Source: an uncultured bacterium
GTDB taxonomy: Bacteria; Cyanobacteriota; Vampirovibrionia; Gastranaerophilales; Gastranaerophilaceae
NCBI GenBank assembly: GCA_903885635.1
Contig: CAISJE010000180.1
Span: 1-37,148, forward strand
Length of the DNA: 37,148 nt
Direction of reading: 5' to 3'
This document shows positions 1 through 37,148 of this stretch, piece after piece (positions within the stretch are counted from its first letter, which is position 1; the number at the start of each line of letters is the position of its first letter). The position numbers were made by a program, and so were the translations under genes. The notes below the pieces were generated by a model that saw only the letters and a program-made list of their open reading frames with translations, made no database searches and was not told the origin of the DNA.

Positions 1-27
1 CCGACCCTTAAATATATATTTTAAAAT

Positions 28-489
28 TTACGCTTCTGCTTTTGGAGCTTCAACTGTCTCGGCAGGAACTTCAACTTCAGCAGGAACTTCTGCTTCCGTT
101 ACGGTTGCAGCTTCTGCAGCCTTAGTTTTTGCTTCTTCAGCTTTTGCAGCTTTAGCCTCTTCAGCAGCCTTTGCGTTAGCCGCTTTTTCAGCTTCTAGTT
201 TCGCAACTGCCTTCTTAGACAATTTCTTTTCAGTCTTTGGCTTGTAATTCAATGTGCCTTCGTCTGTACAGTTATCGATTAGATATTTAACTGTATCTGT
301 TGGTTGAGCACCTTTTTTAATCCAATCAAGAGCCGTTACTTTATCTAACTTCATGATTTTTGTTTTCGGATTGTAGTGTCCCAATTCTTGAACCGGTCTG
401 CCCTCCCGCTTTGTCATTGCTTCAATTACGATAATTCTGTATGCAGGGGATTTTTTAGCGCCCAGTCTTTTTAGTCTTATTTTTAACAT
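28..489 (-). CDS. rpsP: 30S ribosomal protein S16 with long C-terminal tail
   Basis: Small-subunit ribosomal protein S16. Residues 1-80 carry the S16 core: an N-terminal MLKIRLKRLGAKKSPAYRI, then RPVQELGHYNP and a segment around DWIKKGAQPTDTVKYL. The protein is 153 residues against about 80-90 for most S16 proteins. The extra ~65 residues (about 88-153) are almost entirely Ala, Glu, Lys, Val and Thr and look disordered, with no second domain visible. The ATG is preceded by a good ribosome binding site (AAAGGA about 11 bases upstream). It is read away from fba with its own leader. The S16 assignment is secure; any function of the tail is unknown. Confidence 0.97.
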   Translation of the reverse strand: MLKIRLKRLGAKKSPAYRIIVIEAMTKREGRPVQELGHYNPKTKIMKLDKVTALDWIKKGAQPTDTVKYLIDNCTDEGTLNYKPKTEKKLSKKAVAKLEAEKAANAKAAEEAKAAKAEEAKTKAAEAATVTEAEVPAEVEVPAETVEAPKAEA

Positions 490-613
490 GTTTTTTATTC
501 CTTTTTTGTTCTTTTCTACTGTTAAGAATCCGCCGCTTGATTCTTGACTTGATGGCGTAAGAGGACGCCTTGATAATTATATCTAAACACAATCAAAATC
601 AATAATCAAGTTT

Positions 614-649
614 TAAAAAAGTAGGTCAGTAAATCCAACCTACTTTTTA
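614..649 (-). terminator. Intrinsic terminator of fba
   Basis: A perfect 11-bp inverted repeat (AAAAAGTAGGT at 616-626 against ACCTACTTTTT at 638-648) with an 11-nt loop lies just beyond the fba stop. Read on the minus strand it ends in a T run. The symmetrical A/T flanks make it potentially bidirectional, but only fba transcription needs it here. Confidence 0.8.
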
Positions 650-671
650 TATTGTACATTTTGCTTTTTAC

Positions 672-1634
672 TTACTGAGCGTGTCCTGCGGTACCGAGAA
701 CTTCCATTTTATGTTTAACAAGTTCTTTAACTGCCGTTCTACCCGGTCCCATATATTCTCTAGGGTCAAACTTAGAAGGTTCTTCTACAAAGAATTCTCT
801 GATTGTTGAAGTCATTGCCAATCTTAAATCAGTATCAATGTTGATTTTAGCTACACCGTTTTTAGCGGCGAAAGACAACATATCTTCAGGAACACCTTGA
901 GCATTAGGCAATTTAGCTCCGTATTTATTACATTTTTCTACCAAATCCTTTGGAACGGAAGACGAACCGTGTAAAACGATTGGATAATCAGGAAAACCTG
1001 CTTCAGCTAAGGCTTTTTTGATTTGTCCGAGTCTTTCGAAATCCAATTTCGCTTCACCTGCAAATTTGTAAGCACCATGGCTTGTTCCAATAGCTATTGC
1101 TAGAGAATCACAACCTGTTTCTGTAACAAATCTGACAGCTTCTTGAACATTAGTATATTTAGCGTCAGCAGCTGAAACGTTAACGTCATCTTCAACACCG
1201 GCTAACTTACCAAGCTCAGCTTCAACCGAAACTCCTCTTTCGTGAGCATATTCAACAACTTGCTTAGTTAGTGCAATATTGCCTTCTAGGTCAAATCTTG
1301 AACCGTCAATCATAACTGATGAAAATCCGCCGTCGATACAAGATTTACAAATTTCAAAATCCGCACCATGGTCTAAGTGAAGTGCAATAGGAACGGTAGT
1401 TGTCGCCAAAGCAGCTTCAACAAGTTTGATTAAGTATGTTTGGTTAGCATATTTTCTTGCACCTGCAGAAACTTGCAAAATAATCGGCGATCTTGTTTCT
1501 TCCGCCGCTTCTGCAATCGCTTGTAAAATCTCCATATTATTAACGTTATATGCGCCGATTGCGTATTTGCCGGCTAGGGCTTTTTTGAACATTTCTTCTG
1601 TTCCAACTAATTTTCTTTCACTCAAATTTGTCAT
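672..1634 (-). CDS. fba: Class II fructose-1,6-bisphosphate aldolase
   Basis: Zinc-dependent aldolase of glycolysis/gluconeogenesis, cleaving fructose-1,6-bisphosphate to dihydroxyacetone phosphate and glyceraldehyde-3-phosphate in the cytosol. Class II signatures are visible: LHLDHGADFEICKSCIDGG with the zinc-binding His, the SVMIDGS segment, SVEAELGKLAGVEDD, AIGTSHGAYKF, and VLHGSSSVP with a second zinc His. The length of 320 residues is normal. The start is supported by a strong AGGAGAG Shine-Dalgarno about 10 bases upstream. The gene is monocistronic: a separate leader lies upstream and a terminator sits at 614-649. A tagatose-bisphosphate aldolase role cannot be fully excluded from sequence alone, but the Fba call is much more likely. 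Confidence 0.95.
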   Translation of the reverse strand: MTNLSERKLVGTEEMFKKALAGKYAIGAYNVNNMEILQAIAEAAEETRSPIILQVSAGARKYANQTYLIKLVEAALATTTVPIALHLDHGADFEICKSCIDGGFSSVMIDGSRFDLEGNIALTKQVVEYAHERGVSVEAELGKLAGVEDDVNVSAADAKYTNVQEAVRFVTETGCDSLAIAIGTSHGAYKFAGEAKLDFERLGQIKKALAEAGFPDYPIVLHGSSSVPKDLVEKCNKYGAKLPNAQGVPEDMLSFAAKNGVAKINIDTDLRLAMTSTIREFFVEEPSKFDPREYMGPGRTAVKELVKHKMEVLGTAGHAQ

Positions 1635-1740
1635 GTTTTTGGACTCTCCTTTTTTTGTAATCGTACATACATTAATTTACATCAAAGACGAGAATTTTAC
1701 AAGATACAGATTAGAAAGCGTCAGGGCAATTTTACTAAAA

Positions 1741-4062
1741 TCACTTTTTTACTGATGACAACGAATCGCTCGGCTTTAGCATTATATTTTCGTCCAAATG
1801 AAATTGTAATCCCATCGCGGTATGGACATTTATTAATGAAATTATCCAAGCAAGCGTTGATTCGGCACCTTGATTGGCGTTAATCCCCTGTCTTTCAAGC
1901 CCGTCTGAGCATCCGCCTGTTTTGTAGTCGCAAACAGGAAGCTGCAAGTCGTTTTGCCCCAAGAACCAACCCAAACATCTTTCGCTTTCCTCAAACCATT
2001 TTTTGTCGCCTGTTGCGATATAAACATCCAAACACGCATCAATCAACCCTTTAACCTCAATCGGCTGTTGGTCAAACATAGAGCGGTTTCCGTTCACATC
2101 AAGCCAGCCGTTGTTGCCGATTATCGACAAATGTCCGTTCGGTGCCGTCTGAATTTTCAAAAGCCATTCTAAAGCTTTTATCCCTGTTTCGTATATCTCA
2201 GAATCCGACATGCCTTTTCCCGCAATAATTAACGCGTGAGGCAAAACTGCGTTTGCGTAAGTCGCCGTATCTTCGCACCAAAACCATTCCTCGGAAGAAT
2301 TATTTTTAAACAGTTGATGTATTTTTTTTGCTAAATCATCACGAAGTTTTCGAGCCGAAACATCACCGCCGTAAATCGATAAATAAGCCTGTAAGCCAAG
2401 TACTGCATAGCCCCATGCTCGAGGGGAGGTGAAATGTTCGACAACAGGCAAAGCATCCAGAAACAATCGCATAGCCATGTTCCTGATTGAACCGTCGGGT
2501 GCATCTTTTACTGTTGTCCCAAGCCCCCACAACGCCCGTGCGTGCGAATCCTCGCTTCCCGCAAGCTCCATCCATCTGCGGTCATAAGACATAAAATTAC
2601 GAAACCGTCCGTTTTCTTCGTTAAAAGCGTAGAACAAAAATCCTAAATATTTTTGGATTAAAGGAAAAACTTCTTTTTCCTTCCTAAGCGAATAATATTT
2701 CGTAATCGCGATTAATCCTCGAGCGTTATCATCAACGCAATAACCGTGGTGAAGGTTCGGAATCGTATATTTTGCGTGTTGCAACAGTCCGGTATCATCT
2801 GTCAAGGTTTTCAAATGTGATAAATTTATTTCAGGCAAATCGTTAAATATTTTATTATACTTAATCCCAACCTCTTGCACATTTTCGAGCAATTTTCTTT
2901 CTTTAATCTCAGAAAGCACTTTCAAATGGCGTTTTGCAACCTCTTTCCAAATCATAGCCCTACCGTATTGATAGCCCTTAACCCTCATTATTTCTCGTTC
3001 GTGGTCATTCGACAACAGATTGTTAATCTCCTCAGCCATTGCCATAGCGTTGTTGAACGGAACCAATTTTCCTCGTCCGTCCGCAAGCAATTCTTCTGCA
3101 TGCCAGAACGGTGTCGATACAACAGCCGTACCTGCTCCAAGAGCGTAAGCGAGTGTTCCTGAGGTGATTTGTTCTTTTTTTAGATAAGGTATGGCGTAAA
3201 TTTTTGCTGTTTGAAGGTATTGAATAAGCGTGTCGAGCTTGACAAAGTGGTTATGAAATACAATATGGTTTTCCATCCCCAATTTATTAATCGACTGCTG
3301 CAAATCGTGCCTGTATGAATCACCTGATTTTTCAAGGATATGCGGGTGGGTTTGTCCTACTATGACATACATTGCGTTTGGATGTTTTTCAATAATACTA
3401 GGCATCGCCTCAATCATTGTTTCAATCCCTTTATCAGGTCCAAGAAGCCCAAAGGTTAGTATTACGTCCTTATTCTCAAACCCGAAACTTTTATTAAACA
3501 ATCCGGGGGTTTTAAAAGTAGTATCAGGAATTCCGTGCGGAATAAAAGAAATCATTTCCCTGTCTATATCATAAACTTTTGTAAGAATATCAACAGCTTT
3601 TTTACTCATTACAAGCAATCGGTCAGAATATTTCGCCAGCCCTTTCATAATTTTTCGCTGACCATCGGTCGGGTTTTCAAGCACTGTATGTAAGTTTGTA
3701 ATAACAGGCATTTTTAGAAATTTAATCATATGTAAAATATGCGAGCCGTTTTCTCCGCCAAAAATACCGAACTCGTGTTGGACGATAACTGCATCATACT
3801 GGTTAGCATTTAGATAATCAGCTGCCCAAAAATAATCGGACTGAACATTTTGTCTTATTCTAAACTTAACTTGAGGTGGATATTTGTATCCTTCGGGGAT
3901 GTCATCCATGGCAACGTTTATTAAATTTTTTTCTTGTCTTAATTCTCTTGCCAGTGATTGGCTTAAATCTGTAGTAAAAGTGGCAATACCGCATTGCCTT
4001 GGGAGGTAGTTACCTATTACGGCAATTTTTCCGATATTATCATTTTTACGTGGATTTAACAT
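1741..4062 (-). CDS. GT4 glycosyltransferase fused to a C-terminal helical domain
   Basis: A 773-residue two-part protein. Residues 1 to about 380 are a GT-B glycosyltransferase of the GT4 type: an N-terminal GNYLPRQCGIATFTTDL loop, VQHEFGIFGG, LHTVLE, PHGIPD, a GLLGPDKGIE nucleotide-sugar segment and a HAEELLADGRG acceptor region. Residues about 420-750 form an alpha-helical, (alpha/alpha)6-barrel-like region with YCVDDNARGLIA, GSEDSHARALWGLG and NQGAESTLAW, reminiscent of glycoside-processing barrels. Its start overlaps the upstream GH130 gene by 17 bp, implying translational coupling, and AAAGGG precedes the ATG. I infer a role in making or trimming a mannose-containing glycan. The exact donor and product are not readable from the sequence. 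Confidence 0.85.
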   Translation of the reverse strand: MLNPRKNDNIGKIAVIGNYLPRQCGIATFTTDLSQSLARELRQEKNLINVAMDDIPEGYKYPPQVKFRIRQNVQSDYFWAADYLNANQYDAVIVQHEFGIFGGENGSHILHMIKFLKMPVITNLHTVLENPTDGQRKIMKGLAKYSDRLLVMSKKAVDILTKVYDIDREMISFIPHGIPDTTFKTPGLFNKSFGFENKDVILTFGLLGPDKGIETMIEAMPSIIEKHPNAMYVIVGQTHPHILEKSGDSYRHDLQQSINKLGMENHIVFHNHFVKLDTLIQYLQTAKIYAIPYLKKEQITSGTLAYALGAGTAVVSTPFWHAEELLADGRGKLVPFNNAMAMAEEINNLLSNDHEREIMRVKGYQYGRAMIWKEVAKRHLKVLSEIKERKLLENVQEVGIKYNKIFNDLPEINLSHLKTLTDDTGLLQHAKYTIPNLHHGYCVDDNARGLIAITKYYSLRKEKEVFPLIQKYLGFLFYAFNEENGRFRNFMSYDRRWMELAGSEDSHARALWGLGTTVKDAPDGSIRNMAMRLFLDALPVVEHFTSPRAWGYAVLGLQAYLSIYGGDVSARKLRDDLAKKIHQLFKNNSSEEWFWCEDTATYANAVLPHALIIAGKGMSDSEIYETGIKALEWLLKIQTAPNGHLSIIGNNGWLDVNGNRSMFDQQPIEVKGLIDACLDVYIATGDKKWFEESERCLGWFLGQNDLQLPVCDYKTGGCSDGLERQGINANQGAESTLAWIISLINVHTAMGLQFHLDENIMLKPSDSLSSVKK

Positions 4063-5515
4063 AGTTTTTGAGTCCCTTTCCTTTTTGTATATTATTAAAT
4101 AATTCAGATAATGCGATGGTCGCTATTCCCGAGCAGGTATCTGACATTGCGTAAGGTATAATCAAGTTTTTGTGATGTAGTATCGCCCCGCAGGAATAAA
4201 CCACGTTCGGCACGTATCCTTCGCGTTCTTCTTGATTGCAACTAAGCAACGGCTCACTCATATTACCTATGATTTTTACGGGATTTTCAATATCCAGTAG
4301 GATAACTCCAATGGAGTATTCTCTCATCGGACCTACCCCATGGGTAAGCAAAATCCACCCGTACTCTGTTTCGATAGGTGAACCGCAATTGCCTATTTGC
4401 ACGAATTCCCAAGAGTTTTCAGGTACTTTTAAAAGCTCTGCATTATGCCAAAAGTGGATGTTATCAGAAGACATCAAGTACAAATTCTCTCCGTCAACAC
4501 GAGATATCATCATGTATTTGCCGTTAATTTTTCGAGGAAAAAGTGCCATGCCTTTGTTTTTTGAAAATTCTCCGTTTAGTGTAATCATCTTAAACGTAAG
4601 AAAATCTTGGGTTTCAATAATTTGAGGCAGAATTTTATGTCCGTTATACGCCGTATAAGTCGCATAATAAGTAACACTTCCGTCATCATCCACAAAACGG
4701 ACAAATCGTGCATCCTCAATTCCATTGCTGTCGTTTTGCGAAGCAGGGAAAATAATTTTTTCTGATAATTCCTGTTCAAGTTTGAATTGAAGCTCGTAAT
4801 TAGATTTTGCAAGCCACATTATGTTTTCACCGACATCCTTGTGCTCAGAATCTATAACCATCTCCAAAACGCCCATTAAATCTGAAAGCAAAAATTCATC
4901 AGGAAGTAAATCATAAACCATCTTAGAAATCACATTTTCGGTTTTTTGCATCTCTGTGAGTTTTCGAAAGAAGGTAGTTTTATCATAAATGGGATTACTT
5001 GCAATATTCGCTCTTTCTGCGTAGGGGCTTACTTTATCAAAGACAAATTCACAATTTTTGTCCACAACTCCACTTCTAAATTCGATCGAAGAAATATGCC
5101 CTTCACCTACTGAGCGAAAGCTTAAAATAAAGCGTAAACTATCTTTTTCCACTCCGCTTTGGTCTGGGTGAGCGACAATTGACGGGTTAAAAAACGCCGC
5201 TGCCTGAATTGAGTATTCACAAGAAAAATAAGCACCCAAAAGCGCACGTCTATTATTGCTCATCTGTAAATCATGAGGTATAAATCTTTTTATTTCGTTA
5301 TAGTTTGTGTCAAACGCATCCCAAATATGCTTATGCCGATTAGAAAAATTCGTAGTTACTCTACCCAATATTTGCTCCACTTGCTCCTCGGATAAGCTCA
5401 AAACTCTTGCTATAATTCTATGTATGCGATCTTCTTCTTTTGGAATATGTGGTTTTATAATAACACGCGAACAATTCGGTAAAAATTTTTCATCTATTCT
5501 TTTAATCTTTAACAT
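4046..5515 (-). CDS. GH130 family glycoside phosphorylase/hydrolase (long form)
   Basis: A 489-residue member of GH130, the five-bladed beta-propeller family best known for phosphorolysis of beta-mannosides to mannose-1-phosphate. The catalytic propeller is in the C-terminal ~310 residues: GIEDARFVRF, YYATYTAYNG, LFPRKINGKY, GNCGSPIETEYGWILLTHGV and the late YVPNVVYSCGAI segment. The N-terminal ~170 residues (NRRALLGAYFSCEYSIQAAA, RSVGEGHISSIEFRSG) are an extension absent from the 312-residue paralogue next door but typical of a long GH130 subgroup. The ATG has AAAGGA upstream. The downstream GT overlaps by 17 bp. Substrate and phosphorylase-versus-hydrolase activity are inferred from the family only. 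Confidence 0.88.
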   Translation of the reverse strand: MLKIKRIDEKFLPNCSRVIIKPHIPKEEDRIHRIIARVLSLSEEQVEQILGRVTTNFSNRHKHIWDAFDTNYNEIKRFIPHDLQMSNNRRALLGAYFSCEYSIQAAAFFNPSIVAHPDQSGVEKDSLRFILSFRSVGEGHISSIEFRSGVVDKNCEFVFDKVSPYAERANIASNPIYDKTTFFRKLTEMQKTENVISKMVYDLLPDEFLLSDLMGVLEMVIDSEHKDVGENIMWLAKSNYELQFKLEQELSEKIIFPASQNDSNGIEDARFVRFVDDDGSVTYYATYTAYNGHKILPQIIETQDFLTFKMITLNGEFSKNKGMALFPRKINGKYMMISRVDGENLYLMSSDNIHFWHNAELLKVPENSWEFVQIGNCGSPIETEYGWILLTHGVGPMREYSIGVILLDIENPVKIIGNMSEPLLSCNQEEREGYVPNVVYSCGAILHHKNLIIPYAMSDTCSGIATIALSELFNNIQKGKGLKNYVKST

Positions 5516-5576
5516 TCTTTTAATTCCTTTTTTGTTTTGCTGAATGGCTGAAAAGCTGAACGGTTTAAACGAGGTA

Positions 5577-5728
5577 AATGGTAAACAGTAAATGGTAAAC
5601 GGTTTTACGGTTCTCGCTTACTTTTCCCTTTTCCCTTTTGGGGGCTTATTGACGGTGGGTTAGGGAACCCACCCTACGTTAATGACCTCGGACTTCTTGC
5701 CGCCGTTTACCGTTTACCGTTTACCTCG
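5577..5728. repeat. Mosaic intergenic repeat: inverted heptamer tracts flanking a REP hairpin
   Basis: The gap between the two GH130 genes is filled by a composite repeat. At 5577-5612 there are degenerate 7-bp units of the type GGTAAAY. At 5703-5728 the same unit runs in the opposite orientation (three copies of CGTTTAC). Between them, at 5654-5677, is a hairpin that on the minus strand reads GTAG followed by a GGTGGG/CCCACC stem. The minus-strand reading from the heptamers inward closely matches 22430-22505 (GGCAASAAGYCC, then AGGTC, then the hairpin, then CCGTCAATA), so this is a second copy of one dispersed element in the opposite orientation. Confidence 0.8.
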
Positions 5729-6664
5729 TCACATTGCTTTTCTCGAATTATTAATACATAAATCAATCAACTCACTAGCCTTGGCAGTTCCGACACACAT
5801 AACACTGTCAGCGCCACCCCAATAAATTTTTATATTGCCGTCATCTTCTAAAACCGCACCGCAGGTGAAAACAACATTTGAAACATATCCCGTAATTTCA
5901 TGCGGGTCTTCGGGTTGCAAAATCCAGTCGTCTGAAACCCCTATGATTTTTGAAGGGTCTTTCAAATCGTGCAAAGCAACACCTAGGCGATACACAGCAC
6001 CAGCCATGGTTTCAAAAACCCCGTGATAGATGTTTAGCCAGCCTTTATCCGTTTTTATTGGAGTTGCCCCCGGTCCGATTTTCATCTCATCCCAGTGATA
6101 TGGTTCGGGCTTTATTATTACTTTGGAATTCCCCCAGTGAATTAGGTCAGGCGAATACGATACCCAGATAGCCCATTTTGAAATTTCAGAATGGGGCCTA
6201 TCCAGTCTGACGTATTGGCCGTTAATTTTTTCAGGGAAAATAACCACGTTTCTCAAATCGGATTGAGTAATCAAAGAAATTCGCTCTACCGTTTTAAAAT
6301 CCTTGGTTTTAGCAAGTCCTATACGAACACCATGTTTTGAATAAGCACTGTATGTAAGCAAAAAATCGTCATTAATTTGGCTTATTCGAACATCCTCTAC
6401 ACCGTATTTCTCGTATTCGCTGAAAACCGCGTCCGTAGATGGGGTTAAGAAAGGTTCAGGTTCGACATTGAAATTGTAACCGTCCTTACTTTGTGCCATG
6501 CCTATTATGGAACGACCGTTTTGTAAATGCGAACGAAACAGCATTATGTACTTGCCGTTATATTTTACAACCCCTGCGTTATGCACTGTATGAACTGGAT
6601 ACGGCACGTCGTTTTTAGTCAGAATAGGATTTTTTTTGTATCTTGTTACTATTTGATTTTTCAT
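5729..6664 (-). CDS. GH130 family glycoside phosphorylase (short form)
   Basis: A compact 311-residue GH130 propeller, beginning at the ATG after a TTG codon (TTG ATG AAA). Visible family features include FRSHLQNGRSIIGMAQSKDG, GVEDVRISQIND with the acid residue, TYSAYSKHGVRIGLAKT, IFPEKINGQYVRLDRP, GPGATPIKTDKGWLNIYHGV and TGYVSNVVFTCGAVL. GH130 enzymes usually release mannose-1-phosphate from beta-mannosides using phosphate, which fits beside two glycosyltransferases. Its ribosome binding site is unusual: GAGG merges into a run of eight G on the coding strand (8 C at 6675-6682). It lies 23 bases after the upstream GT4 gene and is probably co-transcribed. Confidence 0.9.
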   Translation of the reverse strand: MKNQIVTRYKKNPILTKNDVPYPVHTVHNAGVVKYNGKYIMLFRSHLQNGRSIIGMAQSKDGYNFNVEPEPFLTPSTDAVFSEYEKYGVEDVRISQINDDFLLTYSAYSKHGVRIGLAKTKDFKTVERISLITQSDLRNVVIFPEKINGQYVRLDRPHSEISKWAIWVSYSPDLIHWGNSKVIIKPEPYHWDEMKIGPGATPIKTDKGWLNIYHGVFETMAGAVYRLGVALHDLKDPSKIIGVSDDWILQPEDPHEITGYVSNVVFTCGAVLEDDGNIKIYWGGADSVMCVGTAKASELIDLCINNSRKAM

Positions 6665-6674
6665 CAATCTATAT

Positions 6675-6682
6675 CCCCCCCC
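6675..6682 (-). promoter_or_regulatory. Ribosome binding site containing an 8-base G run
   Basis: On the coding strand the Shine-Dalgarno of the short GH130 gene is GA followed by eight G residues and ATATAG, then TTGATG. Homopolymeric G of this length is unexpected in low-GC DNA. Length changes here would shift or weaken the ribosome site without altering the protein. The regulatory consequence is an inference. Confidence 0.4.
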
Positions 6683-6687
6683 TCATT

Positions 6688-7740
6688 TTATCTTAATTGC
6701 ATTTTATCATTTTTTCTCAAATCAATCCCTTTAGACATATCAAGAATTTGCTTGTAAATTTCAATGTAATTATCAACCATTATCTCCACGCTAAATCTTT
6801 TTTCAACTGTACTTCTGCAACATTGTCTATCTATTTGAGAAATTTTTCCAACGGCATTCACAGCTTCTTTAACATTTGAAACAATAAATCCGTTTTTACC
6901 GTCATCAATCAATTCGGGCATACTTCCCTTATTAAAGGCGATTACAGGAGTTCCGCAAGCCATAGCTTCGACAACTGAAAGTCCAAACGGTTCTGCAAAA
7001 AATATCGGATGCAACAAGGCGTAAGCCCCGCCCAACAATTCGTCCCTCTTTTCAGGTCCGACACTGCCGATATAAGTGATATTTTCAGAAAAATGCACAG
7101 AAATTTCTTTATCAAAATAATCTTGGTCTTGAATTATCCCTGCCATAATTAATTTTTTACCTGATAATTTTGCGATTTCGATTGCCTCTTTTGCACCTTT
7201 ATCAGGGTGTATGCGCCCAAAAAACAACAAATAATTACCCGCTTCTTTTTTGAACGTAAACTGTTCAAGATTTAGCCCATGGTAAATTGTCGCTATATAA
7301 TCGAGTTTTTCAGACCTGTCGGAATTACTGATTGAAACATAATGCGTTTTTCGGTTATATTTTTCGTAAACAGGAAGAATTGCGGGTGAAGAAAACCCGT
7401 GTATTGTCGTAAGCACAGGAGTATTAACCAGTCCGCTGTAAGTAAGCGGTAAAAAGTCAAAATTGTTATGTATCAAATCAAATTCATCCGCACGGTCAAA
7501 AACCTCTGATATATGCAAACATTCAAAGACTTTAGGTTCAACCGTTTCATCCTCTTCGTAACCACGTGGACATATCGCACAAAGCTCCCCGGCTGTGATT
7601 GAATCCGCCGTTGCAAACAAAGTAACATCAATCCCTTTTTTAATCAATCCTTCGCAAATCAATGAAGCTATATTTTCCCAAGGACCATAGTGCCTAGGCG
7701 GTGTTCTCCAAGCGATAGGTGATATTAATGCTATTTTCAT
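6688..7740 (-). CDS. GT4 family glycosyltransferase
   Basis: A 350-residue GT-B retaining glycosyltransferase. The N-terminal domain opens with MKIALISPIAWRTPPRHYGP, typical of a GT4 subgroup often found beside GH130 genes. The C-terminal domain shows FFGRIHPDKGAKEAIEIA and the nucleotide-sugar binding E-x7-E motif in EPFGLSVVEAMACGTPVIA. I place the start at 7740 rather than the in-frame codon 15 residues earlier, because homology begins at MKIALIS and a purine-rich GGGAAAGAAG sits just upstream. It is the first gene of a four-gene minus-strand run (GT4, GH130, GH130, GT4). Cytosolic or peripheral membrane location is likely. Donor sugar unknown, though GDP-mannose would fit the neighbours. 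Confidence 0.9.
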   Translation of the reverse strand: MKIALISPIAWRTPPRHYGPWENIASLICEGLIKKGIDVTLFATADSITAGELCAICPRGYEEDETVEPKVFECLHISEVFDRADEFDLIHNNFDFLPLTYSGLVNTPVLTTIHGFSSPAILPVYEKYNRKTHYVSISNSDRSEKLDYIATIYHGLNLEQFTFKKEAGNYLLFFGRIHPDKGAKEAIEIAKLSGKKLIMAGIIQDQDYFDKEISVHFSENITYIGSVGPEKRDELLGGAYALLHPIFFAEPFGLSVVEAMACGTPVIAFNKGSMPELIDDGKNGFIVSNVKEAVNAVGKISQIDRQCCRSTVEKRFSVEIMVDNYIEIYKQILDMSKGIDLRKNDKMQLR

Positions 7741-7931
7741 TTTTACTTCTTTCCCGCATTCAATTAATGCGGACCTTAATAACAATTATAACATTTATGA
7801 ATAATATAATAATGTCAAGCCGACAGTTGTGGGGTTGCATGAGTTTAAGAGTAGAATTGAAAATTATACCAAATTGAAAAATGTAATATGTTAAAATTTT
7901 TTAAAACCTAATGACTTTTTGTTTTTTGAAT

Positions 7932-7937
7932 TATAAT
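7932..7937 (+). promoter_or_regulatory. Possible -10 element for the SpoIID-like gene
   Basis: TATAAT lies about 30 bases before the SpoIID-like start. No convincing -35 hexamer is found 16-18 bases upstream, so this is only a weak promoter call. The rest of the 7741-7967 divergent gap is AT-rich and shows nothing else I can name. Confidence 0.3.
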
Positions 7938-7967
7938 ATTATTGTGAGGGGATTGGCAGTAATATTC

Positions 7968-8846
7968 ATGAAAAAGATTTTAATTTTAATAATGGTCTTG
8001 TTTATACAATTTGTGTTTAGTATACCTTGTTTTGCCATCAAAATAGGGTTGCAGAACGGTGTAAGCAGGACTTTTATAGGCACTTCCTCGCAAGGACAAA
8101 TCCTAAATGCCCAAACAAACAAACTTTTGTACACAATGCCGGCGATGAAAGGCTATGAAATCAGAGCTTACAAAAACAGTATTGCTATTAAAATCCAAGG
8201 AGATTTTTTCGACCTAAAAACGAATTATGCAGTAATAAAACCCGCTCTGGGCGGATATATAAGCGCAAAAGGAAAATGGTACAGAGGATTTTTTATTGTT
8301 TATAACAGAAGCGGGGCTCTGACCGTAGTCAACAATGTAGAAATAGAGGATTATATTAGAGGCGTGGTACCTTCAGAAATGCCTTCGGGTTGGAATTATG
8401 AAGCACATAAAGCACAAGCGGTTGCTGCAAGGAGTTATGCCCTCGCAAATTTAGGAAAACGCGCTAATTCAGGATATGACTTAAAAGATACGCCTGAAGA
8501 TCAAGCCTATGGCGGAGCCAGCGCAGAAGCGTCAAGAACTAACCAAGCTGTGGAGGAAACCAAGGGGATTGTTTTAATTTACAATCTTAAAATTATTCCC
8601 GCTTACTATTCAGCCTCTGCAGGAGGGCAAACTTCCAGTTCTTCCGATGTTTGGACAAAAAACTTGCCCTACTTGAAATCCGTTCCGTCTTTTGATGATA
8701 ATATCAAAAAAAACGGACACGGAGTAGGTATGTCACAACATGGAGCAAATAACTTAGCTAAAAAGGGCTATAATGCCTATCAAATTCTACAATACTTCTA
8801 CAAAGGAGTTAAGTTTGCGAGAATTAATCCTGATTATTATAAATAA
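7968..8846 (+). CDS. SpoIID/LytB-domain peptidoglycan protein, secreted
   Basis: A 292-residue exported protein of the SpoIID family, whose members cleave or help cleave denuded peptidoglycan glycan strands. A classical signal peptide starts at MKKILILIMVLFIQF and ends near PCFA. I chose this ATG over an in-frame one 19 residues upstream for that reason. SpoIID hallmarks are present: VEIEDYIRGVVPSEMPSGW, AQAVAARSYALAN, the conserved YYSASAGGQT, WTKNLPYLKSVPS, and a GHGVGMSQHGA catalytic-type motif. The region between PYLKSV and GHGVGMSQ is only about 15 residues, against around 80 in Bacillus-type proteins, so this is a compact version. No sporulation genes are nearby, so a general wall-remodelling role is more plausible. 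Confidence 0.88.
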   Translation: MKKILILIMVLFIQFVFSIPCFAIKIGLQNGVSRTFIGTSSQGQILNAQTNKLLYTMPAMKGYEIRAYKNSIAIKIQGDFFDLKTNYAVIKPALGGYISAKGKWYRGFFIVYNRSGALTVVNNVEIEDYIRGVVPSEMPSGWNYEAHKAQAVAARSYALANLGKRANSGYDLKDTPEDQAYGGASAEASRTNQAVEETKGIVLIYNLKIIPAYYSASAGGQTSSSSDVWTKNLPYLKSVPSFDDNIKKNGHGVGMSQHGANNLAKKGYNAYQILQYFYKGVKFARINPDYYK

Positions 8847-8860
8847 CACTGAGTTTTTAC

Positions 8861-8889
8861 TTGATTTATAATTATGTTTGTATTAATAT
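8861..8889 (+). promoter_or_regulatory. Candidate promoter of rpsU
   Basis: TTGATT (8861-8866), a 17-bp spacer and TAATAT (8884-8889) resemble a housekeeping sigma promoter, placed about 45 bases before the rpsU start. Confidence 0.45.
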
Positions 8890-8935
8890 AGCTTTAGCTA
8901 GTAGAAATGTGAATATTTAAGGTGGTGAAAAACTA

Positions 8936-9109
8936 ATGCCGGAAATCAAAGTAGGTGAAAACGAAAGTATTGAAAGTGCTCTTCGTAGATTTAAGAAAAA
9001 AATTCAAAAAGCTGGGATTTTATCTGAAATTAAAAGACGCGAACGTTACGAAAAACCAAGCATAAAAAGAAAACGTAAATCCGAAACTGCTCGTAAAAGA
9101 AAAGTTTAA
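8936..9109 (+). CDS. rpsU: 30S ribosomal protein S21
   Basis: A 57-residue basic protein starting [19 protein letters not shown], with the S21 core [24 protein letters not shown] and a Lys/Arg-rich tail ending RKRKV. S21 binds the 30S subunit near the anti-Shine-Dalgarno region and helps initiation. Length and composition are normal for the family. A strong GGTGG sits about 10 bases before the ATG, a candidate promoter at 8861-8889, and a clear intrinsic terminator at 9121-9153, so it is probably a stand-alone transcript. Confidence 0.95.
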
Positions 9110-9120
9110 TAAAAATTTAA

Positions 9121-9153
9121 AAAGAGCCTTGAAGAAATTCAGGGCTCTTTTTT
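9121..9153 (+). terminator. Intrinsic terminator after rpsU
   Basis: AAAGAGCC(C/T)TGAA and its complement TTCAGGGCTCTTT form a 13-bp stem with one G-U pair and a short loop, followed by a T run. It ends 17 bases before the hisH start codon, so it separates the two genes. Confidence 0.9.
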
Positions 9154-9158
9154 CATGC

Positions 9159-9164
9159 TAAAAT
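9159..9164 (+). promoter_or_regulatory. -10-like hexamer 6 nt before hisH (leaderless candidate)
   Basis: TAAAAT sits exactly six bases before the hisH ATG, directly after the rpsU terminator, and no Shine-Dalgarno is present in this short gap. The same geometry occurs at yidD and radA. The -35 region is poor, so confidence is limited. Confidence 0.35.
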
Positions 9165-9170
9165 AAATTC

Positions 9171-9755
9171 ATGATTACAATAATTGATTATGAAGCTGGA
9201 AATTTAAAAAGCATTTGCAACATGTTGGAATTTTTGGGTGAAAAATATCATATTTCATCGGCACCAACAGAAATTGAAAAAGCCGAACAAATAATTTTCC
9301 CAGGGCAGGGGCATTTTTCTCAAGCAATGAAAAATCTTGAAAATAAAAATCTTATCCTCCCTATAAAAAATGCTATAGAAAATAACGCGAAATTTTTAGG
9401 TATTTGCTTAGGCTTGCAAGTACTGTTTGAAAAGAGCGAAGAAGCGCCGGATATAAAAGGTTTGGGCATAATTAAAGGTGAAGTGAAAAAATTTACTAAA
9501 GGGAAAATACCTCAAATAGGTTGGAATAAAATTAATACAACCCAAAATAATTCGTTTCTTGAAGATAATTATTTTTACTTTGTAAACTCATACTACGTAG
9601 TACCTGAAAACAAAAACGTAATTTCCTCAACATGTAACTACAACATTGAATTTGCATCTTCCATTGAATATAAAAACTTGGTGGCACTACAATTTCACCC
9701 TGAAAAAAGCTCCGATGCGGGAATAAATTTTTTCAAAAAATGGGTTAATGGGTAA
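9171..9755 (+). CDS. hisH: Imidazole glycerol phosphate synthase, glutaminase subunit
   Basis: HisH hydrolyses glutamine and channels ammonia to HisF, which forms imidazole-glycerol phosphate and AICAR in histidine synthesis. The 194-residue protein has the class I amidotransferase fold: MITIIDYEAGNLKS, the oxyanion PGQGHF, the nucleophile elbow GICLGLQVLFE with Cys79, the family segment IPQIGWNKI, YFVNSYYV, and the catalytic pair His176/Glu178 in QFHPEKS. No other his gene is adjacent, so hisF must lie elsewhere or be regulated separately. It has no Shine-Dalgarno and may be leaderless. It is convergent with a small minus-strand gene. Confidence 0.93.
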   Translation: MITIIDYEAGNLKSICNMLEFLGEKYHISSAPTEIEKAEQIIFPGQGHFSQAMKNLENKNLILPIKNAIENNAKFLGICLGLQVLFEKSEEAPDIKGLGIIKGEVKKFTKGKIPQIGWNKINTTQNNSFLEDNYFYFVNSYYVVPENKNVISSTCNYNIEFASSIEYKNLVALQFHPEKSSDAGINFFKKWVNG

Positions 9756-9775
9756 AGTTTCCTTACGTTTATTCG

Positions 9776-9949
9776 TTAAACTATATTTGGATTACTTTTT
9801 TTTAAGTTTAAAGTGTTGAGCTTTAAACCTTTTGTCGCATAAATTTTGTTCGCCAAATCTGTTATGTCGTAATCAATTGACATAAATTCACATAAATCCG
9901 TATTCTTCACTTCTTCTGTCTTAGGCGTTAAAAATTTGATATTTTTCAT
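9776..9949 (-). CDS. Small hypothetical protein
   Basis: A possible 57-residue protein beginning MKNIKFLTPKTEEVKN. I chose this start because GAGGG lies eight bases upstream; an earlier in-frame ATG has no such site. The product is soluble-looking and mixed in charge, with no signal peptide, membrane helix or motif I recognise. It is convergent with hisH. The coding assignment rests only on the intact reading frame and the ribosome site, so it could be spurious. Confidence 0.4.
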   Translation of the reverse strand: MKNIKFLTPKTEEVKNTDLCEFMSIDYDITDLANKIYATKGLKLNTLNLKKSNPNIV

Positions 9950-10084
9950 AATTTTTCCCTCTGTCTCATGTTGATTTAAGCACAAATAAAAGCAAATAAT
10001 TAACTTTTTTCTAACAACTATTAAAATTTATTAACAATTTAATGATTTTGAATTAAAAGTCATTAAAAAGATTTTAACGCCATT

Positions 10085-10139
10085 GAGGATGCGGAAAACT
10101 TCAAAAAATGACAATTTTTTGCAATTTTTCCGCAAACTC
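10085..10139. mobile_element. Miniature inverted-repeat element, copy 1 (55 bp)
   Basis: Begins GAGGATGCGGAAAA and ends TTTTTCCGCAAACTC, which are imperfect terminal inverted repeats. It is flanked by a 3-bp direct repeat ATT (10082-10084 and 10140-10142). The interior (AAAAAATGACA, then TTTTTTG) matches the left part of the copy at 17157. It lies in the 318-bp gap 9950-10267, which otherwise holds only AT-rich sequence leading to fliE and a lone TTGACA at 10198-10203 without a matching -10. Confidence 0.75.
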
Positions 10140-10267
10140 ATTACATAATATAAATGATTTTAGTCTTAAGTCCTAAGCCATACATATGATTTTTGACAAA
10201 AAAACTGAATTTGCAAAAGAAATAGTTCGTAACAAGACATAAGTATCAGAAAGTAGCAGGTAAAGAA

Positions 10268-10621
10268 ATGACAAATGGTTTTTACACCCCAAAAATAAAC
10301 TTAAGCGGGCATGTGCAAAACGGTGAAGCCGGTATGAAACTTGGCTCTATGCCATCTATTGCATCTCCAAAACTTGATCAGATAAGCGAAGTTTCATCAA
10401 CAAGCTTCAAGGGAGTTATGTCGGGGCTTGTTCAAAACTTAAATCAGAGTTTAAGTGCACCTGACCAGCTTTTAAGTGCTTCTATGTCCGAGAATAGTGA
10501 TGTTGATATTCATGATGTTATGACTGCAATGGCTAAAGCTGAGATAAGTGTCAATGTTGCAACGCAAATTACGTCAAAAGTCATTCAAGCGTATGACAAA
10601 ATTATGCAAATATCAGTGTAA
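10268..10621 (+). CDS. fliE: Flagellar hook-basal body protein FliE
   Basis: FliE connects the MS ring to the proximal rod and is among the first substrates of the flagellar export gate. The 117-residue protein ends in the conserved FliE helix: DVDIHDVMTAMAKAEISVNV followed by QITSKVIQAYDKIMQISV, matching the family pattern of HDVM.AM.KAE and KV..AY..IM. The N-terminal half is low in conservation, as usual. It is the first gene of a plus-strand flagellar cluster with fliF next. An AGGT sits before the ATG. Rod genes flgB and flgC, often just upstream of fliE, are not in this window. Confidence 0.9.
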   Translation: MTNGFYTPKINLSGHVQNGEAGMKLGSMPSIASPKLDQISEVSSTSFKGVMSGLVQNLNQSLSAPDQLLSASMSENSDVDIHDVMTAMAKAEISVNVATQITSKVIQAYDKIMQISV

Positions 10622-10667
10622 ACTTAATAATATATACATATTGGTAAAAAAATTGTATAATATTATA

Positions 10668-10767
10668 GGGTAAGAAAAAAGGGTAAGGGGTAAGAAGAAA
10701 GCGAAATATGGAACTCGATAAAGCCTTTCAGTCCCACAATCCTTCAACCCTTCAAGCTTTAAACCAA
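10668..10767. repeat. Degenerate 7-8 bp tandem-repeat spacer between fliE and fliF
   Basis: GGTAAGAAAAAAGGGTAAGG and GGTAAGAAG units, followed by CCTTCAACCCTTCAAG, give a degenerate short-period tandem texture like the GGTAAAC tracts elsewhere in the window. No coding potential is seen. Confidence 0.4.
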
Positions 10768-10785
10768 AAGGCAGGGATGTAAATA

Positions 10786-12423
10786 ATGGATTTTCAAAAA
10801 CTACTAGAAAACAAACCTTTATTGTACACGATTATAGGAGCGATAATTGTGATACTTGCACTTAGTATAACTGTGGGCGTTGTTTCATCGTCTAAGGGCA
10901 CAACAAAGGAAGGCGTTATCAAAGAAAAAGTGATTAAAGAACCTTTGGATTTATTGACTACGGATAATTTAGGTAAAGCCATCGAAATTCAGGCGCTTTT
11001 GGCTCGAGAAGGGATTAATGCGGATAGAAAAATAGATGGTACAAAATCAACCATTTATTTAAAAGAATATACTCAATCTCAGAGGGATAGGTCGCTTTTG
11101 GCAATAGTAAAAAGTGGGCTTATGGACCAAAATGTTGGGCTAGAAATTTTTGACAAAGGTGATTTTACTTCAACAAAAGAAGATAAAAGAATTAGACTTG
11201 CAAGAGCAATAAATGGAGAACTTGCAAGACTTATCAGGAAAATTCCTCCGATAGAAAATGCATCGGTGTTTATTTCTATTCCGGAACAAACAATGTTTAC
11301 ATCAATGCAAAAACCCATAACAGCAACAGTTCAGGTAACAATTCCCAGCGGGGATAAGCTTGATCAATTAAAAATCAAAGCCATTACAAACCTGCTTTTA
11401 GGCAGTGTAACAGGTATTGCTACTGAGAATATTTCAATTACGGACACAAACGGAAATGTTTATTCCAGCATTATCAATGACGAAGATGATATGGCTAATA
11501 GAGCGGAAGAAAATGATAAATACATGCAACAAAAAGTAAATGCTCAATTAGACAGATTACTTGGAAAAGGCAACTATGTGGCAACAGTCAGTACATTCTT
11601 ACGTCAATCACCCATTGAAACAACAAGTATAAATTATGACCCTAACAAAAAAACCTCCGTAAGCGAACAAACATTTACTGAAGGCTTGGGAGATAAAAGT
11701 CAGGATTCTGATAACGGCGGTGCCGTAAGTGTTTATATGCCTCCCGGATTATCACAAACAGGTAAGGCAAATTCCTCCCAAAATAGAAATTATGCACGCT
11801 CTGCAAGAGAAACCCAATATGGAGTTTCAAAAACTCAGATTAGTGAATATACGAAAGCAGGAGTTATAGAAGAAGTTTCAGTCGCGGTCACCTTGGAAAA
11901 GAGTGCCTTGCCTTCTGATACGACATTGAAAGAATTAAAAGATTTAATTGCAGGGGCAGCAGGTCCTAAAGTTAATGCAAATAACATTACGATTGCGCTT
12001 TCAGATTCAATTGATCCTTATTTAGCCGCCGATAGAGTTGCCAATTTGCCAAAGCCTGATGAAACAGGAAATCCTTGGTGGCTTGCAATTGCGGCAATTG
12101 TTATAGGGCTTGTTGGAGGTTTAAAATATATTTCCGCAAAAGTAAAAGCTTCTCAAGACAGACAAAGAGAAGAATTGATACAATTGCAAGAAAAAACTCA
12201 CGATCAAGAACTTCAACTTCGAGATGTCCATTTGAAAGCTGCGGAATTAACCGAAAAACAATCTAAAATGGCTCAGGGATTCATTGAACAGCAAAAGAGA
12301 GAGGTTGTATCACCGTATGCAAGCGATCTTGATAATACACTTAGAGATTTAACCTCAGATTTGGAAGGCTTGGATGAAGAAGATGCAGGGGAAAAAATTA
12401 AGAATTGGATAGAAAAAGGTTAA
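10786..12423 (+). CDS. fliF: Flagellar MS-ring protein FliF
   Basis: FliF builds the inner-membrane MS ring that houses the flagellar export gate. The 545-residue protein has the expected order: membrane helix 1 at about 15-35, ring-building YscJ-like domains at about 45-220 (EIQALLAREGINADRKIDG, RAINGELARLIRKIPPIENA, SVFISIPE), a second periplasmic region, membrane helix 2 at about 428-448 (WWLAIAAIVIGLVGG), then a coiled coil and an acidic C-terminus. The extreme end, GEKIKNWIEKG, matches the conserved C-terminal helix that binds FliG. AGGGATG precedes the start. Retention of that tail matters, because the next gene is an unusual FliG candidate. Confidence 0.95.
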   Translation: MDFQKLLENKPLLYTIIGAIIVILALSITVGVVSSSKGTTKEGVIKEKVIKEPLDLLTTDNLGKAIEIQALLAREGINADRKIDGTKSTIYLKEYTQSQRDRSLLAIVKSGLMDQNVGLEIFDKGDFTSTKEDKRIRLARAINGELARLIRKIPPIENASVFISIPEQTMFTSMQKPITATVQVTIPSGDKLDQLKIKAITNLLLGSVTGIATENISITDTNGNVYSSIINDEDDMANRAEENDKYMQQKVNAQLDRLLGKGNYVATVSTFLRQSPIETTSINYDPNKKTSVSEQTFTEGLGDKSQDSDNGGAVSVYMPPGLSQTGKANSSQNRNYARSARETQYGVSKTQISEYTKAGVIEEVSVAVTLEKSALPSDTTLKELKDLIAGAAGPKVNANNITIALSDSIDPYLAADRVANLPKPDETGNPWWLAIAAIVIGLVGGLKYISAKVKASQDRQREELIQLQEKTHDQELQLRDVHLKAAELTEKQSKMAQGFIEQQKREVVSPYASDLDNTLRDLTSDLEGLDEEDAGEKIKNWIEKG

Positions 12424-12433
12424 CAAAGTGAGA

Positions 12434-12499
12434 AGTGAGAGGAATATTTTTGTAACCACTCACCTCTCACTAAAACAAAAAGGCGAGAGGTTACAAAAA
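12434..12499 (+). promoter_or_regulatory. Alternative hairpins in the fliF-fliG-position spacer
   Basis: AGTGAGAGG (12434-12442) is a perfect complement of CCTCTCACT (12463-12471). The latter's CCTCTC is also complementary to GAGAGG (12485-12490), the likely ribosome site of the next gene. TTTTTGTAACC (12447-12457) is a perfect complement of GGTTACAAAAA (12489-12499). The pairings are mutually competing, so the spacer could act as a translational switch; function is inferred. Confidence 0.35.
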
Positions 12500-12504
12500 C
12501 AATT

Positions 12505-13476
12505 ATGGCAATAGAGGGTTTTGATTATCAAGGATTTGCGCAGGAACTCGCTTCGCAAGCGGGCGATCTTCTTCCTGCGGATTTTCAGGAGTTTCAAAAA
12601 ACTTATGTAATAAATACTATCAAAAATTTCGCTACTCTTTGCGGAGAAGCAATATATAACGATGAAACCGCTAATTTTAATGTCGATCAGGGAATGCTTA
12701 TAACTCAAATTATTGCAGAATGGTCGTTCCATAAATCGGTTGATTTAATAAAAGCAGGCATCATTCCTGATTATTGGGATAGCGTCATGCAAAAAATTGC
12801 ATTCACTATCTTTGAAATTGGTAAACAAACTATTACAAAGGGATTGCCGCAGGATGAAATACTTCAAATTGTTGAACATCATGTCAAAAAAGCTTATCAA
12901 GCTGCACTTGAAGAATTACAAGAACGTAAAGCCATAGATTCAGAAGTATTTGAAAAAGCAACACATCAATCGAATATCGATGATATGATGGAACAATTAC
13001 AAAAACAAAAAGCAGAACTTAATGCTAATACAGAATCTCAAGTTCAAGAAAAAGGTCATCAATCAAGTTCCAAAATCCTAAAGCTGGCTTCAGTTGCACT
13101 GATATTGAAACAAATTTCTCAGGATAAGGTTCAGACAATTTTAAATAAATTTGATACGCACGATGCTCAAACAGTTATTCAATATATGCAAATGCCCGAT
13201 TTGGAGAAAAAATTAGATAAAGACATAACCATGCGATGTCTAAAGGAAATAAAAATTAGTTTACCTGAGCCAAAATATATCAGCGCAGATAAAATTCTTT
13301 TGAGAATGAAGAAAGTTTTTGAAAAGTTGCCTAAAGATAATATAGAAAGAATAATCACCAAAGAACGCCCTAATGTAAAAGCATTTATTGAAAAAGCGTA
13401 TATTGGGGAATGTTCTCCAATGCCTTCTAAAGTTGCAAGTATAATCGCACAACATTTGGAGGAAAACGTTTTATGA
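12505..13476 (+). CDS. Divergent protein at the fliG position
   Basis: A 323-residue, mostly helical, soluble protein between fliF and fliH, the usual site of fliG, with a FliG-like total length. The N-terminal ~150 residues (MAIEGFDYQGFAQELA; QMLI-type helices to about HHVKKAYQAALEEL) do not resemble FliG. After a charged linker, residues about 190-323 (KILKLASVALILKQISQDKV, TILNKFDTHDAQTVIQYM) recall the helical FliG N-terminal/middle repeats. I find neither the EHPQ motif nor the charged C-terminal torque helix. It overlaps fliH by 4 bp. It may be a remodelled FliG or a FliF adaptor; if the latter, a true fliG should exist elsewhere. Confidence 0.6.
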   Translation: MAIEGFDYQGFAQELASQAGDLLPADFQEFQKTYVINTIKNFATLCGEAIYNDETANFNVDQGMLITQIIAEWSFHKSVDLIKAGIIPDYWDSVMQKIAFTIFEIGKQTITKGLPQDEILQIVEHHVKKAYQAALEELQERKAIDSEVFEKATHQSNIDDMMEQLQKQKAELNANTESQVQEKGHQSSSKILKLASVALILKQISQDKVQTILNKFDTHDAQTVIQYMQMPDLEKKLDKDITMRCLKEIKISLPEPKYISADKILLRMKKVFEKLPKDNIERIITKERPNVKAFIEKAYIGECSPMPSKVASIIAQHLEENVL

Positions 13477-14162
13477 TTATTAAAAAAAGAAGTGAATTAA
13501 TAAGCAAAAAAGTTGACAAGGAGCGCTCGACAACAGAAATTAAAATGGAAGATGCAAAGATTGATTTATTTGATTTAGATAATATAGATTTTGCTCAAAG
13601 ACAAGAAAGAAGAAGAGGAGACCGCCGTCGCGGTTACAGAAGAATTGATGATAGAAATTTAATTTCAAGAGCGCAGGAAGAAGCTGGAACAATAAAAAAT
13701 GCTGCGGCAAAAGAGGGTTACAACGAGGGGCTTGAAAAAGCTAAACATGATATTCAGCAACTCACAAGCGCTTTGGGAGATTTCTTGAAAGCAAAACAGG
13801 AGGTTTTTGAATATATAGCTCCTGATATTTTGGAGATAAGTATTGATATTGCTAAAAAAATTGTAAAACATGAAATAGAGCAAGATCCTCAAATAATTTT
13901 AGCAACAATTTTGGACGTTTTAAAAACAATTTCCAGAGATGAAGCAAGGATTAGTATAAAAGTAAATCCCGCTGAAGTGGCTATAGTAAAAACGAATGTT
14001 GCCGAAATAAGCTCATCAATAGGGCTTGAAGCAAGAATAAATGTTATTGCTGATGATACAATAGAAATAGGAAGTTGCATTGTTCAAGCAAGTAACGGAA
14101 TAGTAGATGCAACGGTAAATACTCAACTGGAAATAATTAAGGAAGCTTTTAAAGGAATTTAA
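13473..14162 (+). CDS. fliH: Flagellar assembly protein FliH
   Basis: FliH is the stator-like regulator of the export ATPase FliI and delivers it to the export gate. The 229-residue protein has an Arg-rich N-terminus (RQERRRGDRRRGYRR), a coiled coil at about 68-115 with AAKEGYNEGLEKAK, and a C-terminal FliH/HrpE domain containing IDIAKKIVKHEIEQDP, ISIKVNPAEVAIVK and the DDTIEIGSCIVQASNGIVDA segment typical of the family. The ATG overlaps the preceding stop (ATGA). fliI does not follow; flhA does, so the ATPase must be encoded elsewhere. Confidence 0.88.
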   Translation: MIIKKRSELISKKVDKERSTTEIKMEDAKIDLFDLDNIDFAQRQERRRGDRRRGYRRIDDRNLISRAQEEAGTIKNAAAKEGYNEGLEKAKHDIQQLTSALGDFLKAKQEVFEYIAPDILEISIDIAKKIVKHEIEQDPQIILATILDVLKTISRDEARISIKVNPAEVAIVKTNVAEISSSIGLEARINVIADDTIEIGSCIVQASNGIVDATVNTQLEIIKEAFKGI

Positions 14163-14166
14163 GCAA

Positions 14167-16263
14167 ATGGCTCAATCAAACAACGGAAATCCGATAAGTG
14201 AAATATTTTTAGCAGTCTTCGTATTGATGCTAATCCTAATTTTGCTGATTGAAATGCCTGAGTGGATTATAAACTTTTCGATAAGCTTAAATATAACATT
14301 AGGAATTGTTTTGCTGATGATTTCTTTGTACGTTCAAAAACCTCTTGAATTGGCATCTTTTCCTTCAATAATTCTTTTAGGTACGATGTTTCGACTTGTT
14401 TTAAGTATCGCAGTAACCCGTTTGATTTTGTCAAAAGGTGATGCCGGAGCTGTAATTCATGCGTTCGGGAACTTCGTAACGGGGGGGAATTTAATCGTTG
14501 GTGGTGTAATCTTCTTAATTATCACCGTAGTCCAGTTTATGGTAATTACCAAGGGTGCCGAGCGTATCGCGGAAGTTGCCGCAAGATTTGCATTGGACGC
14601 TATGCCGGGGAAACAAATGACAATCGATGCCGATTTTAATGCAGGATTGATTTCGCCTGAAGAAGCAGTCAGGAAAAGAGAAGACTTACAAAGAGAATCA
14701 AATCTTTTCGGTTCAATGGATGGTGCGATGAAGTTTGTAAAGGGAGATACGATTGCAGGTATCATAATTGTTATAATAAACATTATCGGGGGCTTATGCA
14801 TAGGGATGTTAATGAACGGTATGCCTGTCGCAGATGCCGTTTCAAAATATACACTCTTAACTATCGGGGATGGTTTGGCGTCACAAGTTCCGTCTTTATT
14901 AATGGCAATTGCGGCGGGTATCTTGATGACACGTTCTTCTGCGGCAACTTCATCATTAGGTGCGGATTTGACAAACCAGATTATGAGCAAACCTTACAGT
15001 TTATTTTTTGCCGGCGCCTTTTTGTTTTTCATCGCAGCAACAAGTTCTTTTACGGGACTGCCTTGGGGGCCATTTTTATTCTTCGCAGTTATTATAATTG
15101 TTGCGGGATTTTCAGTTCTTGTTAATGTAGATGTTCAATCTCAGTTGGGACAATTGGAAAACGTTCGTCAAAACATGCAGGATTTGGTTAACCCAAATAG
15201 AATGTATGAACGGTTAGGCGTAGATGTTTTGAGTTTGCAAGTCGGAGCTGGTTTGCTTGTTATTGCAGACCCTGACCAAGAAGGACAATTGCTTGCCAAA
15301 ATTGCGGCTCTGAGACAGAGAACAACAGACGAATTAGGTTATATAATACCAAACATAAGAATTATGGATTCTTCAGCTCTCGAATCTGAAGAATATCTGA
15401 TTTCAGTACGTGGCAATACTGTTGCAACAGGTTTTGTTTATCCTAAACGATATATGGTTATAGCCGATCAATGGGATGCGATTAGAAAAACAGTTCCTGA
15501 AGATGCGATAGTCGGAGTTGACCCTACGTACCAAACTCAAGCATACTGGATTAATGCAGAAGATGCAAAGCAATCACAAGGTGTAATGGCGGTTGATGCG
15601 ACAGATGTTATAATTACACACCTGCAAGAATGTGTGAGAAAACACGTTGACGAGGTCATGACAAAAACCGATGTCTTAAAACTCATGGAATTGGTGCGTT
15701 CTCAAGACCCTACGCTTGTCAACGATTTGGTGCCTGTAATAATTTCGACAAGTGATTTAAGAAAGATCTTTGTTAACTTAATCCGAGAACGAGTTTCGAT
15801 TAAGGACATAATATTTATATTTGAAAGACTTTGCGATTACGCTAGGTTCTCAAAAGAGCCTGATATTTTATCAGAAAGACTAAGAGCCGCATTAGGTCGT
15901 CCGATTTGTCTTTCAAACGTTTTGGGAGACAAAATTCTCTACGCTTTAACCCTTTCTCCTGATTGGGAAAAAGTTCTTGATGACAGTTGCCAAAGAACAG
16001 AATTGGGAACGATGTTTTTATTGAATCCAATGCAGGTTCAGGAGCTTATTGAAACTACTGCAAATACGCTGATGAGAGCACACCAGAATGTCGGGAAGCA
16101 ACCTGTAATCTTGTGTTCGCCACGTATAAGACTTCCTTTGTATCAGCTACTTGAACGACACATCCCAACGATTGTGGTAATCTCTTATTCTGAATTGATT
16201 ACGGATATTAAGGTTGAGGCGGTTGATACGATTGGGGAAAATTACACGAGCAGCTATGCGTAG
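14167..16263 (+). CDS. flhA: Flagellar export gate protein FlhA
   Basis: FlhA is the large integral-membrane subunit of the flagellar type III export gate. The 698-residue protein has about eight hydrophobic helices in residues 15-330. The FHIPEP-family signatures ASFPSIILLGTMFRLVLSIA and RIAEVAARFALDAMPGKQM are visible, with LISPEEAVRKREDLQRES in the conserved cytosolic loop. The cytosolic C-terminal domain covers about 350-690 (RIMDSSALESEEYLISVRG, DQWDAIRKTVPEDAIVGVDP, LVNDLVPVIIS). It starts 4 bases after fliH, completing a fliE-fliF-(fliG position)-fliH-flhA run. A G7 run at 14481-14487 encodes TGGN. The gene is followed immediately by repeats. Confidence 0.96.
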   Translation: MAQSNNGNPISEIFLAVFVLMLILILLIEMPEWIINFSISLNITLGIVLLMISLYVQKPLELASFPSIILLGTMFRLVLSIAVTRLILSKGDAGAVIHAFGNFVTGGNLIVGGVIFLIITVVQFMVITKGAERIAEVAARFALDAMPGKQMTIDADFNAGLISPEEAVRKREDLQRESNLFGSMDGAMKFVKGDTIAGIIIVIINIIGGLCIGMLMNGMPVADAVSKYTLLTIGDGLASQVPSLLMAIAAGILMTRSSAATSSLGADLTNQIMSKPYSLFFAGAFLFFIAATSSFTGLPWGPFLFFAVIIIVAGFSVLVNVDVQSQLGQLENVRQNMQDLVNPNRMYERLGVDVLSLQVGAGLLVIADPDQEGQLLAKIAALRQRTTDELGYIIPNIRIMDSSALESEEYLISVRGNTVATGFVYPKRYMVIADQWDAIRKTVPEDAIVGVDPTYQTQAYWINAEDAKQSQGVMAVDATDVIITHLQECVRKHVDEVMTKTDVLKLMELVRSQDPTLVNDLVPVIISTSDLRKIFVNLIRERVSIKDIIFIFERLCDYARFSKEPDILSERLRAALGRPICLSNVLGDKILYALTLSPDWEKVLDDSCQRTELGTMFLLNPMQVQELIETTANTLMRAHQNVGKQPVILCSPRIRLPLYQLLERHIPTIVVISYSELITDIKVEAVDTIGENYTSSYA

Positions 16264-16267
16264 GCGG

Positions 16268-16331
16268 AGTAAACGGTAAACGGCAGCAACAAGCCCAAAA
16301 GCGTTCAGTAGGTCGGGCATTCCTGCCCGAC
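16268..16331. repeat. Mosaic repeat: heptamer pair plus GTAG hairpin
   Basis: Right after flhA come two GTAAACG heptamers, then GGCAGCAACAAGCCCAA, AAGCGTTCA, and a hairpin starting GTAG with stem GGTCGGGC/GCCCGAC (16308-16331). The pieces match the element at 22379-22533 in the same orientation but lack its first hairpin. Confidence 0.75.
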
Positions 16332-16355
16332 AACAAAAAATCAAAAAAGAGTAAA

Positions 16356-16476
16356 GTAGGGTGCGGATTTAACCGCACCGACATAATTTTGCTATTCTGA
16401 GGATTTAAATTATCGTGATAATCAAGTTATGGTAATAATAATCAAAAATGGTGGTGCGGATTTAACCGCACCCTAC
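16356..16476. repeat. Inverted pair of REP hairpins (BIME-like)
   Basis: Two near-identical hairpins in opposite orientation: 16356-16379 (GTAG, then stem GGTGCGG/CCGCACC around ATTTAA) and 16453-16476 (the same stem then CTAC). Between them is a further small hairpin, ATTATC-GT-GATAAT. A GTAG head and paired inverted copies are the layout of REP/BIME elements mobilised by RAYT transposases. The outer end of the second unit supplies the stop codon of the minus-strand gene at 16473. Confidence 0.75.
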
Positions 16477-16880
16477 TTGCTACCTAATCGGCGACTTGCT
16501 TGAGCAATAGTAGCAATATCTTTTTCATCTATCTGAATTGGGGTAACATCTAGTTCGGGACTGCCAATTATTTTTATTTGAGCAGCTACCCATTTATCGA
16601 TTTTGGACAAGTCTTTGGGGGCTTTGAAAAACCTCTTTGCATTCCGTGCAATTCTTTTTAATATAGGGAATTGGTTTTTTAGTTCCCTTGCACATTTTGA
16701 AGTAACTTCAAGACTTTGGAAGCCTGTCATTGTCTTATTCACATTAAATACTCCATCTGTACCATGTGCTACAAGAACAACATTAGTTATAACTTCTAAA
16801 ATATCTGTCGTAGGTAACTTAGCACCAAAAGACGGGTGTTTAGTCAATTTCGGGGGGGGGGGGCCTATTTTGTTTAACAT
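16473..16880 (-). CDS. Hypothetical protein with poly-C tract, likely phase-variable
   Basis: A 135-residue protein of unknown function starting MLNKIGPPPPKLTKHPSFGA. The start at 16880 is set by AAAGGAG about seven bases upstream; a longer in-frame version lacks this. The remainder is mixed helical and basic (ARELKNQFPILKRIARNAKR), with no signal peptide, membrane helix or recognised motif. Codons 6-10 contain twelve consecutive C on the coding strand (G at 16852-16863), in the reading frame that gives the full protein. One-base slippage would end translation early. The final codons lie inside a REP end. A -10-like TATACT sits at 16906-16911. Function is not assignable. Confidence 0.75.
   Translation of the reverse strand: MLNKIGPPPPKLTKHPSFGAKLPTTDILEVITNVVLVAHGTDGVFNVNKTMTGFQSLEVTSKCARELKNQFPILKRIARNAKRFFKAPKDLSKIDKWVAAQIKIIGSPELDVTPIQIDEKDIATIAQASRRLGSK
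16852..16863 (-). repeat. Twelve-base G/C homopolymer inside a start-proximal coding region
   Basis: A run of 12 G on the plus strand (12 C in the gene) encodes the Pro-Pro-Pro-Pro of the minus-strand protein. Such tracts in low-GC genomes are classic slipped-strand switches; the present length keeps the gene in frame. Confidence 0.85.
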
Positions 16881-16984
16881 GATTTTCTCCTTTTTGTTTA
16901 CATTTAGTATAAACTCGCTGAAAAAAAATCTTGCCCAAAAGTGTTCCAATTTTCAAAAACCTTTACATAAGTTTACATTTTATC

Positions 16985-17014
16985 TTGAAATTTTAGTCCA
17001 AAATAGTGTATAAT
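16985..17014 (+). promoter_or_regulatory. Promoter-like sequence at the mazF remnant
   Basis: TTGAAA (16985-16990), an 18-bp spacer and TATAAT (17009-17014) match a housekeeping promoter well. However, the -10 box overlaps the toxin ATG at 17013, so transcription would begin inside the coding region. The call is therefore uncertain. Confidence 0.3.
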
Positions 17015-17504
17015 GATTTATAACCAATTCGACATTGTTCTTGTGCCTTTTCCGTTTACGGACAAAAATAGTTCAAAAAAGCGACCTGCTCTAATTTTGA
17101 GCAATAAAGATTATCAAATAAAAACAAATCATCTGATATTGACGATGATTACCAGTGAGGATGCGGAAAAATCCAAAAAATGACAGTTTTTTGAGATTTT
17201 TCAAGTCCGACCTTGGAAGTGCTCGCACCCATAGCAGCTGCGGGATAGCCGGTGGTATGGGTGCGAGCCGGACAAGGGAGATTGCGAGAAAAATTCCTAA
17301 TTTTTCCGCAAGCTCAGTGCTAAAAACAGTTCTTGGGCTAATGATTTTGTGATAAAAGAACTTGAAAGCACAGGACTCAAAACCGAGTGTGTAATCAGGT
17401 ATAAAATTTTTAGCCTTGATGAGAGAATTATTCTTAAAAAAATCGGCTCTATCTCTGAAAATGAAAAATCAAAAATTAAGGAAAACTTTTTAAAGCTGAT
17501 ATAA
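17013..17504 (+). pseudogene. MazF/PemK-type toxin gene interrupted by a small inverted-repeat element
   Basis: The 5' part encodes MIYNQFDIVLVPFPFTD, SKKRPALILSN and HLILTMITS, the N-terminus of a MazF/PemK endoribonuclease toxin. It runs into the element at 17157 and hits TGA at 17181, giving a 56-residue truncated product. The reading resumes at 17319 with AKNSSWANDFVIKELESTGL, KTECVIRYKIFSLDERI and ILKKIGSISENE, ending at 17504, which is the family's C-terminal half. Removing the 159-bp element and one 3-bp target copy restores a continuous frame of 109 residues, the normal MazF size. No antitoxin gene is adjacent. The family call is confident; loss of function is inferred from the internal stop. 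Confidence 0.85.
17157..17315. mobile_element. Miniature inverted-repeat element, copy 2 (159 bp), inserted in mazF
   Basis: Terminal repeats are GAGGATGCGGAAAAA on the left and TTTTTCCGCAAGCTC on the right (13 of 15 positions complementary), flanked by a 3-bp duplication AGT (17154-17156, 17316-17318). The first ~45 bp match the 55-bp copy at 10085. The extra ~100 bp in the middle is GC-rich and contains a perfect 13-bp inverted repeat, GCTCGCACCCATA (17221-17233) against 17256-17268, with a further GTCCG/CGGAC pair outside it. No transposase is encoded, so it must be mobilised in trans. Confidence 0.8.
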
Positions 17505-17505
17505 T
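17500..17505 (+). promoter_or_regulatory. -10 hexamer 6 nt before yidD (leaderless candidate)
   Basis: TATAAT overlaps the last codons of the mazF remnant and ends six bases before the yidD ATG. No Shine-Dalgarno is present. The -35 region (TTAAGG, 17476-17481, 18-bp spacer) is weak. Confidence 0.4.
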
Positions 17506-17511
17506 ATAAAT

Positions 17512-17721
17512 ATGCTTAAAAAAATCCTAATAAAATTAATCCAAATTTATCAAAAAATATCGAGCTTAACCCCTTCAGTGTGCAGATTTGTACCGACATG
17601 CTCGGAATACACAAAACAGGCGCTGATAAAATACGGTATTTTAAAAGGACTTTGGCTTGGCACAAAAAGAGTTTGCAAATGCCACCCATTCCACCCCGGT
17701 GGATACGACCCATTGATATAA
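17512..17721 (+). CDS. yidD: Membrane protein insertion efficiency factor YidD
   Basis: A 69-residue YidD family protein, thought to assist YidC-mediated membrane insertion. The family pattern is complete: an N-terminal amphipathic helix (LKKILIKLIQIYQK), then CRFVPTCSEYTKQAL, an IKYGILKGLWLGTKR helix and the C-terminal CHPFHPGGYDP. Three conserved Cys are present. YidD is normally next to rnpA and yidC; here it is alone, just downstream of the mazF remnant and upstream of radA. A TATAAT ends six bases before the ATG without a Shine-Dalgarno. Confidence 0.95.
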   Translation: MLKKILIKLIQIYQKISSLTPSVCRFVPTCSEYTKQALIKYGILKGLWLGTKRVCKCHPFHPGGYDPLI

Positions 17722-17735
17722 TTAAAGCCGATTAC

Positions 17736-17764
17736 TTGTGCATGGGGTTCTTTTTTGTTATAAT
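17736..17764 (+). promoter_or_regulatory. Promoter of radA, positioned for a leaderless mRNA
   Basis: TTGTGC (17736-17741), a 17-bp spacer and a perfect TATAAT (17759-17764) end six bases before the radA ATG. The expected transcription start falls at or next to the A of ATG, and no Shine-Dalgarno is visible. Confidence 0.55.
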
Positions 17765-17770
17765 CAACCC

Positions 17771-19150
17771 ATGGCGAAAGTTAAGACAAAATGGATATGT
17801 CAAGAATGCGGGTATGAAACGGCAGGATATTTGGGAAAATGTCCCGAATGTTCGACTTGGGGAAGTTTGGTTGAAGAAATCCAACAAAATTTGGTGCAAA
17901 CACCAACTAACGTATGTTTTTTGAATACGCAAAAACCTTCATTACTAAATGAAATTGAATTAAGTAATGAAATTAGGATGAGCACAAATATTTCCGAGTT
18001 TGACAGAGTTTTAGGCGGTGGGTTGGTTCAAGGTTCACTTGTTTTAATTGCAGGAGATCCGGGAATCGGTAAATCAACAATACTTTTGCAGACTAGCGGG
18101 CTTTTATGCAAAAACAACAAAAAAGTTTTATATGTTTCTGCTGAGGAATCTTTAAACCAGATTAAGCTGAGAGCCGACAGGCTTGATATTAGAGCTGAGA
18201 GCCTTTACATTTATCCCCAAACGAATTTGGAACTTATAAAAAAAGAGATCGAAAATATCAAGCCCAATGTGGTTGTGATTGATAGTATTCAGGCGATTTA
18301 CACCCAAAATATGGCGAGTTCTGCGGGGAGCGTTTCTCAAATAAGGGAATGTTGTAATTTTTTAATGCAACTGGCAAAAAATAAAAACATCACAGTAATT
18401 GTTGTCGGGCATGTCACAAAAGACGGAAATATTGCAGGCCCAAAGGTTTTAGAACATATGGTTGATACAGTAATTTACTTTGAGGGTGACAAATATAAAT
18501 CCTATCGACTTTTGAGAGCTACAAAAAATCGCTTTGGGAACACTTCAGAAGTAGGAATTTTTGAAATGCAAACCAAAGGGCTTGTGGAAGTCACTAATCC
18601 GAGCGAATTATTTTTAAACGAACATTCGCAAATTTCAACGCCGGGAAGTGTAATTATAGCTACAAATGAGGGAACTCGTCCGCTTTTGGTTGAGATACAG
18701 GCACTTGTGGGGGCCACTCCATATCCGACACCTCGCAGAGTCACAAACGGAGTGGATTTTAGTAGAGTTTTACAGATTTTGGCGGTGTTAGAAAAAAGAG
18801 TCGGACTAAATCTTTCCAAGCAGGATGTTTATGTGAATGTAATCGGCGGGGTAGAAATCTCCGAACCCGCAGCTGACTTGGGAATAGCTCTGGCAGTTGC
18901 AACCTGTGCGAGGGATGTGATTGTAGATTCCCATACAGTTATAATCGGCGAAATAGGGCTTTCAGGTGAGATAAGAGCGATTAATAATGTGGAAAAAAGA
19001 ATTAAGGAAGCTCAAAAATTAGGATTTAAAAAAGCAATTATCCCGAATGCAAACGGAAATTTTGAGGAAAAAATTGAAGGCATAGAAATCGTTCGTGTAA
19101 AACGCCTGATTGATGCGATTACTTCTTGTGTTTCAAAGGCAAATCAGTAA
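17771..19150 (+). CDS. radA: DNA repair protein RadA
   Basis: RadA (Sms) is a RecA-like ATPase that promotes branch migration in recombinational repair. The 459-residue protein starts at MAKVKTKWICQECGY; an earlier in-frame ATG only adds non-homologous residues. A four-Cys zinc finger covers residues 10-27 (CQEC and CPEC). The Walker A motif GDPGIGKST is at 95-103, Walker B VVVIDSIQAIYT follows, and the RadA-specific KNRFG motif is near residue 251. The C-terminal Lon-protease-like domain includes VNVIGGVEISEPAADLGIAL and GEIGLSGEIRAI. It is preceded by its own promoter and is probably a single-gene transcript. Confidence 0.96.
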   Translation: MAKVKTKWICQECGYETAGYLGKCPECSTWGSLVEEIQQNLVQTPTNVCFLNTQKPSLLNEIELSNEIRMSTNISEFDRVLGGGLVQGSLVLIAGDPGIGKSTILLQTSGLLCKNNKKVLYVSAEESLNQIKLRADRLDIRAESLYIYPQTNLELIKKEIENIKPNVVVIDSIQAIYTQNMASSAGSVSQIRECCNFLMQLAKNKNITVIVVGHVTKDGNIAGPKVLEHMVDTVIYFEGDKYKSYRLLRATKNRFGNTSEVGIFEMQTKGLVEVTNPSELFLNEHSQISTPGSVIIATNEGTRPLLVEIQALVGATPYPTPRRVTNGVDFSRVLQILAVLEKRVGLNLSKQDVYVNVIGGVEISEPAADLGIALAVATCARDVIVDSHTVIIGEIGLSGEIRAINNVEKRIKEAQKLGFKKAIIPNANGNFEEKIEGIEIVRVKRLIDAITSCVSKANQ

Positions 19151-19159
19151 ATTAGAACT

Positions 19160-19277
19160 AAAAAAAAGACCCCGTAATTCTGGGGGTCAAGGTTGGTTAT
19201 TTTTGGTTTATTTGGTATACTTATTTAATCGAGGTGAAGATTTAAAATTGCCTAAAAAAAGGCAAGAAGTTACAAAA
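19160..19277 (-). ncRNA. Candidate small RNA antisense to the radA downstream region
   Basis: On the minus strand TTGCCC (19312-19307), a 17-bp spacer and TACAAT (19289-19284) form a promoter-like unit. About 90 bases further on, a GACCCC/GGGGTC hairpin (19168-19188) is followed by a run of T in this orientation only. The ~118-nt interval contains no obvious reading frame and a TTGCC/GGCAA hairpin near its start. No minus-strand gene needs this terminator. Purely predicted. Confidence 0.3.
19168..19188 (-). terminator. Intrinsic terminator oriented on the minus strand
   Basis: GACCCC and GGGGTC pair around a 9-nt loop. In the minus direction seven T follow. In the plus direction the tail is AAGGTTGG, a poor U tract, so it would end radA transcription weakly at best. 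Confidence 0.6.
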
Positions 19278-19373
19278 ATTAACATTGTAAACAAATCTTA
19301 CAACTAGGGCAACAAAAAAGGCAATTTATTTAAGAATATATACTTTGTATATGTAAGAGTATTTAAAGAGAGA

Positions 19374-19448
19374 ATGAAGAAAATGAGAAAACTTTTATTA
19401 CAATTCGCAGGCAGACAAAGAAGATTTTGTACAACTGATTTGATATAA
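19374..19448 (+). CDS. Very short open reading frame, possible small peptide
   Basis: A 24-residue frame (MKKMRKLLLQFAGRQRRF...) or 21 residues from the second ATG at 19383. It lies in the 368-bp gap between radA and the response regulator. AAAGAGAGAAT precedes it, and the same AAAGAGAGAATRAARAAA leader precedes the small gene at 27710. The peptide is strongly basic. No family is recognised, and it may be a remnant or chance frame. Confidence 0.2.
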   Translation: MKKMRKLLLQFAGRQRRFCTTDLI

Positions 19449-19462
19449 TTCTTTATAAAATA

Positions 19463-19491
19463 TTGTAACCTTCACTCGACTAATGTAAAAT
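19463..19491 (+). promoter_or_regulatory. Candidate promoter of the two-component system
   Basis: TTGTAA (19463-19468), 17 bp, TAAAAT (19486-19491), then a GTGGGGA ribosome site and the ATG at 19519. Confidence 0.45.
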
Positions 19492-19518
19492 TAAACATGT
19501 AAAGAGTGGGGATTTTTT

Positions 19519-20235
19519 ATGGATAGAATTCAAAAGCGAATATTGATTGTAGATGATGACAACGAAATAAGAGAGTTGTTGGAGTTTGATATCGGACAAA
19601 GCGGTTATTACGTGGATACTGCTAAAGACGGACTAGAGGGCTTAAACAAAGCGCTCAATAATAGTTATGATATTATTTTGCTTGATGTTATGATGCCGAA
19701 AATGAACGGGTTTGATGTGTGTAAAAATATCAGGCAAGCGAAGCTTGCCGTGCCAATCCTTATGTTGACCGCAAAAGGTACGATTAGCGACAAAACAGAT
19801 GGTTTTGATTGCGGTGCGGATGATTATTTGGTTAAGCCGTTCGATATTCAGGAAGTTTTGCTAAGAATAAGGGTTTTGTTGAGACGTAATCAAGTCGAAA
19901 ATAAAACAAATTCTTTATCTTCTGAGGTTTTACATGTCGGGGATATAGAAATTTTCCCTGAAAGTCTTGAATGTATTGTTATAAATAAAAAAATCAAGTT
20001 GACGCCAACGGAATTCGAAATTTTATATTGTTTAATGCAGCATTTCAATAACGCTGTAACCTTGGCAACGCTTTTGGATGAAGTCTGGGGATATGACAGT
20101 AACGAGGATGTGAGAATGTTACGGGTACATGTCGGCGGATTAAGAAATAAAATTGAACCTGATGGGAAAACCCCCAGATACCTACATACAGTAACAAATG
20201 TGGGGTATAAACTGACACCGTTTACAGAGGTATGA
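19519..20235 (+). CDS. OmpR/PhoB-family response regulator
   Basis: A 238-residue two-domain transcription regulator. The receiver domain (about 6-120) has the acidic pocket VDDD, the phospho-acceptor Asp56 in DIILLDVMMPKMNG, the conserved Thr in LMLTAKG and Lys in DDYLVKPFD. The C-terminal winged helix (about 135-235) has LTPTEFEILYCLMQHFNNAV, LDEVWGYDS and VRMLRVHVGGLRNKIEPD. It is followed after 6 bases by its histidine kinase gene. Receiver-domain codons include a perfect 7-bp-arm hairpin (19733-19749). The signal and regulon are not deducible. Confidence 0.95.
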   Translation: MDRIQKRILIVDDDNEIRELLEFDIGQSGYYVDTAKDGLEGLNKALNNSYDIILLDVMMPKMNGFDVCKNIRQAKLAVPILMLTAKGTISDKTDGFDCGADDYLVKPFDIQEVLLRIRVLLRRNQVENKTNSLSSEVLHVGDIEIFPESLECIVINKKIKLTPTEFEILYCLMQHFNNAVTLATLLDEVWGYDSNEDVRMLRVHVGGLRNKIEPDGKTPRYLHTVTNVGYKLTPFTEV

Positions 20236-20241
20236 GAATAA

Positions 20242-21939
20242 ATGAGAAAATTTGTCAGGTTTAAAAGATTAAAAATTATAGAACAAATATTAATTGTTTT
20301 ACTCGGGGCTGTAATTATTCCGATGGCAATAAGCGGATTCATTATTAATAATATTAACCAACAATCAATGCGTTCTCAACTCCGAGAATCGGCCGTTTTG
20401 GTTACAAATATGGTTTCTGAAGAAGTTGATGTTTTTTTGAATTCATCACTAAACGAACTTAATCAAATCAAATTTACATTGGAATATTTGGGCGGCGGTT
20501 CATATGCGAAGAAAAAATATTTGAGAAATGTTTTGAAAAATTCACCCGAATTTAAAGATTTAAAAATCCTGAATACTCCCCAAGAATTAATGGAATTGCA
20601 CGACTACAATCTTAAACACGATTCGATTTCAATTTACACCACGATGAAAAACAAAAAGTTTTTGGTAGCAACTTTTGACTTGAATTTTGTGAAAAATAAA
20701 CTGTTTAAGTCCCTGAATGAGGACAAAAGACAGATTTATATATTATCAGCCGACGGAAAATTAATTGCAAATCATAATTATAAGGAAAAGGATTTTCAGG
20801 CGACCATTAAATATTTACCTAAAAAACTTAAGCCAAATGTTCCTGTTATTTTTGGAAATTTAAAAAACCAACCGTTTGTTTATTTAAAAAAGACTTCTCC
20901 AAATATAACGATTATCGTAAATACTACTAGAGGGGTTACGAGAAAGGCGATTAATGAAAACAGGATTAAGCTGATTTTAGCTGTTCTTCTTGCATCTTTT
21001 ACAGTAATCTTTGTTGTGGGATTGTACACTTATTATCTATATATAAATATTCGTCAACTATTTAAGGGGATTATTGCGCTTTCTAAGGGGAATTACCAGA
21101 GAAGAATAAGACTTTTGACGAATGTTTTTACCCCTTATGAAATTATTTTTCTGGCGTTTGAATTCAATCGTATGGCAAGTCAAATTCATAAATCCTACTT
21201 GCAATTGAAAAAGAAAAATGCCGAGTTGAAAGAGTTGAATGAATTTCGTTCAAATTTAATCGACACAGTCAGCCATGAGTTTAGGACTCCCTTGACAAGT
21301 ATTCAGGGTTACACTTCACGACTTTTAAGACAAGATATTGAAATAGACGAAGAAACAACTCAAAAATCGCTTAGAACAATCAAAAAACAATCAGAACGTC
21401 TTTCTCGCATGGTCGAAGATTTGCTGGTAGTACCTGATATTGAGGGCGATAGAATAAGAACAAAGTTAGAACCGCTGTGGCTCCATAAAGTAATTAATTC
21501 AGCACTTAATCTTGTTAAAACTGATGAAAAAGAATTTATTAATAATATTGCTGAAGATTTTCCATTGATAATAGCAGATAATGACCGTTTGGAACAAGTT
21601 TTTGTTAATTTACTCGAAAATGCGATAAAGTATTCGGACGAAAACACTCCGATTATTATTGAGAGTGTTATTGAAGATAATATCGCCAAAATTTACATCA
21701 AAAACGAATGTGCAATTATTCCAAAAGATAAATTGAAAAAATTATTTGAAAAATTTACCAGAATTGATGATAAAACAACCAGAACAACACGCGGAACAGG
21801 TTTGGGGCTTTTTATTGTAAAGGGGCTCGTTGAGGCTATGGACGGAACGATTAAACTTTATTCAAATGAAGAATATGGATTTATAGTAGAAATTAAACTT
21901 GCGGTATTTAAACCCGATGAGCAAAAAATAAATGAATAA
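20242..21939 (+). CDS. Membrane sensor histidine kinase
   Basis: A 565-residue kinase partnering the adjacent OmpR-type regulator. Membrane helix 1 is at about 14-36 and helix 2 at about 242-268, enclosing a ~205-residue extracytoplasmic domain of Cache-like appearance (KFLVATFDLNFVKNKLF, IYILSADGKLIANHN). A HAMP-like linker follows (about 270-320), then a short coiled coil and HisKA with phospho-acceptor His345 in SHEFRTPLTSIQGY. The ATPase domain has VFVNLLENAIKYSD (N box) and TRGTGLGLFIVKGLVEAM (G box). It overlaps tadA by 8 bp. The Cache-like call is structural guesswork. Confidence 0.93.
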   Translation: MRKFVRFKRLKIIEQILIVLLGAVIIPMAISGFIINNINQQSMRSQLRESAVLVTNMVSEEVDVFLNSSLNELNQIKFTLEYLGGGSYAKKKYLRNVLKNSPEFKDLKILNTPQELMELHDYNLKHDSISIYTTMKNKKFLVATFDLNFVKNKLFKSLNEDKRQIYILSADGKLIANHNYKEKDFQATIKYLPKKLKPNVPVIFGNLKNQPFVYLKKTSPNITIIVNTTRGVTRKAINENRIKLILAVLLASFTVIFVVGLYTYYLYINIRQLFKGIIALSKGNYQRRIRLLTNVFTPYEIIFLAFEFNRMASQIHKSYLQLKKKNAELKELNEFRSNLIDTVSHEFRTPLTSIQGYTSRLLRQDIEIDEETTQKSLRTIKKQSERLSRMVEDLLVVPDIEGDRIRTKLEPLWLHKVINSALNLVKTDEKEFINNIAEDFPLIIADNDRLEQVFVNLLENAIKYSDENTPIIIESVIEDNIAKIYIKNECAIIPKDKLKKLFEKFTRIDDKTTRTTRGTGLGLFIVKGLVEAMDGTIKLYSNEEYGFIVEIKLAVFKPDEQKINE

Positions 21940-22369
21940 TTTTATGCAACAGGCAATAGAAATAGCACAAAAATCGGGCGCCGACGTGCCCGTCGGCGCC
22001 CTTATCGTAAAAAATAATGAAATTATCGCATACGCCTGCAACGAAAGAGAAAAAAATAATGACCCTACGGGTCATGCTGAGATTTTGGTGATAAAGCAAG
22101 CAGCTTCGCTGCTTAATAATTGGCGTTTAGACGATTGTGAACTTTACGTTACGCTTGAGCCCTGTCCAATGTGTGCTTGGGCTATTTTGCAATCAAGGAT
22201 TAAGTCTGTTTACTTTGGCTCGTATGACAGCCAATACGGAGCCTTCGGCTCCGCGCTCGATTTAAGAGCACATGCAAATTCTAAATTAAAAGTTTATGGG
22301 GGCATTTTAGAAAAAGAGTGTGATAATGTGATAAGGGAGTTTTGGGACGGGAAACGGGGGAACAGTTAG
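21932..22369 (+). CDS. tadA: tRNA-specific adenosine deaminase
   Basis: TadA converts adenosine 34 of tRNA-Arg(ACG) to inosine. The 145-residue protein has the zinc deaminase core: His48 and catalytic Glu50 in DPTGHAEI, Cys78 and Cys81 in LEPCPMCAWAI, plus GADVPVGALIV and the late SALDLRAH. Length is normal. It begins inside the kinase gene's 3' end (8-bp overlap), with no strong Shine-Dalgarno, so it is probably translated by coupling. Its codons contain four perfect short hairpins at 21976-22001, 22059-22075, 22098-22114 and 22237-22253, and local GC is high for this window. The gene ends at a repeat block. Confidence 0.92.
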   Translation: MNNFMQQAIEIAQKSGADVPVGALIVKNNEIIAYACNEREKNNDPTGHAEILVIKQAASLLNNWRLDDCELYVTLEPCPMCAWAILQSRIKSVYFGSYDSQYGAFGSALDLRAHANSKLKVYGGILEKECDNVIREFWDGKRGNS

Positions 22370-22378
22370 AGGGAGATG

Positions 22379-22444
22379 GGTAAACGGTAAACGGTGAACG
22401 GTGAACGGTAAACGGTGAACGGTGAACGGTGAACGGTGAACGGT
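22379..22444. repeat. Heptameric tandem repeat, GGTRAAC x ~9
   Basis: About nine consecutive 7-bp units GGTAAAC or GGTGAAC run from just after tadA. The period of seven is uninterrupted. Similar but shorter tracts occur at 5577-5612, 5703-5728 and 16268-16283. Cyanobacteria carry comparable short tandemly repeated heptamers. Confidence 0.9.
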
Positions 22445-22533
22445 GGCAACAAGCCCAAGGTCGTATAAAGTAGGGTTGGTTCCCTAACCCACCGTCAATA
22501 GGCGTTGCAGTAGGTTGGGCTTGCCAACCCAAC
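22445..22533. repeat. REP-type block with two GTAG hairpins
   Basis: Following the heptamers come GGCAACAAGCCCAAGGTC, a hairpin 22470-22493 (GTAG head, GGTTGG/CTAACC stem region), CGTCAATAGGCGTTGCA and a second hairpin 22510-22533 (GTAG, stem GTTGGGC/GCCAACC). This is the most complete copy of the mosaic repeat; copies at 5577-5728 and 16268-16331 each keep only one of the two hairpins. Confidence 0.8.
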
Positions 22534-22554
22534 AATGTAAAATAAAGGCAAAAA

Positions 22555-23301
22555 ATGATAACAAGAACAAGTTTAGAAGAACTGGTTGCAAAATATGAAA
22601 CAACGGAGTTTATCAAAGATGACCCGATTCAATTTGCGCATAGGTTTATAACCCCCCAAGATGTTGAGATTGCGGCATTTTTAGCTTCTCTTTTTGCATA
22701 TGGGAACAGAAAAGTTTTCATAAAAAAACTTGATGAACTGTTTAAAATAATGGAAAACAAGCCTCTTGAATTTGTGCTTGATTTTGAGTCGAATTCGTTA
22801 AGAGGTTTCAACTATCGATTTGCAAAAGATTTTGACATTATTGAAGTTTTTAACATTTTACATAAATTATACAAAGAAGATGGCAGGTTGAGGGCTTTGT
22901 TTGAACACGGTTGGGGGCTTGACAATTCTATTTTGACTATGTTACAGACGGTCACAGACTATTTTTATTCAAACGTTCAAAATAAGGTTGGCATGGGGTT
23001 TTATCACCTGATTCCTAATCCTAAAAATGGTGGTGCGGTGAAAAGAATGAACATGTTTTTGCGCTGGATGGTGAGAAAAGGACCTGTTGACTTAGGTTTA
23101 TGGGATTTTCTTCCGACTGGAGAACTGTTAATCCCGATTGATGTTCATGTCGCTCGAATTTCAAGAGAAATGGGATTACTCAAGAGAAACAGTAATGATT
23201 TTAAGGCAGTTTTAGAGCTAACCAAAACCTTAAAACAATTCGACCCTGATGATCCCGTAAAATTCGACTTTGCCATGTTCGGCTTGGGGATAAGCGGTTA
23301 A
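22555..23301 (+). CDS. TIGR02757 (DUF2400) family protein
   Basis: A 248-residue conserved protein of the TIGR02757 family, function unknown. Family segments include DDPIQFAHRF, EIAAFLASLFAYGNRKVFI, NFNYRF-type RGFNYRFAKD, GAVKRMNMFLRWMVRKGPVDLGLWDF, LLIPIDVHVARISREMGLL and the terminal DDPVKFDFAMFGLGI. It resembles helical DNA-glycosylase-like folds in some descriptions, but I see no catalytic motif that would prove this. It is isolated: repeats upstream and a convergent gene directly abutting its stop. Confidence 0.85.
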   Translation: MITRTSLEELVAKYETTEFIKDDPIQFAHRFITPQDVEIAAFLASLFAYGNRKVFIKKLDELFKIMENKPLEFVLDFESNSLRGFNYRFAKDFDIIEVFNILHKLYKEDGRLRALFEHGWGLDNSILTMLQTVTDYFYSNVQNKVGMGFYHLIPNPKNGGAVKRMNMFLRWMVRKGPVDLGLWDFLPTGELLIPIDVHVARISREMGLLKRNSNDFKAVLELTKTLKQFDPDDPVKFDFAMFGLGISG

Positions 23302-24318
23302 TTATGTTATTACACCATTTCTAATTTCCCCGTTAAGAAACGAAGTTATGTTATTCATCGTGATGTTTAAGATTCTATCTTGCGCTTCTTGAGTATTATA
23401 GGCTATGTGCGGTGTTACAACAACATTATGCAGTTTTAGCAATCTGTCGTTAATAAGCGTTTGTCTTATAACATCATCCGTCAAATAATCAAAATCCAAG
23501 GTTGTCTCCGGTTGAGTAAAAATATTCTCTGACTCTAAAACATCAAGCCCCGCACCGAAAATCCTGTTTTCGGATAATGCTTCATACAAAGCTTTTGTAT
23601 CTATTAATTCCCCTCGTGCGGTGTTTACAAGGATTGCCTGAGGTTTCATTAATTTAATTTTTTCCGCATCTATCATATGCAAATTATCTTTAGTAAGCGG
23701 AGCGTGCAGTGAAATAACATCCGAATTTTTTAAAAGTTCGTCCAATTCGACATATTTAACCCCATATTTTTCCACAAGCGTATTTTGGGGATATATGTCA
23801 TAAGATAAAACTTCCATCCCAACACCTTTGGCAATCCTGACAACCTCTCTTCCGATTGCACCTGTCCCGATTATGCCGATATTTTTATTTTTGAGTTCCA
23901 GCCCCGTGTAAATATCACGGTTAAGGTGTTCATTTTTTAAGTTCATATAAGAGCGAGAAATTTTCCTCATAACATCAAGCATTAAGCCGAACGCAAATTC
24001 TGCCACAGTAACGTTTCCATAGCCAAATGAATTAACCACCTGAATGTTGTGCTCCTTACAGTAATCAATATCGATATGATTGAAGCCGACACTTCTTAGT
24101 GCGATTAGTTTAAGTTTTGGAAATTGTTTTAAAATCTTCGCATCCACTCTGGAAAAGGTAAAACAGGATAAAATCTCCGCCTGTTTTATTTCGTCGGTCA
24201 ATTGAGTTTTGTCGTTCAAAGGTTCTGCAAGCAGTTGGCACTCGAAATTTTTATCGCAAAAATTTTTAAGTTGTTCTGTTTCATTGTCTTTAACATCAAA
24301 AAATAATATTTTTTTCAT
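23302..24318 (-). CDS. D-2-hydroxyacid dehydrogenase (D-lactate dehydrogenase type)
   Basis: A 338-residue NAD-dependent D-isomer-specific 2-hydroxyacid dehydrogenase. The Rossmann fingerprint is in NIGIIGTGAIGREVVRIA; the substrate-binding region has ALRSVGFNHIDIDYC. The catalytic Arg lies in ILVNTARGELIDTKAL, Glu in the AGLDVLESE region, and His in VVVTPHIAYNTQEA. The combination of ALRSVGFNHID and a long C-terminal loop (FTQPETTLDFDYLTDD) is closest to fermentative D-lactate dehydrogenases, reducing pyruvate to D-lactate. 3-phosphoglycerate or glyoxylate specificity cannot be ruled out. It follows the flavoprotein gene by 10 bases and is convergent with the TIGR02757 gene. Confidence 0.88.
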   Translation of the reverse strand: MKKILFFDVKDNETEQLKNFCDKNFECQLLAEPLNDKTQLTDEIKQAEILSCFTFSRVDAKILKQFPKLKLIALRSVGFNHIDIDYCKEHNIQVVNSFGYGNVTVAEFAFGLMLDVMRKISRSYMNLKNEHLNRDIYTGLELKNKNIGIIGTGAIGREVVRIAKGVGMEVLSYDIYPQNTLVEKYGVKYVELDELLKNSDVISLHAPLTKDNLHMIDAEKIKLMKPQAILVNTARGELIDTKALYEALSENRIFGAGLDVLESENIFTQPETTLDFDYLTDDVIRQTLINDRLLKLHNVVVTPHIAYNTQEAQDRILNITMNNITSFLNGEIRNGVIT

Positions 24319-24328
24319 TATACACCTA

Positions 24329-24955
24329 TCATCTTATAAAATTCGTCATAATTTTAGTTTCTCTTTCAGGTAACGGGACAGAATTATTATGCAACAGTTT
24401 AATCAAAAACGCCATGTTTTTACCCAAAACCCTCATGATTTGAGTTCCTTCCTCATCTTTTAGAACTTCTCCGGGGTCTCTACCATGGATTACATTCCAA
24501 TAATTTGAAGACGCCAAAAACATTTCTGCGAGGGTGAAATAATGGTTTAAATGGTCGAATGTTGCCACCTCCCCTGAGCGTCTGCCCGCGACAACAGAAG
24601 CACCGACTTTATGCCTAAAAAGCCCGCCATTTGAACCTGCGACATAAAATGCTCGGTCAAGAAAACATTTCATAGTTCCCGCAATCGAAGCATAATAAAC
24701 AGGCGAGCCGATTATAATTCCATCGGCAGATTTCATTTTTTTGATTATTTCATTAACCTCATCATCAATAACGCATTTTTCATTTTTATTTTTGAAGCAA
24801 CCGCCGCAGGCAATACAACCGCGAATATTTTTGTTACCGATATGGATAATCTCGGTTGAAACCCCTTGATTTTCGAGTTCGTCCGTAACCATTTTTAGAG
24901 CATGATACGTATTTCCCTCTGATTTTGGACTACCGTTTATTGCTATAACTTTCAT
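24329..24955 (-). CDS. NAD(P)H-dependent iron-sulfur flavoprotein / FMN reductase
   Basis: A 208-residue flavodoxin-fold protein. The FMN phosphate loop is INGSPKSEGNTYHALK. It also has a Cys-rich stretch GCIACGGCFKNKNEKC (Cys47, 50, 53 and 61), compact enough to bind a 4Fe-4S cluster, as in Isf-type iron-sulfur flavoproteins. IIIGSPVYYASIAGTMKCF and the GRRSGEV segment are typical of the NADPH-dependent FMN reductase branch. Redox role in an anaerobe is likely; the substrate is unknown. A good Shine-Dalgarno (AGGAGGAA) precedes the ATG. It lies between rph and the dehydrogenase gene on the same strand. Confidence 0.88.
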   Translation of the reverse strand: MKVIAINGSPKSEGNTYHALKMVTDELENQGVSTEIIHIGNKNIRGCIACGGCFKNKNEKCVIDDEVNEIIKKMKSADGIIIGSPVYYASIAGTMKCFLDRAFYVAGSNGGLFRHKVGASVVAGRRSGEVATFDHLNHYFTLAEMFLASSNYWNVIHGRDPGEVLKDEEGTQIMRVLGKNMAFLIKLLHNNSVPLPERETKIMTNFIR

Positions 24956-24980
24956 AATATTTCCTCCTGTTTAACATATA

Positions 24981-25673
24981 TTAGTATTTATTAATTATTT
25001 GCGCAATCCCTTTTTGGGCGGTTTCAAATATTTCCAGCATTTGTTCTTTTGAAAACGGTTCACCCTCGGCGGTTGTTTGAAACTCGATTATTTTTCCGCT
25101 TTTGGTTAAAACCACGTTAGCGTCGGCTTGTGCGGAAGAATCTTCCTCATAATTCAAATCCAATCTGATTTCGCCTTTGACAATTCCGACAGAAATAGCT
25201 CCAATAGGTTCAATTATTGGATTTTCCTTTAATTTTCCCTCTTTAATTAATTTTTCAACCGCATCTTTAAGCGCCAAAAAACCTCCGCATATACTTGCTG
25301 TTCTTGTGCCTCCGTCGGCTTGGATTACATCCGCATCAACAATTATAGTTATTTCAGGCATTTTCTCTAAATCAACGCAAGCTCTAAGGCTTCTTCCGAT
25401 AAGCCGTTGGATTTCCTGCGTACGACCGGAAACGCTTGTTCTCTCACGTTTGCATCTTGTGTTAGTTGATGATGGCAAAAGCGAATATTCAGCTGATACC
25501 CATCCGCTTTTTGCATCTTTTTCCATCCACTTAGGCTTTGAAAAGTCAACCGACGCCGTTGTGATAACTTTTGTATCGCCAAACTCTACCAAAACAGAGC
25601 CTAATGCGTGTTTTGTAAAATCCCTTGTGAATTTAATTTCTCTTGTTTCTTTGTTTTGTCTGTTGTTTCTCAT
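24981..25673 (-). CDS. rph: Ribonuclease PH
   Basis: RNase PH removes 3' nucleotides from tRNA precursors by phosphorolysis. The 230-residue protein has GSVLVEFGDTKVITTASVD, WVSAEYSLLPSSTNTR, the phosphate-binding Arg pair in SGRTQEIQRLIGRSLRACVD, DADVIQADGGTRTASICGG, and LDLNYEEDSSAQADANVVLT near the C-terminus. I start at MRNNRQN rather than 13 residues earlier, because the longer form would overlap the preceding gene and homology starts here. It lies 17 bases after a small zinc-ribbon gene and probably shares its transcript. Confidence 0.95.
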   Translation of the reverse strand: MRNNRQNKETREIKFTRDFTKHALGSVLVEFGDTKVITTASVDFSKPKWMEKDAKSGWVSAEYSLLPSSTNTRCKRERTSVSGRTQEIQRLIGRSLRACVDLEKMPEITIIVDADVIQADGGTRTASICGGFLALKDAVEKLIKEGKLKENPIIEPIGAISVGIVKGEIRLDLNYEEDSSAQADANVVLTKSGKIIEFQTTAEGEPFSKEQMLEIFETAQKGIAQIINKY

Positions 25674-25690
25674 CTTTTCTTCTTTCTTTT

Positions 25691-25912
25691 TTACCCATCC
25701 CCATAGTCCCAAGTATAAATCTGTCCGCAGTATCTACATACCGCATGTTCGTTCATAAACGCCAAGTCAGGTATAAACGTATACCCGTCCACCGTTATTT
25801 GAATTTCGTTTTTTTGATTGTATTTTTGTACAAATTTTTTGTCGCCCTTGTAATCAGGCGAAAACATCAGTTCAAATTTGTCAATCGATTTACAGTTTTT
25901 ACAGATGAACAT
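25691..25912 (-). CDS. Small zinc-ribbon-like protein
   Basis: A 73-residue protein with CKNC at residues 4-7 and CRYC at 59-62, a spacing compatible with a single zinc ribbon. The middle is charged (YKGDKKFVQKYNQKNEIQI). AAAGGTG lies upstream of the ATG. It sits between a membrane protein gene (15 bases) and rph (17 bases) on the same strand, supporting real expression. No family is recognised; function is unknown. Confidence 0.7.
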   Translation of the reverse strand: MFICKNCKSIDKFELMFSPDYKGDKKFVQKYNQKNEIQITVDGYTFIPDLAFMNEHAVCRYCGQIYTWDYGDG

Positions 25913-25927
25913 TTAACATTTCACCTT

Positions 25928-26863
25928 TCACTTCTCACTGCTTTCAGCCCTATTCAAAATTCTTTTATCCAACTTCATTTCTGCCTTATTCAGGTTTTTA
26001 TACCACAAAGCCCAACAAATACTTCTTAAAGGTAAAGTCAAACATATAACGATATACCCCAAAGACAAACTTACAACTCCTTTTGCAATTAATAACGAGG
26101 TTATTTGATAAGCCGTTGGAGTTTGTAAAAGCATCTTGTTTATTTCATCTATTGGCAGTTGATTTGCCCAAATATCAAGCGGGATTGCCAAAAACCCGAT
26201 AATATTAACGGTTTCGAACAAAAAATTAATTAATTCCGGCAAAATCCAGTAAGTTAACGCACCCAATAAAATCATAAGCCCTAAAGTTCTTGCAAAATTT
26301 CCTTTGATAATTACAGTGCTTTTCTGAAAACATTCCAAAGGTGATTTGTCCGGCTCAAATGTGAAAACCTGAAAAATTAGAACAAAATACACAAACAAAA
26401 TTCCGGCTATCACCCAGAACAAAGGAAATGAGCCTAAAATTACAAAAAGCCCGAGTAAAAACCAAAGCCCTATAAATCTAGCCGTCTGTCTTGTGATTAA
26501 TTCGGTGTGCGCCGGAAAATCATAAACTTTGCCCGATTTGAGCAAATTCTCGACCATAGAATTAACCGCCCCGTAAGCGACCAAGTAATCCCAAAATGCC
26601 TTGGCAAAAATCAATAATCCGGGAAGAGTTATTATAAACAAAACTAAAAAAATCATGGAAAAATTGTCAAAAAGCCCGCCTTGCACGATAAATTTGGGTA
26701 AATTTGCGGCATATAAAAAAGCAGCGAACAAAGTTAAAAATATTCCGAAAATTTGCCCAAATACAGGAAACGCCATATATTTAAAAAAACTTCCGAAATT
26801 TGTAAAATATAATTTAACACCTTGTCCAAAAATTTCAAAAACACTATCTTTTATCTTCGCCAT
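25928..26863 (-). CDS. Multi-pass membrane protein of unknown function
   Basis: A 311-residue protein with about six predicted membrane helices (near 30-53, 68-92, 125-145, 146-166, 190-212 and 255-285). The start MAKIKDSVFEIFGQGVKLYF is an amphipathic lead-in. The loop PLECFQKSTVIIKGNFART, just before a hydrophobic helix, resembles the repeated motif of YciC/DUF975 and glycerophosphodiesterase membrane-domain proteins, but no catalytic domain is attached. It is the first gene of a compact minus-strand set with the zinc-ribbon and rph genes, and is divergent from the PHP gene. Confidence 0.75.
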   Translation of the reverse strand: MAKIKDSVFEIFGQGVKLYFTNFGSFFKYMAFPVFGQIFGIFLTLFAAFLYAANLPKFIVQGGLFDNFSMIFLVLFIITLPGLLIFAKAFWDYLVAYGAVNSMVENLLKSGKVYDFPAHTELITRQTARFIGLWFLLGLFVILGSFPLFWVIAGILFVYFVLIFQVFTFEPDKSPLECFQKSTVIIKGNFARTLGLMILLGALTYWILPELINFLFETVNIIGFLAIPLDIWANQLPIDEINKMLLQTPTAYQITSLLIAKGVVSLSLGYIVICLTLPLRSICWALWYKNLNKAEMKLDKRILNRAESSEK

Positions 26864-26915
26864 TATTTACCCCCGCTCATGTTTGTTTTATTATAGTTTA
26901 GTATAAATAAAATTT

Positions 26916-27578
26916 ATGCACAAGAAGTATCGCCGACATAATAAAATGAAAAAAAATTACAAAGACTTAATTAAATCATTCACAAGCAACGACTACAAAA
27001 GTAGCGTCAATCTTCATATCCATTCGACTTTTTCTGACGGAACAGTGGATGCAAAAGAACTTGTTGAACAGGCAAAAGCTAAAGGGCTTCAATATATTGC
27101 GATTTCGGATCACAATACACTCAATGCTTATTTACAAACGGATATTTTAAAAGAAGATATTTTAATCCCCGCTATTGAGTTTGATTGCTGGTTTGGGACA
27201 GTGTTTTTACACATGCTTGGGTATGGAATTGATGTGAATAACTCTGAATTGCAGGCTTTATGTGCAAAAACAAAGCGTGGTACTGAGGCTGATTGGGTGA
27301 GAATTTTCTCAATGAACCACCCCAAAAAAGTTATAAAAGCAATCCATAATGCAGGTGGAATAGCCGTTTTGGCACACCCTGCATGTTGTTTTACCGCAAG
27401 TCTTAATAAATTGGTTAAAAACCTTGTTAAATTAGGCTTGGACGGGATAGAGGTTTATTATCCGTATGCCAGACACCGCAAAATCGTTAAATTTCACAAA
27501 ATAAAAGCAGTGAAAAGACTTGCGGATAAGTACAATTTAATCAAAACCGGCGGAACAGATGAACACGGGGCATTGTGA
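26916..27578 (+). CDS. PHP-domain metal-dependent phosphoesterase
   Basis: A 220-residue protein of the PHP family, close to the TrpH/RNase AM branch that hydrolyses 3',5'-nucleotide bisphosphates or short RNAs. Metal ligands are visible: HIHSTFSDG, AISDHNT, the Glu in PAIEFDC, AVLAHPAC and the terminal GGTDEHG. The protein ends five residues after that last motif, shorter than the usual 270-290. Start choice is uncertain: neither this ATG nor the one at 26946 has a Shine-Dalgarno, and the PHP domain begins after both. Divergent from the membrane protein gene. Confidence 0.82.
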   Translation: MHKKYRRHNKMKKNYKDLIKSFTSNDYKSSVNLHIHSTFSDGTVDAKELVEQAKAKGLQYIAISDHNTLNAYLQTDILKEDILIPAIEFDCWFGTVFLHMLGYGIDVNNSELQALCAKTKRGTEADWVRIFSMNHPKKVIKAIHNAGGIAVLAHPACCFTASLNKLVKNLVKLGLDGIEVYYPYARHRKIVKFHKIKAVKRLADKYNLIKTGGTDEHGAL

Positions 27579-27623
27579 TATCGAGTTAAAAGATAAACTC
27601 GGGAATATATAAATTTTTGTAAA

Positions 27624-27688
27624 CTTTATATATAAATAGCATATAAAAAGTCAATATTTTTTGGCTTTCTCCCTTTATATATACATAG
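27624..27688. repeat. Near-identical 16-bp direct repeats upstream of the 27710 gene
   Basis: CTTTATATATAAATAG at 27624-27639 and CTTTATATATACATAG at 27673-27688 differ at one base and are 49 bp apart. Both are AT-rich and could contain -10 elements or operators for the following small gene. Confidence 0.5.
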
Positions 27689-27709
27689 AGATTAAAGAGA
27701 GAATAAAAA

Positions 27710-27976
27710 ATGTCAACATTATTACTTAGTCAAAAAATTTATTCAGAAGAAGATAAAGAGTTTTCAGATATTTTAAATACTGTTGATGTAAATAAAAAAA
27801 AGTTTGTAATATTTTTAAATAGTCAATCAATTTCAGATAGATATAAAGAAGTTTCAGAAGTTTTGAACACTGTTGAATTAAACAAAAAAGATGTGAGGCA
27901 AAAAACAATGAAAGAAATGATGGAAGAATCATTTTTTCACGGTGCAAGCTGGCTTGGTTCAAACTTCATAGCATAG
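27710..27976 (+). CDS. Small protein with an internal duplication
   Basis: An 88-residue protein of no recognised family. Residues 16-30 (KEFSDILNTVDVNKK) and 46-60 (KEVSEVLNTVELNKK) are repeats exactly 30 residues apart, suggesting an internal tandem duplication. The C-terminus (KEMMEESFFHGASWLGSNFIA) is different and ends hydrophobic. A GAGAGAAT ribosome-site region precedes the ATG and a strong terminator follows, so it is probably a real monocistronic gene. No signal peptide. Function unknown. Confidence 0.7.
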   Translation: MSTLLLSQKIYSEEDKEFSDILNTVDVNKKKFVIFLNSQSISDRYKEVSEVLNTVELNKKDVRQKTMKEMMEESFFHGASWLGSNFIA

Positions 27977-28013
27977 ATTTATTAAGGATGGGGAAAATTT
28001 ATATTGGTATTTT

Positions 28014-28038
28014 AAGCGGACGATGTCCGCTTTTTTTT
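28014..28038 (+). terminator. Intrinsic terminator after the 27710 gene
   Basis: AGCGGAC and GTCCGCT pair over a 3-nt loop and are followed by eight T. It ends two bases before the stop of the convergent class II aldolase gene, for which its tail is poor. Confidence 0.9.
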
Positions 28039-28039
28039 A

Positions 28040-28663
28040 TTAATTTTTTAATGCTTTAATTTCTGCTACTTCTTTTTCGTTCAGCAAAACAGCCCCGCCC
28101 AATAGTTTTGCATTTAATACTATCTGAGCGTAGGATTCCGCAAGCTCAAGTTTTAAATAAGCTTGAGCTAAATCAACATCCCCGACAATAAAGCCATGAT
28201 TTGCCATTAAAATTGCATTATACTTGTCAAAATATTTAGCCGTATTATTCACAAGTTCCATTGAAGAAGGTAGAGCATAATCGGCAAGTGGTATTTCTCC
28301 GAAGTAATATACATTTTCTGCCATAACCGGTTCTTCTAACCCTTTTTTTGCCGCTGCAAAAGAACTTAAAAAAGTCGGATGAACATGTATTATAGCATTA
28401 ATATCAGCCCTTTTTTTGTAAAACTCGACATGTAACATTTTTTCACTTGAAGCTTTTTGTTTACCTTCAATAAGTTTACCCTCAAAATCAATTACGACTA
28501 AATCGTCATAACTCAAATTACCGTTTGATACACCAGACGCCGTTATAATTATTTTATCCTGATATCTCAATGATATATTCCCTGATGTCCCAGGGGAAAA
28601 ACCTTTGCAATCAATAATATCAGCATATCTGATTATTTCATTTTTAATTTGTTCCAAATTCAT
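28040..28663 (-). CDS. Class II aldolase/adducin family protein
   Basis: A 207-residue zinc-dependent aldolase or epimerase of the FucA/AraD/MtnB superfamily. Family features include GFSPGTSGNISLRYQDK, IITASGVSNGNLSYDDLVVID, SSEKMLHVEFYKKR, the zinc pair in IIHVHPTFLSSFA and the third His in LMANHGFIVG. Likely substrates are a deoxy- or pentulose phosphate (for example fuculose-1-phosphate), but the specific enzyme cannot be chosen from these residues. It overlaps the upstream LptD-like gene by 4 bp, which is an odd partner. Confidence 0.85.
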   Translation of the reverse strand: MNLEQIKNEIIRYADIIDCKGFSPGTSGNISLRYQDKIIITASGVSNGNLSYDDLVVIDFEGKLIEGKQKASSEKMLHVEFYKKRADINAIIHVHPTFLSSFAAAKKGLEEPVMAENVYYFGEIPLADYALPSSMELVNNTAKYFDKYNAILMANHGFIVGDVDLAQAYLKLELAESYAQIVLNAKLLGGAVLLNEKEVAEIKALKN

Positions 28664-30717
28664 AACGCCTCTTTTATATTAATAACTTCCGCCTTTTCAA
28701 CTCCTATCTCCGTATCATCTGTTGTTGAAGAAAAAGCCTGTTGCTGATTATTGTCATCTTTATTTTTGCCCAAGGTTCCAGGATTTTTTATAACCATTTT
28801 TTTATAATCAATTGTTGTTCCTTTTGCATCCAAATGAAGTGCCATAGTAACAAAGGACTGCTGTCTTACGGTATCATAACCTATATTTAATTTTATATCA
28901 TCAGGTCCGATACCAAAGTAAAATCCATTTTCCTGAATCATGTTTCCATCCCAACTATCTTGAGATAAATTAAGCGAACCAAGCCAAGAGAGAGTTAAAT
29001 ATTTGCACAATCTAACACTTTCGCGTAAATAAACATTCGAACGGCCGTACATATATCGGTCAAACGCAAGAAGGGGGGTTTTATCATCATAAGCCGAAAG
29101 AAAGTATCCGACATCCTGCATCCAGTTTTTATATTGAGTGTGCAGTCGTGGACCGATTCTTGCAACCATTTGCGTATCACCCGTTCCGTAAACTGCCGCA
29201 CTGCCTTGTCCAACCATTTCAAATCGAGTATTAAAAGGGCTTGTTGTTTCACTATTTAATGTATAAAGAGTTTGTGCTACTTCACCCATATACTTAAATC
29301 TCATAGTCCCGACACTACCCTCGCCATCCAATAATGGTCCTTTGGCATTACCATCTTGCGCATACGCTGCTGCAACACGATGAGAAAACATCATACCTTT
29401 ACCTTTTCCTATAAAATCCTGATTATAAAATTCATCATGATAGACCAATTCACCTAATAATTTAGGCATTCTAAATCCCATAAACCAATCGTCCATATAG
29501 GAATTAGAGGCATACTGGAAATATAAATTATCATCAAGTTTTTGCAAACCACGCATAATAAAAACCTGATTAGCGGTGCCGTAGCCCATGTCGGTTTTAT
29601 TTGTAGCACTTTTAAACTTAACAATACTACCAAAACCTAATTTGTTGTCAGCAGCGTTGTCGCCATTGCTTTGATAATTAACAATCGGAACTACTTTTAA
29701 AGTTGTACCTTTCGGGGTATCAAAAACAAATCCGGGACCCGCATACATGCCCATATTTGTTAAGGTTCCGAGTTCGGGGAAATCTGCCTCCATATAATCT
29801 TGGGATTTATTTGTGTGCATTGTTATTGTCGGAATAGTTCCTATTTTTTTTTCATTAAAATAAACTTCTGCATGTTTTAATGTGACAGTATCATGCTCCT
29901 TTTTCGAATTTATAATCAAATCATTAGTTTTTATCTTGAATTTTTCACCGTGGGAATCTTTTTTGTAATAGCTTTTATCTTTTTCATCAACGAACATTCT
30001 GTCCAAATCAGGTCCAAACATTTCTGCTTTTAAATCTATTCTGGTTTTTTTTGAAACTAGGAGGCTTCCTTGCTCTTGAATAATTTTATCTCCATACATG
30101 TAGCCCTTCTTCGCCTTAGCATGGATTTGGAAGAAATCAGTTACAGGTTCGTCTAAAAACGCATTTTCTTCATTCATATCTATTTGCATGTAATCACCGA
30201 AAAGCTCTTTTTTATCGCTGATTAAAACGACATTTCCGAACGCTTTTATAAGGTTAGAAGTCTGATTATAAACAACCTTATCTGCTTTTATCGTTGAATT
30301 ATTCTGAGGAAAAAACATAACGACATGTCCATCGGCTTGAAGCTCTGTTCTTTCTGCAAAATATTCCATAAAATCACAATCCAAAATAGCCTGATCATTT
30401 GAAGCAACAGCGTCCGCTTCCGTAGCAACAACTTTGGGTTTATTACGATTTTTAATCATCAATCTCAATTTTTTAACGGGAGGAATCGAACCATGCGTTT
30501 GCTGATTATCATTTGTTTTCCCATCAGATTTTTTCATTGTTGTTTTAGCTATTTTCGGGGTAAAAAAATTGTTTGTATATTGGTTAACATCATCAAACGC
30601 TTCCATTACCTGTTTCTTAGTCGCACTATCAGAAATCACTTTCCCCTCTTGAACAGCAAAAGCACGAGAGCTTGATGTAATTAAAATTATTCCTAATAAA
30701 AATATTTTATTTCTCAT
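28660..30717 (-). CDS. LptD/OstA-like outer-membrane assembly protein
   Basis: A 685-residue exported protein with a signal peptide (MRNKIFLLGIILITSSSRAFA). Residues about 108-265 form an OstA/LptA-type beta-jellyroll (LDCDFMEYFAERTELQADGH, IKADKVVYNQTSNLIKAFGN, LFGDYMQIDMNEENAF). The C-terminal ~400 residues alternate polar and aromatic residues, as in an outer-membrane beta-barrel (YFQYASNSYMDDWFMGFRMP, GRSNVYLRESVRLCKY). In Gram-negative bacteria LptD inserts LPS into the outer leaflet. The N-terminus has a Lys/Asp-rich stretch of unknown use. It supports a diderm envelope. The exact LptD role is an inference, since the barrel is too divergent to match by eye. Confidence 0.75.
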   Translation of the reverse strand: MRNKIFLLGIILITSSSRAFAVQEGKVISDSATKKQVMEAFDDVNQYTNNFFTPKIAKTTMKKSDGKTNDNQQTHGSIPPVKKLRLMIKNRNKPKVVATEADAVASNDQAILDCDFMEYFAERTELQADGHVVMFFPQNNSTIKADKVVYNQTSNLIKAFGNVVLISDKKELFGDYMQIDMNEENAFLDEPVTDFFQIHAKAKKGYMYGDKIIQEQGSLLVSKKTRIDLKAEMFGPDLDRMFVDEKDKSYYKKDSHGEKFKIKTNDLIINSKKEHDTVTLKHAEVYFNEKKIGTIPTITMHTNKSQDYMEADFPELGTLTNMGMYAGPGFVFDTPKGTTLKVVPIVNYQSNGDNAADNKLGFGSIVKFKSATNKTDMGYGTANQVFIMRGLQKLDDNLYFQYASNSYMDDWFMGFRMPKLLGELVYHDEFYNQDFIGKGKGMMFSHRVAAAYAQDGNAKGPLLDGEGSVGTMRFKYMGEVAQTLYTLNSETTSPFNTRFEMVGQGSAAVYGTGDTQMVARIGPRLHTQYKNWMQDVGYFLSAYDDKTPLLAFDRYMYGRSNVYLRESVRLCKYLTLSWLGSLNLSQDSWDGNMIQENGFYFGIGPDDIKLNIGYDTVRQQSFVTMALHLDAKGTTIDYKKMVIKNPGTLGKNKDDNNQQQAFSSTTDDTEIGVEKAEVINIKEAL

Positions 30718-30734
30718 ATATTTCTTCTTTCATT

Positions 30735-31862
30735 TTAAATATAATTAAGCGGATTATTTGGCCGCCCATTAACCCTTACCTCAAAATGCACATGAGGTCC
30801 CGTGCTATAGCCTGTTGTACCCTCATATCCTACAACCTGCCCCTTGGAAACATATTCTCCAACACTAACTCCCGATGAATTTAAATGGGCGTAAAGAGTT
30901 GTAGTAGGAGTCCCATTAACTTGTCCATGGTCTAAAATAACTACTTTTCCATACCCGCCGTACCAACCTGAATATATTACCCTGCCGGCATTTGAAGCCC
31001 TTACGTTTCCATTATATTGCCCGCCGATATCTATACCGGAATGGAAACTTCTACTATTAAATATCGGATGTCTTCTCCATCCGAAAGGCGACGTAATTCT
31101 ACCGCCGATTGGTTTTATAAACCCTGAAACAATATTAATACGCGAGCCATGCGCGTTTCTTGAAATCATTGATTGAAGACTTGCAGACTGCCTTGCCAGA
31201 TCTCTTTCTGCTCTTTCATAAGTTCCTCTGTCTGTTCGAAGTTTATGAATCATATTTTGATTTCTTGAAATTTCTTGCTGAATAGATTGTTTTTGATAAT
31301 CTATATTTTTAATCGAACGTGCAAGATAGCGTTTTTGTTCTTCAATATTATACTTTAAACGTGCAATTTCTCTTGCTTTTTGGCGAGCGAGCTTCATTCT
31401 TTTGTAATCACTTTTTATAACCAAGCCTTCAAAATAGACCCTATCTAAAAATGTATTAAAATCACGAGCCGACAACAAAAGCTCAAAAAAGCCTGTTCTT
31501 TGATGTTTATAAATCTGCCTGATTCTTCGTCTCATTTGAAAATCCAAATCCGAAAAATCACCTAAAGCATTGGATAAATTCGATTCGAGCGAACTCAATT
31601 GCCCTTGTGCCGAGCTAAATTGTTTTTTAGACGAAACCAAATTAGAAGACGTTGTCTCAAGTTTTTGCTGATTTTTATACAATTTGTTGGTTTCAAGATT
31701 TTCCAACCATTTAAGATGATTAATCTTAGCTCTGGTTTGACTACGTTTAGCCTGTAAATCGCTCTGCGCATAACAAGGTGGCGTAGCCACCGTCATAAAT
31801 GTCGCTATTAAAAGTAAAAATGCAAATATTGTTGTTATAAATTTATCTTTACTCACAATCAC
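30735..31862 (-). CDS. Secreted M23 metallopeptidase with N-terminal coiled coil (EnvC-like)
   Basis: A 375-residue protein with a signal peptide ending near PPCYA, a long coiled coil over about 35-235, and a C-terminal LytM/M23 zinc peptidase domain. The peptidase has His274 and Asp278 in FHSGIDIGG, and His357/His359 in GPHVHFEVRVNG, so catalytic residues are intact. The layout matches EnvC/NlpD-type cell-wall hydrolases or amidase activators, some of which lack the zinc ligands. The start codon is GTG (31862, or a second GTG at 31856), immediately after the stop of a 34-codon gene, implying translational coupling. An LptD-like gene follows. Confidence 0.88.
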   Translation of the reverse strand: MIVSKDKFITTIFAFLLLIATFMTVATPPCYAQSDLQAKRSQTRAKINHLKWLENLETNKLYKNQQKLETTSSNLVSSKKQFSSAQGQLSSLESNLSNALGDFSDLDFQMRRRIRQIYKHQRTGFFELLLSARDFNTFLDRVYFEGLVIKSDYKRMKLARQKAREIARLKYNIEEQKRYLARSIKNIDYQKQSIQQEISRNQNMIHKLRTDRGTYERAERDLARQSASLQSMISRNAHGSRINIVSGFIKPIGGRITSPFGWRRHPIFNSRSFHSGIDIGGQYNGNVRASNAGRVIYSGWYGGYGKVVILDHGQVNGTPTTTLYAHLNSSGVSVGEYVSKGQVVGYEGTTGYSTGPHVHFEVRVNGRPNNPLNYI

Positions 31863-31967
31863 CTATTTTATCAACAAAGGTAACATCATCAAGCCTACCG
31901 TCCAGGCTATAAACGTAAACGCAATTACTGCAATTATAATTTTCTGATGTTTTCTAAAAAATTCCAT
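31863..31967 (-). CDS. Small single-pass membrane peptide
   Basis: A 34-residue frame that starts MEFFRKHQKIIIAVIA and ends MMLPLLIK, with a basic N-terminus and one hydrophobic helix at about 9-31. A very strong Shine-Dalgarno (GGGGAGGATG) lies just before the ATG, and the stop codon is directly followed by the GTG start of the M23 peptidase. The N-terminus resembles the membrane anchors of SurA/PpiD-type proteins, but no other domain follows. Function unknown; it could be a regulatory leader or a membrane partner of the peptidase. Confidence 0.65.
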   Translation of the reverse strand: MEFFRKHQKIIIAVIAFTFIAWTVGLMMLPLLIK

Positions 31968-32045
31968 AATCATCCTCCCCTAATATATTATATTTTACTA
32001 TTAAAACATTAAAAGTACAATAATTTAACAGAAATTGTGAAAGAA

Positions 32046-32098
32046 GAGGCTGCGGAAAACTCTCAAAATTGTATATTTTGGGATTATTCCGCGTCCTC
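32046..32098. mobile_element. Miniature inverted-repeat element, copy 3 (53 bp)
   Basis: Begins GAGGCTGCGGAAAAC and ends TATTCCGCGTCCTC. It is flanked by a 3-bp duplication GAA (32043-32045, 32099-32101). The termini match copies 1 and 2, while the interior (CTCAAAATTGTATATTTTGGG) is different and itself palindromic. It lies between the matrixin gene and the 34-codon gene. Confidence 0.7.
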
Positions 32099-32167
32099 GA
32101 AGTTAAATTTTTGTAAATGAAAACCTAAATAATGCGCAATTCTTATTCTTCAGGGGATTTAAATTAT

Positions 32168-33466
32168 TTACCTATAAAGCTTCAAAAGTGATTGAATTTT
32201 TTCATCAGATTTAGATTGCGGATTTGCTTGTAAATAAGACTTAATATAGCCCTTGCCAACTTCTTTTTGATTGCTGTCAAAACATAATTGGGCGAATTGG
32301 TAAAGATAAAAAACATTTGATTTTTCTAAATCACAAGCCCTTTTTAAATTCGTAAAAGAATTCTTTTTATCACCCATATTGAGATAAGTTGCGCCAAGGA
32401 GATTGTATAATTCAGCCTTTTTGGGTTCTATTGAAATAGCTTTTTGATAATTTTTTATAGCATCGGGATACATTTTTTTATTGCGATAAATATCCCCCAA
32501 ATTCGTCCAGCCAACCGATTTATTAGGGATTTTCTTAGCATAATCCAGCGCCTGATTGAGTTGAACATCCGTTTGCCCTTGACCTCTAGTCAGCAATGAT
32601 TGCTTATTTATTTTATAAAAGATATTTAGCGTGTTTAAATCCCTCTGCGTTAATGCAGGCTTTGCCTCAGTTGCAATGGCGGACATAACATCATTTTCGT
32701 TCGGGCTGTGCCCTTTTAATCCAAGCGTATGACCTATTTCATGGAGGGTAGAAAATGTAATAAAATCATCCTCCAACTCTTTTTTCGTGTCAGGGTCAAT
32801 CACCAATATATGTATTTCTGATTTAATAATATTGTCGCCTTGATAATAAGGCTTAGAAAAGCCTGCTATATAGCTTTCGCCTCCTGAGGATGTTTCTAAT
32901 GAGTCCTTAAAATCAACCAAGATTTGAGCGTTGGTGGGGGAAGTCACAAAATTGAAATTAACCAACCTATTACTTTTTGCCTGCCATTGTTCAAAAGCTT
33001 TTTGCGCCAAAACTTTTTGTTTTTTTGGTTCAATATAGACATTCAAAGGAAAGGACGCCCATTTGAAGATTTCCCCATCGCTTATAACATAATCAAGATA
33101 ATTATCTTGATAAGCTGCTAATCCACTCCTTGAAGTTGACGCCACAATTCCAAGCTCAGACTGCCTAATCAATGATAGGCCTTTTTGAGAAAGTATTGCG
33201 GCATCCGAAGTCGGAGCTATAATTATAATCCGGTTATACTGTTGTTGCGCGTCATTAACTCTCTTTTGCATCAAATAGGTTTGAGCCAAATAATATCTTG
33301 CGTTAACATTTTTCGGGCTAATCCTGATTGCGTGTTCTAAATTTGCGGCGGCTTTATCATAAACACCTTTTTTAAAAGCGTCTGCACCTACGAAATAATA
33401 ATCCCCCGCCCAAACATTTGTCGCAAAAATCAACATAAACAATAAAGAGAAATAAATCTTTTTCAT
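32168..33466 (-). CDS. Secreted TPR protein with internal matrixin-like metalloprotease domain
   Basis: A 432-residue exported protein with signal peptide MKKIYFSLLFMLIFATNVWA. TPR repeats at about 25-110 (NLEHAIRISPKNVNARYYLA) and again at about 315-430 (GWTNLGDIYRNKKMYPDAI, AELYNLLGATYLNMGD) enclose a zinc-protease domain at about 140-290. The zinc motif is HEIGHTLGLKGH (His242, Glu243, His246, His253), followed by a DVMSA Met-turn. The third His is displaced by one residue compared with the standard HExxHxxGxxH spacing. Probably periplasmic or surface-located. Substrate unknown. Confidence 0.85.
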   Translation of the reverse strand: MKKIYFSLLFMLIFATNVWAGDYYFVGADAFKKGVYDKAAANLEHAIRISPKNVNARYYLAQTYLMQKRVNDAQQQYNRIIIIAPTSDAAILSQKGLSLIRQSELGIVASTSRSGLAAYQDNYLDYVISDGEIFKWASFPLNVYIEPKKQKVLAQKAFEQWQAKSNRLVNFNFVTSPTNAQILVDFKDSLETSSGGESYIAGFSKPYYQGDNIIKSEIHILVIDPDTKKELEDDFITFSTLHEIGHTLGLKGHSPNENDVMSAIATEAKPALTQRDLNTLNIFYKINKQSLLTRGQGQTDVQLNQALDYAKKIPNKSVGWTNLGDIYRNKKMYPDAIKNYQKAISIEPKKAELYNLLGATYLNMGDKKNSFTNLKRACDLEKSNVFYLYQFAQLCFDSNQKEVGKGYIKSYLQANPQSKSDEKIQSLLKLYR

Positions 33467-33614
33467 AGAAATATTATATAAGGAAACGAAAAAAGAGTAA
33501 AGAGCCTTGGGGCAAACGCCTATTGCTCAAGGATTTGAACTTTACTAATTTCCGCAATCCCAATGTTCTTGGGCGAACAATGTAACATTTTATTAACATG
33601 AATAGGGCAAGAAT

Positions 33615-33641
33615 TAAAGATATTTAGTTATTTGTCGACAT
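33615..33641 (+). promoter_or_regulatory. Possible sigma-28 (FliA) promoter
   Basis: TAAAG at 33615-33619 begins a TAAA, then exactly 15 bases, then GTCGACAT (33634-33641), which agrees at five of eight positions with the FliA -10 consensus GCCGATAA. It is about 70 bases before the start of the helical export-like protein. Given flagellar genes in this genome, this is plausible but unproven. The gap 33467-33711 otherwise shows only an AAACCG/CGGTTT hairpin. Confidence 0.4.
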
Positions 33642-33711
33642 GAGTAACATAAGGGAAACAAGGGCGTTACGAATAAACCGAAACGGTTTAACTCAAGGAG
33701 AATTCAAAACA

Positions 33712-34494
33712 ATGGGAATGTCAGCATCACAATCAAGATTATTATCTCTAACTGCAAGGCTGTCAGATTTAGAATTATCTGCTCAAAATATTTCAAACAG
33801 TAAAATTCGGTTAGCAGATCAGTCAGAGCAAGCTTCTAAAGCTTACTTGGATGCCCTTGATAAAGAAAAATTAACAGTTATATCTTCAGATACTTTACAA
33901 TACATAGATGCAACTGCTCATAATTTAACAACTTATAACGCAGTATCAACTTTAGATAAACAAAGATTTTTAAAAGATTTTTCCGGTAGAGTTGTTGTAG
34001 GCCAAAATGTAGCTTCAGCTTATGGCGGTGGATTAAGTTCGTTTTTGGCTACCTTTGCAGGCACTCCGCCGGATGCGGGCGCAGTAGCTTATTATACAAA
34101 TGTCTATAATGAAATTGCCGCTGGCGGATATAATGTGGCAAGTAACAGTAACTTGAATGATACTGAATGGTTGTATCAACAGTTAAAATCAGGTAACATT
34201 TTCTTATCCGAATGGGATTCTACGTCCGGACCTGATGGTGCGGGGGATTTTATAGATGTTTCTTGGACATCAGGAGATGCAACTCTTCAAACAAAGAGCG
34301 ATCCTATTGTGTTAGCTAAAACTCAAGCTCAATATGAAGTCACTATGGCTTCAATCCAATCAAAAGACAAGAGATTTGACATGGAGTTACAAACAATCAA
34401 TACAGAACATTCAGCGATACAAACTGAAATAGATTCTGTCAAGAAAGTTATCGACAAAAACATCCAAAGATCATTCAAATCATTCGATGCATAA
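33712..34494 (+). CDS. Helical protein resembling a flagellar/type III export substrate
   Basis: A 260-residue protein with no Sec signal. The start MGMSASQSRLLSLTARL is chosen because AAGGAG is nine bases upstream; a longer frame lacks a ribosome site. The N-terminus (ARLSDLELSAQNISNSKIRL) and the C-terminus (TEHSAIQTEIDSVKKVIDKN) form amphipathic helices of the kind that flank flagellin and hook proteins. The middle is Gly/Ser/Asn/Asp-rich (NEIAAGGYNVASNSNLNDTE), like an exposed variable domain. A possible sigma-28 promoter lies upstream and a terminator downstream. It is not a recognisable flagellin; the export-substrate idea is inference. Confidence 0.75.
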   Translation: MGMSASQSRLLSLTARLSDLELSAQNISNSKIRLADQSEQASKAYLDALDKEKLTVISSDTLQYIDATAHNLTTYNAVSTLDKQRFLKDFSGRVVVGQNVASAYGGGLSSFLATFAGTPPDAGAVAYYTNVYNEIAAGGYNVASNSNLNDTEWLYQQLKSGNIFLSEWDSTSGPDGAGDFIDVSWTSGDATLQTKSDPIVLAKTQAQYEVTMASIQSKDKRFDMELQTINTEHSAIQTEIDSVKKVIDKNIQRSFKSFDA

Positions 34495-34596
34495 CAATCA
34501 ATTTGCTTTTAATGTTTTGTCCAAATATTTTTTTATAAAGAAAAAGGAATTTAACAAATAGATTTTAATTATTCCCATAATTTCGTAATGTTGAAT

Positions 34597-34624
34597 ACGC
34601 CGATCTGACAGTCGGCGTTTTTTA
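34597..34624 (+). terminator. Intrinsic terminator after the 33712 gene
   Basis: CGCCGA and TCGGCG pair around a short loop and are followed by six T. Confidence 0.85.
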
Positions 34625-34644
34625 TTGCTGACACCAAATCGGCG

Positions 34645-34672
34645 ACAATTGTTACAAATTGTAATTAATTAC
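34645..34672. promoter_or_regulatory. Overlapping palindromes upstream of coaD
   Basis: Three palindromes overlap: ACAATTGT (34645-34652), TTACAA-A-TTGTAA (34652-34664) and GTAATTAATTAC (34661-34672). They lie about 35 bases before a TATAAT at 34706-34711, in a position suitable for a repressor or activator site. The binding protein is unknown. Confidence 0.35.
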
Positions 34673-34744
34673 GATATTACTGAAATATATTTTAAAAGAT
34701 AGTTATATAATTGTTCTTAGGATACCAATATACAAAGGAATAAA

Positions 34745-35224
34745 ATGAAAATTGCTATATATCCGGGAAGTTTTGACCCCATTACCAAAGGCCATCTGGA
34801 CGTTTTAAAAACAGGTTCTGAAATTTTTGACAAGGTTATTATTGCTGTTTCTCAAAATAGCGAAAAAAAAAGTTTTTTAACTGCTGAAGAACGTGTAAAT
34901 CTCATTAAATTAAGTATTGGTGGCTTAGAAAACGTTGAAGTCGATTCTTTTGAGGGACTTACGGTTGAATATGCAAAATTAAAAGGCGCAAAAGTTATTT
35001 TGAGGGGACTCAGAGCAGTTTCGGATTTTGAATATGAAATGCAGCTTTCTCAAACAAATTCTGCGCTTTCAGAACATATTAAAACGGTCTTTCTGATAAC
35101 AAAACCTAAGTATAACTTTATTTCATCAAGTACGGTAAAAGATATCGCTTCTTTCGGAGGTGATATTTCAAAATTCGTTCCGGAATCGGTTAATGATTAT
35201 TTAAAAAAACAATTTGCCAAATAA
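34745..35224 (+). CDS. coaD: Phosphopantetheine adenylyltransferase
   Basis: CoaD transfers AMP from ATP to 4'-phosphopantetheine, the penultimate step of coenzyme A synthesis. The 159-residue protein has the nucleotidyltransferase motif TKGH at residues 14-17 within YPGSFDPITKGHLDV, the family sequence VILRGLRAVSDFEYEMQ, and the ISSSTVKDIA signature near 127. Size is typical. AAAGGA precedes the ATG. It begins a plus-strand run with a coiled-coil gene, tsaE and tsaB. Confidence 0.96.
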   Translation: MKIAIYPGSFDPITKGHLDVLKTGSEIFDKVIIAVSQNSEKKSFLTAEERVNLIKLSIGGLENVEVDSFEGLTVEYAKLKGAKVILRGLRAVSDFEYEMQLSQTNSALSEHIKTVFLITKPKYNFISSSTVKDIASFGGDISKFVPESVNDYLKKQFAK

Positions 35225-35267
35225 ATCTTCTTGTTATAGAATATAATTAACGAAAGGTAATAACATT

Positions 35268-35861
35268 ATGAATATGCAACAAAGCGGTATATATGAACTT
35301 TTAAAACTTCTGGAAATTGTATTGGAAAAAAGTTTTCCTCTTTTGCCAAATTATTTGGTAGCGATTAAAGTTAAAGAAGTTGAATCGTTGATTGATAGAA
35401 TTTATGCATCTTTACCGAGTGAAGTTCAAGAGGCTCGCTCTTTTTTAAGACGTAGAGAAGAGTTACAAATGGAAGCTCAACAAAAAGCTGAGAAAATTAT
35501 TGTTGACGCCCAAAATGAAGCTAGCCGACTTTTAAGCGAATCCGATGTTCTTCGCGCTGTTCAAAAAGAAGCCGAAAAGATTAAAGAACAGGTTATTGCC
35601 GATTGTGAAGAAATAAAAAGAAAAGCGCTTACGGATGCTGAAAATGTTCGTATTCAAGCCGCTGATGAAGCTATAAGAATTAGAGAAGGCGCAGAAGTTT
35701 ACGCAGAACAAGTTTTGATTAATATTGAACGTGATTTGACTCAATTACAGCAAGTTGTTAAAAATGGCCAAGTTTATATGGAAAAACTTCGTTCCGAAAC
35801 GGGTGCAAGCTATGATAAAGCTTATAATCAACAACAGATAAATGATTTTAGATTAGATTGA
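35268..35861 (+). CDS. DivIVA/ATP-synthase-b-like coiled-coil protein
   Basis: A 197-residue protein that is nearly all coiled coil from about residue 60 to 170, rich in Ala, Glu, Gln and Lys (EELQMEAQQKAEKIIVDAQN, ADEAIRIREGAEVYAEQV). The first ~55 residues (ELLKLLEIVLEKSFPLLPN) are a short helical head. Such proteins are often labelled ATPase or DivIVA-like because of the coiled coil, but no ATPase motif exists. A coiled-coil gene next to coaD also occurs in other bacteria, which I recall only generally. AAAGGT precedes the ATG. A scaffold role in cell division or envelope is possible. Confidence 0.75.
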   Translation: MNMQQSGIYELLKLLEIVLEKSFPLLPNYLVAIKVKEVESLIDRIYASLPSEVQEARSFLRRREELQMEAQQKAEKIIVDAQNEASRLLSESDVLRAVQKEAEKIKEQVIADCEEIKRKALTDAENVRIQAADEAIRIREGAEVYAEQVLINIERDLTQLQQVVKNGQVYMEKLRSETGASYDKAYNQQQINDFRLD

Positions 35862-36346
35862 TTTTGGTTGAGCCGTTGAAAGAGTTTGAGAAAATTTGTA
35901 AAACGCTTGAAGAAACCAAAGACTTAGCTGAAAAATTTGCACGATTGGTTGCCGTAAATGGTTCTTTTGTGAGTCTTTATGGTGAAATAGGTGCGGGGAA
36001 AACTGCATTTGTAAGACTTGTAGCCGACGCGCTTGGGGTTCAGGAAAGAGTTACGAGTCCTAGTTTTGTAATTCTCAACGAATATCATAGTGCCAAAATT
36101 CCAATTTATCATTTTGATTTATACAGACTGGAAAATGAAGGAATAAAGACAATTTTAGATGAGTTAAGAGAATATTCACAAGGGAAAATACTTACTTTTG
36201 TTGAGTGGGCGGAGTTTTCGCAAGATGAAATCCCGTTTAATCATATTCAAATAAACGTAACTTATGAAGATGAAGATGCTAGAAAATATTCGTTTAAAGC
36301 TTTTGGTGAGGGAAATATTTCATTGGTAGAGGGCTTAAAACAATGA
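35858..36346 (+). CDS. tsaE: tRNA threonylcarbamoyladenosine biosynthesis ATPase TsaE
   Basis: TsaE is the P-loop ATPase that works with TsaB and TsaD in making t6A at position 37 of tRNAs. The 162-residue protein has the Walker A motif GEIGAGKT at residues 42-49, VTSPSFVILNEYHS, IPIYHFDLYRLE and FVEWAEF. The best start is TTG at 35858, overlapping the preceding stop (TTGA). No ATG is available early enough, and downstream TTG codons at 35864 and 35876 are alternatives. It overlaps tsaB by 4 bp. Confidence 0.93.
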   Translation: MILVEPLKEFEKICKTLEETKDLAEKFARLVAVNGSFVSLYGEIGAGKTAFVRLVADALGVQERVTSPSFVILNEYHSAKIPIYHFDLYRLENEGIKTILDELREYSQGKILTFVEWAEFSQDEIPFNHIQINVTYEDEDARKYSFKAFGEGNISLVEGLKQ

Positions 36347-36990
36347 AAATACTTGCATTTGACACCTGTCTTGATAAAATGTATGTAGCGATTAGCGAAG
36401 ATAATAAGCTTTTGGCGTCAAAAATTGTTGAAACGACCCAAAGTCACTACCATTCGGCATTTTTAATTTCGACTATAAAAGATGTTTTGAAAGAAAATGA
36501 CTTAACTCCACAGGATATTGATATTATTGCAACGAATATCGGCCCCGGAAGTTTTACTGGGATTAGGGCCTGCACGACTGTTGCAAGAGTTTTTGCGCAA
36601 GGCGGAGAAAACATTAAAACCGTTGGGATTTCTTCACTTGAAATTTTATCGAGAATAAATAAACTGAAAAAACCTTCGCTTGTCGCACTTGATGCCCGCA
36701 AGGAAATGACTTATGTTGCAATATTTGAGGATGGGGAAGAAATTCTTGCACCTAGGACAATGTTGGTCGAGGAATTGAGAGAAATAATCGTAAAAGGGGA
36801 TTATTTTATTGTTACTGATGACAGGTTGGAACCTATTTTGGGTGGGGTTTCTTACCAACAGCAGAGCGATGATTTAGGCGAATATTTAATCCAAATTGCC
36901 ACCAAAAAAATTAATGCTAACCTCGGAATTGACTGGCGTCAATTAATTCCTTTGTACATACAACCACCGGCTTTGAATTTAAAAAAGTAA
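36343..36990 (+). CDS. tsaB: tRNA threonylcarbamoyladenosine biosynthesis protein TsaB
   Basis: TsaB is the inactive ASKHA-fold partner of TsaD in t6A synthesis. The 215-residue protein has MKILAFDTCLDKMYVAIS, the family segments SHYHSAFLISTI and IATNIGPGSFTGIRACTTVA, and LVALDARKEMTYVAIF. The C-terminal half is more variable, as usual. The ATG overlaps the tsaE stop (ATGA). The tsaE-tsaB pairing is common; tsaD is not in the window. Confidence 0.93.
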   Translation: MKILAFDTCLDKMYVAISEDNKLLASKIVETTQSHYHSAFLISTIKDVLKENDLTPQDIDIIATNIGPGSFTGIRACTTVARVFAQGGENIKTVGISSLEILSRINKLKKPSLVALDARKEMTYVAIFEDGEEILAPRTMLVEELREIIVKGDYFIVTDDRLEPILGGVSYQQQSDDLGEYLIQIATKKINANLGIDWRQLIPLYIQPPALNLKK

Positions 36991-37125
36991 AGAAAACGTT
37001 AAAAAATATATATTAGACATATTGCGAAATAGAATAAAAATAACCTATCTAAAGTATGATAATCAAGCTTATTTCTTTTAAAATTAAAGAATACAGATGT
37101 ATTGTTTAATTTTATGGAGGATGAG

Positions 37126-37148
37126 ATGAATATAGATATGGCGTTTAA
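37126..37148 (+). CDS. Start of a gene cut by the window end
   Basis: An ATG with a strong GGAGG Shine-Dalgarno (37116-37120) begins a frame MNIDMAF that continues past the last base. Only seven complete codons are visible, so no product can be suggested. The preceding ~130 bases are AT-rich and presumably hold its promoter. Confidence 0.55.

Follow-up and report, generated by a model that had tools for sequence, protein, structure and literature searches.

A poly-C tract as a likely slipped-strand switch in a repeat-switched gene repertoire of Gastranaerophilales

The window gene and its locus

The window, that is, the whole stretch of 37,148 nucleotides of Gastranaerophilales DNA analysed here, carries on its minus strand a gene of 135 codons (16473-16880; 135 aa; stop TAG), as read off the window sequence. 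From upstream, its 5' end reads AGGAGAAAATC-ATG-TTA-AAC-AAA-ATA-GG-C12-GAAATTGAC..., the twelve Cs filling codons 6-10 (GGC CCC CCC CCC CCG), where the initial annotation had placed them. The locus comprises the following features:

16473..16880, minus strand: FG-family gene in the ON state, 135 aa (MLNKIGPPPPKLTKHP-SFGAKLPTTDILEVIT...), from sequence, homologue alignment and model
16852..16863, minus strand (G12 on the plus strand): C12 tract, codons 6-10, proposed slippage switch, from sequence and computed frames
16864..16880, minus strand: 17-nt leader ATGTTAAACAAAATAGG, with an exact or near match in the C58 and C141 paralogues and a looser one in C118
16887..16890, minus strand: Shine-Dalgarno GGAG, 6 nt before the ATG, from sequence
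16906..16911, minus strand: putative -10 box TATACT, from sequence comparison, with a presumed promoter function
16354..16384, no strand: REP arm 1 (GTAGGGTGCGGATTTAACCGCACC), from sequence
16448..16478, no strand: REP arm 2, overlapping the stop codon of the window gene (TAG inside the arm), from sequence
17013..17183, plus strand: 5' part (56 codons) of a divergent MazF/PemK-type toxin gene, interrupted by a palindromic insert, from Pfam
17149..17323, no strand: palindromic insert in the MazF-type gene, arms 17149-17172 and 17300-17323, inner hairpin 17221-17268, from sequence
16317..17473, no strand: accessory segment holding the window gene, the MazF-type gene and the REPs, absent from the closest genome, G001

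The stretch AGTTTATACTAAATGTAAAC at the putative -10 box recurs upstream of the paralogue on contig C118. The interrupted gene matches Pfam PemK_toxin (E=4e-8), and both it and the REP pair, between which the gene had been said to sit, are real. That this is a recombination-prone patch, as also proposed, agrees with the sister species G001, the only further genome of the genus met in our searches (FlhA 99% identical; flanking DNA 95-96%): there the same flanks enclose 45 bp in place of the 1.16-kb segment that includes the window gene. Beside this insert, at 10268-16263, lie genes resembling the flagellar/type III export parts FliE, FliF, FliG, FliH and FlhA; a link between the window gene and the adjoining flhA was considered and rejected, the gene being an accessory insert there and no functional link being found. 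An Rfam search of 16000-17900 found no RNA family. At 22411-22445 the window holds five copies of the heptamer AACGGTG, and the same heptamer family recurs in other stretches of the genome.

When tract length is varied computationally, C9, C12 and C15 keep the frame and yield products of 134-136 aa; with C10, C11, C13 or C14, translation stops after 11-13 codons. By this computation a one-unit change alters the product, as expected of a phase-variable gene, and slippage of one base would abolish it, as the initial annotation anticipated. Since C12 is in frame for the full 135 codons, the assembly carries the ON form, again as first read. The earliest internal in-frame Met is residue 51, within the conserved domain, so that the OFF form loses the start of that domain.

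Of 286 genomes of the order, 27 encode homologues of the window protein. Members of the FG family (alignment A2; 20 divergent sequences) have a short tail followed by [NS]FGxK and a helix, and they finish with G-x-E-[IV]-[DN]-[IV]; profile matches to the family span 10 genera. With FGxK after a short N-tail and a matching domain (E 3e-7 pairwise), the window protein is a member; it shares FGxK, the hydrophobic helix that follows, the conserved P72 and the G-x-E-h-[DN]-h end, whereas the other members found carry a plain tail of 4-14 aa without poly-C. Its AlphaFold2 model (pLDDT 82; pTM 0.71) has a compact, confident helical domain with two short strands, and low confidence at residues 1-3 and 10-16; judged by this model, the product is probably soluble. 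Pfam gave 0 matches, NCBIfam, PADLOC and PDB sequence searches were also empty, a PDB fold search with the model returned no match (best E 3.7), and a protein search of GTDB contigs found no relative. Thus, as modelled, the product is helical, belongs to a lineage-specific family that matches no known fold and, in line with the initial annotation, is not a known surface protein. The prepilin motif G/A-F-T-L-A-E-V is absent, so it is not a type IV prepilin, and its sequence shows no obvious signal peptide, which suggests a cytoplasmic location or non-Sec export. A regulatory role is a guess; the leading candidate, although still a doubtful one, is that the protein takes part in interactions with the host, phages or neighbouring organisms that are subject to frequency-dependent selection.

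Repeat tracts in the same genome

Within the window, 7-C windows number 9 against 1.13 expected, and 0 of 100 shuffles reach 9. Over the window and 20 sampled contigs, C/G runs of lengths 4-8 number 409, 74, 11, 2 and 1, a geometric drop of about five-fold per extra base from which C12 is the sole outlier. The genome statistics are based on pattern searches and a 607-kb sample: the 2.28-Mb genome has eight C/G runs of at least 12 where extrapolation expects ~0.01, and runs of at least nine occur at nine places (lengths 12, 12, 13, 14, 14, 16, 17, 18, plus 10). The window gene thus carries a repeat longer than chance, as phase-variable genes do, and the earlier assertion that it is very unlikely to be fortuitous holds.

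Five of these nine runs sit a few codons past a Shine-Dalgarno/ATG, a placement for which the reversed control pattern gives 0. The five genes (window, contigs C58, C88, C118 and C141) have a common layout of Shine-Dalgarno, ATG, short leader and poly-C ahead of differing bodies, mostly with an xSFG motif, and in three of them the leader is near-identical (ATG-YTA-AAC-AAA-ATA-GG). Two are in frame, or ON (window, C12; C58, C17), and three out of frame, or OFF (C88, C12; C118, C13; C141, C14), the latter with intact bodies of 95-108 codons. The C58 and C141 paralogues align over no more than 22 residues around PPPP...SFG; from such comparisons the poly-C genes look like one 5' module fused to different bodies. 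The C58 body was tried as an FG-family member and rejected, profile comparison matching only 8 residues around SFG. A general xFG tag also found no backing, F[GKQ] having no clear positional excess near the N-termini of 196 proteins of this genome. In viral contigs the leader 17-mer has 32 matches, 0 of them followed by a C run, and these were set aside as chance in AT-rich DNA.

The remaining four tracts comprise an in-frame C18 inside a protein gene and three that are intergenic. The C18 run (L040, reverse strand, position 3251; G000 C143) lies near the C-terminus of a 335-aa protein, the tail of which slippage would alter. Of the intergenic tracts, a C16 run (L041 515-530; G000 C233) lies upstream of a PAS-domain gene and is a possible transcriptional switch.

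Repeats of other kinds occur as well. A sixth gene, a relative of the C58 body adjoining ahcY (contig C214; C4 in G001), is without poly-C; a CAAT array separates its ATG from the SFG motif instead, with (CAAT)6 here and (CAAT)12 in the G001 orthologue. Both copy numbers are out of frame; 4, 7, 10 or 13 copies would restore the frame. In the 607-kb sample, an octamer array, (GACAAGCA)n, stands in the leader of two of three pilin-like genes; the arrays recorded are:

C3 end, L346 14682-14732: (GACAAGCA)n leader array of a pilin-like gene; contig ends inside the array
C170 end, L360 3754-3871: (GACAAGCA)n leader array of a pilin-like gene; contig ends inside the array
C5, L395 111-174: (GACAAGCA)n leader array of a pilin-like gene, 8 units, out of frame

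The occurrence of different repeats at one functional place is strong evidence that the place serves as a switch. The C170 pilin-like protein ends in an Lcl_C-like stretch (Pfam E 5e-7, which narrowly misses the curated cut-off) and, from its sequence, may be a pilin that displays a binding domain.

Poly-C pilin-like genes and alternative readings

Across the family, the pattern GGAG-N3-10-ATG-N5-28-C9+ has matches in 41 of 288 genomes and 11 of 41 genera, up to 32 per genome, with a control near zero. In the most-read genera (g7, g14, g22, g26 and g57), the bodies behind these leaders are nearly all type IV pilin-like (FTLAEVLITLGIIG; 200-320 aa), and the prepilin motif follows the tract, which is part of the leader. 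In GTDB (84,980 species), at least 117 stretches have C9+ followed by the prepilin motif within 10-40 nt; among the matches listed, every record with a taxon name is Gastranaerophilales, Melainabacteria or CAG:439, the others being MAGs. Most of the genomes compared are metagenome assemblies. In a CAOJDT MAG (L169, L177, L202, L252), C runs of up to 28-53 precede pilin motifs, far longer than elsewhere, which reflects either true expansion or an assembly effect. At L127 (G252 C226), leader and C11 stand in frame before a 440-aa non-pilin protein, so the layout is used on further gene types.

Only 9 of 143 distinct pilin loci are in frame; of the 134 out of frame, 95 would regain the frame with one added C and 39 with two, a shortage of in-frame loci of P ~8e-15 against one third, loci within a genome not being independent. 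The locus patterns demanded at least C9 (C8 in the last count) and so passed over ON alleles whose tracts are shorter, which may inflate the out-of-frame excess to some degree. This excess is the main feature without explanation; we read it as default-OFF, with the common length one base off, and it leaves room for another route of expression. Pairs of out-of-frame pilin bodies have dN/dS values mostly of 0.08-0.2; this purifying selection acts on the bodies as proteins, which must therefore be produced at least occasionally. The searches located the window locus in no second genome; at comparable loci, tract length does differ between close relatives: the orthologues L325 (C11, ON) and L331 (C10, OFF) have identical flanks, and near-identical DNA in three species of one genus (L068, L070, L071) carries C11, C10 and C9. 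The latter locus has only a 30-codon ORF and is possibly a small RNA or tiny peptide.

Poly-C proline codons are prone to frameshift. Programmed ribosomal frameshifting, or transcriptional slippage, on the poly-C would make the genomic frame something other than the expression state, and besides this proneness it draws on species in which all pilin loci read share one offset (G229, 12 of 12 C10; G289, 8 of 8 C9) with bodies under purifying selection. Yet the offset varies between and within genomes (in G083, with the same flanks, C11 requires two more bases and C12 one), the window and C58 genes are in frame, and the CAAT and octamer arrays at the equivalent place do not belong to this class of frameshift site. 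The L325/L331 pair further argues against it as a general answer, and we consider this explanation improbable.

Comparison with G001 bears on whether the tract is instead an accidental expansion in a decaying, hypermutable gene under relaxed selection, without adaptive switching. One of the five poly-C loci, C88, is present there, without the tract; the other four, window gene included, are absent, one flank of each of the missing C58, C118 and C141 genes being located at 88-96% identity. Around C88 the two genomes are collinear over 2.7 kb and the G001 orthologue is intact, with GCCCCCCAAAG where our genome has C12 (the G001 sequence reads ATGAAAATCATTAATAAATCTG-C6-AAAGACCC...); a normal gene therefore exists at a place where, in the own species, the tract is long and the frame shifted. 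For C88, the one gene of the set testable in this way, dN/dS is 0.6-1.0 over 11-16 changed codons, few enough that relaxed selection is possible and diversification equally compatible. Decay could thus claim both the ratio of up to 1 and the single, tractless locus in the sister species, but five loci of one design, with the tract at an identical place and bodies free of stops, together with the CAAT array at the equivalent place and the conserved pilin bodies, make it very unlikely. An artefact of sequencing or assembly at a short C run can be practically dismissed, fragmented as the assembly is (233 contigs) and error-prone as homopolymers are, given an excess over a clean geometric background, concentrated in one gene context, and the identical design in many independent assemblies. 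The phase variation proposed in the initial annotation is supported by same-leader paralogues in mixed frames, by the intact C88 orthologue without a long tract and by the (CAAT)6 and (CAAT)12 alleles.

A proposed switch and its known counterparts

Overall, these comparisons of sequence lead us to suggest, with a probability of about 0.83, that the C12 tract of the window gene is a slipped-strand phase-variation switch, one of a lineage-wide repeat-switched repertoire; phase switching within a population, and its rate, we infer. Replication slippage would add or remove one C, shifting the frame and leaving a peptide of 11-13 aa (OFF), and addition or removal of three Cs, or reversal, would keep or restore the frame (ON). 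The protein is small and probably soluble, and the switch would be located within its translated N-tail; this tail, before the SFG motif, is predicted to be disordered and so should accept 3, 4 or 5 prolines. On this reading the genome has six or more repeat-switched genes of this layout, the window gene among them; five carry poly-C and one carries CAAT, and most occupy accessory positions. They would belong to an apparent lineage-wide habit of Gastranaerophilales, which place repeats in the leaders of gene families that are for the most part type IV pilin-like. More tentatively, the switch may be modular and mostly default-OFF: a 5' module of Shine-Dalgarno, leader and poly-C would be exchanged among unrelated bodies, cells would express a random few of dozens of pilins and xSFG proteins, and the preferred tract length would be one base off ON. 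We hold this to be possible rather than probable; if true, the out-of-frame excess is a design feature.

Among the closest counterparts are the type IV prepilins of related genera, which have the same leader and poly-C layout, whereas the window protein is not a pilin. In Haemophilus influenzae, (CAAT)n arrays are the switches of the lipopolysaccharide genes lic1/lic2; the array by ahcY is likewise right after the start codon, variable in copy number and frame-dependent, but its target is an xSFG-type protein, a relative of the window gene in layout. Homopolymeric G/C tracts and short tandem arrays are central to the known mechanism of phase variation (PMC5084427, PMC8355987). As in Neisseria pilC and the Campylobacter contingency loci (PMC5084427, PMC8355987), a long G/C coding tract lies near the start, the frame sets ON or OFF and several loci occur per genome; as in Neisseria, pilus function is among the switched targets. 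Unlike those loci, the tract occurs here in the distant Gastranaerophilales, in the leaders of pilin-like genes that can number dozens, and also in the disordered tail of a soluble family without characterised members. The type IV pili of Melainabacteria have been mentioned without switching (PMC5877343), and we found no literature linking Gastranaerophilales to phase variation in a search that left most subscription journals and preprints outside. The best-known cases of simple-repeat phase variation are in mucosal Proteobacteria and Campylobacterota; here a large, lineage-wide repertoire appears in a gut-dwelling, non-photosynthetic sister group of the cyanobacteria, mostly uncultured and poorly understood. 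It points to pili and a soluble protein family as the places where Gastranaerophilales face shifting selection. The tracts are ready markers to track in metagenomes, and gene callers will report OFF genes as missing or broken. Relative to the literature searched, the mechanism is of a known kind; the host group, the targets and the scale are new.

What the first reader, a model, noticed from the sequence alone, without database searches (positions are those of the whole stretch)
33615..34494. Possible FliA-controlled, type III-exported helical protein
A TAAA-N15-GTCGACAT sequence resembling a sigma-28 promoter precedes a protein with amphipathic N- and C-terminal helices, a Gly/Asn/Ser-rich middle and no Sec signal. 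That is the layout of flagellin- or hook-type export substrates, but the sequence is not a known flagellin. It could be an unrecognised filament, cap-associated or secreted protein of this lineage.
Basis: inference. Interest (0 to 1): 0.6.

Follow-up and report, generated by a model that had tools for sequence, protein, structure and literature searches.

The report
Late substrate of filamentless flagellum-type system
Gut relatives of cyanobacteria that have no flagellar filament still carry a second, flagellum-derived protein-export machine, and this gene belongs to a large, undescribed protein family that is switched on by the flagellar sigma factor and is probably what that machine exports.

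Summary
The site at 33615-33641 is the best of 74,216 window positions against a matrix built from homologues' promoters. The protein has no Sec signal and is predicted with confidence (pLDDT 92) as long N- and C-terminal helices around a folded middle.

It is one of five paralogues in this genome and belongs to a family that gave no Pfam or NCBIfam match for the window member. The family lies in 70 of 146 class genomes, and in none of the 52 that lack an FlhA-type gene. 51 of the 70 have no flagellin. What accompanies the family is a second, flagellum-derived type III system (FlhA, FlhB, FliP, FliQ, FliR, FliI, FliH, FliF, FliE, rod proteins, sigma-28). Its FliE-FliF-X-FliH-FlhA cluster lies in this window (10268-16263) and its FlhA forms a separate clade from the flagellar one.

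In held-out loci 15 of 15 members not linked to the system have the sigma-28-type site, against 9 of 399 control genes; 0 of 14 of the system-linked orthologue have it. Most likely these are sigma-28-driven late substrates of that system. Export itself, and whether they form a filament, are inferred.

The parts
33615..33641 (+). sigma-28-type promoter TAAA(G)-N15-GTCGACAT
   Evidence: Top of 74,216 positions with a matrix from homologue promoters that leaves the window out; second matrix trained only on named loci gives 15.7, at -97 from ATG 33712
33695..33700 (+). Shine-Dalgarno-like AAGGAG
   Evidence: sequence; 11 nt before ATG 33712
33712..34494 (+). 260-aa family member with corrected start
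   Evidence: homologues start MG[ML][AS]ASQ
33715..33858 (+). N-terminal helix, residues 2-49; first 25 residues are the most conserved stretch (mean pairwise identity 0.67)
34303..34488 (+). C-terminal helix, residues 198-259; last 35 residues conserved (0.54)
34597..34628 (+). terminator-like hairpin with T tail
   Evidence: shuffle mean 0.9, so weak
10268..10621 (+). second system: FliE
   Evidence: PF02049 E 4.8e-17; TIGR00205 57.8 bits over cut-off 30
10786..12423 (+). second system: FliF
   Evidence: PF01514 5.5e-35 and PF08345 4.9e-18; TIGR00206 120.6 bits, under cut-off 129.75
12505..13476 (+). second system: unidentified 323-aa protein in the place of FliG
   Evidence: no Pfam family over cut-off; hhalign to own flagellar FliG probability 0.9%; single-sequence model pLDDT 57, helical
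13473..14162 (+). second system: FliH
   Evidence: PF02108 1.4e-23
14167..16263 (+). second system: FlhA paralogue
   Evidence: PF00771 716 bits; own clade in the tree, 100/100; under the cut-offs of both FlhA and SctV models

Best explanation
The gene encodes a late substrate of a second, flagellum-derived type III export system of Gastranaerophilales and related families. That system has its own FlhA, FlhB, FliP, FliQ, FliR, FliI, FliH, FliF and FliE, FlgB/C and FlgF/G-type rod proteins, in one genome also a short FlgE-like protein and FliJ, but no flagellin in 51 of the 52 genomes of the window's family. It is paralogous to the motility flagellum that some relatives also have. Sigma-28 (FliA), which in a flagellum switches on late genes after the hook is finished, is kept in these flagellin-less genomes and here serves this protein family. 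The chain would be: basal body and rod (with short hook) assemble; FliA is freed; dispersed family genes with TAAAG-N15..17-GCCG promoters are transcribed; the proteins leave through FlhA/FlhB-FliPQR without a cleaved signal; conserved terminal helices pack into a coiled-coil core while the variable middle faces outward. Shown by computation: gene content, paralogy, co-occurrence, promoters, predicted fold. Inferred: sigma-28 binding, export, outer-membrane passage, polymerisation and surface role.
For: Co-occurrence: family in 70/146 class genomes; FHIPEP in 94/146, in all 70 family-bearing genomes (G088 only a partial match) and in 24 of the 76 others. FliA over cut-off in 94/146, the same genomes except G027 and G043. 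Flagellin in 28/146, in none of the 51 other genomes of the window's family. Completeness: in 17 of 17 flagellin-less f1 genomes of a 33-genome panel one FliP, a FlhB (one split, one with an extra weak hit) and one FliI over cut-off; short rod proteins in 16 of 17. Paralogy: window FlhA in an 18-row clade at 100/100, apart from the flagellar FlhA of the same genomes; 37.5% identity to its own flagellar FlhA, 81-86% to other f1 copies. Promoter: 54/110 family upstreams at 10+ of 12 letters against 18/399 control ORFs (Fisher p 1e-26); held-out test 15/15 members not linked to the system against 9/399 controls; an exact pattern in 8 genomes gives 19 sites, 7 directly before family genes. Linkage: 24 of 51 other f1 genomes list a member 5.9-12.2 kb from FlhA-2 (list truncated, so a lower bound). 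Fold: pLDDT 92.2, helices 2-49 and 198-259.
Against: No export, expression or structure was measured. Most family genes are dispersed, not in the system's loci. The orthologue linked to the system lacks the promoter (0 of 14; that group was defined). A stricter letter count on 24 members from flagellin-less loci gave only 1 at 10+ and 8 at 9+; the matrix finds the rest because their -10 often reads GCCGTAAT. Only 4 of 20 flagellin upstreams reach 10+ (expected 1.4 from 27/400) and the own flagellin has none. No sequence homology to flagellin or FlgL. Foldseek found nothing at E<=0.001, and flagellar filaments (Z 8.3-8.8) tie with unrelated coiled coils. Cys per residue is halved (5.1 against 11.7 per 1000) but Cys-free proteins are not clearly more frequent (19/110 against 53/385). 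No outer-membrane channel specific to the system was found. The class genomes share ancestry, so co-occurrence is not a set of independent events.
Confidence: 0.74

Rival explanations
1. The protein is a late part of the ordinary motility flagellum (minor filament, cap or hook-associated protein).
For: sigma-28-type promoter, flagellin-like layout, and the own genome has flagellin and hook genes.
Against: 51 of the 70 genomes with the family have no flagellin; no homology to flagellin or FlgL; flagellated f4 genomes have flagellin but no family member.
Confidence: 0.08
2. The members are translocators, tip proteins or effectors delivered to host or prey cells by the second system, not structural subunits.
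For: Many paralogues of 205-772 aa with variable middles; partner export system present; a short helical relative (103-110 aa) in the same kind of operon.
Against: C-terminal helix conserved as strongly as one expects for assembly, not only an N-terminal signal; no catalytic domain found in the window member; no secretin or translocon gene seen next to the system's loci in the stretches read by eye.
Confidence: 0.2
3. The family is sigma-28-controlled but cytoplasmic or membrane-associated (for example a scaffold), and co-occurrence only reflects shared ancestry.
For: No direct export evidence; coiled coils are common; genes are dispersed; all carriers in the panel are related families of one class.
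Against: A hypervariable middle with conserved ends and the loss pattern together with FlhA and FliA fit exported subunits better.
Confidence: 0.12
4. The 'second system' is a decaying flagellum and the family is an unrelated expansion (the published reading of partial flagellar gene sets as loss).
For: Di Rienzi 2013 and Soo 2014 read the missing filament, cap, junction and rings as genome reduction (passages seen).
Against: Both full FlhA types coexist in G000 and in f3/f8/f9 and form separate clades, so the retained set is a paralogue, not a remnant. FlhA-2 matches carry no stop in the listed rows and are 81-86% identical to the window's copy in the f1 genomes aligned. The same core set is kept in 17 of 17 genomes.
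Confidence: 0.06

Closest known systems
Bacterial flagellin FliC / FlgL (PF00669, PF00700)
   Same: Conserved N- and C-terminal helices with a variable middle, sigma-28-type promoter, no Sec signal
   Different: No sequence homology by HMM or hhalign; present where flagellin is absent
Bacterial flagellum (hook-basal body and flagellar type III export)
   Same: FlhA, FlhB, FliPQR, FliI, FliH, FliF, FliE, FlgB/C/F/G-type proteins and sigma-28
   Different: No flagellin; FlhA, FliF, FliR, FliQ and FlgB under the flagellar equivalog cut-offs; FlhA outside the flagellar clade
Non-flagellar type III secretion system, including the secretin-less Myxococcales type of Abby and Rocha 2012 (PMC3459982, abstract and passages)
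   Same: Flagellum-derived export core without filament; the Myxo type also lacks a secretin
   Different: Keeps FliE, FlgB, FlgC, FlgF/G-type rod proteins, of which the Myxo type lacks FliE, FlgB and FlgC; FlhA under the SctV cut-off
Buchnera flagellum basal body complexes (PMC8109811, search listing with abstract start only)
   Same: Basal body and flagellar export genes kept in a reduced genome
   Different: There a reduced set of flagellar clusters; here a separate paralogue with its own sigma-28-linked protein family
SctF needle / YscI inner rod proteins
   Same: The 103-110-aa short relative is a small protein next to a longer member
   Different: No Pfam needle match for the short relative; resemblance by size only

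Membership tests
Flagellin (FliC/FlgL) | Flagellin_N and Flagellin_C profiles | tested here: not met
   No hit for the window protein even at E 10; hhalign of the family profile to own flagellin and FlgL probability 0.1-0.2%
Flagellin (FliC/FlgL) | Long terminal helices at both ends of a middle domain | tested here: met
   Predicted model, pLDDT 92.2
Flagellin (FliC/FlgL) | D0/D1 fold of solved filaments | tested here: inconclusive
   Filaments at Z 8.3-8.8 over about 110 residues, tied with SMC and V-ATPase coiled coils; Foldseek nothing at E<=0.001
Flagellin (FliC/FlgL) | Export through a type III apparatus and polymerisation | not testable with these tools
   needs an experiment
sigma-28 (FliA) regulon | TAAA-N15/16-GCCGATAA-type promoter at a fixed distance from the start | tested here: met
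   most sites at -50 to -105; consensus recalled, its enrichment measured
sigma-28 (FliA) regulon | Genome encodes FliA | tested here: met
   TIGR02479 over cut-off in 52 of 52 f1 genomes (G134 as a partial match), own copy G000:C49
Motility flagellum (for the second system) | FlhA equivalog | tested here: not met
   687 bits against cut-off 772.1; own flagellar FlhA 843
Motility flagellum (for the second system) | Flagellin present | tested here: not met
   0 of 51 other f1 genomes
Motility flagellum (for the second system) | FliG rotor | tested here: inconclusive
   323-aa protein in FliG position shows no similarity by hhalign; model too poor
Motility flagellum (for the second system) | MotA/MotB stator | not tested
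   no search made
Non-flagellar T3SS | SctV equivalog | tested here: not met
   585.5 bits against cut-off 692.25
Non-flagellar T3SS | Own secretin | tested here: inconclusive
   One secretin per flagellin-less f1 genome of the panel, also present in f2 without FHIPEP; in G004 and in one own locus it lies beside pilB/pilC-like genes, read by eye
Non-flagellar T3SS | Absence of flagellum-specific rod genes | tested here: not met
   FliE and FlgC over cut-off, FlgB-like and FlgF/G-like present

The most novel reading that the evidence does not exclude
The gut relatives of cyanobacteria that are described as having lost their flagella keep a second flagellum-type basal body that was never the motility organelle. 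It builds a non-flagellin surface filament, or family of filaments, from many sigma-28-driven paralogues with interchangeable outer domains, so sigma-28 and a flagellar export machine have been turned into a dedicated surface-display system.
Probability: 0.42. Interest if true: 0.9.

Novelty: new variant of a known kind. Interest (0 to 1): 0.76.

Why it matters
Partial flagellar gene sets of Gastranaerophilales are read in print as genome reduction and loss of motility (PMC3787301, PMC4040986; passages seen). The data here say that most of these genomes keep a paralogous export core with its own sigma factor and a large, unannotated family of likely substrates. If true it is an independent re-use of the flagellar machine in the cyanobacterial phylum, it offers an explanation for sigma-28 in non-flagellated bacteria, and it names candidate surface or secreted proteins of common gut bacteria. 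It also gives a concrete test: FlhA-2, FliA and the family should stand or fall together.

Tried and rejected
Flagellin, hook or FlgL homology of the protein itself: rejected by Pfam, NCBIfam and hhalign. Known fold: Foldseek against PDB gave no confident match and VIA-align only generic coiled coils; profile search of PDB sequences gave weak hits, mostly coiled coils, best E 0.012. Not listed is not excluded.

'Hookless' system: I held this until G118 showed a 278-aa FlgE-family protein next to a FliJ-like and a 305-aa protein of no known family; Di Rienzi 2013 also lists a shared flgE (passage). The claim is dropped; only flagellin absence is kept.

FliG identity of the 323-aa window protein: not supported, single-sequence model poor. 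Sigma-70 promoter for the gene: promoter-like sites no more than shuffles (7 against 6.2). Exact-pattern count alone is weak: 19 sites against 9 for the reversed pattern in 8 genomes; the value is in where they lie. Simple letter score in flagellin-less members looked poor and led to the held-out matrix test; the linked orthologue group was defined.

Literature: no hits for Gastranaerophilales with type III secretion beyond two unrelated papers, two for Melainabacteria with type III secretion and flagell, none for Vampirovibrionia with secretion system, none for Melainabacteria with T3SS; further searches. Only open-licence PMC papers were searched, so 'not in print' is limited to that.

Full report
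Check of the observation. The sequence TAAAGATATTTAGTTATTTGTCGACAT is at 33615-33641, TAAA-N15-GTCGACAT as reported. The ATG at 33640 overlaps the end of the -10 element, so a transcript from this promoter cannot use it. The next in-frame ATG, 33712, has AAGGAG 11 nt upstream, and the homologues start there (MGMSASQ). The product is 260 aa.

Family. A search of the own genome found four more genes of the kind, on contigs C207, C181, C150 and C140; they share MG[ML]xASQ...R at the start and a conserved end around KNI...FKxF. The window member has no Pfam family over cut-off and no NCBIfam hit even at E 10. Lengths of 110 complete members run from 205 to 772 aa. In a 37-row alignment the first 25 residues have mean pairwise identity 0.67, the last 35 have 0.54, and residues 51-195 have 0.22-0.28.

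Where the family occurs. In the class panel (146 genomes) 70 carry it: all 52 of the window's family (f1), 10 f3, 4 f8 and 4 f9; f2, f4, f5, f6 and f7 have none. FHIPEP (FlhA/SctV) is found in 94: all 70 carriers (G088 only as a partial match) and 24 non-carriers in f4, f5 and f6; of the 52 genomes without FHIPEP none carries the family. Flagellin_N is found in 28: the own genome, 10 f3, 9 f4, 4 f8 and 4 f9, and in none of the other 51 f1 genomes. FliA/WhiG sigma over its cut-off is found in 94, the same as FHIPEP except G027 (FliA only) and G043 (FHIPEP only), two incomplete f4 genomes.

The second export system. The own genome has two full FHIPEP genes: C166 (867 bits, over the FlhA cut-off, 843 against 772) and the window's 14167-16263 (716 bits; 687 against FlhA 772 and 585 against SctV 692). 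A maximum-likelihood tree of 46 rows puts the window's copy with the f1, f3_b, f8_b and f9_b copies (18 rows, 100/100), next to f4_b, f5 and f6 (13 rows), and apart from the flagellar copies of the same genomes (11 rows, 100/98); SctV rows fall outside (the midpoint root is for drawing only, and long outgroup branches are flagged by the program). The window cluster is FliE (10268), FliF (10786), an unknown 323-aa protein (12505), FliH (13473) and FlhA (14167). Elsewhere in the own genome (C120) are FlgC-, FlgB-, FlgG- and FlgF-like proteins, FliR, FliQ, FliP, FliO- and FliN-like ORFs. In a 33-genome panel all 17 flagellin-less f1 genomes have one FliP, a FlhB (split in G102, one extra weak hit in G016), and one FliI over cut-off; 16 of 17 have short rod-type hits, the open frames being 116-164 aa apart from one of 300 aa in G118. 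That one is a 278-aa FlgE-family protein beside a FliJ-like one. Secretins occur once in each of these 17 genomes, but also in f2 without FHIPEP; in G004 and in own contig C146 the secretin sits beside pilB- and pilC-like genes, read by eye.

Linkage. From the listings, 24 of the 51 other f1 genomes have a family match 5.9-12.2 kb from FlhA-2 (computed; the list is truncated, so this is a lower bound, and the genomes are related). In G004 the linked group is a 324-aa member, a 272-aa protein, a 90-aa protein and a 110-aa relative that ends in DKNIQKSFAYNAA; the own genome has the member, the middle protein and the short relative on C150. The family profile matches the short protein with hhalign probability 95% over 44 residues near its C-terminus.

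Promoters. On 110 family upstream regions, TAAA-N15..17-GCCGATAA at 10 or more of 12 letters occurs in 54, against 18 of 399 other ORFs of the same loci; at 11 or more 21 against 1 (Fisher p 1e-26 and 4e-14). The best spacer is 16, most sites cluster at -50 to -105, and a G after TAAA, which was not part of the query, is present in 43 of 46. A matrix from those 46 sites ranks the window site first of 74,216 positions. A matrix trained only on named loci and tested on the G-handle loci, own loci and window scores 15 of 15 members outside the linked orthologue group at 12.4 or more, 0 of 14 in the linked group, and 9 of 399 controls (the grouping was made). An exact pattern over 8 genomes finds 19 sites, 7 of them directly before family genes; the reversed pattern has 9 sites. 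Similar sites precede the 90-aa/110-aa operon in four genomes and lie upstream of the own short relative. As a positive control flagellin promoters were weak: 4 of 20 upstreams at 10 or more, 27 of 400 random pieces, and none for the own flagellin.

Structure. AlphaFold2 with 37 sequences gives pLDDT 92.2 and pTM 0.71: helix 2-49, helix 198-259 and a folded middle. No confident PDB match; the second look ranks coiled coils, with flagellar filaments among ties at Z 8.3-8.8. This supports the layout and not membership.

Interpretation. A genome without flagellin that keeps sigma-28, a flagellar-type export core and rod proteins, and many first-look candidates of one protein family (16-35 per f1 relative, where the tool scored at most 11), a family whose members outside the linked group carry sigma-28-type promoters, is best explained by a re-used flagellar machine whose late substrates are this family. 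Published work noted the incomplete flagellar sets and read them as loss (Di Rienzi 2013, PMC3787301, passages; Soo 2014, PMC4040986, passages). The separate FlhA clade and the co-existence of both systems in G000, f3, f8 and f9 argue against remnant status. Whether the substrates form a filament, a coat, or are released is not decided; I favour a surface polymer because both ends are conserved and the middle is not.

Limits. Sigma-28 consensus and flagellar regulation are recalled knowledge. The own genome is an unnamed draft (233 contigs, contamination 3.17%), so its flagellar contigs could in part be foreign; the main argument rests on the other genomes. The taxonomic name is inferred from record titles of relatives.

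Noticed in passing
L141:2109-3587 (G000:C57): A 492-aa protein without the FlhA membrane part but with an FlhA cytoplasmic-domain match (FHIPEP positions 315-654, 178 bits). All 52 f1 genomes have at least two FHIPEP matches; could be a soluble substrate-sorting factor of the second system.
   Followed up: partly
L128:14432, L130:14693, L133:6370 (-), L142:11037, L014:7706: sigma-28-type sites before the operon of a 90-aa protein and a 103-110-aa relative of the family (own genome: upstream of the short relative), a possible needle-like or rod subunit.
   Followed up: partly
L128:13585-14403 and L014:6761-7558: Conserved 265-272-aa protein between the linked member and the short relative; no Pfam family over cut-off.
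   Followed up: no
window 32168-33466 (-): Divergent neighbour: signal-peptide-like start, TPR repeats and a matrixin-type zinc protease match (PF00413).
   Followed up: no
L206 and L211 (and L200, L204, L205, L207): Unknown proteins 21-51 bases downstream of exact sigma-28-type sites in flagellin-less genomes; L206 and L211 are homologous 121-122-aa proteins, candidate further regulon members.
   Followed up: no
L022, L060 (JAMPIJ01): MAG labelled Fusobacterium sp. carries family members with the same promoter type; probably a mislabelled Gastranaerophilales genome.
   Followed up: no
L144:7504-7983 (G000:C120): The own FliM/FliN-like ORF covers only the last part of the 395-aa homologue in G022; could be a frameshift in the draft or a different start.
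   Followed up: partly
G f5 and f6 genomes (for example L138, L181): Genomes with a related FlhA clade and sigma-28 but neither flagellin nor this family; their late substrates are unknown.
   Followed up: no
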